This document shows, piece after piece, positions 1 through 53,343 of a stretch of 53,343 nt of DNA. Position 1 is the stretch's first letter; the number at the start of each line of letters is the position of its first letter. The position numbers and the translations under genes are program-made. Origin of the DNA: Candidatus Accumulibacter aalborgensis (GTDB lineage: Bacteria; Pseudomonadota; Gammaproteobacteria; Burkholderiales; Rhodocyclaceae); NCBI RefSeq assembly GCF_900089955.1, contig NZ_FLQX01000109.1, forward strand, positions 1-53,343, in the 5' to 3' direction. Below the pieces are notes generated by a model that was not told the DNA's origin, did not search any database, and saw nothing but the letters and a program-made list of their open reading frames with translations.

Positions 1-1
1 G

Positions 2-574
2 CAAGCGCTGCGCTCCGCACCAACCTGCTCGGTACGTGTGGTAGGGGGGCTAAACGCTTACGTTGCACCTGATAGGTTCAACGTTCAAGCGATTGGTACG
101 CTTTCAAGAATTATAGATCGGTGGATGACGGAGCATTCCTCAGTGGTAAAACGTTACCAGGAGCTCGAACTGCCAATCCGTCCGGGCACGCCAGCCTTTC
201 TTGGCGGCATCATACAAGCGTTCAAGCTATATGCTGGCAAACCAAAACCCGGCTACAAGCTATGGATGAATCGGCTGCCGAAAGAGATTTTGGGATCTCT
301 CAAGCCCGTAATGCTGAAACATGAGAGCGACCGGAGGCTTTACCTTCCTACAAGCAACAAGGCGCTCCCAGTTGAAATTCCGGATTTCAGTCAACTGGCT
401 CCACTAATGCAGGAGGTGGGAAAGGCCGTCTTCAAGATTGAGCAAGAAGATACCGCTCGGATTACTGATAGCGGGAAGCCATGGGTGGGAAACAACTGGA
501 CAGGAGCGCAGCGAAGAATGGCTGACTACCGCGAGCGATTTGACACATTGGCAGAAATTGTTGAGTCGCTCTGA
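2..574 (+). CDS. Hypothetical protein, 5' end outside the window
   Basis: I do not recognise this protein. The frame is open to the left edge; the first possible start inside the window is a GTG at 38 (178 residues), but the codons before it also read like protein, so the gene may begin outside. The product is soluble-looking, basic, with no membrane segment, signal peptide or repeat. Base composition is clearly more AT-rich than the GC-rich housekeeping genes further right. The next gene starts 20 bases after its stop in the same direction, so the two are probably co-transcribed. Position upstream of brxD and brxHI makes it a likely accessory gene of a defence island; this is context only. 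Confidence 0.55.
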   Translation, partial: QALRSAPTCSVRVVGGLNAYVAPDRFNVQAIGTLSRIIDRWMTEHSSVVKRYQELELPIRPGTPAFLGGIIQAFKLYAGKPKPGYKLWMNRLPKEILGSLKPVMLKHESDRRLYLPTSNKALPVEIPDFSQLAPLMQEVGKAVFKIEQEDTARITDSGKPWVGNNWTGAQRRMADYRERFDTLAEIVESL

Positions 575-594
575 TCTTATCTCTGGGGTCGGTA

Positions 595-1293
595 ATGCCG
601 CTTGAGATAAAGCAACACTACGTAGCATTTCTGGACGTGCTTGGGTTTTCCGAGATGGTTCAGTTCGATACGATAAATGACAGCGAGGAGTATCTGAATA
701 GGCTGTTCCGCTGCCATCAGCGTGCAGCAGCTATCTTTGATGGCAGCCCGGACTGTAGCATTCTCCAATTCTCGGACTCAATAGTTATATCGAAACCTTA
801 TGATTCTACTGCATTTGAATGGTTCGTCAAACGGGTAGGAGACTACCAACGACTTTTGCTCGACGAGGAATTGCTGTGCCGAGGTGGAATCGCCATTAAC
901 AAGCATTTCTCGAATGCCTCTTTTACATTCAGTGCTGGCCTGATTGATGCGTACATGGTCGAGAGCAAGATGGCGCGATACCCGAGAGTCGTGGTTTCGC
1001 CAGAGGTATTGGACCTTGCTCTGCCGGGTAGGAAATCTATTCCTCCCTTCCTCGTACAAGAGGACGATGGTTTGTTTTTTGTGGATTACTTGGGTCTTAC
1101 AAAAAACAAGCGAAGAAAGCATCTTCACGATGTGGTCGCGAGGATAGTTCTGAGGTTGCTGACAAGCCCGGAGCCGTCTGTTCGCGAAAAGGGTCGATGG
1201 CTCGCAGCCTACTCGGACGCAGTACTACCAACTTCGCTGAGGCAAGCGAGGTTCTCGGGAAGAAATATTGGAAAGCTGGAGGACATCGGGTAG
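595..1293 (+). CDS. Class III nucleotidyl-cyclase-like protein in a BREX neighbourhood
   Basis: The 232-residue product begins with a short strand and the motif AFLDVLGF (Asp14), followed by FSDSIVI (Asp61). These match the two metal-binding aspartates of class III adenylate/guanylate cyclase folds, where the first motif reads F-x-D-h-x-G-F and the second G-D-x-h. A later stretch around residues 120-145, ending in a Glu-Ser pair and a Tyr-Pro-Arg strand, resembles the far end of the same fold. There is no membrane segment or attached sensor domain. The usual Gly before Asp61 is Ser, so catalysis is uncertain. It lies 20 bases after the preceding gene with GGGG upstream of the ATG. It could make a cyclic nucleotide signal or be a catalytically dead relative; function is inferred from motifs only. 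Confidence 0.55.
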   Translation: MPLEIKQHYVAFLDVLGFSEMVQFDTINDSEEYLNRLFRCHQRAAAIFDGSPDCSILQFSDSIVISKPYDSTAFEWFVKRVGDYQRLLLDEELLCRGGIAINKHFSNASFTFSAGLIDAYMVESKMARYPRVVVSPEVLDLALPGRKSIPPFLVQEDDGLFFVDYLGLTKNKRRKHLHDVVARIVLRLLTSPEPSVREKGRWLAAYSDAVLPTSLRQARFSGRNIGKLEDIG

Positions 1294-1585
1294 TACCCGT
1301 CCAGTTTGGATGTTGAAGTGACCGCATGTGTCGGAACCCGCTCTGGCCGAGCACCAGTTCGGCATCAGATTCCCGCGACGGACTGCTTGATGATCGATAA
1401 GCCGCCATTCCCCATGAAAAGGGCATCAGGCAGCTCAGGGTCGGAAGCGGTCGTTCACAAGCCAGCAAGACAGCAGTTCAGTAATGGTCGTTAGAGCCCC
1501 GGTCGAGTTTGCATCGTTATCGGCAGCGGCTTTCTGTCGTTTCGGCGAGTCGGTTCCGGGTGGAGTACGCAATGAGGGTTCACAA
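1294..1585. other. Intergenic stretch before brxD
   Basis: About 290 bases without a convincing gene. A longer in-frame brxD reading begins at 1484, but its first 34 codons do not look like the rest of the protein. The sequence near 1440-1470 translates on the minus strand to VNDRFRP, a string I associate with dispersed non-coding repeats in proteobacteria; that association is from memory. A promoter for brxD probably lies here, but I see no clear -35/-10 pair. Confidence 0.3.
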
Positions 1586-2896
1586 GTGATCAGTCCGCAG
1601 CGCAGAGCCGAAGTCATCGACGCCTTGAGACGCGGCACGGTCCCTAAAGCTGGCCTGGATGCCTTGGCCGTCGGTTATGGCCGGCTCCAGGGAACGCTTG
1701 ATGACGAGTTGGACGCCGTGGCTTCCGGGCGCGGCGCCTTCAAGGCTATTCGCGGTGAATACGGCTCGGGCAAGACCTTCTTTGGCCGTTGGCTGCAAGA
1801 ACGCGCTCGCTCGCGTGGTCTCGCGACCAGTGAGGTGCAAATCTCAGAAACCGAGACGCCGCTGCATCGCCTGGAAACGGTATACCGCCGATTGGTCGAG
1901 CGCATCGCCACGGCGGACAGCGGCGAGGGCGCCTTTCGTGGCATCGTCGATGGCTGGTTCTACGCGCTGGAGCGCGACGTGCTGGAGGACACCAGCCTCG
2001 ACCCGACGGATGAAGTGAGCTTGCTCGCCACGACCGAAGCACTGATGGAGGCGAGGTTGGCTGGTGTGACCAAGGTAGCGCCGGCCTTCTCGGCCACGCT
2101 TCGCGCTTACCGCCACGCACTGCAGGCCGGCGATAACGCCACGGCCGATGGGCTGATGGCCTGGCTCAGCGGCCAGCCCAATGTGGCGGCATCGATTCGG
2201 CGCTCGGCTGGCGTGAAGGGCAACATCGATCACTTCGGCGCGACCAACTTTCTCTCCGGGCTGCTGACCATGCTGCGCGACTCGGGCTATGGCGGTCTGC
2301 TACTGGTCCTGGATGAAGTCGAGACCCTGCAACGCATGCGCGCCGATACCCGCGAGCGGGGCCTGAACGCGCTGCGCCAGTGGATCGACGAAATCGACGC
2401 CGGCCACTTTCCGGGGCTTTATCTCTTGATCACCGGCACCCAGGCTTTTTACGAAGGTGCACAGGGCGTTCAACGTCTTGCTCCACTGGCGCAACGATTG
2501 CATGTTGATTTCGCCACCGACTCCCGATTCGACAATCCGCGGGCGGTGCAGGTACGTCTGCCGGCCTTCGGACACGATTCGCTGCTCGAAGTAGGGCGCA
2601 AGGTGCGGGACATCTATGCCGATGGCGCTGTTGCCGGCGATCGTGTTCGCGCTTTGGTTGACGACTCCTACGTCGAATCCCTGGCCAGGGCGGTGACTGG
2701 CAACCTGGGCGGCAAGGTAGGCGTGTCACCCCGCTTGTTCTTGAAGAAGCTGGTCTCCGATGTGATGGATCGCGTCGATCAGTTCGACGACTTCGACCCT
2801 CGCAAGCACTATGCGCTGACGATTTCGGAGAGCGAGATGACCGCGCAGGAACGTGCGTCCGTGGGCGTGAGCTCGGTCGATGACATCGAGCTGTAA
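1586..2896 (+). CDS. brxD: BREX system ATP-binding protein BrxD
   Basis: The protein belongs to the BREX P-loop family (DUF2791). Counting from the GTG at 1586 it has 436 residues, the normal size; a start at 1484 would add 34 unlikely residues. It opens with the family's ISPQRRAEVIDALRRG segment. A Walker A loop GEYGSGKT is at 57-64 and a Walker B LVLDEVE is near 239-245 (Asp243, Glu244). The C-terminal part has the winged, basic look of AAA+ relatives. In type 2 BREX (the Pgl system) brxD sits next to brxHI, exactly as here, after pglW, pglX, pglY and pglZ, which are not in the window. BREX blocks phage replication and marks host DNA by methylation; the specific task of BrxD is not known to me. 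The 27-base gap to brxHI suggests one transcript. Confidence 0.85.
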   Translation: MISPQRRAEVIDALRRGTVPKAGLDALAVGYGRLQGTLDDELDAVASGRGAFKAIRGEYGSGKTFFGRWLQERARSRGLATSEVQISETETPLHRLETVYRRLVERIATADSGEGAFRGIVDGWFYALERDVLEDTSLDPTDEVSLLATTEALMEARLAGVTKVAPAFSATLRAYRHALQAGDNATADGLMAWLSGQPNVAASIRRSAGVKGNIDHFGATNFLSGLLTMLRDSGYGGLLLVLDEVETLQRMRADTRERGLNALRQWIDEIDAGHFPGLYLLITGTQAFYEGAQGVQRLAPLAQRLHVDFATDSRFDNPRAVQVRLPAFGHDSLLEVGRKVRDIYADGAVAGDRVRALVDDSYVESLARAVTGNLGGKVGVSPRLFLKKLVSDVMDRVDQFDDFDPRKHYALTISESEMTAQERASVGVSSVDDIEL

Positions 2897-2923
2897 GCGG
2901 TCAGGTCCTCTGGGCGGCTGTTC

Positions 2924-5002
2924 GTGAGTCTGGACGCCTTCGAGCGCCTGCACGGGGCGTTGCAGTATCACATCGTCAATTCGATGGGCTGGACTGGTCT
3001 GCGCTCGACGCAGGCGGATGCGGTAGTTCCGATCCTTGACGGCAAACATTGCCTGATCCTGGCGCCGACGGCCGGTGGCAAGACAGAAGCGGCATTCATC
3101 CCGGTGTTGTCGCGCATGGCGAGCGAGGAGTGGCCAGGGCCAAGCGTTCTCTACGTGTGCCCGATCAAGGCGCTGCTCAACAACCTTGAGTCGAGGTTGT
3201 CGCTCTATGCCGGCTTCGTCGGCAGAACCGTGCAGGTGTGGCACGGTGATGTCGGGCAAGGTGCCAAGGCGCGGGCCAGGCGCTCGGCACCGGACATCCT
3301 TCTGACGACGCCTGAATCTCTCGAAGGGATGCTCATTTCGACGAAGGTCGATCGAGCGTCGTGGTTCGGCGGTGTCCGCGTCGTCATCGCTGATGAACTG
3401 CATGCATTTGCCGGTGACGACCGTGGGTGGCACCTGCGCGCTGTGATAAAGCGCATTGAGGCTTACGCCAGGCTGCCGATTCAGAGGCTTGGCTTGTCGG
3501 CGACGGTGGGCAATCCGGATGAACTGCTGGATTGGTTTGCCGGGTCGGGTGAGCGACAAATCGTCGGCTCGTCGTCGGTCAGCACGGACGCCGATGTCAC
3601 CATCGATCATGTGGGCTCGATGACCAATGCCGCGACGGTCATCTCACGGCTGCACCGTGGCTCGAAACGTCTGGTTTTCTGCGACAGCCGCTCCAAGGTG
3701 GAAGAGCTGGGGGTAGCGCTGCGCAGCTTGAACACCCGTACCTTCGTGTCGCATTCGTCTTTGAGTGCGTCCGAGCGAAGGCTCGCCGAGACCGCGTTCG
3801 CCGAAGAGCAGGACTGCGTGATCGTTGCCACCAGCACGCTGGAGTTGGGGATCGATGTCGGAGACCTGGATTACGTGATCCAGATCGACTCGCCGAGTAC
3901 GGTGTCTTCGTTCCTGCAGCGCATGGGGCGCGCCGGCCGGCGCACCGGCAGCCGCCGCAACTACCTGTTCCTGACGACAACCGACGAGGCCTTTCTGCTG
4001 GCTTGTGCGATCACCACGCTGTGGCGCGAGAAGTATGTCGAGCACATCGCGCCACCTCCGCTGCCGTGGCACATGGTGGCGCAGCAGATGATGGCGCTCG
4101 TACTGGAGCACCCTGGTCTACCGAGGCACGAGGTCGTGGACGTGGCTCGAACACAGTTCCCCGATCTCGATCCGGTAACGGTGGCGACGGCGTTCGATTT
4201 CATGGCGGCCAAGGGCATCCTGTTCGTCAGTAGCGGCCTCGCGTCAATGGGACCCGAAGGCGAGAAGCTGTTCGGGCGTGCTCATTTCCTTGACCTGCTG
4301 TCGGCGTTTGCGAGCCCGATGACACTGGCGGCGCGGCACGGCTCCATCGAGCTGGGGAATGTCGATCCGATGGCGGTTCAGCAGCAAAAGGATGGCCCGA
4401 CTGTCCTCCTGCTTGGCGGGCGAAGCTGGAAAGTGAATTCAGTCGAGTGGTCCAGGCGTACCGTGTGGGTGGAGCCGAGCGACGAGAAGGGCAAATCGCG
4501 CTGGCTGGGAACGTCTCGCTGCTTGGGTTTCGAGGTCTGTCAGGCCATGCGACGGGTGTTGCTGAAGGAAGGCGACGCGGAGTTGGGGCTGTCGAAGCGG
4601 GGAACTCAGCAACTCGACGAAGTCCGCGATCTGATCACCGCGCCCGAACGCCAGGGATCGCTCGTGCTTGAGCACCTGCCGTCTGGCCGGCATCGTTGGT
4701 GGACATTTGCCGGCGCTGCGGTCAATAGTGCATTGCTGCTAAGGCTAGGTGACAGTGGAAGCACGCGGGTAGACGATCTGTGGGTGGAAACAGACGCTGA
4801 CGTCCCGGTGCCTGAACTGATTCAGCAGCCAGCCGATCATTCCGCCATAGCCGCGTTTGGCGTGAGGCTTGCGGAGCGCAGTGAATTGAAGTTCGCAGCT
4901 TGTCTTCGCTTCGACCTGGTGGCGGCGGTGGTTGCGCGGCGCTTACTTGATGAAGCCAATTTGTGCCGTCTACTCACGACCACAAGCCCGTCTGCCGATT
5001 AG
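2924..5002 (+). CDS. brxHI: BREX type 2 Lhr-like helicase BrxHI
   Basis: A 692-residue superfamily 2 DEAD/DEAH-type helicase. Motif I is APTAGGKT (47-54), motif II DELH (155-158), motif III is LSATVGN, and motif VI QRMGRAGRR precedes a basic stretch. DELH and the overall arrangement are typical of the Lhr branch. The C-terminal 300 residues are a winged-helix/substrate region rather than a nuclease. The GTG start at 2924 follows brxD by 27 bases with a poor ribosome binding site, so coupling to brxD translation is likely. Together with brxD this marks the end of a type 2 BREX locus; the helicase presumably acts on phage or host DNA in the defence complex, but its substrate is not visible from sequence. 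Confidence 0.85.
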   Translation: MSLDAFERLHGALQYHIVNSMGWTGLRSTQADAVVPILDGKHCLILAPTAGGKTEAAFIPVLSRMASEEWPGPSVLYVCPIKALLNNLESRLSLYAGFVGRTVQVWHGDVGQGAKARARRSAPDILLTTPESLEGMLISTKVDRASWFGGVRVVIADELHAFAGDDRGWHLRAVIKRIEAYARLPIQRLGLSATVGNPDELLDWFAGSGERQIVGSSSVSTDADVTIDHVGSMTNAATVISRLHRGSKRLVFCDSRSKVEELGVALRSLNTRTFVSHSSLSASERRLAETAFAEEQDCVIVATSTLELGIDVGDLDYVIQIDSPSTVSSFLQRMGRAGRRTGSRRNYLFLTTTDEAFLLACAITTLWREKYVEHIAPPPLPWHMVAQQMMALVLEHPGLPRHEVVDVARTQFPDLDPVTVATAFDFMAAKGILFVSSGLASMGPEGEKLFGRAHFLDLLSAFASPMTLAARHGSIELGNVDPMAVQQQKDGPTVLLLGGRSWKVNSVEWSRRTVWVEPSDEKGKSRWLGTSRCLGFEVCQAMRRVLLKEGDAELGLSKRGTQQLDEVRDLITAPERQGSLVLEHLPSGRHRWWTFAGAAVNSALLLRLGDSGSTRVDDLWVETDADVPVPELIQQPADHSAIAAFGVRLAERSELKFAACLRFDLVAAVVARRLLDEANLCRLLTTTSPSAD

Positions 5003-5112
5003 TTCTGCCGAGCCTTGATTCGACTTTTCTCGGCCCGCACAGCAATGGGCGACCTTCAAGTTCGGGCTGTCCTCCGGCCTGATCCTGCGCTGCCATTCAG
5101 CCTGCTTTCCGG

Positions 5113-5118
5113 TAAACT
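5113..5118 (+). promoter_or_regulatory. Possible -10 box TAAACT for the Hpt/HD-GYP gene
   Basis: TAAACT stands 31 bases before the ATG at 5149 in the 146-base gap after brxHI. No convincing -35 hexamer is present at 16-18 bases upstream, so this is a weak call. Confidence 0.25.
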
Positions 5119-5148
5119 CTGCGGCAACATTCACGACGAGCAAGCGCC

Positions 5149-6258
5149 ATGCACAGACAGACGATCGCGGCGCAGGTCATTCCCGACGGGGATGCCCTGC
5201 AGGAGTTCATCGATGCTCTGCGCGACTACGTGCCGAGCATGGAACGTAATATCGCCCAACTGAGGAGTTCACCGGACAACAAGGAGCTGATCAACAGCCT
5301 GTTCCGCACCCTGCACAACGTCAAGGGCGACGCGGCCATGTGTCGGGTCGATCTGGCGGTGGCCATCGTCCACCCGCTCGAGACCGTTCTCGACCGTGTC
5401 CGCCACGGCAGTCTACCGTTCACCGATCAGCTTGCCGATGTGGTCCTGTTGACCATTGATCGCCTTGAACTGGCAGTGGCAAGCGTCTCTTCAGGCGAAG
5501 AGCTCGATGGTCTGGCGCTATTGCCCCTAGTCAATGGCCTCGAAAGGCTCGCCTTGGCCGGACCGGCCAACCTTGATGATAGCGCTGCGCAACTGATCGA
5601 GGCGGTCACCGGCTTTCGCTCTGCCTCGGCACTGTCGGTCAGGATTGTAGACCTGGCATCGCCCGCCTCTGCCCGATCAACAGCGCAGACGGACGACGAT
5701 CTGTTCTTCTTCCGTACCCTTGCCGACCGGCTGGATGCCCGCTCGCCGCGCTTTCAGGGTCGTACGATGCGGGTGCTGCGCCTGGCACTGGAAACCAATC
5801 AGATCGCCGGCTACCCCATCGACCCGGTACAGCTCGAAGCCGCCGTTTGCATGCACGACGTCGGAATGATGTTTCTTGCCGAATCGACATGGCTGAAGGC
5901 CGGCGCATTGACGCGGGCGGAAAAAGCGGGTCTGCGCGCCCACCCGACCTACGCGGCGGGTCTGCTGGCACGAATGCCGGGGTGGTCAGAGGCTGCCGAG
6001 ATGGTCGCGCAACACCATGAAATGCCCGACGGAAAAGGCTACCCGGCGGCGCTCGCGGCAGCCGGGATTTGCCCGGGCGCCAAGTTGCTGTCGATCATCG
6101 ATGCTTTTGATGCGATCATGTTGAGGCACGGCGAACATGGCCGGAACCGCTCCATTCTGCGTGCGATCGCGGAAATAAATGCTTGTGACAAGCAGTTTGC
6201 ACCGCAGTGGATCGAGTGTTTCAACCGTGTGATACGGCGCAGCGTTGAAGCACGATGA
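5149..6258 (+). CDS. Hpt domain - HD-GYP domain signalling protein
   Basis: The 369-residue protein joins two signalling modules. Residues 15-110 form an Hpt helical domain with the phosphorylatable His56 in the motif LHNVKGDA. Residues 185-365 form an HD-GYP domain, the c-di-GMP phosphodiesterase class: MHDVG (His236-Asp237), His265, HH at 289-290, GKGYP at 296-300 and DAFDAI at 318-323. The first metal-binding His of the family (H-T/S-x-R-V) is replaced by Arg205 in GRTMRV, so metal binding may be altered. No membrane or DNA-binding segment is seen. A histidine kinase and response regulator are expected partners, but none is encoded nearby. Its stop overlaps the tcdA start (ATGA), giving translational coupling without obvious functional link. 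Confidence 0.8.
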   Translation: MHRQTIAAQVIPDGDALQEFIDALRDYVPSMERNIAQLRSSPDNKELINSLFRTLHNVKGDAAMCRVDLAVAIVHPLETVLDRVRHGSLPFTDQLADVVLLTIDRLELAVASVSSGEELDGLALLPLVNGLERLALAGPANLDDSAAQLIEAVTGFRSASALSVRIVDLASPASARSTAQTDDDLFFFRTLADRLDARSPRFQGRTMRVLRLALETNQIAGYPIDPVQLEAAVCMHDVGMMFLAESTWLKAGALTRAEKAGLRAHPTYAAGLLARMPGWSEAAEMVAQHHEMPDGKGYPAALAAAGICPGAKLLSIIDAFDAIMLRHGEHGRNRSILRAIAEINACDKQFAPQWIECFNRVIRRSVEAR

Positions 6259-7031
6259 GCGCGACCAGCGCTGATCTGGTGCGCCGCTTCGGCGGCGTCG
6301 CTCGCCTGTACGGCGACCTGGGTTTGCAGCGCTTCCAGAGCGCTCATGTGGCTGTCGTCGGCGTCGGCGGCGTGGGTTCATGGGCTGCCGAGGGGCTGGC
6401 GCGGTCGGCTGTCGGCAGGATCACGCTGATCGATCTGGACATGATCGCCGAGTCGAACGTCAACCGGCAGGTGCACGCCCTCGACGGCGAGTTCGGCAAG
6501 GCCAAGGTCAGCGCCATGGCGCAGCGCATCCGCGCCATCAACCCGGCTTGCGTGGTCAGCGAGATCGAGGATTTCGTCAGCCCCGAGAACGTCGAAACGA
6601 TTCTCGGCGGTCGCTTCGACTATGTCATCGACGCCATCGACCAGGTACGCACCAAGGCAGCGATGATCGACTGGTCACGACGTGGCGCGATTCCCCTGAT
6701 CACCGCCGGTGGCGCCGGTGGGCAGATCGACGCGAGGCGTATCCAGGTCGCCGACCTGGCCTTCACTCTTCAGGATCCGCTGCTCGCCAAGGTGCGCTCA
6801 CTGCTCCGCAAAGACTACGGTTTCACGCGCGAAGCGAAGAAGAAATTCGGTGTCCCGGCCGTCTTTTCAAGCGAACCGCTGCGCTATCCGGAGCGCGCCA
6901 CCGCCGGTGAACAGCCGCGCACCGTGAGCGGCCTGAACTGCGCCGGCTTCGGTTCGTCGGTTTGCGTGACGGCACCTTTCGGGCTGCTGGCCGCCGGCGA
7001 AGTGCTCAGGTATCTGGCTGGCAGGGATTGA
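6255..7031 (+). CDS. tcdA: tRNA threonylcarbamoyladenosine dehydratase
   Basis: A 258-residue E1-like (ThiF/MoeB fold) enzyme close in length to E. coli TcdA (268). It converts the t6A37 modification of ANN-decoding tRNAs to the cyclic ct6A form using ATP. The nucleotide loop VGVGGVG is at 35-41, followed by the acidic strand TLIDLDMIAESNVNRQ. The motif DAIDQVRTK and the C-terminal NCAGFGSSVCVTAPFGL are characteristic of the TcdA/CsdL branch and distinguish it from MoeB or ThiF, which have zinc-binding CxxC pairs not present here. The ATG overlaps the preceding stop as ATGA. No sulfur-transfer partner (csdA/csdE) lies adjacent. Confidence 0.92.
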   Translation: MSATSADLVRRFGGVARLYGDLGLQRFQSAHVAVVGVGGVGSWAAEGLARSAVGRITLIDLDMIAESNVNRQVHALDGEFGKAKVSAMAQRIRAINPACVVSEIEDFVSPENVETILGGRFDYVIDAIDQVRTKAAMIDWSRRGAIPLITAGGAGGQIDARRIQVADLAFTLQDPLLAKVRSLLRKDYGFTREAKKKFGVPAVFSSEPLRYPERATAGEQPRTVSGLNCAGFGSSVCVTAPFGLLAAGEVLRYLAGRD

Positions 7032-7109
7032 CCAGGCGTCGGCGGGCGCCGAGTGGCGGTGAAGGAATCAGCCAGTCACGGTTCGGTGTCTTGACTCTCT
7101 TGCCGTGGC

Positions 7110-8909
7110 TCAACCGACCAATACGCGATTCTTGCCGGCCTGCTTGGCCGCATACATGGCCTCGTCTGCCCGCTTGGTGACCGACGCCTGTGTATCGCCG
7201 GGCCGAAGATCGGTTACGCCGGCGCTGAAGGTGATCAGTTGCCGGTCGTTGTTGTGCAGGAAAAAGCGCCGCGTCAGTTCGCGCTGCAGGCGAACGAGGG
7301 CAGTCTGCGCGTCGTCGAGCGGGGTTTCCGGCAGCAGAATGATGAACTCCTCGCCACCGAAGCGGGCGATGGTGTCCTGTGGGCGCATCGTTTCCCGAAT
7401 GACGGTGCTCAGGTGGATCAGCGCTGCATCGCCGGCATCGTGGCCGAGAGAGTCGTTCAGCTTCTTGAAGTTATCGATGTCCAGCAAAGCGACGCACAGG
7501 GGCGACCGGCGACGCTGGGCGCGCGCGGTTTCCTTGTCGAACGCTTCTTCAAGACCGCGGCGGTTGAGCGCACCGGTCAACTGGTCGTGGCGAACCAGCG
7601 TGCTGGCTTTGTCGAGTTCGAGCTGTAGTTCGCCGATGTGCTTGTTGGCTTCTTCGACGCGCAGTGTGGCGGCACGCAGATCGTCACGCGAGCGTTGGGC
7701 GTTCAACTGAATGATCCGCGTCTCACGGATCACTTCCGCGAGAACGCCCTCCAGTTGGTTGATGTCTTCGGCCTTGCTGATTCGTTCGGCGCAGAGTTCG
7801 ATCTTGTCGTGGTAGTCCGAGGTCGAATCGGCGAACTGGGCGAGGTGATCGACGAAGCCGGCGAGCATTTGCTTGAGCGTTTCCTTGGCGTCGTTGAGGC
7901 TGTGCTTGAGCTGGCTCTGCTTGAAGATCACTTCCCTGAGCCGGTTTTCCGCGTCGCCGATGGAACGGATGCTCAGGGGCTGGGCAACGATGTCACGGAC
8001 GATGTCGATCTGCCCCTTCAGCCAATGGTCCTCGACGACCAGTTCGCCGACATTCTCGATCAACAATTGCAGCAGATTGAGCAAGCCTGTGCGCAGTTCG
8101 GCACGGTCCTCGGCAAGGATCTCCAGACGGAAGGCGAAGCGCTTGATGCTCGCCAGCAGACCTTCCATCGCCGCGCGTGAAGTCGAGGTGCGGACTTTGT
8201 GGGCCAGCGCGCGGGTATCAGCGGCGATGTCCGGCTCATCAGCAAACTGCGTGGCGATGACTTCTTCCAGGGTGTACGCGAAGATCTCGCGCAGCTCGTT
8301 CGCTGGCTCGTCGCTGAGCGGCGGACTGGCAGCCGCCCGGTCGCCCACCACTGGCGAGGTGGCCGCTAGAGTGTCCACCATAGCCGGCTCGACCAGGGGA
8401 CTTTCCGGCTCCCCCGGTGAATTGAGTGCCCAGGATCTGATCAAGCCCTGCAATCGCCCGAAGAACAACTCGGCGTTCCCCGATCCGCTGGCCAACACAC
8501 GTTCGAGCGCTTCGCGCTTGCGAGCGACCGTCAGCCCGGCGTGCTTGCCTTCCCACTGGCGCAGGAAGTCGGCGAACAAGTCACTCCACGCCAGATCGCT
8601 TTCCTTGGCCAGTTGCCGGAGCATGTCGGCAAGGCCTGCCTGGACTTCGCCCCAGTGCTTTCCCTTGAGTGCCTGCTCGAAACGTCTGGCCAGCTTCTGC
8701 TGAACGGGCGTCTCGGTCGGTAGCGCGGCGATGAGAGCTTTCAGTTCACGTTCCGGGAACGCTTCCGCGATGCCGCCGCTGGTTCCCGCAATCTCGTGGT
8801 ACAGCGCCTGGTAATTTTCGGGGGACGGCGGCAGGCGCCTGACAGCCAGCAGGCGCAAGGCTTCGCGGGCAATTTCCGAGGGATTCGAGAAGCTGGGCAT
8901 GGCGTTCAA
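7110..8909 (-). CDS. Diguanylate cyclase with long helical N-terminal region
   Basis: A 599-residue cytoplasmic protein. The last ~165 residues are a GGDEF domain with active-site motif GGEEF at 518-522, metal-binding LLDIDNFK, and a complete inhibitory I-site RPQD at 509-512, so it should make c-di-GMP from two GTP and be product-inhibited. The first ~430 residues are almost entirely helical, with coiled-coil-like stretches near 300-430, and no membrane segment; I do not recognise a named sensory domain there. It is transcribed toward tcdA, so the two genes converge with a 78-base gap, and is divergent from uvrD. The signal it senses is unknown. Confidence 0.85.
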   Translation of the reverse strand: MNAMPSFSNPSEIAREALRLLAVRRLPPSPENYQALYHEIAGTSGGIAEAFPERELKALIAALPTETPVQQKLARRFEQALKGKHWGEVQAGLADMLRQLAKESDLAWSDLFADFLRQWEGKHAGLTVARKREALERVLASGSGNAELFFGRLQGLIRSWALNSPGEPESPLVEPAMVDTLAATSPVVGDRAAASPPLSDEPANELREIFAYTLEEVIATQFADEPDIAADTRALAHKVRTSTSRAAMEGLLASIKRFAFRLEILAEDRAELRTGLLNLLQLLIENVGELVVEDHWLKGQIDIVRDIVAQPLSIRSIGDAENRLREVIFKQSQLKHSLNDAKETLKQMLAGFVDHLAQFADSTSDYHDKIELCAERISKAEDINQLEGVLAEVIRETRIIQLNAQRSRDDLRAATLRVEEANKHIGELQLELDKASTLVRHDQLTGALNRRGLEEAFDKETARAQRRRSPLCVALLDIDNFKKLNDSLGHDAGDAALIHLSTVIRETMRPQDTIARFGGEEFIILLPETPLDDAQTALVRLQRELTRRFFLHNNDRQLITFSAGVTDLRPGDTQASVTKRADEAMYAAKQAGKNRVLVG

Positions 8910-9159
8910 GGGAAAGGAATGTCGAGGTATTCTAACAGCCGGTCAGCAAGCGGAAAATACTGAATGGTGCGCATCAGCGCTCGGCGCCTGGCGCATTCTT
9001 TTCCAGTCCCCGGCGCTCACGCGGTCGTCGCCTTCACGTCGGCCTTGAAGTCGCTGTACTCGTCATCGGTCAGTCGCCGGTGATCGAGCGCCGCGGACGA
9101 CGCTCACGCCAGGCGCGCCGGCTATAATCGGGGCTACTTCGCCAGGGGAATCCTGATCC
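8910..9159. other. Divergent intergenic region between diguanylate cyclase and uvrD
   Basis: The 250 bases should contain the promoters of both divergent genes. On the minus strand a short open stretch at about 9017-9091 reads LDHRRLTDDEYSDFKADV and ends in TGA, with no start codon. It resembles the last helices of a small SHOCT-like protein and may be a relic of a lost gene. Confidence 0.3.
9123..9128 (+). promoter_or_regulatory. Consensus -10 box TATAAT upstream of uvrD
   Basis: A perfect TATAAT lies 32 bases before the uvrD ATG. The -35 region is not obvious (GC-rich), so only the -10 element is called. Confidence 0.45.
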
Positions 9160-11346
9160 ATGTCCGATTTGCTCGCCAACCTCAATCCGCCACAACTGGC
9201 CGCCGTGACGCTGCCGGCGCAGCACGCACTGATCCTGGCCGGGGCCGGCAGCGGCAAGACGCGGGTGCTGACCACGCGAATCGCCTGGCTGATCTCGACC
9301 GGACAGGTCGGGCCGCAGGGCATCCTGGCGGTGACTTTCACCAACAAGGCAGCGAAGGAAATGCGCTCGCGCCTCGCCGCGATGCTGCCGATCAACACGC
9401 GCGGCATGTGGATCGGCACTTTTCATGGCCTTTGCAATCGCCTGCTGCGCGCACACCACCGCGAGGCCGGGCTGCCGGAAACTTTCCAGATACTCGATTC
9501 CGCCGATCAACTCTCGGCGATCAAGCGCCTGCTGAAGAATCTCAACGTCGACGACGAGAAGTTTCCGCCGCGCGAGCTGATGCACTTCATCAACGCCCAC
9601 AAGGAACAAGGCCTGCGCGCCGCGCAGGCCGAGGCTTATGACCACTACACCAGCGGCCGCGTCGAGCTGTATACCGAGTACGAAGGGCAGTGCCAGCGCG
9701 AAGGCGTGGTCGACTTCGCCGAACTGCTGCTGCGCTCGTACGAACTGCTGCAGCGGAACGAGCCGCTGTGCCGGCACTATCAGGAGCGTTTCCGGCACAT
9801 CCTGGTAGACGAGTTCCAGGACACCAACCGCTTGCAGTATGCCTGGTTGAAATTGCTCGCCGGGCGCGGCAGCGTCAGTCCGGAAACGCCGGCGGCGTGC
9901 GTCTTTGCGGTCGGCGACGACGACCAGTCGATCTATGCGTTTCGCGGCGCGGAGATCGGCAACATGCGGGACCTGCAGCGCGAGTTCGAGTTGGCGAACG
10001 TGATTCGCCTCGAACAGAATTATCGCTCGCAGGGCAATATCCTCGACGCCGCCAACGCGCTGATCAAGCAGAACCGCGGTCGTCTCGGCAAGAACCTGTG
10101 GACCGAAGCCGGCGCCGGCGAACCGATCCGGGTTTTCGAGGGCCTGTCCGACTTCGACGAAGCGCGCTTCATTACCGAGGAGATCGCCGAACTCGTACGC
10201 GACGGGATGGCGCGCGACCAGATCGCGCTGCTCTATCGCTCGAACGCTCAGTCGCGAGTCCTCGAGCATCAGTTGTTCACGGTTGGCCTGCCCTATCGCG
10301 TTCACGGCGGCCTGCGCTTCTTCGATCGGCAGGAGATCAAGCATGCCCTGGCGTATCTGCGCCTGATCGCCAACCCCGACGACGATACGGCGTTTGCCAG
10401 GGTGGTCAATTTCCCGACGCGCGGTATCGGCAGTCGCAGCGTCGAGGCCCTGCAGGAAGCAGCGCAGCGCGCCAATGCCAGCCTCTATCACGCTGCGGCC
10501 AGTCTGGCCGGCAAGCCCAACACGGCGGTAACCCGATTCATCGCGCTGATCGAGACCCTGCGGGCCGAAACGAGGGATCTGCCCTTGCCCGAGGTGGTCG
10601 ATCACCTGATCGAGAAGAGCGGCCTGCGCCAGCACTACCTGGCCGAGAAAGAAGGCCAGGATCGACTCGAGAACCTCGACGAACTGATCAACGCAGCCAC
10701 CAGCTTCGCGCGTGAAGAGGGCGCTCCGTTGGCCGACGGCGAGGCCTCGGCGACCGGCGGCCCGCTCGCTTCCTTCCTCGCGCATGCCTCGCTGGAGGCC
10801 GGCGAGCACCAGGCGGGTGAGGGCGAGGCGGCAGTGCAGTTGATGACCGTGCACGCTGCCAAGGGGCTCGAGTTCGATGTCGTTTTCATCACCGGCCTCG
10901 AACAGGGCCTTTTTCCACACGAGAACGCGGCGCAGGAGCAGGGCGGACTCGAGGAGGAGCGGCGGCTGATGTACGTCGCCGTGACCCGCGCGCGTCACCG
11001 CCTCTATCTGACGCATGCGCAGACGCGCATGCTGCACGGGCAGACGCGCTACTGCCTGCCTTCGGCGTTCGTCGACGAGCTGCCGGCCGAGCTGTTGCGC
11101 AAGATCAACCGCGCCATGGGCGCTGGCGGGCAAGTGCCCGCCCCGGCGCGAGCTGCTGCCGGCAGCGGCTGGCCGGCGGCCACGCATGGTTTGCGCATCG
11201 GCCAGAACGTGCGTCATGCCCGGTTCGGAGTTGGCGTCATCGTGTCGACCGAAGGTGCCGGGCCGGAAGCCCGCGTGCAGGTCAATTTTGGTTCGGCTGG
11301 CATGAAGTGGCTGGCGCTGGAGTACGCCAGGCTGACGCCGGCCTGA
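9160..11346 (+). CDS. uvrD: DNA helicase II (UvrD)
   Basis: A 728-residue superfamily 1A helicase that unwinds DNA 3' to 5' in nucleotide excision and mismatch repair. Walker A AGAGSGKT is at 27-34, the Q-motif NPPQLAAV is at 9-16, motif II DEFQDTN starts at Asp217, motif III GDDDQSIYAFRGA follows, and motif V/VI stretches TVHAAKGLEFD and MYVAVTRARHRLYL are intact. The C-terminal 50 residues carry a Tudor-like fold (GQNVRHARFGVGVIV), typical of UvrD and PcrA but not of Rep. Length matches E. coli UvrD (720). It is monocistronic with its own TATAAT box. Confidence 0.93.
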   Translation: MSDLLANLNPPQLAAVTLPAQHALILAGAGSGKTRVLTTRIAWLISTGQVGPQGILAVTFTNKAAKEMRSRLAAMLPINTRGMWIGTFHGLCNRLLRAHHREAGLPETFQILDSADQLSAIKRLLKNLNVDDEKFPPRELMHFINAHKEQGLRAAQAEAYDHYTSGRVELYTEYEGQCQREGVVDFAELLLRSYELLQRNEPLCRHYQERFRHILVDEFQDTNRLQYAWLKLLAGRGSVSPETPAACVFAVGDDDQSIYAFRGAEIGNMRDLQREFELANVIRLEQNYRSQGNILDAANALIKQNRGRLGKNLWTEAGAGEPIRVFEGLSDFDEARFITEEIAELVRDGMARDQIALLYRSNAQSRVLEHQLFTVGLPYRVHGGLRFFDRQEIKHALAYLRLIANPDDDTAFARVVNFPTRGIGSRSVEALQEAAQRANASLYHAAASLAGKPNTAVTRFIALIETLRAETRDLPLPEVVDHLIEKSGLRQHYLAEKEGQDRLENLDELINAATSFAREEGAPLADGEASATGGPLASFLAHASLEAGEHQAGEGEAAVQLMTVHAAKGLEFDVVFITGLEQGLFPHENAAQEQGGLEEERRLMYVAVTRARHRLYLTHAQTRMLHGQTRYCLPSAFVDELPAELLRKINRAMGAGGQVPAPARAAAGSGWPAATHGLRIGQNVRHARFGVGVIVSTEGAGPEARVQVNFGSAGMKWLALEYARLTPA

Positions 11347-11351
11347 CTCGT

Positions 11352-11373
11352 CTTTTTGCGCTCGCTCAAAAAG
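11352..11373 (+). other. A/T-stem hairpin after uvrD
   Basis: CTTTTTG (11352-11358) pairs with CAAAAAG (11367-11373) across an 8-base loop directly after the uvrD stop. It lacks a GC stem followed by a U-run, so it is not a typical intrinsic terminator, but it separates uvrD from the next gene. Confidence 0.25.
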
Positions 11374-11425
11374 CGGGCGCACTATTGTGAGTCGCTCGCG
11401 CGACTTTAATTGTCAGGAGATCGCC

Positions 11426-12400
11426 ATGCCATTTGCCATTCGTATACATCGTGTCGGTGGGCCCGAAGTCATGTCCTGGGAGGATGTTCAGGTCGCCGAC
11501 CCGGCGCCCACCGAGGCACGCGTGCGCCACGAGGCTGTCGGCCTCAATTACATCGACATCTACCATCGGACCGGCCTCTACCCCTTGCCGCTGCCCAGCG
11601 GCCTGGGCCTGGAAGCGGCCGGAGTCGTCGAAGCGGTCGGCGCGGCGGTCACTGATTTGAACCCCGGCGATCGGGTCGCTTACGCGGGCGGGCCGGTCGG
11701 CGCCTACAGCCAGGTCCGCTGTTTGTCGGCCGACCGTCTGCTGAAGCTGCCCGAGGCGATCGATTGCCGCTCGGCGGCGGCGATGATGCTGCAGGGCTTG
11801 ACCAGCGCTTACCTGCTGCGCCGTACCTGTCGCGTGCAGGCCGGTGACGCGGTGCTGATTCATGCCGCTGCCGGCGGCGTCGGTCTGATTGCCTGCCAGT
11901 GGGCCAAGGCGCTAGGCGCCACGGTGATCGGCACGGTGTCGAATGAGGCCAAGGCTGCGCTGGCGACGGCGCATGGCTGCGACCATGTCATCGACTATAC
12001 ACACGAGGATTTCGCCCGGCGGGTGCGCGAGATTACCGGCGGCGAGGGAGTTCGCGTGGTCTACGATGGCGTCGGCAAGGACACCTTTGCCGGCTCGCTC
12101 GACAGCCTGCGGACCTGCGGCATGCTGGTCAGCTTCGGTAATGCTTCCGGCCCGGTGCCGCCGTTCGATCCGCTGCTGCTCTCGCAGAAGGGCTCGCTGT
12201 TCCTCACCCGGCCGACGCTGATCCACTATACGGCGAAGCGCGCCGACCTGTCTGCGCTGGGTGCCGAGTTGTTCGAGGTCGTTGGCTCGGGCAAGGTGAA
12301 GATCGAGGTCAATCAGACCTACCCACTCGTCGACGTCGCTCGCGCGCATTGTGACCTGGAAGCGCGCAAGCATACCGGGTCGACGATCCTGCTGCCTTGA
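11426..12400 (+). CDS. qor: NADPH:quinone oxidoreductase, zeta-crystallin type
   Basis: A 324-residue member of the medium-chain dehydrogenase family that reduces quinones with NADPH. The ATG at 11426 is chosen because AGGAG lies at 11415-11419; an upstream in-frame start at 11387 would add residues foreign to the family. The Rossmann fingerprint AAAGGVGLIACQWAKALGA is near residues 150-168, and the N-terminal MPFAIRIHRVGGPEVM is the usual opening. Catalytic-zinc cysteines are absent, as expected for the quinone oxidoreductase branch. E. coli Qor has 327 residues. The stop shares one base with the next ATG, so it is the first gene of a three-gene string with the TAXI-type protein and the ParA-like gene. 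Confidence 0.88.
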   Translation: MPFAIRIHRVGGPEVMSWEDVQVADPAPTEARVRHEAVGLNYIDIYHRTGLYPLPLPSGLGLEAAGVVEAVGAAVTDLNPGDRVAYAGGPVGAYSQVRCLSADRLLKLPEAIDCRSAAAMMLQGLTSAYLLRRTCRVQAGDAVLIHAAAGGVGLIACQWAKALGATVIGTVSNEAKAALATAHGCDHVIDYTHEDFARRVREITGGEGVRVVYDGVGKDTFAGSLDSLRTCGMLVSFGNASGPVPPFDPLLLSQKGSLFLTRPTLIHYTAKRADLSALGAELFEVVGSGKVKIEVNQTYPLVDVARAHCDLEARKHTGSTILLP

Positions 12401-13758
12401 TGCACCGCCTGCGCGCCAGGCTGGTGGCTGTCCGCTACTTGCTGGCGACGGCCTGGCCGATCATCCTGATCACGGCGATCGGCTTGGTCGTCGCCTATCA
12501 GTTCGTCGAGCCGGCACCCCCCAGCCGGATGACGATCAGCACCGGCAGCGAGAGCGGTGCCTACTATGCCTACGCCAGGCGTTACGCGGCACTGCTGGCC
12601 GCCAAGGGCATCACGCTCGAGATCAGGACGTCGGCGGGTTCGTACGAGAACCTCGAACGCCTGGAAAAGGGCGAGGCCGAGATCGCCTTCGTGCAGGGCG
12701 GCATTGCACCACCGACAGCCGGCGATAATGGCCAGATCGACCAGAGCCACGAGTCCGGTCTCCTGCGCTCGCTGGGCAGCGTCGCTTACGAGCCGGCGTG
12801 GGTGTTCTATCGCGGCGAGCAGCCAGTCGACAAGTTGCATCAGCTCAATGGCCAGCGCATCGCCGTCGGTGAAGAGGGGAGCGGCACCCGTGGACTGGCA
12901 CTCAAGTTGCTCGAGGCCAACGAGATCCGGGCCGACAGCCCGAACCTCTTGCCGCTGGCCGGCCTTGCTGCGGTCGAAGCCCTGCAGAAGGGCGAAATCG
13001 ATGCGGTCGTGATTGTCGCCGCTCAGGAGGCGCCGGTGGTGCAGGTCATGCTGCGCTCGCCGGGTCTGCATGTGGTCAGTTTCAGCCAGGCCGACGCTTA
13101 TCTGCGACTTTTCCCGTTTCTGTCGAAGGTCGTCCTGCCTCGTGGGGTGGTCAGTCTGGTCCGGCACGTACCGCCACGAGATGCCGTCCTGCTGGCAACG
13201 ACCGCCAACGTGGTCGTTCGTGACGACCTGCATCCGGCCTTGGTCAGTCTGCTGCTGCAGGCGATGACCGAGGTCAACGGCAAGGGCGGTTTCTTCCAGC
13301 GCGCCGGCGAGTTCCCTGCCTACAAGGACGCGAGCTTCCCACTCTTGCCCGAGGCGCAGCGCTACTACCAGTCAGGGCCGCCGTTTCTGCAGCGCTATCT
13401 GCCTTTCTGGCTGGCGGTGCTCGTCGATCGCCTGTTCGTGATGATCCTGCCGTTGGTAGTGTTGTCGCTGCCTTTGCTCAAATTTGCGCCGGCGATCTAC
13501 AGTTGGCGAGTGCGATCGAAAATCTTCCGTTGCTATGGCGATCTCAAGTTTCTCGAGAACGATCTGCGTCAACATTACGATCCGGAACGCGGCCAGGAGT
13601 ACGTCGATCGCCTTGACCGCGTCGAGCACGACGCCAGCACACTCAATATTCCTCTGGCCTTCAGCGATCTGCTTTACACTTTGCGCGAGCATATCAATCT
13701 GGTTCGCAAGGAGCTTCTTCGCCTTCGCACGAGCCACGACAAGGAAGAAGAAAAATGA
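12400..13758 (+). CDS. TAXI-family solute-binding protein with terminal membrane anchors
   Basis: A 452-residue protein of the TAXI (TRAP-associated extracytoplasmic immunogenic) family. An N-terminal membrane helix at about 15-37 is followed by a periplasmic binding domain starting MTISTGSESGAYYAYA, the family signature, and continuing through SAGSYENLERLEKGEAEIAFVQGG. A second hydrophobic stretch near 340-370 (VLVDRLFVMILPLVVLSLPL) and a cytoplasmic helical tail of ~80 residues follow. Classical TAXI proteins are soluble and work with a TRAP permease; here there is no permease gene and the protein is anchored, so it more likely senses a small anion than feeds a transporter. The ligand cannot be read. 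Start ATG overlaps the qor stop; its own stop overlaps the ParA-like start (ATGA). Confidence 0.8.
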   Translation: MHRLRARLVAVRYLLATAWPIILITAIGLVVAYQFVEPAPPSRMTISTGSESGAYYAYARRYAALLAAKGITLEIRTSAGSYENLERLEKGEAEIAFVQGGIAPPTAGDNGQIDQSHESGLLRSLGSVAYEPAWVFYRGEQPVDKLHQLNGQRIAVGEEGSGTRGLALKLLEANEIRADSPNLLPLAGLAAVEALQKGEIDAVVIVAAQEAPVVQVMLRSPGLHVVSFSQADAYLRLFPFLSKVVLPRGVVSLVRHVPPRDAVLLATTANVVVRDDLHPALVSLLLQAMTEVNGKGGFFQRAGEFPAYKDASFPLLPEAQRYYQSGPPFLQRYLPFWLAVLVDRLFVMILPLVVLSLPLLKFAPAIYSWRVRSKIFRCYGDLKFLENDLRQHYDPERGQEYVDRLDRVEHDASTLNIPLAFSDLLYTLREHINLVRKELLRLRTSHDKEEEK

Positions 13759-14378
13759 AATCCTTTCTGGTTGCCAATCCAAAAGGGGGTTCGGGAAAAT
13801 CGACGCTGGCCATCAATCTGGCCGGCTATCTGGCGCGCAGCGGACATCGGGTGATGCTCGGTGACGTCGATCGCCAGCAGTCGTCGCGGGATTGGCTGCA
13901 CTTGCGTCCTTCGATCCTGCCCAAGATTCGCAGTTGGGAGATCGAGCCGGGGAAAACAGCCAAACCGCCGAAAGGGACCACGCACGTCGTTCTCGACACG
14001 CCGGCAGCCCTGCACGGGAAGGCTCTGGACACGGTCGTCAAGCAGGTCAATCGGGTCATCGTCCCGGTCCAGCCATCGCTCTTCGACATGCTCGCGACGC
14101 GCCATTTCCTCGACATCCTGCTGGCCGAAAAAGCCGTGCGCAACGAGCATGCTTTCGTCGCCGTGGTGGGCATGCGGGTCGATCCCAGAACGCGCTCGGC
14201 CGCCGAACTGGAGCGCTTTCTCGAGAAATTCGACCTGCCGGTTCTCACCCACCTGCGCAATACGCAGCTCTACGTACAGACGACGATGCACGGGATGACG
14301 CTGTTCGACCTCTCGGCGTCGCGTGCGGCGAGAGATATCGAGCAGTGGCAGCCGATCATCGACTGGGTGAACAGCTAG
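13755..14378 (+). CDS. ParA/MinD-family ATPase, orphan
   Basis: A 207-residue deviant Walker A ATPase with KGGSGKST at 10-17 and DVDRQQSSRDW, the ParA-type switch I region. The Walker B strand VVLDTPA is at about 79-85. There is no N-terminal helix-turn-helix, so it is the small (type Ib-like) form that moves cargo by binding DNA nonspecifically or by polar gradients. No ParB, parS-like repeats, cargo gene or plasmid replication gene is adjacent, so it is not evidence of a plasmid. It overlaps the TAXI-type gene by ATGA, suggesting co-expression and possibly positioning of that membrane protein; this link is speculative. Confidence 0.82.
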   Translation: MKSFLVANPKGGSGKSTLAINLAGYLARSGHRVMLGDVDRQQSSRDWLHLRPSILPKIRSWEIEPGKTAKPPKGTTHVVLDTPAALHGKALDTVVKQVNRVIVPVQPSLFDMLATRHFLDILLAEKAVRNEHAFVAVVGMRVDPRTRSAAELERFLEKFDLPVLTHLRNTQLYVQTTMHGMTLFDLSASRAARDIEQWQPIIDWVNS

Positions 14379-14473
14379 CTGGCGGCCGGATCTTGTCAGT
14401 CGCCAAACAGTTCAGCGATGGTTTGCATCGACGTCAACAGGGCTGTAGGATGTGCTGACGAAAGGGAATCCAC

Positions 14474-15430
14474 ATGATTAGACTACAAGCGGCAGCATCG
14501 TCAGCCATTGTCGGCAGTTGGTATGCCATCGACAAGTCAGGCAGCTTGCTGTTCACCTTCCTCAGCAACGGCACCTACCTGCTCAAAGATACCGGTGATA
14601 GCGCGGCCGACCCGAGTGGGCATAGTGGCATGGAACTGGGCACCTACACCTGGGATGCCGGCACAGGCGCTCTTGCGCACAAGACGCTGATCGATACCGA
14701 TGGCGAGTGGGGGCTGTCCCATGCCATCGTCTCTTCGATCAAGGTCAGCGGCGGAACCCTGACCATGTCGTTGGTTGGCGAGGACGAGGTTTCCCTGACC
14801 AAGGTCGCCGCCAATACGATCACCGGCACAAGCGGCAATGACCAGATGAGAAGCACCGCCAGCAACGACGTGGTGGACGGCGATACCGGTCTGGACAGCT
14901 ACGTTCTCAATGGAGTCAGGCATGATTTCACGATCACGCAGACCCCCATCGCTTACACCGCCCACGACAACACAGGGGCGGAAGGGGAGGACACCCTGAT
15001 CCACGTCGAGCGTATCAAGTTCACCGACGAGAGCGTTGCGCTGGATGTCGCCAACGGCCCTGCCGGCACCACCGCCAAGATACTTGGCGTGGTGTTCGGG
15101 CCGTCTGCTGTCGCCAACAAGACCTTTGCTGGCATAGGTCTGGCCTTGCTCGATGGCGGCATGAGCTACCCGGACCTGATGATGGCGGCTCTGACAGCGA
15201 AGCTGGGCGACCATTTCTCAAATGCGGCGGAAGTGGACCTGTTGTACCAGAATCTTTTCGGTCATGGCCCGACTTCGGACGAATCGACCTTCTGGTCCAA
15301 CGCCATCGATGCCGGCCAGTTCTCTCAGGCCTCCCTGGCCATTGCTGGCGCGGAACTGGGCATCAATGCCAGCAACATCGACCTGGTCGGCTTGCTGCAA
15401 ACCGGTCTGGAGTACCTGCCGCACGCGTGA
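14474..15430 (+). CDS. Probable secreted protein with Gly/Asp-rich segment and DUF4214-like tail
   Basis: A 318-residue acidic protein with no cysteines and no classical signal peptide. Residues 10-110 form beta-rich sequence (VGSWYAIDKSGSLLFTFL) of the kind found in lipocalin-like modules. Residues 115-195 contain a degenerate hemolysin-type stretch (ITGTSGNDQMRST, VVDGDTGLDSYVL) and the phrase IKFTDESVALDV, which in RTX-like proteins follows the calcium repeats. The final 110 residues, with VDLLYQNLFGHGPTSDESTFW, resemble DUF4214/type I secreted adhesin tails. I infer export by a type I secretion system through the C-terminus, although no transporter is encoded here. An AAAGGGAA segment precedes the ATG. 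Role unknown; a matrix or surface protein is possible. Confidence 0.65.
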   Translation: MIRLQAAASSAIVGSWYAIDKSGSLLFTFLSNGTYLLKDTGDSAADPSGHSGMELGTYTWDAGTGALAHKTLIDTDGEWGLSHAIVSSIKVSGGTLTMSLVGEDEVSLTKVAANTITGTSGNDQMRSTASNDVVDGDTGLDSYVLNGVRHDFTITQTPIAYTAHDNTGAEGEDTLIHVERIKFTDESVALDVANGPAGTTAKILGVVFGPSAVANKTFAGIGLALLDGGMSYPDLMMAALTAKLGDHFSNAAEVDLLYQNLFGHGPTSDESTFWSNAIDAGQFSQASLAIAGAELGINASNIDLVGLLQTGLEYLPHA

Positions 15431-15498
15431 CGGGTTTCGCTCCGCTGGCGGATCGAATTGGCGGGCCTGGGTTGTAGTTCCGCCCGCCCGTCACAGGG

Positions 15499-15504
15499 TA
15501 AAAT
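15499..15504 (+). promoter_or_regulatory. Probable -10 box TAAAAT just upstream of dnaE
   Basis: TAAAAT ends only 6 bases before the dnaE ATG at 15511. If used, the transcript would start at or near the start codon. The same TAnAATGGCG layout stands before the lytic transglycosylase at 22981-22990, which supports a shared promoter style. Confidence 0.35.
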
Positions 15505-15510
15505 GGCGGG

Positions 15511-18500
15511 ATGCCTGAAGCCCCGTTCATCCATCTCCGTCTGCACAGCGAGTATTCGGTCACCGACGGGATCGTCCGTCTCGGCGATGCGGTCGCCCGT
15601 GCGGGCAGTTGCGGCATGCCGGCGCTGGCGTTGACCGATCTCGCCAATGTCTTCGGCCTGGTCAAGTTCTATATGGCAGCGCGCTACAAGGGGATCAAGC
15701 CGGTGCTCGGCAGCGATGCCTTCATGGCCAACGATGCCGACCCGGATCGTCCCTATCGTCTGCTGCTGCTCTGTCGCTCACGGCAGGGCTATCTGCAGCT
15801 TTGCGAATTGCTGTCGCGCGCCTACCTTGCGCCGCGCGTGCGTGGGCGCGCCGAGATCACGCGCCGGATGCTGCAGGAAGTCGGGGTCAGCGGTCTGATC
15901 GCCCTGTCGGGAGCTGCCGGCGGCGACGTCGGCGAAGCGCTGCTGCAGGGCAATCGGGAGCAGGCTGCGGCTCGCGCGCAGCGCTGGGAAGCGACCTTTC
16001 CCGGCGCTTTCTATCTTGAAGTGCAGCGTTATGGACAGGCGCAGCAGGAGGCACTGCTTGCGGCCACCGCCGATCTGGCGGCCGAGCTCGAGTTGCCGCT
16101 GGTCGCCACGCATCCGATCCAGTTTCTCGAGCGTCACGATTTCAAGGCGCACGAGGCGCGGGTCTGCATTGCCGAGGGCTACATGCTCGGCGATGCGCGG
16201 CGCCCCAGGCTGTACACCGAAGAGCAGTATTTCAAATCGGTCGACGAAATGTGCGCGTTGTTCGCCGATCTGCCGGCAGCGCTCGAGAATTCGGTGGAGA
16301 TCGCCAAACGCTGCAACCTTGAGATCACGCTGGGAAAAAGCTACCTGCCCGATTTCCCGACCCCGGAAGGCGTGACACTCGACGACTTTCTTCGTCAGCA
16401 GGCGGTTGTCGGCCTCGAAGTCCGCCTGCAGCAACTTTTTCCTGATCCGGCCGAGCGCGCGGCGCAGCGCGCTCCCTACGATGCGCGCCTGCAGCTCGAA
16501 ACCGATACCGTCGTGCAGATGGGCTTCCCCGGCTACTTCCTGATCGTCGCCGATTTCATCAACTGGGCCAAGCACAACGGCTGCCCGGTGGGTCCGGGAC
16601 GTGGCTCGGGTGCCGGGTCGGTGGTCGCCTACGCGCTGGGAATCACCGACCTCGACCCGCTGCGCTACGCGCTCCTCTTCGAGCGCTTCCTCAACCCCGA
16701 GCGGGTGTCGATGCCCGACTTCGACATCGACTTCTGCCAGGACAACCGCTGGCGGGTCATCGAGTATGTACGTCAGAAATACGGCGCGGCGGCGGTATCA
16801 CAGATCGTCACCTTCGGCACCATGTCGTCGAAGGCCGTCATTCGCGACGTCGGGCGGGTGCTCGATCTGCCGTACAACTTCTGTGATCAGCTTTCCAAGC
16901 TGATCCCGATCGAGACCAACAAGCCGCTATCGCTGGCCAAGGCGATTGCCGCCGAAGCACAACTCAAGGCGAGGATCGACGACGAGGAAGAAGTCAGAGA
17001 CCTCTTCGACCTGGCCGCCCGCCTCGAGGACCTGACGCGCAACGTCGGCATGCACGCCGGCGGGGTGCTGATCGCGCCCGGCAAACTCACCGACTTCTGC
17101 CCGGTCTATTCGGCCGACGGTGGTTCGGTCGTGTCGCAGTTCGACAAGGACGACGTCGAGAAGGTCGGGCTGGTCAAGTTCGACTTTCTCGGCCTGAGAA
17201 ACCTGACGATCATCGAACTGGCGCTCAACTACGTGGCCCAGCTCAGCGGTGCGCGTCCCGATCTGACGACGCTCGCTTTTGACGATCCGCAGGCTTACCA
17301 GATTCTCAAGGACGGCAACACGACGGCGATCTTCCAGGTCGAATCGGAGGGCATGAAGAAGCTGGTCAGAAAGCTGGCGCCCGACCGTTTCGAGGACATC
17401 ATCGCGGTGCTCGCCCTCTATCGGCCAGGCCCGCTCGGTTCGGGAATGGTCGACGACTTCATCCTGCGCAAGAAGGGTCAGCAGAAAATCGACTACTACA
17501 TCGACGATCTGAAGATCTGCCTCGAACCGACCTACGGCGTCATCGTCTATCAGGAACAGGTGATGCAGATCGCGCAGATCATCGGCGGCTATACGCTCGG
17601 TGCCGCCGACCTGCTGCGCCGCGCGATGGGCAAGAAGAAGGCCGAGGAGATGGCGCTGCATCGCGACCTGATGCGCGAAGGAGCCAAGAAGAAAGGCTAC
17701 GACGAAAAGCTCGCGATGCAGCTTTTCGACCTCATGGAGAAGTTTGCCGAGTACGGTTTCAACAAGTCGCATACCGCTGCCTACGCCGTCGTCACCTACC
17801 ATACGGCCTGGTTGAAAGCGCACCATTGCGCGGCCTTCATGGCCGCCACGCTGTCGTCGGAAATGGACAACACCGACACGGTGAAGATTTTCCACGACGA
17901 TGCCGTCGCGAATGGCCTGCGCATCCTCGGCCCGGACGTCAATGCTTCCGAATACCGCTTCACGCCGGTCGATCGCAGCACCGTTCGTTACGGCCTCGGA
18001 GCGGTCAAGGGCACCGGCGAACAGGCGGTCAACACCCTCCTGAAAGCGCGCCAGGCGGGCGGCCCGTTCAAGGATCTGTTCGACTTCTGCCGGCGTGCAG
18101 ACAAGCGGCTGGTAAACCGCCGCACGATCGAGGCACTGATTCGTGCCGGCGCTTTCGACGCGCTCGACAACCATCGTGCCCGCTTGCTCGCCTCGGTCGG
18201 CATCGCCATCGAAGCCGCCGAGCAGGCCGAGCGCAACGCCATGCAGGTCAGCCTGTTCGACATCCTCGAAGCGGGTGGCGAGGGGAGTCGCGCGCAGGGC
18301 CCGAAGTACGTCGACGTCGCGCGCTGGAGCGAACGGCAGCAGCTCAATGAAGAGAAGCTGGCGCTCGGGTTCTACTTTTCCGGCCACCCATTTCACGGCG
18401 TGCAGGCCGAAGTGTCGCGCTTCGTCCGCAAACCGCTGGCCGCGCTGGAAGCGAGGAAGGAGACACAATTGCTCGCCGGTCTGGTGGTCGGTGTGCGCAC

Positions 18501-18969
18501 CAAGCTCACCGCGCGCGGCAAGATGCTGTTCATCCAGATCGACGACGGCACTACTTCGCTCGAAGTCTCGGTGTTCAACGAGTTGTTCGAAAGCGAAAGG
18601 GCCAAGATCAGGGAAGACGAGGTGTTGATCATCGAAGGCCGCGTACAGCGCGACGATTTTGCCGGCGAAGGCCGCGTGCGGATCATCGCCGAACGCCTGC
18701 TGACGCTCGCCGAAGCACGCGGCCGCTTTGCCCGTCACCTGCGCCTGTCACTCAATGGCCAGGCCAGCAGCGCCGCCGTGCACCGCCTGCGCAGCCTGCT
18801 GGCGCCCTATACGCCTGGCGATTGCCAGGTGCGCCTGGCTTACCGCAACCATGAGGCGGCCTGCGAGCTGGACTTCGGCGAGGCCAATCGCGTCCGCCTC
18901 GAAGACGACCTGCTGGTCGCGCTGAAGGACTGGTTGAGCAGCGACAACGTCAACGTGGAGTACGCCTGA
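15511..18969 (+). CDS. dnaE: DNA polymerase III subunit alpha
   Basis: The replicative polymerase, 1152 residues (E. coli 1160). The N-terminal PHP domain begins FIHLRLHSEYSVTDG. The C-family catalytic core carries GPGRGSGAGS and the aspartate cluster MPDFDIDF at 401-408 (Asp403/405/407), followed by the fingers region with KKKAEEMALHR. The C-terminal OB-fold (LLAGLVVGVRTKLTARGKML) and the tau-binding tail complete the normal architecture. The PHP domain retains HSEYS but departs elsewhere from the active metal site, as usual for DnaE1. The wbuC-like gene starts one base after its stop. Confidence 0.95.
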   Translation: MPEAPFIHLRLHSEYSVTDGIVRLGDAVARAGSCGMPALALTDLANVFGLVKFYMAARYKGIKPVLGSDAFMANDADPDRPYRLLLLCRSRQGYLQLCELLSRAYLAPRVRGRAEITRRMLQEVGVSGLIALSGAAGGDVGEALLQGNREQAAARAQRWEATFPGAFYLEVQRYGQAQQEALLAATADLAAELELPLVATHPIQFLERHDFKAHEARVCIAEGYMLGDARRPRLYTEEQYFKSVDEMCALFADLPAALENSVEIAKRCNLEITLGKSYLPDFPTPEGVTLDDFLRQQAVVGLEVRLQQLFPDPAERAAQRAPYDARLQLETDTVVQMGFPGYFLIVADFINWAKHNGCPVGPGRGSGAGSVVAYALGITDLDPLRYALLFERFLNPERVSMPDFDIDFCQDNRWRVIEYVRQKYGAAAVSQIVTFGTMSSKAVIRDVGRVLDLPYNFCDQLSKLIPIETNKPLSLAKAIAAEAQLKARIDDEEEVRDLFDLAARLEDLTRNVGMHAGGVLIAPGKLTDFCPVYSADGGSVVSQFDKDDVEKVGLVKFDFLGLRNLTIIELALNYVAQLSGARPDLTTLAFDDPQAYQILKDGNTTAIFQVESEGMKKLVRKLAPDRFEDIIAVLALYRPGPLGSGMVDDFILRKKGQQKIDYYIDDLKICLEPTYGVIVYQEQVMQIAQIIGGYTLGAADLLRRAMGKKKAEEMALHRDLMREGAKKKGYDEKLAMQLFDLMEKFAEYGFNKSHTAAYAVVTYHTAWLKAHHCAAFMAATLSSEMDNTDTVKIFHDDAVANGLRILGPDVNASEYRFTPVDRSTVRYGLGAVKGTGEQAVNTLLKARQAGGPFKDLFDFCRRADKRLVNRRTIEALIRAGAFDALDNHRARLLASVGIAIEAAEQAERNAMQVSLFDILEAGGEGSRAQGPKYVDVARWSERQQLNEEKLALGFYFSGHPFHGVQAEVSRFVRKPLAALEARKETQLLAGLVVGVRTKLTARGKMLFIQIDDGTTSLEVSVFNELFESERAKIREDEVLIIEGRVQRDDFAGEGRVRIIAERLLTLAEARGRFARHLRLSLNGQASSAAVHRLRSLLAPYTPGDCQVRLAYRNHEAACELDFGEANRVRLEDDLLVALKDWLSSDNVNVEYA

Positions 18970-18970
18970 G

Positions 18971-19489
18971 ATGACCGAACTGACAGCAATGTCCGCCATG
19001 ACCACCACGCCCACGCCCGTCCTGATCGATCGAGAACTGCTCGACGCGGTCGGCAGCGAAGCGAAGGGCAGTCCGCGCCGGCGCAAGAACCATAACTTCC
19101 ACGCCGAAGATGCGGCGATCGCGCATCGCCTGCTCAACGCCATCGAGCCGGGGTCGTACCTGATGCCGCATCGTCATCTCGACGCCCACAAGGATGAAAC
19201 GATCATCGTCCTGCGCGGCCGGCTGGGTGTCGTTTTCTTCGACGACAGTGGCCAGGTGCAGCAAGCGGTGATCCTGGCGCCGGCAGGCGCCGTCTGCGGC
19301 GTCGACATTCCGCATGGCGTCTATCACACGGTGCTCGCTCTCGAAACCGGGACGGTGATGTTCGAGGCCAAGGCCGGCCCGTACCTGCCGCTCGGCGCAA
19401 GCGAACGCGCGCCATGGGCGCCTGCCGAGGACGAGGCCGAAGCAGCGGCCTATGCGCAGTCACTTAGCGAGCTCTGCGCGAAGATCTGA
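18971..19489 (+). CDS. WbuC-family cupin metalloprotein
   Basis: A 172-residue small cupin. Core motifs are RRKNHNFHAED, SYLMPHRHLDAHKDETIIVLRGRLGVVFFDD and GVDIPHGVYHTV. Histidines in PHRH and IPHGVYHT with the glutamate of KDET form the expected metal site. The family is named after WbuC of O-antigen clusters but occurs widely outside them and its reaction is unknown to me. The ATG at 18971 is one base after dnaE; internal ATGs at 18989 and 18998 are possible starts because the first nine residues are not conserved-looking. Co-transcription with dnaE is likely positional. Confidence 0.78.
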   Translation: MTELTAMSAMTTTPTPVLIDRELLDAVGSEAKGSPRRRKNHNFHAEDAAIAHRLLNAIEPGSYLMPHRHLDAHKDETIIVLRGRLGVVFFDDSGQVQQAVILAPAGAVCGVDIPHGVYHTVLALETGTVMFEAKAGPYLPLGASERAPWAPAEDEAEAAAYAQSLSELCAKI

Positions 19490-19499
19490 TTTCGTCGCC

Positions 19500-20456
19500 T
19501 TATAGGAGGCTGCCCTGTGATGATGCTTTGGGCTGTCGTCTTGGCTTTTCCGCCATTGACAAGTGCGCTGACGGCTGATCGAGCGTAGCGCCTACGAATC
19601 CCGGATACATTCTGGCTAGCAAGGGAATGAGCCGTAAGGCATCCTCATAGTATTGCTGATCCAGTTCGATACCCACAGATTCATAGCCGACAGCCTCCGC
19701 TGCAGCAAGCGTTGAGCCCGAGCCGGCGAACGTGTCGAGCACGATGCCTTCCCCAACCGGCAGCATCGAGCGCACGAGGATGCGCAGAATATGCTGTGGC
19801 TTCATTGTGGGGTGCTTCGTGAGGTCCGTTTCGACATCGGGCGTACGGCCAGACTGAATTACGTCGGGGAGCGGTTTCTCACCGCTGAGTCGTCTGAGAC
19901 CCCCGGTTCCCCAGCGTCGCAGGTTCTCTGCTACTGTCCGCTCGCCGATAGGCTTGCGGAAGAGCATCCATGGCTCATATCCACCGCGTGGCGTCACGCA
20001 AACCTCAGGAAACTCACTTTCCGCAAGCTTCGGGCGATCACCTCCGCGAAGCCCAACGTACAACCTCATGATCGCCGTTCTCACTTCGTAGCCCGCTTCT
20101 GCCATTGCGGACTGAACCAAGTATTGGAGTATGGGGTTGCCGGCGACACAAACGTGCGCACCGGGGACGAGAATGGGCAACAGTGCCTTACCCCAGTCGC
20201 GCATGTATTCGCGGAGTTTGCTCTTCTCCGCATCAGTAAGAATGGTGAAACGTGGGAGCGGATCGCGCTGGACTCCATTGAGCGTGGGAGGTATACGCCA
20301 CACCCCGCCACGATGCCCATTACGCAGAATTTCTCTTTCCCTTGCCGAGAACTCAATGAGGCCATAGGGCGGGTCGGTGACCACCGCATGGATTGAGTTC
20401 GCTTGGCGCAAAGCAAGCCAATCGAAGCAGTCAGCATGGCATAGGGCGTAAGTCAT
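19500..20456 (-). CDS. Beta-class DNA methyltransferase (N4-cytosine or N6-adenine)
   Basis: A 318-residue S-adenosylmethionine-dependent methyltransferase. The catalytic motif DPPY is at 28-31 and the SAM-binding motif DTFAGSGS at 241-248. This order (catalytic before SAM motif) defines the beta class, which modifies the exocyclic amino group of cytosine or adenine. Between them lies a ~200-residue variable region holding the target recognition element. The sequence is richer in A/T and rare codons than dnaE beside it, indicating transfer. Its ATG is 57 bases from the first ATG of the divergent nuclease gene, and together they look like a type II restriction-modification pair. Its stop is 10 bases from the wbuC stop. 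Confidence 0.88.
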   Translation of the reverse strand: MTYALCHADCFDWLALRQANSIHAVVTDPPYGLIEFSAREREILRNGHRGGVWRIPPTLNGVQRDPLPRFTILTDAEKSKLREYMRDWGKALLPILVPGAHVCVAGNPILQYLVQSAMAEAGYEVRTAIMRLYVGLRGGDRPKLAESEFPEVCVTPRGGYEPWMLFRKPIGERTVAENLRRWGTGGLRRLSGEKPLPDVIQSGRTPDVETDLTKHPTMKPQHILRILVRSMLPVGEGIVLDTFAGSGSTLAAAEAVGYESVGIELDQQYYEDALRLIPLLARMYPGFVGATLDQPSAHLSMAEKPRRQPKASSQGSLL

Positions 20457-20513
20457 TTTTCAACTCAAGGAAACAACTTCAGCGGCCTGGTCTCTAATGT
20501 TTTCAGTGACGCG

Positions 20514-20960
20514 ATGGATCAATGCACCATTTTCAAGCACAACCACGATCAGCGCTACCCGGACTTGATTTGCGAGGTTTCGCACGAAGGCCTGGAGGTG
20601 AAGTCCACGATCCAGATTGGAAAAGGTGGCGAATCGCATAACGGCCACAGCGGTTGGCATACGGTCATCTGCTTTGATCGAACCGATGCCGGCATCCAGT
20701 TCATACACGTCATGTTTGCGATGCTCAGAGGGCATCAAGAGCCCGATGCCGACTGGAAGTACGTCGGTAGTCGAGTGAAGGAAGATACCGGATCTCGGCG
20801 TACCGAAACCTACAATACGACCGGAATTGGAACCACAAAGCTGCGCGATGGCAGCGCCTACTTGGTTCCCTCGAAGGTAAACTTTTCCCGTTGGCGCCAG
20901 CAACGCAACGGGGCAGTCCCCAGGCACTCTATCTATTTCAAGAGCCTTGCCGACTCATAG
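20514..20960 (+). CDS. PD-(D/E)XK restriction endonuclease, 5' end uncertain
   Basis: The 148-residue reading from the ATG at 20514 contains a textbook nuclease motif: Pro16-Asp17, ten residues, then Glu28-Val29-Lys30 (RYPDL ... LEVKST). The rest (KGGESHNGHSGWH, HVMFAMLRG, YVGSRV, TTKLRDGSAYL, VNFSRWR) reads like a conserved globular enzyme. It is paired head-to-head with a DNA methyltransferase, so a restriction role is likely. The oddity is the start: only 16 residues precede the catalytic Pro, whereas the fold normally needs a helix before it. The same frame stays open upstream to 20445, past the methyltransferase ATG, and those codons also look protein-like, but no ATG, GTG or TTG occurs there. 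Truncation or a CTG start at 20487 are both possible. The opposite-strand reading at 20460-20927 is a shadow. Confidence 0.65.
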   Translation: MDQCTIFKHNHDQRYPDLICEVSHEGLEVKSTIQIGKGGESHNGHSGWHTVICFDRTDAGIQFIHVMFAMLRGHQEPDADWKYVGSRVKEDTGSRRTETYNTTGIGTTKLRDGSAYLVPSKVNFSRWRQQRNGAVPRHSIYFKSLADS

Positions 20961-21046
20961 GCATGCTGATCGTGATCGGGTCATTCTTGCCGAGGACGAT
21001 GCGCGAACTGTAGTTCGTCGGCGCGACCCGAAAAGGCTTGTCGATC

Positions 21047-21069
21047 AGGCGGGCGATCCTTGCCCGCCT
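21047..21069 (-). terminator. Probable terminator of the PEP-CTERM gene
   Basis: AGGCGGGC (21047-21054) and GCCCGCCT (21062-21069) form a perfect 8-pair stem with a 7-base loop, 10 bases beyond the stop of the minus-strand gene. In that direction a CCTTTT stretch follows about 11 bases after the stem, so termination is plausible but not canonical. Confidence 0.55.
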
Positions 21070-21079
21070 GACGGAGTCA

Positions 21080-22006
21080 TCATTGGCGACGGCGGCGGAA
21101 CGCGATGCCTGCGAGGGACGAGCTCAGCAGGGCAAGAGTCCCCGGCTCCGGAACATTCAGTGCGATGCCGTCGTTGATGCACTCCTCGAAGAAATGCGCC
21201 CTGAAAGCGCCTGTGGGCAGCTTGGAACGGTCGAACGAGAAGCCGTAGACCTCGCCGCCAAGGGCACCGGGAAAGTGAGCAAAATCGAGACCCAGCGCGG
21301 CGAGTTGAATCGCGTCAAGCGAACTGATCCCCTCGACGAAGGTTCCGGTCGCGACATTGGGATACATCGTTCCGTTGCCGAAATAGTTGGTCACGTCGGT
21401 GGTCGTGTTCAAATCGCCCATGGCGCCGACAGTTCGCCCGAAGCCATAGTCGTAATACTGCTGCAACGAAGTGTAGCCATAGGGCGCACCGGTGAGGTTG
21501 GTCACGGTCAGATTCTTGAAGAGGCCCAGGGTCGGGTTGCTGCCGCTGACGTTACCCAGCGAATCGTTGGCGCTGGTGAAGCGAATCGCGAAGACATCCG
21601 GGTCGGAGTACTTGGCCTGTGTGTCGAGATTGTGCGAGGAGAAATTCAGATACAGTTCACCTGGGGCGATGGTTTCATTCAGGACGCCGGAATGAGGCAC
21701 GCCGGCCAGTGGCATCCCGCCGCTGATCGCAAAGTACCCGGTTGAACCCTGCTGATGGTAGGCGAGGCTGAGTTCCTCGTAGCCGGAGCCACCGGAACCG
21801 TCGCTGTTCGAGTCGATGGCATAGTTCCAGCCGTTCCAGATTTGGCCGGCATGGCTCGCGCCCGGAGTGGTCATCGCCAAAGTGACCAGGCTGCAGAACA
21901 CAGCGCGTGCGAAGCGTTTTCCCGCGCTGGCACGAGCAGCCGGCAGTGATGCAGATTGAGAAGTTGTGGCCTTGACGCCGAGGGTCTTGCAAAAAGTCTT
22001 TTCCAT
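21080..22006 (-). CDS. PEP-CTERM sorting domain protein
   Basis: A 308-residue exported protein. The ATG at 22006 is chosen because AAGGA precedes it by a normal distance; a longer reading to 22192 exists but lacks a signal at its start. A signal peptide (FARAVFCSLVTLAMTTPGASHA, residues ~33-54 in broken form: basic run, hydrophobic core, AxA cleavage) follows a short leader. The mature part is Gly/Ser/Asn-rich beta sequence. It ends VPEPGTLALL, a hydrophobic stretch, then RRRRQ: the PEP-CTERM anchor recognised by the exosortase EpsH/XrtA and linked to extracellular polysaccharide production. No exosortase gene is in the window. It is divergent from the LysE gene. Confidence 0.85.
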   Translation of the reverse strand: MEKTFCKTLGVKATTSQSASLPAARASAGKRFARAVFCSLVTLAMTTPGASHAGQIWNGWNYAIDSNSDGSGGSGYEELSLAYHQQGSTGYFAISGGMPLAGVPHSGVLNETIAPGELYLNFSSHNLDTQAKYSDPDVFAIRFTSANDSLGNVSGSNPTLGLFKNLTVTNLTGAPYGYTSLQQYYDYGFGRTVGAMGDLNTTTDVTNYFGNGTMYPNVATGTFVEGISSLDAIQLAALGLDFAHFPGALGGEVYGFSFDRSKLPTGAFRAHFFEECINDGIALNVPEPGTLALLSSSLAGIAFRRRRQ

Positions 22007-22257
22007 GCTATGGTCCTTGAACCAGTGAGTTGTTTGGTCTCTGAGGTGGTGAAGGCGAGTACGGACGGTCCTCGACTTCGCAGCCAAGTGTCTCTCGGCG
22101 ATCCCGTTGAGCGTTATGAACTCGGTCACGGAAAGGGGTGTCTTTCTGGCGGCTGGTGCGCCAGACAGCAGCCAGGAGCTGAACTTCTCCATTCAAGAGC
22201 GTGCGCCAGACTGCCAGAATCGATCGGCTGATGAGTGCTTGCCGGGGGGGGCTTGAA

Positions 22258-22875
22258 GTGAATGCTTTTCTGTTTCTCAAAGCGGTTCTGATCGGCTTGT
22301 CGATTGCCGCACCGGTCGGGCCGATCGGCCTCTTGTGTATTCAGCGGACGCTGGCGCATGGGGCACGCGTCGGCTTCGTCAGTGGCCTCGGGGCGGCAGC
22401 GGCCGATGGGGTTTACGGCGCCATTGGTGCCTTTGGCCTGGCGGCAATCACCCGGATCTTCGTCACGCTCGCCACACCGCTGGCCATCGGTGGGGCGGTC
22501 TTTCTTGGCTGGATGGGAGTTCGCCTGCTGCGCGCGGCGCCTGCCGCACAGGCGGCGAGGGTGTCCGATGCGCTGGGCGCCTGGCGCGCCTTCTCGTCGG
22601 TCTTCGCGCTTACGCTGACCAACCCGATGACCATCCTCTCGTTCATCGCCGTCTTCGCTACCATTGGCGGCGATGCGGCGACCACCAGTTCGGCGGCGCT
22701 GGTCATGGTGTCGGGCGTATGGGCTGGTTCGGCGATCTGGTGGCTCGCGCTGGCCGTGGGAGTTGCCGCGATTCGTCAGCGCATCGGGCCGCGCGTGATG
22801 CAGGCCATCAATCGCACGGTCGGCGTGTTCCTGCTGGGTTTTGCCGTCTGGCAGGTCGCTGGCGTCCTCCGCTGA
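22258..22875 (+). CDS. LysE/RhtB-family amino acid exporter
   Basis: A 205-residue inner-membrane protein with about six hydrophobic helices. The family hallmark GLSIAAPVGPIGLLCIQRTLAHG occurs within the first 35 residues (broken here: APVGPIG and RTLAHG), and NPMTILSFIAVFA lies near residue 120. It probably exports an amino acid or related compound in exchange for protons; the substrate cannot be told. The GTG at 22258 gives the standard N-terminus VNAFLFLKAV and has a run of eight G upstream; an in-frame ATG at 22231 is an alternative. It is divergent from the PEP-CTERM gene across a 251-base region. Confidence 0.82.
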   Translation: MNAFLFLKAVLIGLSIAAPVGPIGLLCIQRTLAHGARVGFVSGLGAAAADGVYGAIGAFGLAAITRIFVTLATPLAIGGAVFLGWMGVRLLRAAPAAQAARVSDALGAWRAFSSVFALTLTNPMTILSFIAVFATIGGDAATTSSAALVMVSGVWAGSAIWWLALAVGVAAIRQRIGPRVMQAINRTVGVFLLGFAVWQVAGVLR

Positions 22876-22992
22876 AAATTGGTGCAGCGCAGTGCTTGCA
22901 CAGAAATGGCGACAGCGGCCTTTTGGCCCGGCTACTCGATGATATATCTGCCAATCAAGCGGCACGCGACTCGCCTCAGGTAGAATGGCGAG

Positions 22993-23790
22993 GTGAAACT
23001 CCACCGATTGTTCTTCTTGCCCGCGCTTTGCCTGTTGTCGGCAGCCGCCCATGCCGACATTTACGGCTTCGTCGATGAGCAGGGCATCGCCCATCTCGCC
23101 GAAGAGAAGGTCGACGAACGCTACGAACTGTTCGCCAGGGGAGAAGCCCGAACCGACCTCAAGCTGTCGTCCGAGCTCAAGTCCAGGCCGGAGAAGGTGC
23201 GCGTCGAAGACCAGGGCATCAACAAGCGCCTGCAGGACCCGCCCAGGCTGCAAAGATTCGACGCGCTGGTGGCCAGGGAAGCGCAGCGCCAGAAGCTCGA
23301 GCCAGCACTGGTCAAGGCAGTCATCGCGGTCGAGTCGGCGTACGACCCGGACGCGGTGTCTGCCAAGGGCGCGACCGGGCTGATGCAGTTGATCCCGGAT
23401 ACCGCCACACGTTACGGCGTGCGCCAGATCGCCGACCCGCAGGACAACGTGCGCGGCGGCACGCGCTACCTGCGCTACCTGCTCGACCTGTTCGATGGCA
23501 ATCTGGTGCTCGCGCTGGCTGGCTTCAATGCTGGCGAAGGCGCCGTGCAGCACTACCGCAATACGGTGCCGCCGTACCCGGAAACTCAGGCCTATGTAAA
23601 GCTGGTCATGCGTTTCTACGAACACTTTGGCGGCGCTGTGAAGAAAGTGGGCCAACTGAAGGATGGCCGCGTCCGCCTCGCGCTGCCGCCAAGGCGGGGC
23701 AACCTGCCGCCCGACGGCGTCCATGTGCCTGGCTTGATGTCGGCTCCCCAATCTGTCGATGCCGCGGGCGAAGCAACAGGGCGGCCCTGA
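22993..23790 (+). CDS. Lytic transglycosylase with SLT domain
   Basis: A 265-residue periplasmic murein-cleaving enzyme. A signal peptide (residues 1-21, ending SAAAHA) is followed by a short DUF4124-like strand (DIYGFVDEQGIAHL). The SLT lysozyme-like domain spans about 88-225 with catalytic Glu114 in IAVESAYDP, the structural motif SAKGATGLMQLIP, and LALAGFNAGEGAV. It cleaves the MurNAc-GlcNAc bond to yield 1,6-anhydro ends. The GTG start at 22993 follows TAGAATGGCGAG, where TAGAAT may be a -10 box close to the gene. The last 40 residues are proline-rich and likely unstructured. Confidence 0.87.
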   Translation: MKLHRLFFLPALCLLSAAAHADIYGFVDEQGIAHLAEEKVDERYELFARGEARTDLKLSSELKSRPEKVRVEDQGINKRLQDPPRLQRFDALVAREAQRQKLEPALVKAVIAVESAYDPDAVSAKGATGLMQLIPDTATRYGVRQIADPQDNVRGGTRYLRYLLDLFDGNLVLALAGFNAGEGAVQHYRNTVPPYPETQAYVKLVMRFYEHFGGAVKKVGQLKDGRVRLALPPRRGNLPPDGVHVPGLMSAPQSVDAAGEATGRP

Positions 23791-23814
23791 ACGCGCTGCG
23801 GCCGAGGCGCGGCA

Positions 23815-23840
23815 GTTGGGCAAAGCGAAGCGTGCCCAAC
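23815..23840 (+). terminator. Hairpin after the lytic transglycosylase gene
   Basis: GTTGGGCA (23815-23822) and TGCCCAAC (23833-23840) form a perfect 8-pair stem with a 10-base loop, 24 bases after the stop. No U-run follows, so it may act with Rho or only stabilise the 3' end. Confidence 0.4.
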
Positions 23841-24008
23841 GACGGCCAGCGACCGAGGCCGGGACTGTCGTTACGGCCGTGCTGTACGACGTGGCGATTG
23901 AACAAGACTGCACGCTCTTGTGCAGCAGGGCATCGGGCAATTCACCTCCACGTTCAGGGACTTTCCCCACAGGCAGAAACCCGGTACATTCTCGCTCTCC
24001 GTGTTGCA

Positions 24009-24045
24009 GTCGCTGCACACCCGGCAGACGCGGGGCTGCAGCGAC
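24009..24045. promoter_or_regulatory. Inverted repeat before the parvulin gene
   Basis: GTCGCTGCA (24009-24017) is perfectly complementary to TGCAGCGAC (24037-24045), separated by 19 bases. It stands 54 bases before the ATG at 24099. It could be an operator half-site pair or an mRNA leader structure; nothing further can be said. Confidence 0.35.
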
Positions 24046-24098
24046 CAGCTACTGAAACGACTGCTGGATTCATTGAAGAAACCCTTGAGGACTGATAA

Positions 24099-24992
24099 AT
24101 GAGATCGATCAAGAACGGAATTCTCGTGGCCAGCGCAGCGTCGTTGCTGGCCCTTGGCGCATGCAATGCCGACAAGAACGCAACGCCCCCGGCTCCGGCC
24201 TCAGCCCCGCCCTCGACTCCGGCCTCGACTCCGGCCTCGACAAGCCCGGCCGTGGCCACGGTGAACGGTAAAGCCATCAGTCAGAGCAGCGTCGACGTCA
24301 TCGCCAGGCAGGGCGCGACCGCTGGCCATCCGGATACGCCGGAGACGCGCCAGACGATCATCGACCGTATGGTCCTGCAGATGGTCGTCGCAGATGAGGC
24401 CATCAAGAAGGGCCTGGACAAATCTCCCGAGGTTGCCGAGCAAATCGATTCGATCAGGCAATCGGTTCTGGCCAACGCCTATGTTCAGGATTTCATCAAG
24501 AAAAACCCGGTCAGTGACGACATGCTGAAAGCCGAGTACGATCGTATCAAGGCCACCATCACCGGCAGCGAATACAAGGCGCGCCACATCCTGGTGGAAA
24601 GCGAAGCCGAAGCCAGGGACATCATTGCCAAGCTCAAGAAGGATCCGCGATTGTTCGCCAAGCTGGCCATGGACAAATCAAGAGATGCTGGTTCCAAGGT
24701 CAAGGGCGGCGAGCTGGGGTGGTTTGACTTGAGCAGGATGGTGCCCGAATTTGGTGCTGCGGTCAGCAAGCTGGAAAAAGGCAAGATCACCGAAGAGCCC
24801 GTGAAAACCAACTTTGGTTATCATGTCATCCAACTGGAGGATTCCAGGCCGATTGAGGTGCCCTCCTTTGAGGAAGTCAAAGCCAATCTGGCGCAACAGC
24901 TTCAGCAGCAGAACTTGAAGAAGCAACTGGAGGATCTCAAGGCCAAAGCCAAGATCGAGGTGGTGGCGGCCCCTGCAGCAGCAGCCAAGTGA
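24099..24992 (+). CDS. Parvulin-type peptidyl-prolyl isomerase lipoprotein
   Basis: A 297-residue lipid-anchored periplasmic foldase. The signal ends in the lipobox LALGAC with Cys22 as the lipidated residue. Residues 30-55 are a Pro/Ala/Ser/Thr linker encoded by a 12-base tandem repeat. A SurA_N-like helical part (60-145) precedes the PpiC domain at about 155-255, with YKARHILVESEAEA, GGELGWFDLSRMVPEF and NFGYHVIQLED. The enzyme isomerises prolyl bonds and likely helps fold outer-membrane or exported proteins. It resembles PrsA and Cbf2-type isomerases. AGGAC lies about 9 bases before the ATG. Confidence 0.87.
   Translation: MRSIKNGILVASAASLLALGACNADKNATPPAPASAPPSTPASTPASTSPAVATVNGKAISQSSVDVIARQGATAGHPDTPETRQTIIDRMVLQMVVADEAIKKGLDKSPEVAEQIDSIRQSVLANAYVQDFIKKNPVSDDMLKAEYDRIKATITGSEYKARHILVESEAEARDIIAKLKKDPRLFAKLAMDKSRDAGSKVKGGELGWFDLSRMVPEFGAAVSKLEKGKITEEPVKTNFGYHVIQLEDSRPIEVPSFEEVKANLAQQLQQQNLKKQLEDLKAKAKIEVVAAPAAAAK
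24211..24240 (+). repeat. 12-base tandem repeat in the lipoprotein linker
   Basis: CCTCGACTCCGG is repeated about 2.5 times in frame and encodes the Ser-Thr-Pro-Ala linker after the lipid anchor. Copy number may vary between strains. Confidence 0.8.
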
Positions 24993-25002
24993 ATCGACCG
25001 CA

Positions 25003-25040
25003 GGTAGTGGTGGTGGTAGTAGTGGGAGGCCGGGAGGGGG
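25003..25040 (+). other. G-rich tract, possible G-quadruplex
   Basis: A run of GG and GGG blocks between the parvulin stop and the DUF1269 gene, ending GGGAGGCCGGGAGGGGG. It could fold into a quadruplex in DNA or in the mRNA leader of the downstream gene. Confidence 0.35.
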
Positions 25041-25117
25041 CAACGGCGACCGCTCGCCGCAACTGCAGACGTTCCGCTGACAGTGATTCAATCAATCAAG
25101 CATGAGGAGAAAGTTTC

Positions 25118-25606
25118 ATGAGCAAGCTGGTGGTAATTGCCTACGACTCAGCCAACAAGGCCGCGGAAGTCCGTAGCAGGCTGCGCACGATGCAGAAGGA
25201 TCAGACCATCGACCTGGATGAGGCCCTGGTGGCGGTCAAGGACGAGGAGGGCGAGGTGTCGCTGCTCCAGACCTACAAACCAATCGCCACGGAGGCACCG
25301 AACCGAGGTTTCTGGAACTCGCTGGTCGGTCTGATCCTGATGAATCCGGTGCTGGGCATGTCGACCTCCCGACGCGCGAATGCCGTCGGCGGTGCGCTGA
25401 CCGAAGTCGGCGTCGACCAGGATTTCTTGAAGGACCTCACCGCAACGTTCCAGAACGGCACTTCCGTACTCTTCGCGCTGGTCCGCGAAGCATCGACCGA
25501 GAAGGTGCTGGCCGAGCTTCGCGGTACCGGCGGCAAGCTTCTCGAGACCACGCTCACGCACGCCGAGGAAGCGAGGCTGCAGGCGGCGCTGGACTGCGCC
25601 GGGTAG
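25118..25606 (+). CDS. DUF1269 family protein
   Basis: A 162-residue protein of the DUF1269 family, opening MSKLVVIAYDSANKAAEVRSRL and with a central glycine-containing hydrophobic segment FWNSLVGLILMNPVLGM at about 68-84. The family is thought to be membrane-associated; its biochemical role is unknown to me, though members often sit near stress and ion-transport genes. The start is well supported by GAGGAGAAAG 8 bases before the ATG. Immediately after its stop comes a PPK2 gene relic, so it was probably once the neighbour of a second polyphosphate kinase gene. Confidence 0.8.
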   Translation: MSKLVVIAYDSANKAAEVRSRLRTMQKDQTIDLDEALVAVKDEEGEVSLLQTYKPIATEAPNRGFWNSLVGLILMNPVLGMSTSRRANAVGGALTEVGVDQDFLKDLTATFQNGTSVLFALVREASTEKVLAELRGTGGKLLETTLTHAEEARLQAALDCAG

Positions 25607-25609
25607 CCG

Positions 25610-25735
25610 ACAGCAAAAACGCTCCATGGTCCGTCATCCCTGCCAACCACAGGGGGTTCCGCAAACCGGCCGTCTCGCAGATCATCGTGGACACCATGGA
25701 AGAAGCGGAACCGAAGCGGCAGTTGCATCTCGTTC
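25610..25735 (+). pseudogene. Relic of a PPK2 polyphosphate kinase 3' end
   Basis: Reading from about 25610 gives DSKNAPWSVIPANHRGFRK, PAVSQIIVDTMEEAEPK, which matches residues 221-255 of the intact PPK2 encoded at 34569 (SKDAPWYVIPANHKWFRN, LAISQIIVDTMEDMGLK). A 31-base segment (25673-25703) is identical to 35290-35320. No kinase domain precedes it and no start exists, so this is a gene fragment. It starts directly behind the DUF1269 stop and ends about 200 bases before the RND adaptor gene. Confidence 0.85.
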
Positions 25736-25944
25736 ATGGTCGGCGGCCTCCCGATGGCATCGTATCGGTCCCGGGAGCGTATGCCCTACACCGACCGGGG
25801 GATTCGCAGTGCGTCGCACCCACTGTGCCAGCGTGCCCGATCCAGGCGCTCCGGTTGTGGCGCTCACAGGAGTCTGATGGTATATTGCCCACCGTTTTTC
25901 GGTTCGGCGCCCACCATCCCCGCAGGCCTTGGAGGTTTATCTAT
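25736..25944. promoter_or_regulatory. Leader region of the RND efflux operon
   Basis: About 210 bases between the PPK2 relic and the adaptor gene. TATATT at 25881-25886 could be a -10 box and a weak TTGTGG lies 20 bases upstream of it, a longer than usual spacing. No divergent TetR or MarR-type repressor gene, common beside such pumps, is present. Confidence 0.3.
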
Positions 25945-27081
25945 ATGCGTTGGCTCGTGATGATTCTGGCAGCGACGGTCTTGCTGGCGGGCTGCGGCAA
26001 GAAGGAGGCAGCACCCGAGGCGCGTCCTCCCGCCGAGGTGACGGTGATGACGGTCACCCCGCGCGACACGCCGGTCAGCTACGAGTACGTCGGCCAGACG
26101 CAGAGCTCGCATCAGGTGCAGATCAGAGCGCGCGTGAACGGCTTCCTCAATCAGCGCGTCTACACCGAAGGCGCGATGGTCAAGGCCGGCGACGTGATGT
26201 TCCAGCAGGACAAAAAGCCGTTTCAGGCGCAACTGGAAGTCGCGCAGGGTGGCCTGGCGGAGCAGCAGGCGCGCCTGCAGACCGCGAACGACAATCTGGC
26301 GCAGGTCAAGCCGCTGGCGGCGCTCAATGCGTTGAGCGTCAAGGATCTCGACGACGCGACCGGGCAGCAGCAGGCCGCGGCCGCGGCCGTACAGTCGGCA
26401 AAGGCCAACGTCGTGCAGGCGCAGCTCAATCTCGGCTACACGACGATCACCACGCCGGTGACCGGGCTCTCCAGCTTCGCGCGCGTGCAGGACGGCGCCT
26501 ACGTCAACGCGGAGAACAGCCTGCTCACCTACGTCGAGCAGATCGATCCGATCTGGGTGAATTTCACACTGTCCGAGAACGACCTGCTCGCCTTGCGCAC
26601 CGCGCAGGCGGCGGGCGCGCTCAGGCTGCCTCCGAAGGACGAGTACACGGTCGAGGCGGTGCTGGCCGACGGCTCTACCTTCCCGCAAAAGGGCAAGATC
26701 ACTTTCGCCAACGCCAGCTTCAACTCGCAGACCGGTACCTTCCTGCTGCGCGCAACGTTGCCCAATCCTTCGGGCGAGCTGCGGCCGGGGCAGTTCGTCC
26801 GGGTGCGGGTGTCGGGCGCCGTGCGCATCAACGCGATCATGGTGCCGCAGCAGGCCGTGCTGCAGGGCGCGAAAGGGCATTTCGTCGTGGTGATCGACAA
26901 GGAGAGCAAGGCGGAGATCCGCGGCGTGCAGGTGGGGCAGTGGTACGGCGACGAGTGGTTCATCACCGCCGGGTTGAAGCCCGGCGACGTGGTCGCGACC
27001 GACGGCGTCGTACGTCTAACGCCAGGCGCGCCGGTGAAGATCGTCCCGCCCGCCGCGCCGGCGCCGGCCGCCAAGCAGTAA
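25945..27081 (+). CDS. RND efflux periplasmic adaptor lipoprotein (AcrA/MexA type)
   Basis: A 378-residue membrane fusion protein that links the inner-membrane pump to the outer-membrane channel. The ATG at 25945 is fixed by GGAGG at 25931-25935; longer readings upstream run into the PPK2 relic. The signal ends in lipobox LLAGC (Cys17). The barrel-sandwich segment VQIRARVNGFLNQRVYTEGAMVKAGD (split: IRARVNGFL, GAMVKAGD) is at about 60-85, a helical hairpin follows at ~90-150, and the GKITFANASFNSQTGTF beta-barrel is at ~250. The pump gene starts 20 bases later in the same operon. Confidence 0.92.
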   Translation: MRWLVMILAATVLLAGCGKKEAAPEARPPAEVTVMTVTPRDTPVSYEYVGQTQSSHQVQIRARVNGFLNQRVYTEGAMVKAGDVMFQQDKKPFQAQLEVAQGGLAEQQARLQTANDNLAQVKPLAALNALSVKDLDDATGQQQAAAAAVQSAKANVVQAQLNLGYTTITTPVTGLSSFARVQDGAYVNAENSLLTYVEQIDPIWVNFTLSENDLLALRTAQAAGALRLPPKDEYTVEAVLADGSTFPQKGKITFANASFNSQTGTFLLRATLPNPSGELRPGQFVRVRVSGAVRINAIMVPQQAVLQGAKGHFVVVIDKESKAEIRGVQVGQWYGDEWFITAGLKPGDVVATDGVVRLTPGAPVKIVPPAAPAPAAKQ

Positions 27082-27100
27082 GCACCGGAGCCCGCGCCCA

Positions 27101-30100
27101 ATGTTCTCCCATTTCTTTATCGACCGCCCGATCTTCTCGGCGGTCATCGCGCTGATCATCTCGGTCGTCGGCGTGGTGGCGATGGTCAAGCTGCCGATCG
27201 CCCAGTACCCGCAGGTGACGCCGATCCAGATCCAGGTGACGGCCACCTACCCCGGCGCCAATGCCACGCTCGTTGCGCAGAACGTCGGTGCGCCGATCGA
27301 GCAGCAGGTCAACGGCGCCAACAACATGATCTACATGTCGTCGACCAACTCGTCGACCGGCAACTACACGCTGACCGTCTATTTCACCATCGACACGGAC
27401 CCGGCGCTGGCGCAGGTGGACGTGCAGAACCGCGTCAGCCAGGCGATGGCGCAGCTGCCGCAGTCGGTTCAGGCGCAGGGCGTCGACGTGCAGCAGAAGA
27501 CCTCGACCTTCCTGATGGTGCTGGCGTTCTACTCGCCCGACGGGCGCTACGACGCGGACTTCATCTCCAATTACACCAACGTCCAGGTCCTCGGGACGAT
27601 CAACCGCATCAACGGCGCCAACCAGGCGTCGGTCTTCGGGGTTCCCGAGTACGCGATGCGCGTCTGGCTGAAGCCCGACCGGATGGCGCAGCTCGGCATC
27701 GGCACGAGCGAGATCGCCAACGCGATCAAGAACCAGAACCAGCAGTTCGCGGTCGGCCGGATCGGCGCGCCGCCCACGCCGTACCCGGTGAAGCAAACGT
27801 TCCCGGTCACCACCAGCACCATCACCGAGCCGTCGCAGTTCGACAACATGATCCTGCGCAGCCAGAACGCCGACGCCGCGCTGGTGCGGGTGAAGGACGT
27901 CGGCTACACCAACCTCGGCGCGCAGAGCTACTCGCTGCGCACCAGCTACCAGGACAAGCCGGCGACGCTGATCGCGGTCTACCAGCAGCCCGGCGCCAAC
28001 GCGCTGCAGGTCTCCAAGGAAGTGCGCGCCACGCTCAAGGAGCTGCAGAAGAGCTTCCCGGACGGCCTCGACTACGCGGTCGCGCTCGACACCACGCTGT
28101 TCGTGCAGGCGTCGATCGACGAGGTGGTGAAGACTTTCTTCGAGGCCGTGGTCCTGGTGGTGCTGGTGGTGTTCATTTTCCTGCACAGCCTGCGCCTGAC
28201 GATTATCCCGACGCTGGCGGTGCCGGTGTCGATCCTCGGTGCGCTGGTGGGAATGCTGGTGTTCGGCTTCTCGATCAACATGCTGACGCTGTTCGGAATG
28301 ATCCTGGCCATCGGCCTGGTCGTCGACGACGCGATCGTCGTGGTGGAGAACACCGAGCGCAATATGGTCCAGTTCGGCCTGTCGCCGCGCGACGCGGCGA
28401 AGCGCGCGATGGACGAGGTCTCGGGCCCGGTGATCGCGGTGGTGCTGGTGCTGAACGCGGTGTTCATCCCGGTGGCGTTCCTCGGCGGCATCACGGGCGC
28501 GCTCTACAAGCAGTTCGCCGTGACCATCGCGATTTCCGTCGTGTTCTCTGGCCTGGTCGCGCTCACCCTGTCGCCGGCGCTGGCGGCGATCCTGATCAAG
28601 GCCAAGCACGGGCAGAAGAAAGGCTTCTTCAAGTGGTTCGACGACAGCTTCGAGCGGATCACCAACGGCTACGTGGGCGGCGTCAAGTGGATCACGCGCC
28701 ATTACCTGATCGGTCTCGCCGTTTTCGTCGCCGTGGTGGCGGGCACGGTGTTCATGTTCAGGCTGCTGCCCACCGCGTTCGTTCCGCAGGAGGACCAGGG
28801 CTACATCTTCGTCGCGTATTTCCTGCCCGACTCGGCGAGCCTCGACCGCACGGGCGACGTGGGTAGCGCTGCGGCGGCGATGGTGCGCAAGCACGAGGCG
28901 GTGGCCAACGTCTCGCAGGTCGACGGCTACAGCCTGATCGACTCGCAGATGAAGACCAACTTTGGCGTGCTGTTCGTGGCGCTGAAGGATTACGAGGAGC
29001 GCAAGACGCCCGCCCTTTCGGCCGACGCGCTGATCGCCGACCTGCGGCGGGAGTTTGGCGCCATCCAGGGCGGCCTGGTGGTGCCCGTGAACCCGCCGGC
29101 CATCCCCGGCCTGGGCGTCACCGCCGGCTTCCAGATGTGGATCGAGCAGAAGGGCGCGGGCAACTACCAGCAGCTCTCCGACGTCGCCGAGAAGATCATC
29201 GCCAAGGCGCGCACGCGGAAGGAGCTGACGGGGGTGAGCACCACCATCCGCGCCGACGGCCAGCAACTGCTCGCCGACGTCGACCGCGAGAAGGCCGAAG
29301 TGCTCGGTGTGGCCGTGCAGGACGCCTACAACACGCTGCAGACCATGTTCGGGTCGCTCTACGTGAGCCAGTTCCCGAAGGACTCGCGGCTCTACCAGGT
29401 GGTGCTGCAGGCCGAGCCCAAGTACCGGATGACGCCGGAGGACATCGGCCGCTTCTACGTCAAGAACCGCCAGGGCGACATGGTGCCGCTGTCCGCGCTG
29501 GTCACCACGCGCTTCGTCACTGGCCCCGACCTCGTCACCCGCTTCAACAACTATCCGGCGATCGCGATCAACGGCTCGCCGGCGCCGGGTGTGAGCTCCG
29601 GCGAGGCGCTGGCCGCGATCCGCGAGGTCGCGGCGGAAATCATGCCGAACGGTTACGGCTACGAATGGGCGGGTGAAGCGCGCGAGGAAGTTTCGTCGGG
29701 CTCCACATCGGCCATCGCGTTCGTCTTCGGCCTGCTGTTCGTGTTCATGATCCTGGCGGCGCAGTACGAGAGCTGGTCGCTGCCCATCGGCGTGATGATG
29801 GCGGTGCCGTTCGCCATTCTGGGCGCGCTCGCCGCGATCGCACTGCGCGGAATTCCCAACGACCTCTACTTCCAGATCGGCCTGTTGACGCTGATCGGCC
29901 TCGCCGCCAAGAACGCGATCCTGATCGTCGAGTTCGCGGTGGAGATGAACCGCAAGGAAGGCAAGCCGTTCTTCGACGCGGCGGTCGAGGCGGCGCGGCT
30001 GCGCCTGCGGCCGATCATCATGACCTCGTTCGCTTTCGTGCTGGGTACCGTTCCGCTCGCGATTGCCACCGGCGCTTCGGCCAACAGCCGGCATTCGATC

Positions 30101-30295
30101 GGCACCGGCGTCATCGGCGGGACGCTGGCGGCGACGATCATCGCGATCTTCTTCATCCCGATGTTCTACTGGCTGCTGGAAACGGTGAGCGCGAAGCTCT
30201 TCGGCGGCGCGCAGAGCAAGGCGATCGACACCGTCGAGAAGACGCCGGACGATGGCGCCGCCGTCGCGCCCAGCGCACCGCGCGGGGGTGAATAG
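27101..30295 (+). CDS. RND multidrug efflux pump, HAE1 family (AcrB/MexB type)
   Basis: A 1064-residue inner-membrane, proton-driven exporter; E. coli AcrB has 1049. It begins MFSHFFIDRPIFSAVIAL, the common HAE1 start. The proton-relay aspartates are in GLVVDDAIVVVEN and the partner lysine in GLAAKNAILIVEF. Two large periplasmic loops and twelve membrane helices in two repeats are evident from the hydrophobic pattern. Substrates are probably hydrophobic or amphiphilic drugs and detergents; exact range cannot be read. It lies between the adaptor and the outer-membrane factor, a complete tripartite system. Confidence 0.95.
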   Translation: MFSHFFIDRPIFSAVIALIISVVGVVAMVKLPIAQYPQVTPIQIQVTATYPGANATLVAQNVGAPIEQQVNGANNMIYMSSTNSSTGNYTLTVYFTIDTDPALAQVDVQNRVSQAMAQLPQSVQAQGVDVQQKTSTFLMVLAFYSPDGRYDADFISNYTNVQVLGTINRINGANQASVFGVPEYAMRVWLKPDRMAQLGIGTSEIANAIKNQNQQFAVGRIGAPPTPYPVKQTFPVTTSTITEPSQFDNMILRSQNADAALVRVKDVGYTNLGAQSYSLRTSYQDKPATLIAVYQQPGANALQVSKEVRATLKELQKSFPDGLDYAVALDTTLFVQASIDEVVKTFFEAVVLVVLVVFIFLHSLRLTIIPTLAVPVSILGALVGMLVFGFSINMLTLFGMILAIGLVVDDAIVVVENTERNMVQFGLSPRDAAKRAMDEVSGPVIAVVLVLNAVFIPVAFLGGITGALYKQFAVTIAISVVFSGLVALTLSPALAAILIKAKHGQKKGFFKWFDDSFERITNGYVGGVKWITRHYLIGLAVFVAVVAGTVFMFRLLPTAFVPQEDQGYIFVAYFLPDSASLDRTGDVGSAAAAMVRKHEAVANVSQVDGYSLIDSQMKTNFGVLFVALKDYEERKTPALSADALIADLRREFGAIQGGLVVPVNPPAIPGLGVTAGFQMWIEQKGAGNYQQLSDVAEKIIAKARTRKELTGVSTTIRADGQQLLADVDREKAEVLGVAVQDAYNTLQTMFGSLYVSQFPKDSRLYQVVLQAEPKYRMTPEDIGRFYVKNRQGDMVPLSALVTTRFVTGPDLVTRFNNYPAIAINGSPAPGVSSGEALAAIREVAAEIMPNGYGYEWAGEAREEVSSGSTSAIAFVFGLLFVFMILAAQYESWSLPIGVMMAVPFAILGALAAIALRGIPNDLYFQIGLLTLIGLAAKNAILIVEFAVEMNRKEGKPFFDAAVEAARLRLRPIIMTSFAFVLGTVPLAIATGASANSRHSIGTGVIGGTLAATIIAIFFIPMFYWLLETVSAKLFGGAQSKAIDTVEKTPDDGAAVAPSAPRGGE

Positions 30296-30296
30296 G

Positions 30297-31772
30297 ATGA
30301 AACGGCCCGCGAAGTCCGCCCCGCTCGCCGCCGCCCATGGGGGCGGGATGCGCCGCGCCACCGTCGTCGCGATCGCCTGCAGCCTCGTCGCCGGCTGCAT
30401 GATTGGCCCCGACTACCACCGCCCGGAAATCGCCGCGCCGGGCACCTACCTGTACGAGCCGAAGCAGACGGCGGCGACCGCGAACGTCGAGTTCTGGAAG
30501 CAATTCGACGACCCCGTGCTGGATGCCCTGATCGCCGAAGCGCTCGCCAACAACAAGAACGTCAAGATCGCCGCCGCCAACGTCGAGCAGGCGGCAGGCG
30601 TCCTGACCAGCACGCGCTCGCCGCTCTTCCCGCAGCTCAACTACCAGGGGAGCGCCGCGCGCGAGCGCTTCTCGCAGGGCGGCCTCGATAAGCTGCCTTC
30701 CGGCATTTCCAACCCGACCAACGCCTACCAGGTGCTCGCCGGCGCGAGCTGGGAGATCGACCTGTGGGGGCGCGTGCGCCGCCTGACCGAGTCGGCGCAG
30801 GCCAGCTTGCTGGCCAGCGACGAGGCGCGACGCGGCGTGATCCTGAGCCTGGTGGCATCGGTCGCGAGCGGCTACCTGCAGCTGCGCGGCCTCGACGAGC
30901 AGCTCGTCATCGCGCAGCGCACGCTCGACAGCTACGCCGAGTCGCTGCGGCTGATGGAGCTCAAGTTCAAGTATGGTCGCGTCTCGCAGATGAACGTCGA
31001 GCAGGCGAAGGCGCGCTACCAGACCGCCGCGGCGCAGCTGCCGCGGATCCGGCGCGACATCGCCCTGACCGAGGACGCGCTGTCGGTCCTGCTCGGCAAC
31101 CCGCCCGGCCGCATCCCGCGCGGCAAGGGAATCTTCGCGCTGACGCTGCCGCCGGTTCCGCCGGGAGTTCCCTCGGAGCTGCTCGAGCGCCGCCCCGACC
31201 TGCTGCAGGCGGAGCAGCAACTGATTGCCGCCAATGCGCTGATCGGCGCGGCCAAGGCCCAGTACTTTCCGACCATTTCACTGACCGGCGCGCTGGGCAC
31301 CGCGAGCACCGACCTCGCCAACCTGTTCACGGGTCCGGCGCGGGCGTGGAGCTACGCCGGCGCGCTGGCGGGGCCGATCTTCACCGGCGGCGCGATCGCC
31401 GGCCAGGTCGCGCAGGCGGAGGCGGCGCAGCAAGCCGCGCTGCTGTCCTACGAGCTGGCCATTCAGAGCGCCTTCGCCGACGTCGACAACGCGCTGATCT
31501 CGCGCGAGACGCTCAACGATCAGCTTGCCGCGCAGGCGCAGCTAGTCGATGCGCTGCGCGGCTACTCGCGGCTCGCGCAACTGCTGTTCGACGGCGGGCG
31601 CGCGCCATACTCGACCGTTCTGCAGGCGGAGGAGCAGCTCTTCCCGGCCGAGCTCGACTGGGCCGCCGCGCAGGCGCAACTGTGCATTTCGCTGGTCAAC
31701 ATCTACAAGGCGATGGGCGGCGGCTGGGTCATGGCCGCCGAGAAACTGACCGCGAAGCTGCCGTCCAATTGA
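30297..31772 (+). CDS. Outer-membrane efflux lipoprotein, NodT/OprM family
   Basis: A 491-residue TolC-like channel that completes the tripartite pump. The N-terminus has a signal ending in the lipobox LVAGC, followed by MIGPDYHRPEI, the family's usual beginning (PDY.RP). Two outer-membrane efflux repeats follow, with SWEIDLWGRVRR near residue 150 and the closing segment AQAQLCISLVNIYKAMGGGW. The ATG at 30297 follows the pump stop by one base; an internal ATG at 30348 would start directly at the signal peptide MRRATVVAIA and may be the true start. The 3' end of the operon is here; no terminator hairpin is obvious. Confidence 0.9.
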   Translation: MKRPAKSAPLAAAHGGGMRRATVVAIACSLVAGCMIGPDYHRPEIAAPGTYLYEPKQTAATANVEFWKQFDDPVLDALIAEALANNKNVKIAAANVEQAAGVLTSTRSPLFPQLNYQGSAARERFSQGGLDKLPSGISNPTNAYQVLAGASWEIDLWGRVRRLTESAQASLLASDEARRGVILSLVASVASGYLQLRGLDEQLVIAQRTLDSYAESLRLMELKFKYGRVSQMNVEQAKARYQTAAAQLPRIRRDIALTEDALSVLLGNPPGRIPRGKGIFALTLPPVPPGVPSELLERRPDLLQAEQQLIAANALIGAAKAQYFPTISLTGALGTASTDLANLFTGPARAWSYAGALAGPIFTGGAIAGQVAQAEAAQQAALLSYELAIQSAFADVDNALISRETLNDQLAAQAQLVDALRGYSRLAQLLFDGGRAPYSTVLQAEEQLFPAELDWAAAQAQLCISLVNIYKAMGGGWVMAAEKLTAKLPSN

Positions 31773-31943
31773 GCAGCAAGGACCATCTACCGCGAGCTGG
31801 GCGATCTTGGCGGGCGCCCAAGGTCGGGTTCACCGTGCGCTCCGCCGCACTGCGGGCTTTTCCACTTACCATCTTCCCGCGTGCTACATTAATCCATTGA
31901 TGCCGTTTCGCAGTTCTTGATCCACTTGATCCAGGAGTAAGGT

Positions 31944-34544
31944 ATGGCCGACCTCAGCAAGCAATCAGATACTCCCGCCGCCAGCGGACCGGATCTTGAG
32001 AAGATCCCGGTCGAGCAGGTGCTGGCCACGCTCACCGTCAAGCCCGAGCAGGGGCTCAGCGCGTCCGAAGCGCAGCAGCGAGTCGCCCGGTACGGCCCCA
32101 ACGCGATCATCGTCAAGGAAAAGACCCTCGGCGAGCAGCTTCTCGGCTACTTCACCGGCTCGATGGCCTACGTCATCGAAGCGGCGGCACTGGTCTCCGC
32201 GCTGCTCGGCCACTGGGACGACTTCGTGATCATCGGCTCTCTGCTGCTGTTCAACGCGGCGCTCGAATTCTGGCAGGACCGCAAGGCGTCGAGCGCGCTG
32301 GCCGCTCTGAAGGCCGGCCTGGCACCCGAGGCCACCGTCCTGCGCGACGGCCAGTGGAGCACGGTGCAGGCGTCGACGCTGGTCCCCGGCGACATCGTCA
32401 AGATCCGCCTCGGCGTGATTGTCCCGGCCGACCTGCGCTTGATTGGTGGTGAATTCGCCTCGATCGACCAGGCAGCGCTCACCGGCGAGTCGCTGCCTGC
32501 CAGGAAAAAGGTCGGCGACGAGGCTTACGCGGGCAGTGTCGTCAAGCAGGGCGAGATGGAAGCCGTGGTCATCGCGACCGGTTCCAACACCTTCTTCGGC
32601 CGGACCGCCAAGCTGGTCTCCGGCGCCGGCTCGGTCAGTCACGCGCAGAAGGCGATGTTCCAGATCAGCAACTTCCTGATCGTCATCGCCGTCTGCCTGA
32701 CGCTGATCCTGGTGGCCGTCAAGGTCTATCACGATATCGTGATTGCCAAGGACTGGAACCTCAGCGACGCCCTCAACATCCTGCAGTTCGTTCTGGTCCT
32801 GATGGTCGCCTCGATCCCGGTGGCGATGCCCGCGGTTTTCTCGATCACCATGGCGCTCGGCGCACTGGCGCTGTCGAAACAACAGGCGATCGTTTCCAAG
32901 CTGTCGGCGATCGAGGAGATGGCCGGCGTCGATATCCTCTGCTCGGACAAGACCGGCACCCTGACCAAGAACCAGTTGAGCCTCAGCGAGCCGATGCTTT
33001 TCGCCGCCACCGATCCGCAGGACTGCATCCTGGCCGCTGCACTCGCCTCGAAGCTCGAGGACAAGGACGCCATCGATACCGCGGTGATCACCGCGCTCAA
33101 AGACCAGAGCGTCCTCAAGAGCTGGACGCTGACCAAGTTCGTGGCCTTCGATCCGGTCACCAAGCGCACCCAGGCGACGGTCACCGACGCCAGCGGCAAG
33201 TCCTTCATGGTCGCCAAGGGCGCCCCGCAAGCGATCGTCGATCTTGCCCAGGCGCCTGCGGAGATCGCGCAGAAAGTCAAGGACGCGGTCGACAAGCTGG
33301 CCGCGCAGGGCGCACGGGCATTGGGCGTCGCGCGCTCGGCAGACGGCGGAACGAGCTGGTCGTTCCTCGGCATCCTGCCGATGTTCGACCCGCCACGCGA
33401 TGACTCCAAGGAAACCATCGACAAGGCCGCCGAGAAGGGTGTCCGGGTGATGATGATCACCGGCGACGACACGGCCATCGCCATCGAAACGGCGCGCCAG
33501 CTCGGCATGGGCACGCACATCATCGCTGCGGCGGACGCCTTCCCCAAGGATATGGACCCGGACAACGTGCCGCCGGCGATCATCGACGCCATCGAGCGCG
33601 CAGACGGCTTCGCGCGCGTCTTCCCCGAGCACAAGTACGCCATCGTCAAGGCACTGCAGTCGCGCGGCCACCTGGTGGCGATGACCGGCGACGGCGTCAA
33701 TGACGCACCGGCATTGAAACAGGCCGACTGCGGCACCGCCGTTTCGGGCGCCACCGATGCCGCCCGCGGTGCCGCGGCGCTGATCCTCACCGCCCCCGGC
33801 CTGTCGGTGATCAACGGCGCCATCGACGAGGCGCGGCGGATCTTCGGGCGCATCAACAGCTACCTCATCTATCGCATCGCCCTGACCATCGACATCATGT
33901 TCGTCGTCGTCCTGTCGTCGATCTTCCTCGGTTTCTCGCCACTGACCGCGATCATGATTGTCGTCATGTCACTGCTCGACGACCTGCCGATGATGACTAT
34001 CGCCTACGACAACACGCCGGTGAGTCCACAGCCGGTGCGCTGGGACCTGCCGCGCATCTTCGGCCTGGCCACCGTTCTTGGCGTCTTCTCGGTGGCCGAG
34101 TCGTTCGGTCTGCTGCTGTTCGGCATCAAGGCGCTGTCGCTTCCGGAACTGCAGGCCTACTTCGGGTTGGCGACGCACGCGCAACTGCAGACGATGATGT
34201 TCGTACAACTGGTCGGGGGCGGCCAGGTGTTGCTGTTCATCACCCGCACCGAGGGCTGGTTCTTCAAGCCGCCATTCCCCGCCGCACCGCTTTTCTGGGC
34301 GATCGTCGCGACGCAGGTCGTGGCGGCAGTCATGTGCGGCTTTGGCTGGCTGGTACCGGCGATTCCGTGGAAGCTGATCGGCTGGGTGTGGGTCTACCTG
34401 ATTGCCTGGTTGTTCATCCTCGGTGGCATCCGGTTGATCTACGATCGCTTCGCCAGCTACCGGACAGCTCGCCACCAGAAGCACGCCGCGCTGGTCAATC
34501 AGTCGCTGCAGCCGCACGTTCCGGCCTCCCTGGCCAATACCTGA
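31944..34544 (+). CDS. Plasma-membrane proton-translocating P-type ATPase (P3A)
   Basis: An 866-residue P-type ATPase of the fungal/plant proton pump type. The actuator motif LTGESLPARKKVGDEAYAG, the phosphorylation site SDKTGTLT (Asp335), and the hinge GDGVNDAPAL are intact. The sixth membrane helix carries LLDDLPMMTI where plant pumps have the proton-binding Asp in LNDGTIMTI. Ten membrane helices are expected. It hydrolyses ATP to export protons and build membrane potential. AGGAG and AAGGT lie before the ATG. The PPK2 gene begins 24 bases later and the SulP gene 21 bases after that, so they form one operon in which polyphosphate-derived nucleotide and proton motive force are side by side. 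Confidence 0.92.
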   Translation: MADLSKQSDTPAASGPDLEKIPVEQVLATLTVKPEQGLSASEAQQRVARYGPNAIIVKEKTLGEQLLGYFTGSMAYVIEAAALVSALLGHWDDFVIIGSLLLFNAALEFWQDRKASSALAALKAGLAPEATVLRDGQWSTVQASTLVPGDIVKIRLGVIVPADLRLIGGEFASIDQAALTGESLPARKKVGDEAYAGSVVKQGEMEAVVIATGSNTFFGRTAKLVSGAGSVSHAQKAMFQISNFLIVIAVCLTLILVAVKVYHDIVIAKDWNLSDALNILQFVLVLMVASIPVAMPAVFSITMALGALALSKQQAIVSKLSAIEEMAGVDILCSDKTGTLTKNQLSLSEPMLFAATDPQDCILAAALASKLEDKDAIDTAVITALKDQSVLKSWTLTKFVAFDPVTKRTQATVTDASGKSFMVAKGAPQAIVDLAQAPAEIAQKVKDAVDKLAAQGARALGVARSADGGTSWSFLGILPMFDPPRDDSKETIDKAAEKGVRVMMITGDDTAIAIETARQLGMGTHIIAAADAFPKDMDPDNVPPAIIDAIERADGFARVFPEHKYAIVKALQSRGHLVAMTGDGVNDAPALKQADCGTAVSGATDAARGAAALILTAPGLSVINGAIDEARRIFGRINSYLIYRIALTIDIMFVVVLSSIFLGFSPLTAIMIVVMSLLDDLPMMTIAYDNTPVSPQPVRWDLPRIFGLATVLGVFSVAESFGLLLFGIKALSLPELQAYFGLATHAQLQTMMFVQLVGGGQVLLFITRTEGWFFKPPFPAAPLFWAIVATQVVAAVMCGFGWLVPAIPWKLIGWVWVYLIAWLFILGGIRLIYDRFASYRTARHQKHAALVNQSLQPHVPASLANT

Positions 34545-34568
34545 TCGTCACTAGAGGAGTAGCAAACG

Positions 34569-35444
34569 ATGGACTTCCGCAAGCAATTCTTCGTCGGCCC
34601 GGGCGAGAAACTGAAACTCGCCGGAATCGACCCGGCGCACACCGGTGGCCACGCCTCGTCTGAAGAGGCTCTGCCCGAGATCCAGAAAAATGTCGCCCGC
34701 ATGGCCGAGCTGCAGGCCCTGCTCTACGCCGACGGCAACCAGTCGCTGCTGGTCGTCCTGCAGGCGCTCGACGCGGCCGGCAAGGACGGCGTCGTCCGGC
34801 ACCTGTTCAGCGGCATGAACCCGCAGGGCACCCGGGTCTACGGATTCAAGCAGCCGAGCGCCGAGGAAGCCGCGCACGACTTCCTCTGGCGTGCGCATCA
34901 GCGCACCCCGGCGAGGGGTGAGGTGGCCGTCTTCAACCGCTCGCATTACGAAGACGTCCTCGTCGTGCGGGTCCATCAACTGGTGCCGAAGGCGGTCTGG
35001 TCGAAGCGCTACGCCTTGATCAACGACTTCGAGAAGATGCTGGCCGAGAACGGCACCCGTATCCTCAAGTTCTTCCTGCACATCAGTCCCGAGGAGCAAC
35101 TGCTGCGCTTCAAGCAGCGGCTCGACGACCCGGCGCGCAACTGGAAGATCAGCGAAGGCGACTACTCCGAGCGCGAGTTCTGGTCCGACTATGTCGGAGC
35201 CTACGAGGAGGCGATGAGCAAGACCAGCAGCAAGGACGCTCCCTGGTACGTCATTCCTGCCAACCACAAGTGGTTCCGCAACCTGGCCATCTCGCAGATC
35301 ATCGTGGACACCATGGAAGATATGGGACTCAAGCTGCCGCCGACGCGGGTGGACCTCCAGGAAATCGCCGTGAAGTATCACGCTGCCGAGGCGGCGCAGG
35401 AACAGCGGGCGGGCAAGACGCCAAAGCCGCCTGGCAAGAAGTAG
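34569..35444 (+). CDS. ppk2: Polyphosphate kinase 2 family protein
   Basis: A 291-residue single-domain PPK2 that transfers phosphate between polyphosphate and nucleotides. The Walker A-like ALDAAGKDG is at 66-74, Walker B VAVFNRSHYEDV at 119-130, and the lid-region ARNWKISEGDY at 189-199. Asp68 and Lys72 are the expected catalytic residues. The N-terminal MDFRKQFFVGPGEKLKLAGIDP matches the subgroup sometimes labelled PPK2_rel_1, class III-like, which can phosphorylate AMP and ADP; that assignment is from family resemblance. GGAG precedes the ATG by about 9 bases. Two broken copies of its 3' end occur elsewhere in the window (25610 and 38636). Confidence 0.92.
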   Translation: MDFRKQFFVGPGEKLKLAGIDPAHTGGHASSEEALPEIQKNVARMAELQALLYADGNQSLLVVLQALDAAGKDGVVRHLFSGMNPQGTRVYGFKQPSAEEAAHDFLWRAHQRTPARGEVAVFNRSHYEDVLVVRVHQLVPKAVWSKRYALINDFEKMLAENGTRILKFFLHISPEEQLLRFKQRLDDPARNWKISEGDYSEREFWSDYVGAYEEAMSKTSSKDAPWYVIPANHKWFRNLAISQIIVDTMEDMGLKLPPTRVDLQEIAVKYHAAEAAQEQRAGKTPKPPGKK

Positions 35445-35465
35445 TTGGCTTGAACCGGCGCGACG

Positions 35466-37213
35466 ATGACGCAAGATAGCGGCGGCAAGGGCTTCCGGCT
35501 GCCGGTTTTCCAGGGCGTCCTGCCGGTCGATCGGTCAGCGCTGGGGCGGGACATTCTCGCCGGATTCACGCTCGCTGCGCTAGCCATTCCGGGGACCATG
35601 GGTTATACCAAGATCATCGGCACGCCGGTGATCACCGGGCTGTATACCATTCTCATCCCGATGGGCCTGTTCGTCATTTTCGGGTCGTCGCGGCATCTGT
35701 CGGTCGGTGCCGATTCGGCGACGGCGGCGGTGGTCGCCGCCGGTCTCGCCGGCATGGCGGTGCGCGGATCGAACGAATGGCTGGCCCTGTGCAGCCTGCT
35801 GGCCCTGATGGCGGCGGTGTTCATGTTTGCTGCACGGGTGCTGCGGATTGGTTTCCTCGCCGATTTTCTGTCGCGCACGGTGCTCACCGGTTTCATGACC
35901 GGTGTCGGTGTGCAGGTGGCGCTACTCGAGGTTTCCGGCCTGTTGGGCCTGCAAGGCACCAGCAACGAACCGCTCAAGGAGATCGTGCGCGACCTGCGGC
36001 TGCTCGGGGAAGCCAATCCCTATGCGGTCTGCGTGTCGCTCGCCGTGATGGTGGTGATCGTCGGCGGCAAGAGGATTTCGGAGAAGATACCCGGCGGACT
36101 GATCGCCGTCGTCGCCGCCATCGGCACCAGTTGGGCGCTGGATCTGGGTGCCCATCTGGAGACCCTGGGCAGCGTTCCGCGCGGCCTGCCGACGCTCGGC
36201 CTGCCACACGTAGCCTGGAGCTGGGCCTTGATCGAGAAGCTGCTGCCGATCGCCTTTGCCTGCTTTGTGGTGATTCTCGCGCAGAGCGCCGCCACCTCGC
36301 GCGCCTACGCCGCGAAGTACAGCGATCGCTTCGACGAGAACGTCGACATGGTCGGGCTGGGCATGGCCAACCTCGGCGCCGGCTTGTCGGGGACCTTCAT
36401 TGTCAATGGCAGCCCGACCAACACGGCGATGGTCGACGGTGGCGGCGGCCGCAGTCAGGTGTCACAGCTCACCACCTGCGTCCTGGTGCTGCTGGTGCTG
36501 CTGTGTTCCTGACCGGGCCACTGGCGCATTTGCCGACGGCCGTTCTGTCGGCGATCGTTTTCCTGGTGGCGGTGCACATGATCGACATCGAAGGCATGAC
36601 CCGGATCTTCGTCGAGGCGCGCGCCGAGTTCTGGGTCGCCTTGCTGACCGCCGCAACCGTCGTCGTCGTTGGCGTCGAGCAGGGAATCATCCTGGCCATG
36701 GTGCTGTCGCTGCTCGATCATGTGCGGCGGGGTTATCGCGGTACCAATGCCGTGATCGTCGCCGACAAGCGGAAGAAAGGCTGGCAGACGGTGCCGCTCA
36801 GTGCGCCGCAGCAGATTGCGCCAGGTCTCGTGGTGTATTTGTTCAGCCACAGCCTGTACTACGCCAACGTCGGGCAGTTCGCCGAAGAGATCCTCAGGCT
36901 GGCGAACGACCAGGCACAGCCGCCTTTGTCGCGCCTGTGCGTCGAGGCGGCAGCGATCGGCGACATCGACTTCTCGGCAGCCACAACGCTACGCGACACC
37001 TGCACCTTGCTCAAGCAGCAGGATATCCTGCTGGTGTTCGCCAATGTTTCGGCGCATCTGCGCGACCAGTTCGACCGCCATGGGATCACCGAAATCGTGG
37101 GCGCGAGCGCGATTTACGGGTCGGTGCATGCCGTTATCGCAGACCACGAGGACCAGTTGGGTACGCCCGAGGCGACGACAACCGCCGGCGCGGCTGGCCA
37201 GGCAGTGCCCTGA
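35466..37213 (+). pseudogene. SulP-family anion transporter with a frameshift
   Basis: The frame from 35466 encodes SulP membrane helices (DILAGFTLAALAIPGTMGY, FIVNGSPTNTAMVDGGGGRSQ) and stops at 36512. The protein continues in another frame from about 36495 (FLTGPLAHLPTAVLSAIVFL) through the remaining helices and a C-terminal STAS domain (VEAAAIGDIDFSAATTLRD) to 37213. The break falls in a CTG/GTG-rich run at 36490-36508, where one missing base (or two extra) explains the change. The joined protein would have ~580 residues, normal for a SulP sulfate/bicarbonate transporter. It may be a true pseudogene, a strain variant or a sequencing error; no slippery heptamer for programmed frameshifting is seen. 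It follows ppk2 by 21 bases. Confidence 0.88.
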
Positions 37214-37307
37214 TGCCGGTCGCCGAGAGCGGCTACGGGAGCGCGTCAGTCACCGCCAACTTCGGCCCATCGCGACGGCAGATCGTCGCGAGCGGTCGCT
37301 CGTCGCG

Positions 37308-38399
37308 CTAAGGGCCGCTGTTTGATGGCTCGGCGGATGCGCTGCGCCGACCTGCTTTGCGGTCTGGTACGGACGTAGCCAATGCCCCAACCGCACGCAC
37401 GCCGGCCGCAGCCGACTGCAGTTGCTTGCGCCGCCACACCCCCATCCAGCCGAGACTCTTGAACAACAGCAGGGTCAAACCAAGTGACAACAAGGGCAGC
37501 CCGACGCCGAGCAGGAAAAAGTCGTCGCGGGTCGCCAGCAGTTGATCAATAGCCCAGTTGAAGTTCATCCCGAAGTAGCCGGTAAGGAAAGTGATCGGCA
37601 GGAAGACCCAGGAGATCATCGTCAACCGGTTGATCTGCTCGGCCTGGCGGTTGGACATGCTCGCCCGATAACTCTCCATCGCCTCGGTGGTGCGCTGGCG
37701 GTAATCGTCGATCAGATTCACCAGATCGGCCAGGCGTTCGCTATAGCTTAGAAACGACGGCCATACTTCGGCGCTGATGCCGGCAATTCCGCCGATCGAC
37801 GTTAGCACGGTCTTCACCCTGTCACGCAACGGCACCAGCATCCGATGCAGCGACGACATTTCCCGGCGCAGATCGGCCAAGCTCAGCAGTTGCTCGGCGG
37901 CCGGGTTGAGAAAGATCTGCTCCTCGAGACTGTCGAGCAACTCGTCGGCGCGCTCCAGGCGCGGGTAGAAACCGGTCACCAGTTCATTGAGGACGATGAG
38001 CAGCGCGTAATCGGGATGGGTCGCGATCCTTTCGGCAAGCTCGCGAAAACGCTGGCGTGCTGCGTCCATGCGCACCGGCGCGCCGTCAAATACCGTAATC
38101 AGCGACGCCGACGAAAACAGGAGATGTCCCTCGACGACACCGTGGTTTCCGGCGTTTGCCCAGGTCGAGATGCGCAGGTATTGCGGGCTCGCCTTGAAGC
38201 GCGCCGACTGGCCAAAGCGCGGCAACCAGGCACTCAGCGTAGCGTCGAGCTGCAGCGCGGTGGCCAGCGCGGCGATTTCGTCCTCGCTGGCGTTCACGAC
38301 GTCAAGCCAGAAAAAACCATCCCTGGGTAACTGGGCAGCAAGATCATTCCCGGAAAATGGCGTGCTCACGCCCTGGGCATCTGTAAGCGTCGCCTTCAT
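37308..38399 (-). CDS. CorA-family divalent cation channel
   Basis: A 363-residue protein of the CorA superfamily. The ATG at 38399 is preceded by GGGAGG about 12 bases upstream; readings from further upstream add a foreign leader. The N-terminal cytoplasmic domain (FFWLDVVNASEDEIAAL) is followed by long helices and two C-terminal membrane helices with the selectivity motif YFGMNFNW between them. CorA forms pentamers that admit magnesium, and ZntB relatives move zinc; the sequence does not decide. The gene converges with the SulP gene across 94 bases. Confidence 0.85.
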   Translation of the reverse strand: MKATLTDAQGVSTPFSGNDLAAQLPRDGFFWLDVVNASEDEIAALATALQLDATLSAWLPRFGQSARFKASPQYLRISTWANAGNHGVVEGHLLFSSASLITVFDGAPVRMDAARQRFRELAERIATHPDYALLIVLNELVTGFYPRLERADELLDSLEEQIFLNPAAEQLLSLADLRREMSSLHRMLVPLRDRVKTVLTSIGGIAGISAEVWPSFLSYSERLADLVNLIDDYRQRTTEAMESYRASMSNRQAEQINRLTMISWVFLPITFLTGYFGMNFNWAIDQLLATRDDFFLLGVGLPLLSLGLTLLLFKSLGWMGVWRRKQLQSAAAGVRAVGALATSVPDRKAGRRSASAEPSNSGP

Positions 38400-38635
38400 T
38401 TCGCGGCATACCTCCCTGTCATGATTAAAGCTGGCTCTGGTCCGGACTCGAAGTCGCGTGAACGCACGCACGCAAACCGAGACCGGCGAAATGCCCTTTC
38501 CCGCCGCCGCGGCGACCGCAGGGACAGGGCCAAGGCTCGCCAACCGCGCGAACAAGCCAGTATACTCGCCGCCCGCTTCGCTGCGCTTTCCTGCACCACC
38601 CTTGGCAGCGCAGCCAACTGCCGGCGGAATGGCGA
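38400..38635. other. Intergenic region upstream of the CorA gene
   Basis: About 235 bases with no convincing complete gene. TATACT at 38561-38566 on the plus strand resembles a -10 box and could have served the lost gene whose remains follow. The promoter of the CorA gene is expected here on the minus strand. Confidence 0.3.
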
Positions 38636-38842
38636 ATGCTCGCGCCGATCATTGCCATCTCGGGAATGTTCACCTTCGCCTGGACCGCCAGCGTCCTGGT
38701 CACCATCGTCGACATGGGACTGAAGCTGCCGCCGACGCGAGTCGACCTAAAGGCGATCACCGAAAAGTATCACGCGGCCGCAGCGAAGCAGGAGCAAGCC
38801 GCCGCGGGCAAGAAGCCGTCAACACCGGCCGGCAAGGCCTAG
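38636..38842 (+). pseudogene. Chimeric relic: channel-like membrane helix joined to a PPK2 C-terminus
   Basis: The frame gives EWRMLAPIIAISGMFTFAW, TASVLV, then DMGLKLPPTRVDLKAITEKY and a Lys/Ala-rich tail. The second half matches residues 251-285 of PPK2 (DMGLKLPPTRVDLQEIAVKY). The first half, a single hydrophobic helix after a W-R-x-L-x-P phrase, resembles the last membrane helix of Ion_trans_2-type channels; that resemblance is from memory and less sure. The reading has an ATG at 38636 but no plausible function, so I treat it as a recombination relic. Its TAG overlaps the stop of the convergent GGDEF-EAL gene. Confidence 0.7.
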
Positions 38843-41010
38843 ATCCGCAGGCTGTGCTGAGCGAAGGAAGGGTATCGGTCGTCGTCGTGGCCAAACGACA
38901 GGACGGCGGGCGTGCATAATTCCTCGAAGTCGGCCAGCGGCAATGGGCGGCTGAACAGGTACCCCTGATACGCATAGCAACCCTGTCGGGCAAGAAAATC
39001 CCTCTGGGCCTCGGTTTCCACACCCTCGGCGATGACCTCCAGTCCGACACTCTCGGCCAGGGCGATGATCATCCTTGAAATGGCCGCATCATGGCGGTCG
39101 GTGAGGATGTTCCCGACGAAGCTCTGGTCGATTTTGAGTTGATCCAGGGGAAGCCGCTTCAGGTAGGCAAGAGAGGAATAGCCGGTGCCGAAGTCGTCCA
39201 GTGAGAAACCCACGCCCCTCGTTTTCAGTGCCGTCATCTTGGCGATGGCGCTTGCTTGATCCTTCACCAGTAGGCTCTCGGTAAGCTCCAGTTTGAGCCG
39301 GTGCGCGTTCGCTCCCGTGCGCTCGAGCACCGCCAGCACCTGGTCGACAAAGTCATGGTGGTGAAGCTGACAGACGCTCACATTCACCGCAATAATGAGA
39401 TGGGCCATCTCCGGTCGGGCGGCCCAGAGGGCGAGCTGGACGCAGGCAGTCTCCAGCACCCAGAGGCCCAGGGGAAGGATCAGGCCGGTTTCTTCGGCGA
39501 CGTGAATGAATTCGAGGGGAAGTACCAGTCCGCGCTGCGGATGCTGCCAGCGCAACAGCGCTTCGACTCCGGTCAGACCGCGCTGGCCATCGACCTGCGG
39601 TTGATAGAAAACACGAAACTGATTGTTCGGGAGCGCCTCACGCAAGGCCGCTTCGAGCAGCGCGCGAATCGCGACCGCCGCCTGCATCTCCGGTTCGAAG
39701 AAGCGCAAGGTGTCTCGGCCTGCAGCCTTGGCCTGGTACATGGCGAGATCGGCCTGCTTCAGCAGATCGTCGACGCTGCCCTGGCTATCGGATATGAGGG
39801 TGATACCGATGCTCGGCGTGCTGCTATAGGTGTACTCGGCAAGTTGGTACGGTTGGTTCAGCGTGGTCAGGATCTTCCTGCCCACCGCGTCGGTATGGGC
39901 GATTGCCTGGTGCAGGCTCTCGCCCAGGTTTTCAAGCATCACCACGAATTCGTCTCCCCCCAGTCTGGCCACTGCGTCACCCTCACGCACACAGGTCGTC
40001 AGGCGCTTGCCGACCTGCTGGAGCAGCAAATCGCCGATGTCATGGCCGAGCGTATCGTTGAGGACCTTGAAGTGATCGAGATCAATAAACAGCAGCGCGC
40101 CATATTGTTTACTGCGTGCTCTGGCGGCAATCGCTTGCTTGAGGCGGTCGATCAGCCGCCGGCGGTTGGGCAGGCTGGTCAAGGGGTCGAAGAAGGCCAG
40201 ATTCCTGATCTCGTCTTCTGCCGCCTTGCGCGCGGTGATATCTTCAGCCGAGGAAAGCGTTCCCGTCACAGCACCCGTCTCGTCGCGCAGCAGGGTGTTG
40301 TTCCAAGCCATCATCAAGGCCCGTCCTCCAGCCGTCATGATGCGATTCTCGTAACGTTCGACAAGGCGCGTTTTTCCCGCCATGAGGCTTGAAAAAACCT
40401 GGCGAAGCGCTCCGATTTCGTCGTCGGGAATGAAGTGTTCGAACCAGTTCATGCCCACAAGGCTGCTTTCGGGCAGGTCAAGAATCTGCGCTCCTTTCCT
40501 GTTGATCATCGTGATTCGCCCATTTCGGTCAAGCGCCATGAGCATCACACCAGCCACATCGAGATACCGCTTCACCAGATCTCGCTCCTTGGCCAGTTCG
40601 CTGGTTCTTTCTGCCACCTGATGTTCAAGCAGTGATCGGTGCCCTTCAATGACTCGCCGCTGCTGTCGCTCCTCCATGATCAGCGCCACCGTGAACGAGA
40701 AATTGCGAATATGGTCGATATAGGGCGCAAACGCTTCGCTATCGGTCACGCTGAAAGCCAGTTCGCCGAAATCGCTGGACCCTGCGGTGAGCCGGAAGCG
40801 CAGGCTGGAATCCTTCCCGTTGGCAACACTCGCTTGAAAAGCAACCAGACTGACCCCCGGAACGTCGCCAAGCCCTTGCACCACGAACGGAAGAATGGCC
40901 GTGTCAGGGAGCGAAGCGACGACGCTTTGCATCAGCAGGAGTTGCCCGAGCACTCTGGCATCGGGTACGGAATGTCCGATCATTTCGCGATCCCGGAGGG
41001 TCAGCAGCAT
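38839..41010 (-). CDS. PAS - GGDEF - EAL c-di-GMP protein
   Basis: A 723-residue protein with an N-terminal ~120-residue sensory part, a coiled coil near 110-145, a PAS domain at ~145-265, a GGDEF domain at 270-437 (GGDEF at 351-355, inhibitory site REGD at 342-345), and an EAL domain at 450-700. The EAL residues are all present: EALLRW at 483-488, N543, ELTES at 575-579, DDFGTG at 605-610, K626 and EGVET at 662-666. It could therefore both make and degrade c-di-GMP. Its start overlaps the MEDS gene by 10 bases, so the pair is translationally coupled, with MEDS likely the signal input. GAGGAA lies about 10 bases before the ATG. Confidence 0.92.
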   Translation of the reverse strand: MLLTLRDREMIGHSVPDARVLGQLLLMQSVVASLPDTAILPFVVQGLGDVPGVSLVAFQASVANGKDSSLRFRLTAGSSDFGELAFSVTDSEAFAPYIDHIRNFSFTVALIMEERQQRRVIEGHRSLLEHQVAERTSELAKERDLVKRYLDVAGVMLMALDRNGRITMINRKGAQILDLPESSLVGMNWFEHFIPDDEIGALRQVFSSLMAGKTRLVERYENRIMTAGGRALMMAWNNTLLRDETGAVTGTLSSAEDITARKAAEDEIRNLAFFDPLTSLPNRRRLIDRLKQAIAARARSKQYGALLFIDLDHFKVLNDTLGHDIGDLLLQQVGKRLTTCVREGDAVARLGGDEFVVMLENLGESLHQAIAHTDAVGRKILTTLNQPYQLAEYTYSSTPSIGITLISDSQGSVDDLLKQADLAMYQAKAAGRDTLRFFEPEMQAAVAIRALLEAALREALPNNQFRVFYQPQVDGQRGLTGVEALLRWQHPQRGLVLPLEFIHVAEETGLILPLGLWVLETACVQLALWAARPEMAHLIIAVNVSVCQLHHHDFVDQVLAVLERTGANAHRLKLELTESLLVKDQASAIAKMTALKTRGVGFSLDDFGTGYSSLAYLKRLPLDQLKIDQSFVGNILTDRHDAAISRMIIALAESVGLEVIAEGVETEAQRDFLARQGCYAYQGYLFSRPLPLADFEELCTPAVLSFGHDDDRYPSFAQHSLRI

Positions 41011-41621
41011 CGCGCCAGATATTCCTCGGGTGGGGTATAGAATGGATTGTGGACCACCGTGCCGCGGATGATCATCAAGGGATGAACCTTGAGTACCTGC
41101 ATGATCGTCGCTCCGTCAAAAGCCCTGGCGTTGTATTGGCAGACGGCGGTTACCGGATGTTCCTTGAGCAGAAGGCTGACCCGCGATTCATACTCCATCA
41201 GGCGAGAACCACCGGGAACATGCTGTACCTCCGAGGTCATCTCACCGATGACGCGCGCCGCGGGGAAACCATTGGCGACCGAGTCGGTATGGTACTGCGC
41301 CAGTATGGCAAGCATGCGGTCGGGGTCGAAGCGGCCATCCTGAAAATAGACATCGTGGGTCCCGGCATTCGAGAACGTTCCCGACTCCTTGAGTTGGCCA
41401 TACGACATATTCCGTTCGGCCAGATAGCTATCAAGATGGGCTTCATCGAGTTGCTCGGTGAAGCACGCGGTTCGCTCTCCTGCCTGCAGACCGCTGCGCA
41501 GAAATTCGAGCAAGGCATGCAGTCTTTCCCCCTCGCTGGCGAAAACCTGGCAGACATGTACACCGGCCGGAAATGTCTGCTGCGTAAACCCGAGAGACAC
41601 CATCTGCGGTTCGTTCGCCAT
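41001..41621 (-). CDS. MEDS-domain sensory protein
   Basis: A 206-residue single-domain protein of the MEDS group (named for methanogen/methylotroph DcmR sensory domain). It has GVHVCQVF near residue 22, the family's H-x-C-like motif, AGERTACFTEQ, and the downstream stretch RVIGEMTSEVQHVPGGSRLMEYESRV (broken: RVIGEMTSE, LMEYESRV). The ATG at 41621 is fixed by AGGAG 10 bases upstream. The domain is thought to bind small hydrocarbons or related ligands and feed partner domains. Here it overlaps the GGDEF-EAL gene and has a palindromic site at its probable promoter, suggesting ligand-controlled c-di-GMP signalling. Confidence 0.82.
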   Translation of the reverse strand: MANEPQMVSLGFTQQTFPAGVHVCQVFASEGERLHALLEFLRSGLQAGERTACFTEQLDEAHLDSYLAERNMSYGQLKESGTFSNAGTHDVYFQDGRFDPDRMLAILAQYHTDSVANGFPAARVIGEMTSEVQHVPGGSRLMEYESRVSLLLKEHPVTAVCQYNARAFDGATIMQVLKVHPLMIIRGTVVHNPFYTPPEEYLARCC

Positions 41622-41686
41622 GGCCGTTCTCCTGCGTATTTTTTTCACGACAAGACACCCAGAAAAACTGCTGTCATGAGTCACCT

Positions 41687-41701
41687 TGGCCACAGTGGCC
41701 A
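41687..41701. promoter_or_regulatory. Palindromic operator-like site upstream of the MEDS gene
   Basis: TGGCCAC (41687-41693) and GTGGCCA (41695-41701) form a perfect 7+7 inverted repeat around a single A. On the minus strand it begins about 8 bases after a TATACT box, so it would overlap the transcription start, the usual place for a repressor. Confidence 0.5.
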
Positions 41702-41708
41702 CACTTTG

Positions 41709-41714
41709 AGTATA
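41709..41714 (-). promoter_or_regulatory. Probable -10 box TATACT for the MEDS/GGDEF-EAL operon
   Basis: TATACT on the minus strand, 88 bases before the MEDS ATG and just upstream of the palindrome. No good -35 hexamer at the normal distance. Confidence 0.4.
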
Positions 41715-41818
41715 GCCCCATGCCTCATCGCAAGGGTGGAATCTCGATTGCTGGCGTCAGCGGTATCCTCGTCGAGGCGATTCTCTGCGCCGGCGCAGCC
41801 CATTCGCCTGTGGAACGT

Positions 41819-43246
41819 TCAAGGCGTGAGCGACGTGGCGACATCCTTGACGGCAGCCTGGAGCATTGCAACGTCGTCAAGCGTCGTTTGCCAGTTGTCG
41901 AACGCGGCGCGAATCGCCGCCTGGCCATTCCAGATGGTTCCGGTGACGAACGCGCGGCCGTCTTCCTGGATGGCGCGAACCGCCAGGCGGTTGAGTTCGT
42001 CGGTCGCCGCCTTTCCGCAGCCCTCGCGGACAATGCGAAAGCAGACGATGTTCAGCGGTGCGGGATTCATCAGTTCGACGTCGGGCGTCGCCTCGACCCA
42101 GCGTGCAAAGGCGGCTGCATGGTCCACGCAGCGCTCGACGAGCGCTCGGTAGCCCTCCCGGCCAAACGCCTTGAGCGCACACCAGGCGGCGAGCCCGCGG
42201 AAGCGGCGTGACATTTCCGGAACATGCGTGAACGGGTCCCAGCCGCCGCTGCCGACGACATAGGCGCCGCTCGCAGCAAACGCTTCGCGCAGGATGGCCC
42301 CGTCGCGAACGAAGGCGAAGCCGCTGTCGTAAGGCACGTTCAGCCACTTGTGCGCGTCCGACGCAACGGAGTCCGCCCGCTCGATGCCGCGCGTCAGGTG
42401 CGCGAGCCGCGGCGACGCGCTGGCGAAAAGGCCGAATGCGCCGTCCACATGTAGCCAGGCGCCACCGGGGTGGGAATCGCGCAGATCGGCGAGCGCGGCG
42501 ATGTCGTCGAAGTGGCCGCTGTTCACCTCGGCCGCGTTGCCGACGATGATCACCGGTCCGTCGATGTCGCGCAGCAGGGTCGCCAGCGCCGCGATGTCGA
42601 CCGAGCCGCCCGGCGCCGATGCCTTGCGCACCTGTTTGCGGCCAAGGCCGAGAGTGCCCAGGCATTTGACGGCGCTGAGGTGGATCTCCGTACTGGCCAC
42701 GACGACGATCGGCGAATGACCCGCGAGCCCTTCAGCCGCCGCATCAAAGCCCAGTCGCCGGCCGGCCCACTGGCGCGCCGCGATCAGGCCGACGAGGTTG
42801 GCCATCGTCGCGCCGCTGGTCAGCGCACCGGCCCACTCGACAGGCAAACCGAAAAGTTCCTTGAGCCAGCGCAGGACGACGAGTTCTGTTTGCGCCGCAG
42901 CGGGGCTGCTCGCCCACAGCCCCGCGTTCTGGTCGATCGCCGAAGCGAGCCAGTCTCCGGCCAGTGCGGCTGGCGTCACGCCGCCGGTCACGAAACCGAA
43001 GAAGCGAGGACCTGGCGACGCAGTGATGCCGCGTTCGGCGCGCTCGAACCACTCGTCAACCACGGCGGCAGGATCGCTTCCGGTCTCCGGTAGCGGCTCG
43101 TCGAGCGCCGCTGCCATTTCGTCCGGGGAGGGCGCGCGACTCACCGCGCGCTCCGCCAGCGAGGCGAGAAAAGCGTTGGCCAGTCCGTGCGCCCGTGCGA
43201 GCGCGCGTTCCGTCGCCGCGGCTTGCGCATCGCGTCCGGCGTTCAT
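41819..43246 (-). CDS. PLP-dependent group II amino acid decarboxylase
   Basis: A 475-residue fold-type I decarboxylase of the aromatic/glutamate/aspartate family. The PLP-binding Lys300 lies in SDAHKWLNVPYDSG, the cofactor-pairing WLHVDGAFG precedes it at 264-272, and His189 in STEIHLSAVK stacks on the ring. It removes the carboxylate of an amino acid; the substrate is not clear from sequence. It is the last gene of a four-gene operon with ligase, MBOAT and carrier genes, 3 bases after the carrier stop. If it feeds the ligase the product must keep a carboxyl group, which favours aspartate to beta-alanine or glutamate to GABA; this is inference. Confidence 0.88.
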   Translation of the reverse strand: MNAGRDAQAAATERALARAHGLANAFLASLAERAVSRAPSPDEMAAALDEPLPETGSDPAAVVDEWFERAERGITASPGPRFFGFVTGGVTPAALAGDWLASAIDQNAGLWASSPAAAQTELVVLRWLKELFGLPVEWAGALTSGATMANLVGLIAARQWAGRRLGFDAAAEGLAGHSPIVVVASTEIHLSAVKCLGTLGLGRKQVRKASAPGGSVDIAALATLLRDIDGPVIIVGNAAEVNSGHFDDIAALADLRDSHPGGAWLHVDGAFGLFASASPRLAHLTRGIERADSVASDAHKWLNVPYDSGFAFVRDGAILREAFAASGAYVVGSGGWDPFTHVPEMSRRFRGLAAWCALKAFGREGYRALVERCVDHAAAFARWVEATPDVELMNPAPLNIVCFRIVREGCGKAATDELNRLAVRAIQEDGRAFVTGTIWNGQAAIRAAFDNWQTTLDDVAMLQAAVKDVATSLTP

Positions 43247-43249
43247 GCG

Positions 43250-43504
43250 CTATCCCTCAGTTCTTGAATCGACGAAAGACTCGATTTCGTTGATTGAATC
43301 AAGGAGTCCGACGTCAAATTCAACGCTGGAAAAATCAATGCCAAACGACTCCTCCAGGTGCATGACCAGCATCATCATGGAGAAGGAATCGAGTCTGCCG
43401 CTGACGAAAATTGATTCGCTATCCGTGAGATCGTTCCGATCACCGTGTTTTGCCAAGGTTTCCCTGAGAAATTCGCGCAATTTCTCTTTACCGCTGATGT
43501 TCAT
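43250..43504 (-). CDS. Acyl/aminoacyl carrier protein (DltC-like)
   Basis: An 84-residue acidic four-helix carrier. The phosphopantetheine site is Ser40 in GRLDSFSMM, equivalent to the DSL motif. It is co-encoded with an amino-acid adenylating ligase and an MBOAT membrane acyltransferase, so it should shuttle an aminoacyl thioester between them, as DltC does. Its start shares a base with the MBOAT stop. Confidence 0.85.
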   Translation of the reverse strand: MNISGKEKLREFLRETLAKHGDRNDLTDSESIFVSGRLDSFSMMMLVMHLEESFGIDFSSVEFDVGLLDSINEIESFVDSRTEG

Positions 43505-45009
43505 TAACTCACTCCAAACAGGCTGGCCAAAAAAGAGAGACGTTCACCGAGGGTGTGGTTGCGCGACTCGTCGCTGAAGACATGCAGGCAGACGACAAAC
43601 GACCAGACGAAGAGGAACGAATGAAGTCTGCCAAAAAAAGTCGCCGAGGGCTTGACTCCCATGCTCGCACGAACCTGAGAGACGCCGACACCGGTCGCCA
43701 GAATGAGGCAATAAAAGGCATAACTGGTGTAAGTCTCAAAAGCTCCCGCCAGACCCATTGTGGCCACCACATCGATATCCCGGATGAAGTGCCAGATGGC
43801 ATTCCCCACACCGGCGGCCATGAAAGTGGCGAAGAACATGCGCAGACGTGGGTGATTGCGAAAGGTCGTGAAGAAGGTCGGCAAAAAGAAGAAATCAACC
43901 AGCAGCTCCTTGAAATAGTAACTGAAGCGATTGAAATACTCCATCAGTGTTCTTGACTCAAGTGGCCGCCAGGTATTGCGCGCCAGTCTGAAGCCTGCCA
44001 ATCGCGCTACGCCAACAAATAAATGACCGCCATATGCCGCCTTCAAACAGAATTTGGTTGTCGACCAGATCAGCGATGCCCAGCCGACATGAATCGAAAA
44101 AGGTTGATGGTGGAGAAACGCATCCATCGCCAGTTCCACACTCGGGACTTGCAGGTGATCTTCAAAAAACCAGGTGAGCGCTAATTTTAGCGCGAGCAGT
44201 ATGTTGGCCCAAAGGAGCAACTTGAGGCCCTTGATTTGCGTGACTGCGAGGTCTCTAGGCGTCTTCGACAACGCCTTGCGCAGAAAGGCAGCCCCCTTGC
44301 CAATCGGAATCGACGAGCTACTCCAGAAGGGGCGAAAAACGCCCAGTTGAAAAAGTGGTGGACTAGCCTCACGCGAGCGCTGATCGATGATCGCATAAGC
44401 CAGAAACCACAGGTAGCGCGTGTAAACGATCAGGATCGAACACAGGAGCACACGAGACAAGCCTTGAACGCCGTCCAGAGACGTGAGGCCGCACAGGACT
44501 GCCGCCAGCCCGATCAACGTCATTATGGGTCGGCGCGCAAAGAACCAAGTCTTGTCGCGGCGAGCCAACCACAAGGTGCACCATGCACAGATGAGAAAAA
44601 ACAGCGTCGCTCCACAGGCCAGCGCCAGTGGCGAAATATTCTCCACGTATTCCTGTTCCATCACGTTACTGATGTAGTCCGGAACAAAAGTCTTCGAGAG
44701 CCACAAGTACAAGAATGCGACCACCCACGTCGCACCGAAGATGATTGCGTTGCGGTATTTCGGAAAAAAAGCGGACGCCATGGCGGCGCCAACGACCAGA
44801 GCGGCATGCCACCAGTCGTAACTCGTTGACACAGTTGCCAGCGCGACAAGACCAATCACCAGTCTGCCAATCATGATCTGGGCGAGCGCGATGCAATTTT
44901 CTCGCTCGTCTATCGCCAGAATGCCGCGCAGCCTTCGTCCGTCAAATAGCGTGCTGCCGACGCGCTGCAGAGGATTTGGCGTGCCAGTTTCGGTAGGCAT
45001 CTGGTTCAT
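43504..45009 (-). CDS. MBOAT-family membrane acyltransferase (DltB-like)
   Basis: A 501-residue integral membrane protein with about ten to twelve hydrophobic helices. The MBOAT signature region includes FNRFSYYFKELLVDFFFLPTF and the presumed catalytic His407 in GNAIWHFIRD, with a second His at 476. MBOAT proteins transfer acyl or aminoacyl groups across the membrane to an exported acceptor. Its place between an adenylating ligase and a carrier protein copies the order dltA-dltB-dltC, where DltB moves D-alanine to teichoic acid; in a Gram-negative the acceptor would be a lipid, glycan or exopolysaccharide. Start ATG overlaps the ligase stop (ATGA). Confidence 0.78.
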   Translation of the reverse strand: MNQMPTETGTPNPLQRVGSTLFDGRRLRGILAIDERENCIALAQIMIGRLVIGLVALATVSTSYDWWHAALVVGAAMASAFFPKYRNAIIFGATWVVAFLYLWLSKTFVPDYISNVMEQEYVENISPLALACGATLFFLICAWCTLWLARRDKTWFFARRPIMTLIGLAAVLCGLTSLDGVQGLSRVLLCSILIVYTRYLWFLAYAIIDQRSREASPPLFQLGVFRPFWSSSSIPIGKGAAFLRKALSKTPRDLAVTQIKGLKLLLWANILLALKLALTWFFEDHLQVPSVELAMDAFLHHQPFSIHVGWASLIWSTTKFCLKAAYGGHLFVGVARLAGFRLARNTWRPLESRTLMEYFNRFSYYFKELLVDFFFLPTFFTTFRNHPRLRMFFATFMAAGVGNAIWHFIRDIDVVATMGLAGAFETYTSYAFYCLILATGVGVSQVRASMGVKPSATFFGRLHSFLFVWSFVVCLHVFSDESRNHTLGERLSFLASLFGVS

Positions 45010-46589
45010 GGAGATTCTTGGTCGAGCAACTGAAGGAGTGCGCGACGGTCCACCTTTCCGCTTGCGTTGAGCGGCATGTGCTCAAGGGCAATAAGCCGGC
45101 TCGGAACCATGTAAGCCGGAAGCCGCGCCTTGAGGTCGGCAATGATCTGGTCGCTGTCGATCGTTTGGCCACCGACAAAGCTGACCAGCCCGCGCGCCAT
45201 CCCGTCCAGCGAAGGCCAGGCGACCGATCCGACGACATCCGCGTGGCTGACGATGCGCAAGTGTGCGTCGACCTCCTCCAGTTCTACTCGATAGCCCAGA
45301 ACCTTCACCTGGTTGTCGATGCGGCCGAGGCAATGAAAAGTCCCGCCATCGTCGCGCATCGCCAAATCTCCGGTCCGGTACCAGCGCTGGCCGTCAAGCA
45401 TTGGAAAGCGGGCCGCCGTCAGGTCGGGCGCGTCGAGATAGCCTTCGGCAATCTGGGCACCGGCGACCAGCAGTTCTCCCGTCGCGCCGTCCGCCACGAC
45501 CTCACCGTTTTCGCTCACCACCATGGCTTCGCTACCCGGCAGCGGCGTGCCGACGGCCACGAAGTCTCGCCCTGGGGTAAGTGGAATCGGTCTCGTAATC
45601 GCTTGACCAAGGCAGAAAACGGTCACCTCGGTCGGACCATAGAGATTGTAAACCGCGCTGTTGGTGGCCGTCGTTTGCCAGGCCGCCACGGTTCCCGCGG
45701 GGAGTTGTTCGCCACCGAAAACCGTGACCCGTAGATCAGGCAGAATACCGGGACTGAGGGCCTTGACCTGGCGCAGCATGCCAACCAGAGATGGCACTGA
45801 GTTCCACACCGTCAAGCGGGACTGGCGCGCGAACTTGACGGCATTCATGACTACCGTTGCCGGCAGGATATGCAGCGATGCGCCCGCCTGCCAGGTCGAA
45901 AACATATTGTGCACCGAGAAGTCGAAGCTCAGCTCGCAGGGCTCGAGCGCCCGGTCGCTGGCTCTCAGGTCCAACAGAGGGGTGATCACCTCAAGGTAAT
46001 GCCGAATCGACCGTGTCGGGATCATCACACCCTTCGGAACCCCCGTCGTCCCGGAAGTGAAAATGATGTAGGCGGTATCATTCGCCTCCATCGGCTGTGG
46101 TTCGCCAGCTTCGGTAGCCGGCAAAGACTCGATGTCTACCAGCTCGACTTGGCTGTCCGGCGGCGCATCCAGCTCATGCGCCGCATGAATCACCAGAGAC
46201 GGGCAAGCGCCCAGCACCCTCCTGCTGAGCAGCTTTGCTCCCTCTTGGTCAGCGATGATCGCCGAGAGACGACAAAGAGACAACAGCGTGAGAAGGCGCT
46301 CCTCTGGAAGTTTCAGACTGAGCGGAACATAAGTGGCACCGGCCCAGCACGCGCCAAGCAAAGCAACGCAGGCATCAATCCCGCGCGAAGCCAGGATGCC
46401 CACTCGCGGCGGGGTGCCGTCCTGGCGCTGCCAGTTGGCGCGGCGCGTCAGGCATTCTGCCAGCGACGCCGCGCGCTCGGCCATCTCTCGGTAACTAACC
46501 GAGCGGTCTTTGTAGACCACAGCGATAGCGTCTGGCGTTGCGAGGCTGTGGCGATGCACTGCGCACGCCAGGTTATAGTTGATGGACAT
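45006..46589 (-). CDS. Amino-acid adenylating ligase (DltA/NRPS A-domain-like)
   Basis: A 527-residue stand-alone adenylation enzyme. Core motifs are IIFTSGTTGVPKGV (A3), SFDFSVHNM (A4), NLYGPTEVTV (A5), YRTGDLA (A7), GRIDNQVKVLGYRVE (A8) and NASGKVDRRAL (A10 with catalytic Lys). The Asp in FDFSV occupies the position that binds the alpha-amino group in amino-acid-specific domains, so an alpha-amino acid substrate is favoured; this is inference. It should activate an amino acid as AMP ester and load it onto the carrier encoded two genes later. It heads a four-gene operon (41819-46589); no thioesterase or condensation domain is attached, so it is not a peptide synthetase. Confidence 0.88.
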   Translation of the reverse strand: MSINYNLACAVHRHSLATPDAIAVVYKDRSVSYREMAERAASLAECLTRRANWQRQDGTPPRVGILASRGIDACVALLGACWAGATYVPLSLKLPEERLLTLLSLCRLSAIIADQEGAKLLSRRVLGACPSLVIHAAHELDAPPDSQVELVDIESLPATEAGEPQPMEANDTAYIIFTSGTTGVPKGVMIPTRSIRHYLEVITPLLDLRASDRALEPCELSFDFSVHNMFSTWQAGASLHILPATVVMNAVKFARQSRLTVWNSVPSLVGMLRQVKALSPGILPDLRVTVFGGEQLPAGTVAAWQTTATNSAVYNLYGPTEVTVFCLGQAITRPIPLTPGRDFVAVGTPLPGSEAMVVSENGEVVADGATGELLVAGAQIAEGYLDAPDLTAARFPMLDGQRWYRTGDLAMRDDGGTFHCLGRIDNQVKVLGYRVELEEVDAHLRIVSHADVVGSVAWPSLDGMARGLVSFVGGQTIDSDQIIADLKARLPAYMVPSRLIALEHMPLNASGKVDRRALLQLLDQESP

Positions 46590-46968
46590 GGTTTCCGGGC
46601 TCGAAAAGGGTCGCTTTATCGAAATGTGACTAACGCTGCGTGCCCAAAGACCGCCGCGTTCTCAGGTCGCCCTAATCCCGCACCGAAATCAATGAAGGGC
46701 GTTGCGCAAGTTTGGTGAGCACCTGATCTATTGAAAGGGAGGTATCGACGATACCGGGATCGAGACCTGCAGACTCGGCCGAGTGGCGCGACAAGAAGGA
46801 TGGAAAATACCACCGCAGGGGCAGGAGTATAGGTGCGCCGATCAACGGCGGTCAAGGTCGGCTCTCGCTGCGGCGAGACCCTGAGCACAGACCTTTGCCT
46901 GGCTCGGTCTCGCCAGGTAAAGGCCGGTGAGGCGATTGGTCAGGACCGGCGAGTGCCCGGCTACCCGG
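46590..46968. other. Upstream region of the Dlt-like operon
   Basis: About 380 bases without a convincing gene. The promoter of the ligase operon must lie here on the minus strand. I see no clear hexamers, repeats or riboswitch-like structure. Confidence 0.35.
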
Positions 46969-47421
46969 CTATTCCGGCGAGTGCGAATCGATACTGATCG
47001 TCACCGGACCGTCGTTGATCAGGTGCAACTGCATCTCGGCGCCAAAGACGCCGGTGTGGACCTGGCGGCCAAGCGCCTGCTCGAGATGCTCGACAAAGCG
47101 CTCGAACAGGGGCTGCGCCAGTTCCGGTCGGGCAGCGCGACTCCAGGAGGGGCGATTGCCCTTCTTCGTCGAAGCGAAGAGGGTGAACTGGCTGACCGCC
47201 AGAATCTGACCCTGGGCCTCGACGACGCTGCGGTTCATTACCCCGCTCGCGTCGGCGAAGATGCGTAGCCTGGCAAGCTTGGCAGACATCCAGAGCAGAT
47301 CGTCCTCGGTGTCGCTGGCTGTGAAACCTGTGAGGACGAGCAAGCCCGAGCCGATGGCGCCGACCACCTGTCCGCCAACCTCAACCCGCGCCGATGCGAC
47401 TCGCTGCACGACGACTCTCAT
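46969..47421 (-). CDS. dtd: D-aminoacyl-tRNA deacylase
   Basis: A 150-residue enzyme that frees D-amino acids (and glycine from tRNA-Ala) mischarged on tRNA. The diagnostic motifs are SQFTLFAST at ~77-85 with the catalytic-pocket SQ, and NDGPVT at ~136-141, the cross-subunit proline motif. It begins [15 protein letters not shown], the universal start. Length is normal (E. coli 145). It lies upstream of the Dlt-like ligase operon in the same direction but 379 bases away, so shared transcription is uncertain. Confidence 0.93.
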
Positions 47422-47487
47422 GGCGCTGCCCTGGCGCCAGGCCTCCGCTGGCTGCAGACCGCCGAGGGCGGGCGCCGGTGCTTCAGT

Positions 47488-47634
47488 TCACTCGTCACGG
47501 AGGCACGCCTCGCCTGTGGTCGGAGGTCGTGACGCAAGCCAGGCGGCAAAGGCGGCGAGGGCCAGCGACGGGCTGTCGGTCACCCTGTGTCCGCCGTCGC
47601 CGTGGCGGGTGTGCGCTTGGGGGTCGTCGCTCAT
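47488..47634 (-). CDS. Possible small protein upstream of dtd
   Basis: A 48-codon frame beginning MSDDPQAHTRHGDGGHRV and containing an Ala/Leu-rich helix (SLALAAFAAWLAS). It lies 66 bases upstream of dtd in the same direction. There is no strong ribosome binding site and no family I recognise, so it may be chance. Confidence 0.2.
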   Translation of the reverse strand: MSDDPQAHTRHGDGGHRVTDSPSLALAAFAAWLASRPPTTGEACLRDE

Positions 47635-47676
47635 GGTCGACGCATTCTAACCAGAAACGTCGCGCAGGACGTTCAT

Positions 47677-47840
47677 CCTGAAAACCTCTGTTGGCGGGGA
47701 AAATCCCGTTCATGCTTCGACAGGCTCAGCACGAACGGGATTTTCTCGGCTCACCCAACGGGTGAGCTTCCGTTCGCCCTGAGCAGCCCGCGTAGCGGGC
47801 GTGTCGAAGGGCTCTCTTGTCATCAACCGAGGTTTCTAGG
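47677..47840. mobile_element. MITE-like element A after hsdR
   Basis: A 164-base non-coding element with terminal inverted repeats CCTGAAAACCTC and (complement at the right end) CCTAGAAACCTC. It is flanked by the 5-base direct repeat TTCAT (47672-47676 and 47841-47845). Inside are three hairpins: 47700-47711 with 47733-47744 (12 pairs), 47749-47756 with 47760-47767 (8 pairs), and 47786-47791 with 47795-47800. A copy in opposite orientation lies at 50860-51039. It begins 2 bases after the hsdR stop and could also act as a transcript end. Confidence 0.8.
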
Positions 47841-47841
47841 T

Positions 47842-50800
47842 TCATCGGCTGGTGATCGCGTACACCATGTCGCCGACGAAGCGCCGGAACGACTCGTTCT
47901 CGACGAACTGCTTGTAGACCAGCGTGTCGTCCTTGAGGAGGATTTGCATCACTTTGTTCAGCGCCTGGTCGTGCGCCACGCGCGCGGTGTGTGGCGTGTT
48001 CTCTTTGGCGTTCTGGTAGCCGGCGTTGGCGGCGACCTTCGGCGCGATGTCGTCCAGGATGCGTTTGACGATGCGATCGGCGTCGTCGAACAGCGTGCCG
48101 AAGTGGTCGTTGAAGGTCTTCAGTATTTCGCTCAGGCGGTCGAGTTCGGGTTGAGGCTGGTGACCACCGCCAGCCGTCGGCGCCGGTTCGATCTCGGCGT
48201 CGGCGTCGGCCAGCGCGATCTTCATCGCCGCCTTCTTCTCGACGCGGTAGGTATCCATGTCGATCGTTTCGAGGATGCCATGGGCGAGGTCTTCCTCCTG
48301 CGGCGCCGGTAGCTTGGCCGTGAGCAGGTTGAGCAGGATCGAGAGCTTCTCCCATTCCGGGTTGCTGCACGGCATGACGGCGGCGAGGAAGTCGTAGGCG
48401 CGGCAGAACGCCCTGGCCTTGCCCTTGAAGTCGACCTGCTGGTCCTCGTCGAGCGTGTCGGTGTACACCGCGACACATGCGTCGAGGAGAGGATCAAGGC
48501 GCTCGCGGTCGGCGCCGGCGAGGAACAGGGCGACGAACTCCTGCACCTGCGCCGGCGAGTACACCTCTGCGCCATCGAGCGCCAGCTTGAGGTCGTGCAG
48601 CTTGTTGGGGTCGGTCTCGTCGGCGAGCAGCGTCGTGCGGTAGTAATCCTGGAAGGCGAAGGTGATCGCCTCGCTGTTGTTCTGGAAGTCGAGGACGAAG
48701 CAGTCGTGCTTCAGCGGATGCGCGCGGTTGATCCGCGTCAGCGTCTGCACCGCCTTGATTCCGGCAAGCGCCTTGTCCACGTACATCGAGTGCATCAGCG
48801 GCTCGTCGTAGCCGGTCTGGAACTTGTCGGCGCAGATCAGGAAGCGGTACGGGTCGCTCTGAATCTTCTCGGCGATGTCGCCGCTGGCAAAGCCGTTCAC
48901 CGACTCCTCGCTGACCCTGGCGCCGCCGCCACCACTCTCGTGCTCGCCGGAGAAGGCGACGATCGCCCGGTACGGGCTCTTGCGCTCGACGAGGTAGGCC
49001 TGGAAGGCGTGGTAATACTGGATCGCGTGCGCTATGCCGCTGGTGACCACCATCGCCCGCGCCTGGCCGCCGATCTTGCCGGCGGCGAGCACCTGCTCGT
49101 GAAAGTGGTCGACCATGATCTCGGCCTTGAGCCGGATCGCGTGCTCGTGACTCTCGACGTAGCGGCGCAGCTTCTTCTTCGCCTTCTTCTTGTCGAACAG
49201 CGGATCGTCCTCGATCTTCTTGATCAGCTTGTAGTAACTGTCGACCGGCGTGTAGGCCTTGAGCACGTCGAGGATGAAGCGCTCCTCGATCGCCTGCTTC
49301 ATGGTGTAGCTGTGGAACGGCCGATGCCTCACCTTGCCCTCGGCGTCGGGCGGCAGCGCCTCGCCGAACATCTCCAGCGTCCGGTTCTTGGGTGTCGCGG
49401 TGAACGCGAAGTAGCTCGCGTTGGTCAGCATCCTGCGTGCCGCCACGCGCGCTTCCAGCGCGTCGTTCACCGTATCTTCGGGGTCGACGGCCTCGCCCGA
49501 ATCGCCCGTCGCATTAGCCAGGACGCGGCTCATTGCCGCCGTGGTCTTGCCGCCCTGGCTCGAATGCGCTTCGTCGATCAGGATGGCGAAGGTCTTGTCG
49601 CCCTGTGTGGCGATCTCGTCGAGGATGAAAGGGAACTTCTGCACCGTCGAGACGATGATCTTCCTGCCCTGCACGATGAAGCGGCGCAAGTCGCCCGAGT
49701 GCTCGGCGTGGCCGACCGTCGCGCCGACCTGCATGAACTGCTTGATCGTCGTCTGTATCTGGGCATCGAGGAGGCGCCGGTCGGTGACGACGATCACCGA
49801 GTCGAAGATCGCCTTGCCATCGCGCTTGACGCCGATGAGCTGGTGTGCGAGCCAGGCGATCGAATTCGACTTGCCGCTGCCGGCCGAGTGCTGGACGAGG
49901 TAGCGCCGTCCGGCGCCGTGGTCGCGCACGTCGGCCAGAGACAGGCGAACGACGCCGAGCTGGTGGTAACGCGGGAAGACCTGCGTGCGTTTCTTCCTGC
50001 CCGTCCTGGCGTCCTTCGTCTCGACGACCTGCGCGTAGTTCTCGACGATGTCGGTCAGGCCCGCCGGCGTCAGAATCTCCATCCACAGGTAGTCGGTCTT
50101 GAGACCGTCGTTGGGCGGGTTGCCGGCGCCGTCGTGGTAGCCCTTGTTGAAGGGCAGGAACCACGAACCCTTGCCCTTGAGTTCGGTGCACATCCGCACT
50201 TCGCTGTCGTCGACGGCGAAGTGCACGACGCAGCGGCCGAACTGGAAGAGCTTCTCGCGCGGGTCGCGGTCGCGGCGGTACTGCTCGACGGCATCCTCGA
50301 CGGTCTGTTTGGTGAGGCGGTTCTTCAGTTCGAAAGTGATGATCGGCAGGCCGTTGATGAAGAGCCCGAGGTCGAGCGCACGGCGTGTCTCGTCGCTGCT
50401 GTAGGCGAGCTGGCGAGTGAGCGAGAAGCGGTTCTGCGCGTACAGCGCTGCCGCCTTGGCGTTACCTTCCGATGGCGTAGCGTGGAACAGGTCGAAGTGG
50501 CCGGCGGGATGGTGGTCGATTCCCTTGCGCAGCACGTCGATGACGCCTCGCCGGCCGACCTCGGTCGACAGGCGGGCGAGGAACTTCAGGCGGTTGAGGT
50601 TCCTGGCGTCGCCGGTGTCGGCGATCGAGAGCTTCCTGAACGCGTCGGGCTGCGTAGTGCGCAGGAAAGCGAAGAGTTGCGGCACGTCGAGCGCGTGTTC
50701 CCGGTCGTAGTCCTGTGCGCTGCCGGCGAAGTAGCCCGTTCCGCCGTAGGGCGCGGGCGCCTCGGCGACCATGCCGGGCGTGACTTTGATGCCGTCGCTG

Positions 50801-50859
50801 CCGGTCATGTGGCGCATGATCAGCGTTTCGAGGCCTTTTTCGCTGGTGTCGGTGGTCAT
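47842..50859 (-). CDS. hsdR: Type I restriction enzyme R subunit
   Basis: A 1005-residue motor nuclease of a type I restriction system. The N-terminal nuclease site is Asp163 plus FELKN (Glu177-x-Lys179). The helicase has a Walker A HSAGSGKSNS near residue 330 and a DEAH box in LIDEAHSSQGG, followed by SF2 motifs (LTRINRAHP). It cuts unmethylated DNA after translocation, with HsdM and HsdS. The ATG at 50859 is preferred; a GTG at 50883 would start inside the mobile element. The Shine-Dalgarno AGAGG that serves this ATG lies within the element's terminal repeat. hsdM is not in the window. Confidence 0.92.
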   Translation of the reverse strand: MTTDTSEKGLETLIMRHMTGSDGIKVTPGMVAEAPAPYGGTGYFAGSAQDYDREHALDVPQLFAFLRTTQPDAFRKLSIADTGDARNLNRLKFLARLSTEVGRRGVIDVLRKGIDHHPAGHFDLFHATPSEGNAKAAALYAQNRFSLTRQLAYSSDETRRALDLGLFINGLPIITFELKNRLTKQTVEDAVEQYRRDRDPREKLFQFGRCVVHFAVDDSEVRMCTELKGKGSWFLPFNKGYHDGAGNPPNDGLKTDYLWMEILTPAGLTDIVENYAQVVETKDARTGRKKRTQVFPRYHQLGVVRLSLADVRDHGAGRRYLVQHSAGSGKSNSIAWLAHQLIGVKRDGKAIFDSVIVVTDRRLLDAQIQTTIKQFMQVGATVGHAEHSGDLRRFIVQGRKIIVSTVQKFPFILDEIATQGDKTFAILIDEAHSSQGGKTTAAMSRVLANATGDSGEAVDPEDTVNDALEARVAARRMLTNASYFAFTATPKNRTLEMFGEALPPDAEGKVRHRPFHSYTMKQAIEERFILDVLKAYTPVDSYYKLIKKIEDDPLFDKKKAKKKLRRYVESHEHAIRLKAEIMVDHFHEQVLAAGKIGGQARAMVVTSGIAHAIQYYHAFQAYLVERKSPYRAIVAFSGEHESGGGGARVSEESVNGFASGDIAEKIQSDPYRFLICADKFQTGYDEPLMHSMYVDKALAGIKAVQTLTRINRAHPLKHDCFVLDFQNNSEAITFAFQDYYRTTLLADETDPNKLHDLKLALDGAEVYSPAQVQEFVALFLAGADRERLDPLLDACVAVYTDTLDEDQQVDFKGKARAFCRAYDFLAAVMPCSNPEWEKLSILLNLLTAKLPAPQEEDLAHGILETIDMDTYRVEKKAAMKIALADADAEIEPAPTAGGGHQPQPELDRLSEILKTFNDHFGTLFDDADRIVKRILDDIAPKVAANAGYQNAKENTPHTARVAHDQALNKVMQILLKDDTLVYKQFVENESFRRFVGDMVYAITSR

Positions 50860-51039
50860 CCTGGAAACCTCTGCTGATGACACGAGAGCCCTTCGACACG
50901 CCCGCTGCGCGGGCTGCTCAGGGCGAACGGAAACTCACCCGTGGGATGAGCCGAAAAAATCCCGTTCTGCTGAGCCTGTCGAAGTATGAGCCTGTCGAAG
51001 CATGAACGGGATTTCCCCCCGCCAATGGAGGTTTTTAGG
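50860..51039. mobile_element. MITE-like element B between hsdS and hsdR
   Basis: A 180-base copy of element A in inverted orientation, with terminal repeats CCTGGAAACCTC and (complement) CCTAAAAACCTC. It carries one extra copy of a CTTCGACAGGCTCA-type unit. It is flanked by TCAT on both sides, which on the minus strand is ATGA. It therefore sits between the hsdS stop (TGA) and the hsdR start (ATG). Confidence 0.82.
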
Positions 51040-51040
51040 T

Positions 51041-52447
51041 TCATGCCGCAATTTCTTCGTCGATGATTTCAGCTTCGTCGCCAAAGTCGACGGCTTCGTC
51101 GGCGGTTTCGGACTGGGCTTCATCGGGCAGTTTCGCCGCTGCCTCGCGTACGTCGAGCTTGCCGGTCACCACATCGGCGACGAGGCGGGTGCGGTATTCT
51201 CGCAGCAGCTCGATCTCGCGTGCGAGCCGGGAGATGGCGTGCGTCAGTGTGCGCGTCTCGGCCTGGATACGCGCGAGCAATTCATCCTGCTCGGGCAGCG
51301 GTGGAATCGCCAACTTGAATCGTTTGAGGTCCTCACACGTGATGGCACCCTTCGTGCTGCCGGCATCTTCGCTTGATGCGCGAAGTTGCAAGTACGCAGC
51401 CGTCAGCGCGAGATGAAGGAACGCGGCAGTTGTGATCGGTACTCGCGGAGTGATGAACGCGATATGCTGATTGATGGTCGCCTCGAAACCGAGCACAGCA
51501 GACATGCCGCGCGTCTTCCCTTGGCCTGTAATGGCCACGAGCACGCTGCCAGCCGCGACTTTGGGAAGATGGCACTCGCGCAGCGCGGCTGCGGTCACGA
51601 ATTGGTCAGCGCTATCTATGAAACCGCGGTTTACTTGAGAACTGTTGAGCCAAGGACAGACCCCTTTTGTCCAGTAGCCTGGGTTGGCACGAGAAGGCGT
51701 CGAGCCGTTGCCTACCCGGGCAAAATGACTAACACGCCAAACTTCCCAGTGCTGTGGAATGTCGCCGAGCCAAGGGGTGCCTGTGGGTTTGAGAAACACG
51801 GACGGGTCGAGGCCGCGGGTGACGGCGCGGTGGATGATGGCCTGCTTCTGTTCGTTGAGCAGCGCGATCACCTTGCGCTTTGCCCGGATCGTTCGCTCCA
51901 GCCGGCCGGTCGCCCAATCCAGAAAGCGCACGATCGCGGCCTGCTCTTCGGGCGGGGGGAAAGGTACGCGTTGCCCCCCGAAAGCAGCATAGCGGAAGTC
52001 AGTCGAACGTTCTCGAATCCCGCGAGAGAGCGCAAGAATCCATTGGGACCTCGCCATCTCGCGGACGATGAACGCATAGTAGTACGCGTTGGCGCCGCTC
52101 CTTGCCTGACAAACCGCGTAGACCGGCGTGGCTTTGCCATCGCTATCCGATACACCTACTGCTCCCGCGAAGGCATCCATCGCATGAATGACAAGATCCC
52201 CCCTGCGAATCCCTTGATAACCGAGTTCATAGATTGCTTCGGTAAAGCCAGCCAAGCGGCGGTTCTTGCGGAGTGTCACCATGCCATCACGGAAACAGGT
52301 AACGACGCCATCGTCATCTCTAACGGGACGTTCCATCTTCGTGAAGAGCCGTTTCGCACGTTCTTCATGCCAATGCGCCGGAATTATTGGCGACCAGAGT
52401 AGCCCCGACTCCTTGTACTCCGCATATGGCTTGAGGTCAGCGATCAT
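51041..52447 (-). CDS. hsdS: Type I restriction enzyme specificity subunit
   Basis: A 468-residue DNA-recognition subunit. Two target-recognition domains are separated by the central conserved helix at about 190-230 (PPPEEQAAIVRFLDWATGRL) and closed by the second at ~400-440 (PPLPEQDELLARIQAETRTL). Each domain reads one half of a bipartite site. The second domain begins WEVWRVSHFARVGNGSTPS. The ATG at 52447 is fixed by AAGGAG 8 bases upstream; a longer reading to 52582 has no such site. It overlaps the stop of the preceding DUF1016 gene by 11 bases. The C-terminal 40 residues are acidic. Confidence 0.9.
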   Translation of the reverse strand: MIADLKPYAEYKESGLLWSPIIPAHWHEERAKRLFTKMERPVRDDDGVVTCFRDGMVTLRKNRRLAGFTEAIYELGYQGIRRGDLVIHAMDAFAGAVGVSDSDGKATPVYAVCQARSGANAYYYAFIVREMARSQWILALSRGIRERSTDFRYAAFGGQRVPFPPPEEQAAIVRFLDWATGRLERTIRAKRKVIALLNEQKQAIIHRAVTRGLDPSVFLKPTGTPWLGDIPQHWEVWRVSHFARVGNGSTPSRANPGYWTKGVCPWLNSSQVNRGFIDSADQFVTAAALRECHLPKVAAGSVLVAITGQGKTRGMSAVLGFEATINQHIAFITPRVPITTAAFLHLALTAAYLQLRASSEDAGSTKGAITCEDLKRFKLAIPPLPEQDELLARIQAETRTLTHAISRLAREIELLREYRTRLVADVVTGKLDVREAAAKLPDEAQSETADEAVDFGDEAEIIDEEIAA

Positions 52448-53343
52448 CCCCGTCTCCTTGCTCGTCCTCAGCGAGATCGGCAATCTGCTCAGCCAGAACC
52501 TCCTGTTCGCGGACCAACTCGGCGCGCAGTTCTTCCTCTGAAGGCAGGACGAGTTTGTACTTGGTCGCGAAAAGCTGTTCATTCCCGTGTAGCACCGAGT
52601 AGCGGACGACCGACTGGTCTTTCCGGGCGCACAGGATGATTCCGACGGTCGGATTGTCCTGCTCGCCGCGCCGCAGATCGTCGTACATGCGCACGTACAT
52701 GTCCATCTGGCCGATGTCCTGGTGCGTCAGTTCGTCGGTCTTCAGATCGAAGAGAACGAAACACTTGAGCAGGTAGTTGTAGAAAACGAGGTCGAGGTAG
52801 AAATCCTTCGACTCGGTGCTGATGCGCTGTTGGCGGGCGACAAAGGCAAAGCCCTTGCCAAGCTCCAGGAGAAACGACTGCAGATGGCCGATGAGCGCGT
52901 CTTCGAGACTCGATTCGAGCAGCTTGCCGGTGTTGGGCAGGCCGAGGAATTCCAGCATGACGGGATCGCGAACGAAATCGCGCGGGGTGAGTGCCAGCGC
53001 GCCAATTCTTGCGGCCGCTTCTTCGCGAACGGGTAGACGATCCTGGCTCGCCAGCAGGCGCTCGTAGTACAGCGTGCCGATCTGCCGGTCGAGCGCCCGC
53101 GTGCTCCAGTTCTGCTGGGCGGCTTCATTCATGTACCACAGGCGGGTATCGGCATCTTCGACGCGCAGAAGCGATCGGTAGTGGGTCCAGCTCAATTCGC
53201 GACGCAGTGCGTCGCGAATTGGAAACAATTGAAAAAACAGCCGCATGTGGCGCAGGTTTGTGACGTCGAAGCCCTTGCCGAACGAATAGCGTTTATCTGC
53301 CGCCCCGAGGACGTTCGGTCCAAGCGCAGGCGTATCGCGGCAG
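52437..53343 (-). CDS. DUF1016 / YhcG-type PD-(D/E)XK nuclease, 5' end outside window
   Basis: The frame is open to the right edge; 302 residues are visible. The upstream part reads RYSFGKGFDVTNLRHMRLFF, the conserved N-terminal DUF1016 helix pair. The C-terminal nuclease domain has FYLDLVFYNYLLKCFVLFDLK (Asp in YLDLVFY, Asp-Leu-Lys), the PD-(D/E)XK core of this family. Such genes commonly sit between hsdM and hsdS in type I systems, exactly as implied here. Its role there is not settled in my knowledge; it may be a structure-specific or regulatory nuclease. The stop lies inside hsdS by 11 bases. Confidence 0.85.
   Translation of the reverse strand, partial: CRDTPALGPNVLGAADKRYSFGKGFDVTNLRHMRLFFQLFPIRDALRRELSWTHYRSLLRVEDADTRLWYMNEAAQQNWSTRALDRQIGTLYYERLLASQDRLPVREEAAARIGALALTPRDFVRDPVMLEFLGLPNTGKLLESSLEDALIGHLQSFLLELGKGFAFVARQQRISTESKDFYLDLVFYNYLLKCFVLFDLKTDELTHQDIGQMDMYVRMYDDLRRGEQDNPTVGIILCARKDQSVVRYSVLHGNEQLFATKYKLVLPSEEELRAELVREQEVLAEQIADLAEDEQGDGDDR

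Follow-up and report, generated by a model that had tools for sequence, protein, structure and literature searches.

A conserved ligase-MBOAT-carrier gene module in Accumulibacter and other bacteria, adjoined in this genome by a PLP decarboxylase most likely outside it

The closest described systems to the locus reported here are DltABCD/DltX, responsible for teichoic acid D-alanylation, AlmEFG, responsible for lipid A glycinylation in Vibrio cholerae, and PatAB together with other MBOAT-SGNH acylation systems. As far as the accessible part of PMC12148441 goes, the MBOAT protein of the Dlt pathway gives D-alanine to a tyrosine that DltX carries in its FXYXXF motif, the transfer being completed by DltD, while other bacterial MBOATs carry the FXYXXF motif at their own C-terminus. 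AlmG is described as an LPLAT domain protein in the available portion of PMC3783018, and the names AlmE and AlmF are swapped between that portion and the one available of PMC12930378. In the open-access literature, which leaves most subscription journals uncovered, no description of a ligase-MBOAT-carrier trio in Gram-negatives was found, nor were any papers retrieved by combining 'Accumulibacter' and 'MBOAT'.

The locus lies in the window, i.e., the whole stretch of 53,343 nucleotides that was analysed, corresponding to contig C109 of a 4.7 Mb assembly of Candidatus Accumulibacter aalborgensis in 181 contigs. Four ORFs, all on the minus strand, form an array from nt 46589 to nt 41819 (ORF list) and are predicted to code, in this order, for a stand-alone DltA/AlmE-like amino-acid adenylation ligase (nt 45006–46589, 527 aa), a divergent membrane protein with an MBOAT fold (nt 43504–45009, 501 aa), an acyl or aminoacyl carrier protein with an LDS serine (nt 43250–43504, 84 aa) and a group II PLP amino-acid decarboxylase (nt 41819–43246, 475 aa), the latter being a co-directional neighbour probably outside the module made up by the other three. 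Ligase and membrane protein genes overlap by four bases (ATGA), membrane protein and carrier genes by one base (TAATG), and a 3-base gap with a plausible ribosome site separates the carrier stop from the decarboxylase start, so that the tight packing described in the original prediction is confirmed. The G+C content is 46% for the carrier, 54% for the MBOAT, 62% for the ligase and 69% for the decarboxylase genes, with 63% for the window; as a sign of a separate origin of the decarboxylase these differences are mixed evidence and suggestive only.

A search of genome contigs with the MBOAT protein retrieved 35 related loci, distributed among Accumulibacter, Azonexus, Dechloromonas, Comamonadaceae, Noviherbaspirillum, records titled Nitrospirae, Bradyrhizobium and others. 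Gene calls in the fetched loci were made by a simple script and include shadow ORFs; linkage was counted from tblastn, within flanks of up to 10 kb that in 31 of the 35 loci reach 2 kb or more past the MBOAT gene. By this count the ligase lies directly upstream of the MBOAT, on the same strand, in 25/35 loci and the carrier directly downstream in 30/35, and in 22 of the 25 loci with an adjacent ligase this gene ends in the four bases ATGA, GTGA or TTGA. The dltA-dltB-dltC-like order noticed in a single Gram-negative genome is, thus, a recurrent one. Among the ten loci without an adjacent ligase, the contig ends in five (L031, L041, L052, L055 and L059), the ligase lies beyond the carrier on the opposite strand in three (L049, L051 and again L059) and L050, L053 and L060 have no adjacent ligase; the carrier is not directly downstream in L031, L040, L050, L053 and L060. 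L031 is a second copy with the carrier placed before the MBOAT; at L040 the carrier is missing with 289 bases of contig left, and at L053 at a contig end. Besides the three module genes, neighbouring gene families recur in at most seven of the loci clustered, and in two Bradyrhizobium loci (L056 and L058) a methyltransferase stands before the ligase or is fused to it. Conservation and tight coupling mark ligase, MBOAT and carrier as a unit and no chance array; with the decarboxylase found beside them in 0/35 loci (tblastn), the unit comprises three genes and leaves the decarboxylase outside in these relatives. Carriage on mobile elements was also considered: a plasmid search gave no match and the viral contigs searched held no confirmed relative. 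In the search for an empty site, dtd was present in 24 of 28 genomes of the genus, but no insertion site could be recognised, because around dtd in 10 of these genomes no other window gene matched at 50% identity or above.

The ligase matched the Pfam AMP-binding family (245.1 bits) and, among NCBIfam models, the amino-acid adenylation model TIGR01733 with 333.6 bits, above the cut-off of 317.4, whereas it remained under the curated cut-offs of the two DltA models (277.5 and 273.8 bits versus 476 and 559.85). Its pocket code, DFHNVGLVFK, was obtained by motif-anchored alignment to GrsA numbering, with pocket positions, including number 235 for the Asp, that we take to be those of GrsA. The same code occurs in 12 other loci and two more differ from it by one residue. 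Other codes were DIHTIGLVFK in L040, DVHNAGVVGK in Noviherbaspirillum (two loci), DVSSVMQIAK in the records titled Nitrospirae (two loci), DPSSRAHIDK in the L049/L051/L059 group and DNFFMGCCIK in Bradyrhizobium (three loci), so that the predicted pockets differ by clade. Asp235 is present in 26 of the 29 ligases scored, a count that leaves out those of L035, L046 and L048, and the three ligases devoid of it are extra copies in L049 and L051. The TIGR01733 match and Asp235 are the NRPS-type adenylation features that mark the enzyme, at the sequence level, as of the amino-acid type, and they support the amino acid-activating ligase of the original prediction. The accompanying idea that the decarboxylase would make sense if it formed beta-alanine or GABA is disfavoured, because Asp235 is kept in nearly all the ligases scored.

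As for the amino acid itself, the closest among about twelve codes in the accessible part of PMC12283262 were those for threonine (DFWNIGMVHK and DFWSVGMVHK), sharing 6/10 positions with the window code; three other codes from the same part shared 5/10 and, from their context, are labelled homoserine, hydroxy-ornithine and Met. Threonine or a similar amino acid is, on this basis, a weak lead for the ligase substrate. The nearest solved chains over the pocket region were 8k4r, 4oxi and 6akd, with DltA chains ranking lower. The chain 4oxi is presumably V. cholerae AlmE, and the closeness to it adds to the features shared with AlmEFG, namely a Gram-negative host and the combination of a DltA-like ligase with a carrier and a transferase; on the other hand, the pocket code of 4oxi, DLHLFCLIAK (final K assumed), differs from that of the window ligase.

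The carrier was recognised by Pfam PP-binding (27 bits, cut-off 20.8), and all 10 NCBIfam carrier models listed for it fall under their cut-offs. The DltC models scored 26.6 and 23.1 bits (cut-offs 68 and 52.35), and the top model, an ornithine-lipid carrier, 42.2 bits (cut-off 130). That DltA and DltC models match at all, albeit under cut-off, would be in keeping with a Dlt system acquired from Gram-positives that has since degenerated or become decoupled. We consider such an origin very improbable, given that the genes are open, that many residues are invariant across Betaproteobacteria, Bradyrhizobium and the records titled Nitrospirae, and that the ligase pocket region ranks 8k4r, 4oxi and 6akd above DltA chains.

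The membrane protein did not match any Pfam or NCBIfam family above cut-off, the MBOAT family PF03062 included, the one Pfam match having an E value of 0.2; a phmmer search of PDB sequences up to E 10 also gave no match. An AlphaFold2 model was built from alignment A1, comprising 21 of the available MBOAT sequences, with a pLDDT of 82.3. Foldseek searches with this model returned 6bug and 8jem (titled DltB) first, with E values from 1e-4 to 5e-4, TM scores of 0.48–0.49 by query length and 0.56–0.58 by target length and an rmsd of 9.8, hence a distant match; 6bug is, we assume, DltB. Ranks 1–11 (E up to 0.19) were taken by DltB, HHAT, PORCN, LPCAT3 and plant DGAT1, and, these all being MBOATs, the label is valid at fold level. 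In the 21 aligned sequences the catalytic-type His407 is invariant, as are Y365 and Y433, either of which could be a candidate acyl shuttle. The predicted fold together with the conserved His407 places the protein in the MBOAT superfamily, in agreement with its first annotation.

The C-terminus of the family reads mostly F493-x-x-x-L497-F498-G, which is the spacing of the shuttle motif. Nonetheless, none of the 24 distinct complete C-termini has a Tyr at motif position 3 (residue 495, occupied by A, G, M, Q, S, L or F), and in four of these 24 a Tyr occurs one place later (496); the underlying alignment has 28 rows, 27 of them distinct (the window protein being present twice), and the C-termini of L040, L047 and L053 are not usable there. 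A pattern scan of nt 41000–48000 of the window detected no DltX-like frame ending in FXYXXF, and a shuttle-motif scan of 15 related loci retrieved 13 scattered frames, two of them alike in Nitrospirae loci, none recognised at a position common to the module. No DltD (PF04914) was detected in the genome at E 0.001 by a search that found it in the control genomes of B. subtilis and L. lactis.

Compared with the Dlt system, therefore, the locus shares the order ligase-MBOAT-carrier, the tight coupling and DltB as the nearest, though distant, fold match, but ligase and carrier are under the DltA and DltC cut-offs and both DltD in the genome and an FXYXXF-ending frame at the locus are missing; moreover, to our knowledge, the Gram-negative hosts have no teichoic acid. 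By the features tested the trio stands outside the Dlt system, although it may work like the first half of it. The difference from AlmEFG extends to the transferase, a predicted MBOAT fold here and of LPLAT type in AlmG as given in the accessible part of PMC3783018. With PatAB and other MBOAT-SGNH systems the locus has in common a bacterial MBOAT and, judging from the available portion of PMC12148441, the C-terminal Phe spacing of the shuttle motif, but it lacks a Tyr at the third motif position; beside it no SGNH partner was recognised, DltD being the family searched, and the donor is presumed to be the carrier and not acyl-CoA.

The same features also bear on a different product, i.e., a soluble or lipid natural product of the N-acyl or O-acyl amino acid type, obtained if the MBOAT acylated an amino acid held on the carrier rather than handing it over. 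Besides the lack of DltD and of a shuttle Tyr at the motif position, this would agree with the presence of HHAT, PORCN and LPCAT3 among the fold matches, several MBOATs of this kind transferring fatty acyl groups, and with an ornithine-lipid carrier as top NCBIfam model. We regard it as unlikely, since the match to that carrier model is far under its cut-off, no extra gene family stands beside the module in more than seven of the loci clustered, and the closest protein by fold is DltB, whose partner is an aminoacyl carrier according to the accessible part of PMC12148441.

The decarboxylase frame is open and matches Pfam PF00282 (Pyridoxal_deC) with 170 bits (cut-off 27); the lysine of its DAHKW sequence falls in an HKW that aligns with solved enzymes, the solved kin being DOPA, tryptophan and tyrosine decarboxylases. 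Family and PLP lysine both indicate a group II PLP decarboxylase, as in those enzymes, from which the present one is set apart by homologues that are unlinked to the module elsewhere. In a set of 28 genomes of the genus, one genome per species, orthologues with about 78–86% identity occur in 16 (partial at a contig end in G003, split in G009) and the module MBOAT, with 61–65% identity, in nine; three genomes have both (G000, G010 and G012), the two genes lying on different contigs in the last two. No positive co-occurrence results (one-sided Fisher p = 0.985, 28 genomes, kinship uncorrected). A distant homologue (38–40%) is found in four genomes outside the 16 (G006, G008, G011 and G016), and in G008 and G011 the module is also present, on a contig other than that of the homologue. 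In twelve decarboxylase regions fetched from other genomes (L091–L100, L103 and L104) nothing exceeded 35% identity to the module ligase, MBOAT or carrier apart from a 36% carrier match in L097, part of a paralogous unit, and the genes around the decarboxylase differ among most of these genomes. A 36% match to a GGDEF-EAL gene was seen in L098. In G015, the case of the paralogous unit in L097, the decarboxylase lies some 7–10 kb from this MBOAT-ligase unit, a nearness taken as chance.

At the junction itself, an 800-base blastn query gave module relatives that stop by base 440 and decarboxylase relatives that start from base 453, with the ATG at base 455, and no subject spanning both sides among the best 60. 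The homology is interrupted immediately ahead of the decarboxylase start codon. The decarboxylase is, then, most likely a local neighbour with its own history, outside the module. By its own terms the original prediction falls if relatives have the decarboxylase away from the trio, and this is what was found, the gene being absent from all 35 related loci and sitting elsewhere in other Accumulibacter. Its assignment to the place of DltD, or to the pathway, is not sustained either: as a DltD substitute it is rejected on linkage, by the 35 loci, the missing co-occurrence and the break at the junction.

Given the 3-base gap, the decarboxylase is nonetheless probably co-transcribed with the module. 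As counterpoints, co-transcription can be selected, and accessory genes beside such modules do occur in other lineages; with one genome per species in the set, a species-specific recruitment of the decarboxylase to the module may have taken place. In a rival reading all four genes would serve one pathway, in which the decarboxylase either supplies an amine or works on the amino acid while the carrier holds it, and the product is transferred by the MBOAT. The four co-directional genes, the short gap and the lineage-to-lineage variation of accessory enzymes beside such modules speak for this reading, which we hold to be quite doubtful when set against the linkage and co-occurrence counts, the position of the decarboxylase in other Accumulibacter and an Asp235 in the ligase that fits an alpha-amino acid. 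The simplest way to account for the conflict that the original prediction saw between the decarboxylase and Asp235 is to leave the decarboxylase outside the system.

Beyond the 35 loci, a family profile search of 398 genomes of the phylum gave matches in 22, the window genome included. In 12 regions with distant members or paralogues, a ligase-like gene accompanies the MBOAT in 10 (it is absent in L132 and L136) and a carrier-like gene in about seven, in the orders ligase-carrier-MBOAT, carrier-MBOAT-ligase and MBOAT-ligase-carrier-PEP-mutase family, the PEP-mutase-family gene belonging to a paralogous unit. Pocket codes vary among these units, and a paralogous Accumulibacter group and L130 lack Asp235. 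The window module is, thus, one clade of a broader MBOAT group paired with adenylating enzymes and carriers. It is conceivable, and we advance it tentatively, that such modules make up an unnamed but widespread aminoacylation class of Gram-negatives. Its divergent MBOAT would receive the amino acid from the carrier and put it directly on a lipid of the membrane or on a glycan linked to lipid, needing no DltD and no Tyr shuttle, and each clade would have altered its ligase pocket and, with it, the amino acid displayed.

For the window itself, the reading we favour, with a probability of roughly 0.6, is a three-gene ligase-MBOAT-carrier module that aminoacylates a membrane-accessible acceptor and to which a chromosomal PLP decarboxylase has been joined on in this lineage. 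According to its family, Asp235 and pocket code, the ligase would adenylate an alpha-amino acid, which may be threonine or another small one of that kind, and load it as a thioester onto the carrier. The carrier would dock on the MBOAT from the cytoplasmic side, in the manner of DltC and DltB, a step suggested by the fold and the gene coupling. Because DltD is absent from the genome and neither DltX nor a shuttle Tyr was found at the locus, the MBOAT, with His407, would then move the aminoacyl group directly to an acceptor hydroxyl or amine, e.g., of a lipid or lipid-linked sugar. The decarboxylase, probably co-transcribed, would act on a substrate of its own.

The case also cautions that a tight array in a single genome does not prove a joint pathway. 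If the favoured reading is true, Gram-negatives, including the phosphorus-removing Accumulibacter, would possess a compact system for attaching amino acids to a component of the envelope, by means of a transferase that goes unrecognised by Pfam and NCBIfam. An MBOAT would complete aminoacyl transfer while dispensing with the DltX/DltD relay, and there would be an as yet unassigned aminolipid or aminoacyl glycan to look for.

Downstream of the array, at window positions 38839–41702, a MEDS-domain gene is followed by a GGDEF-EAL gene, and pairs similar to this one (about 61–64%) adjoin a paralogous MBOAT gene in the Accumulibacter genomes G022 and G008 (loci L137, 6489–9546, and L170, 5396–8276). 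No such pair was found in the regions fetched from genomes G010 and G016 (L168, L169 and L171). Upstream of dtd, at window positions 47842–53246, lie genes that by eye resemble those of a type I restriction system, with a putative HsdR, HsdS and nuclease.

A paralogous Accumulibacter unit, in the order MBOAT, ligase, carrier and a gene of the PEP mutase/isocitrate lyase family (Pfam assignment from L097 only), was detected in L135 (9462–13498) and L137 (9594–13870), as well as in L097 itself. The pocket code of its ligase is GHCSHGAADK or GHCSHGSADK and, since it lacks Asp235, the residue that fits an alpha-amino acid, the enzyme is probably not an amino-acid ligase.

Among the more distant ligase/MBOAT pairs, a gene assigned by Pfam to the phosphatidylserine decarboxylase family lies nearby in L133 (13666–14484) and, by similarity, also in L131 and L134. 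In L132 (4742–10494), genes for an FkbH-like protein, a carrier and a Pfam-recognised MBOAT are consecutive, preceded by two similar genes of ~400 aa, one of which was scanned against Pfam with nothing above the cut-off. In Bradyrhizobium, the family scan of L056 and L058 placed a SAM methyltransferase domain directly before the ligase (L056, 6697–7974) or fused to it (L058, 6731–9832), and L057 is similar in appearance; the ORF list of L127 showed no such methyltransferase.

As for the array genes in other Accumulibacter, the G009 decarboxylase (L100, 9088–11823) is split by two ORFs that, by eye, look like a candidate transposase pair. In several members (L026, L027, L028 and L044), an extra MBOAT gene lies shortly 3′ of the carrier, and this ligase-MBOAT-carrier-MBOAT order gives a picture as if one loaded carrier served two acceptors.
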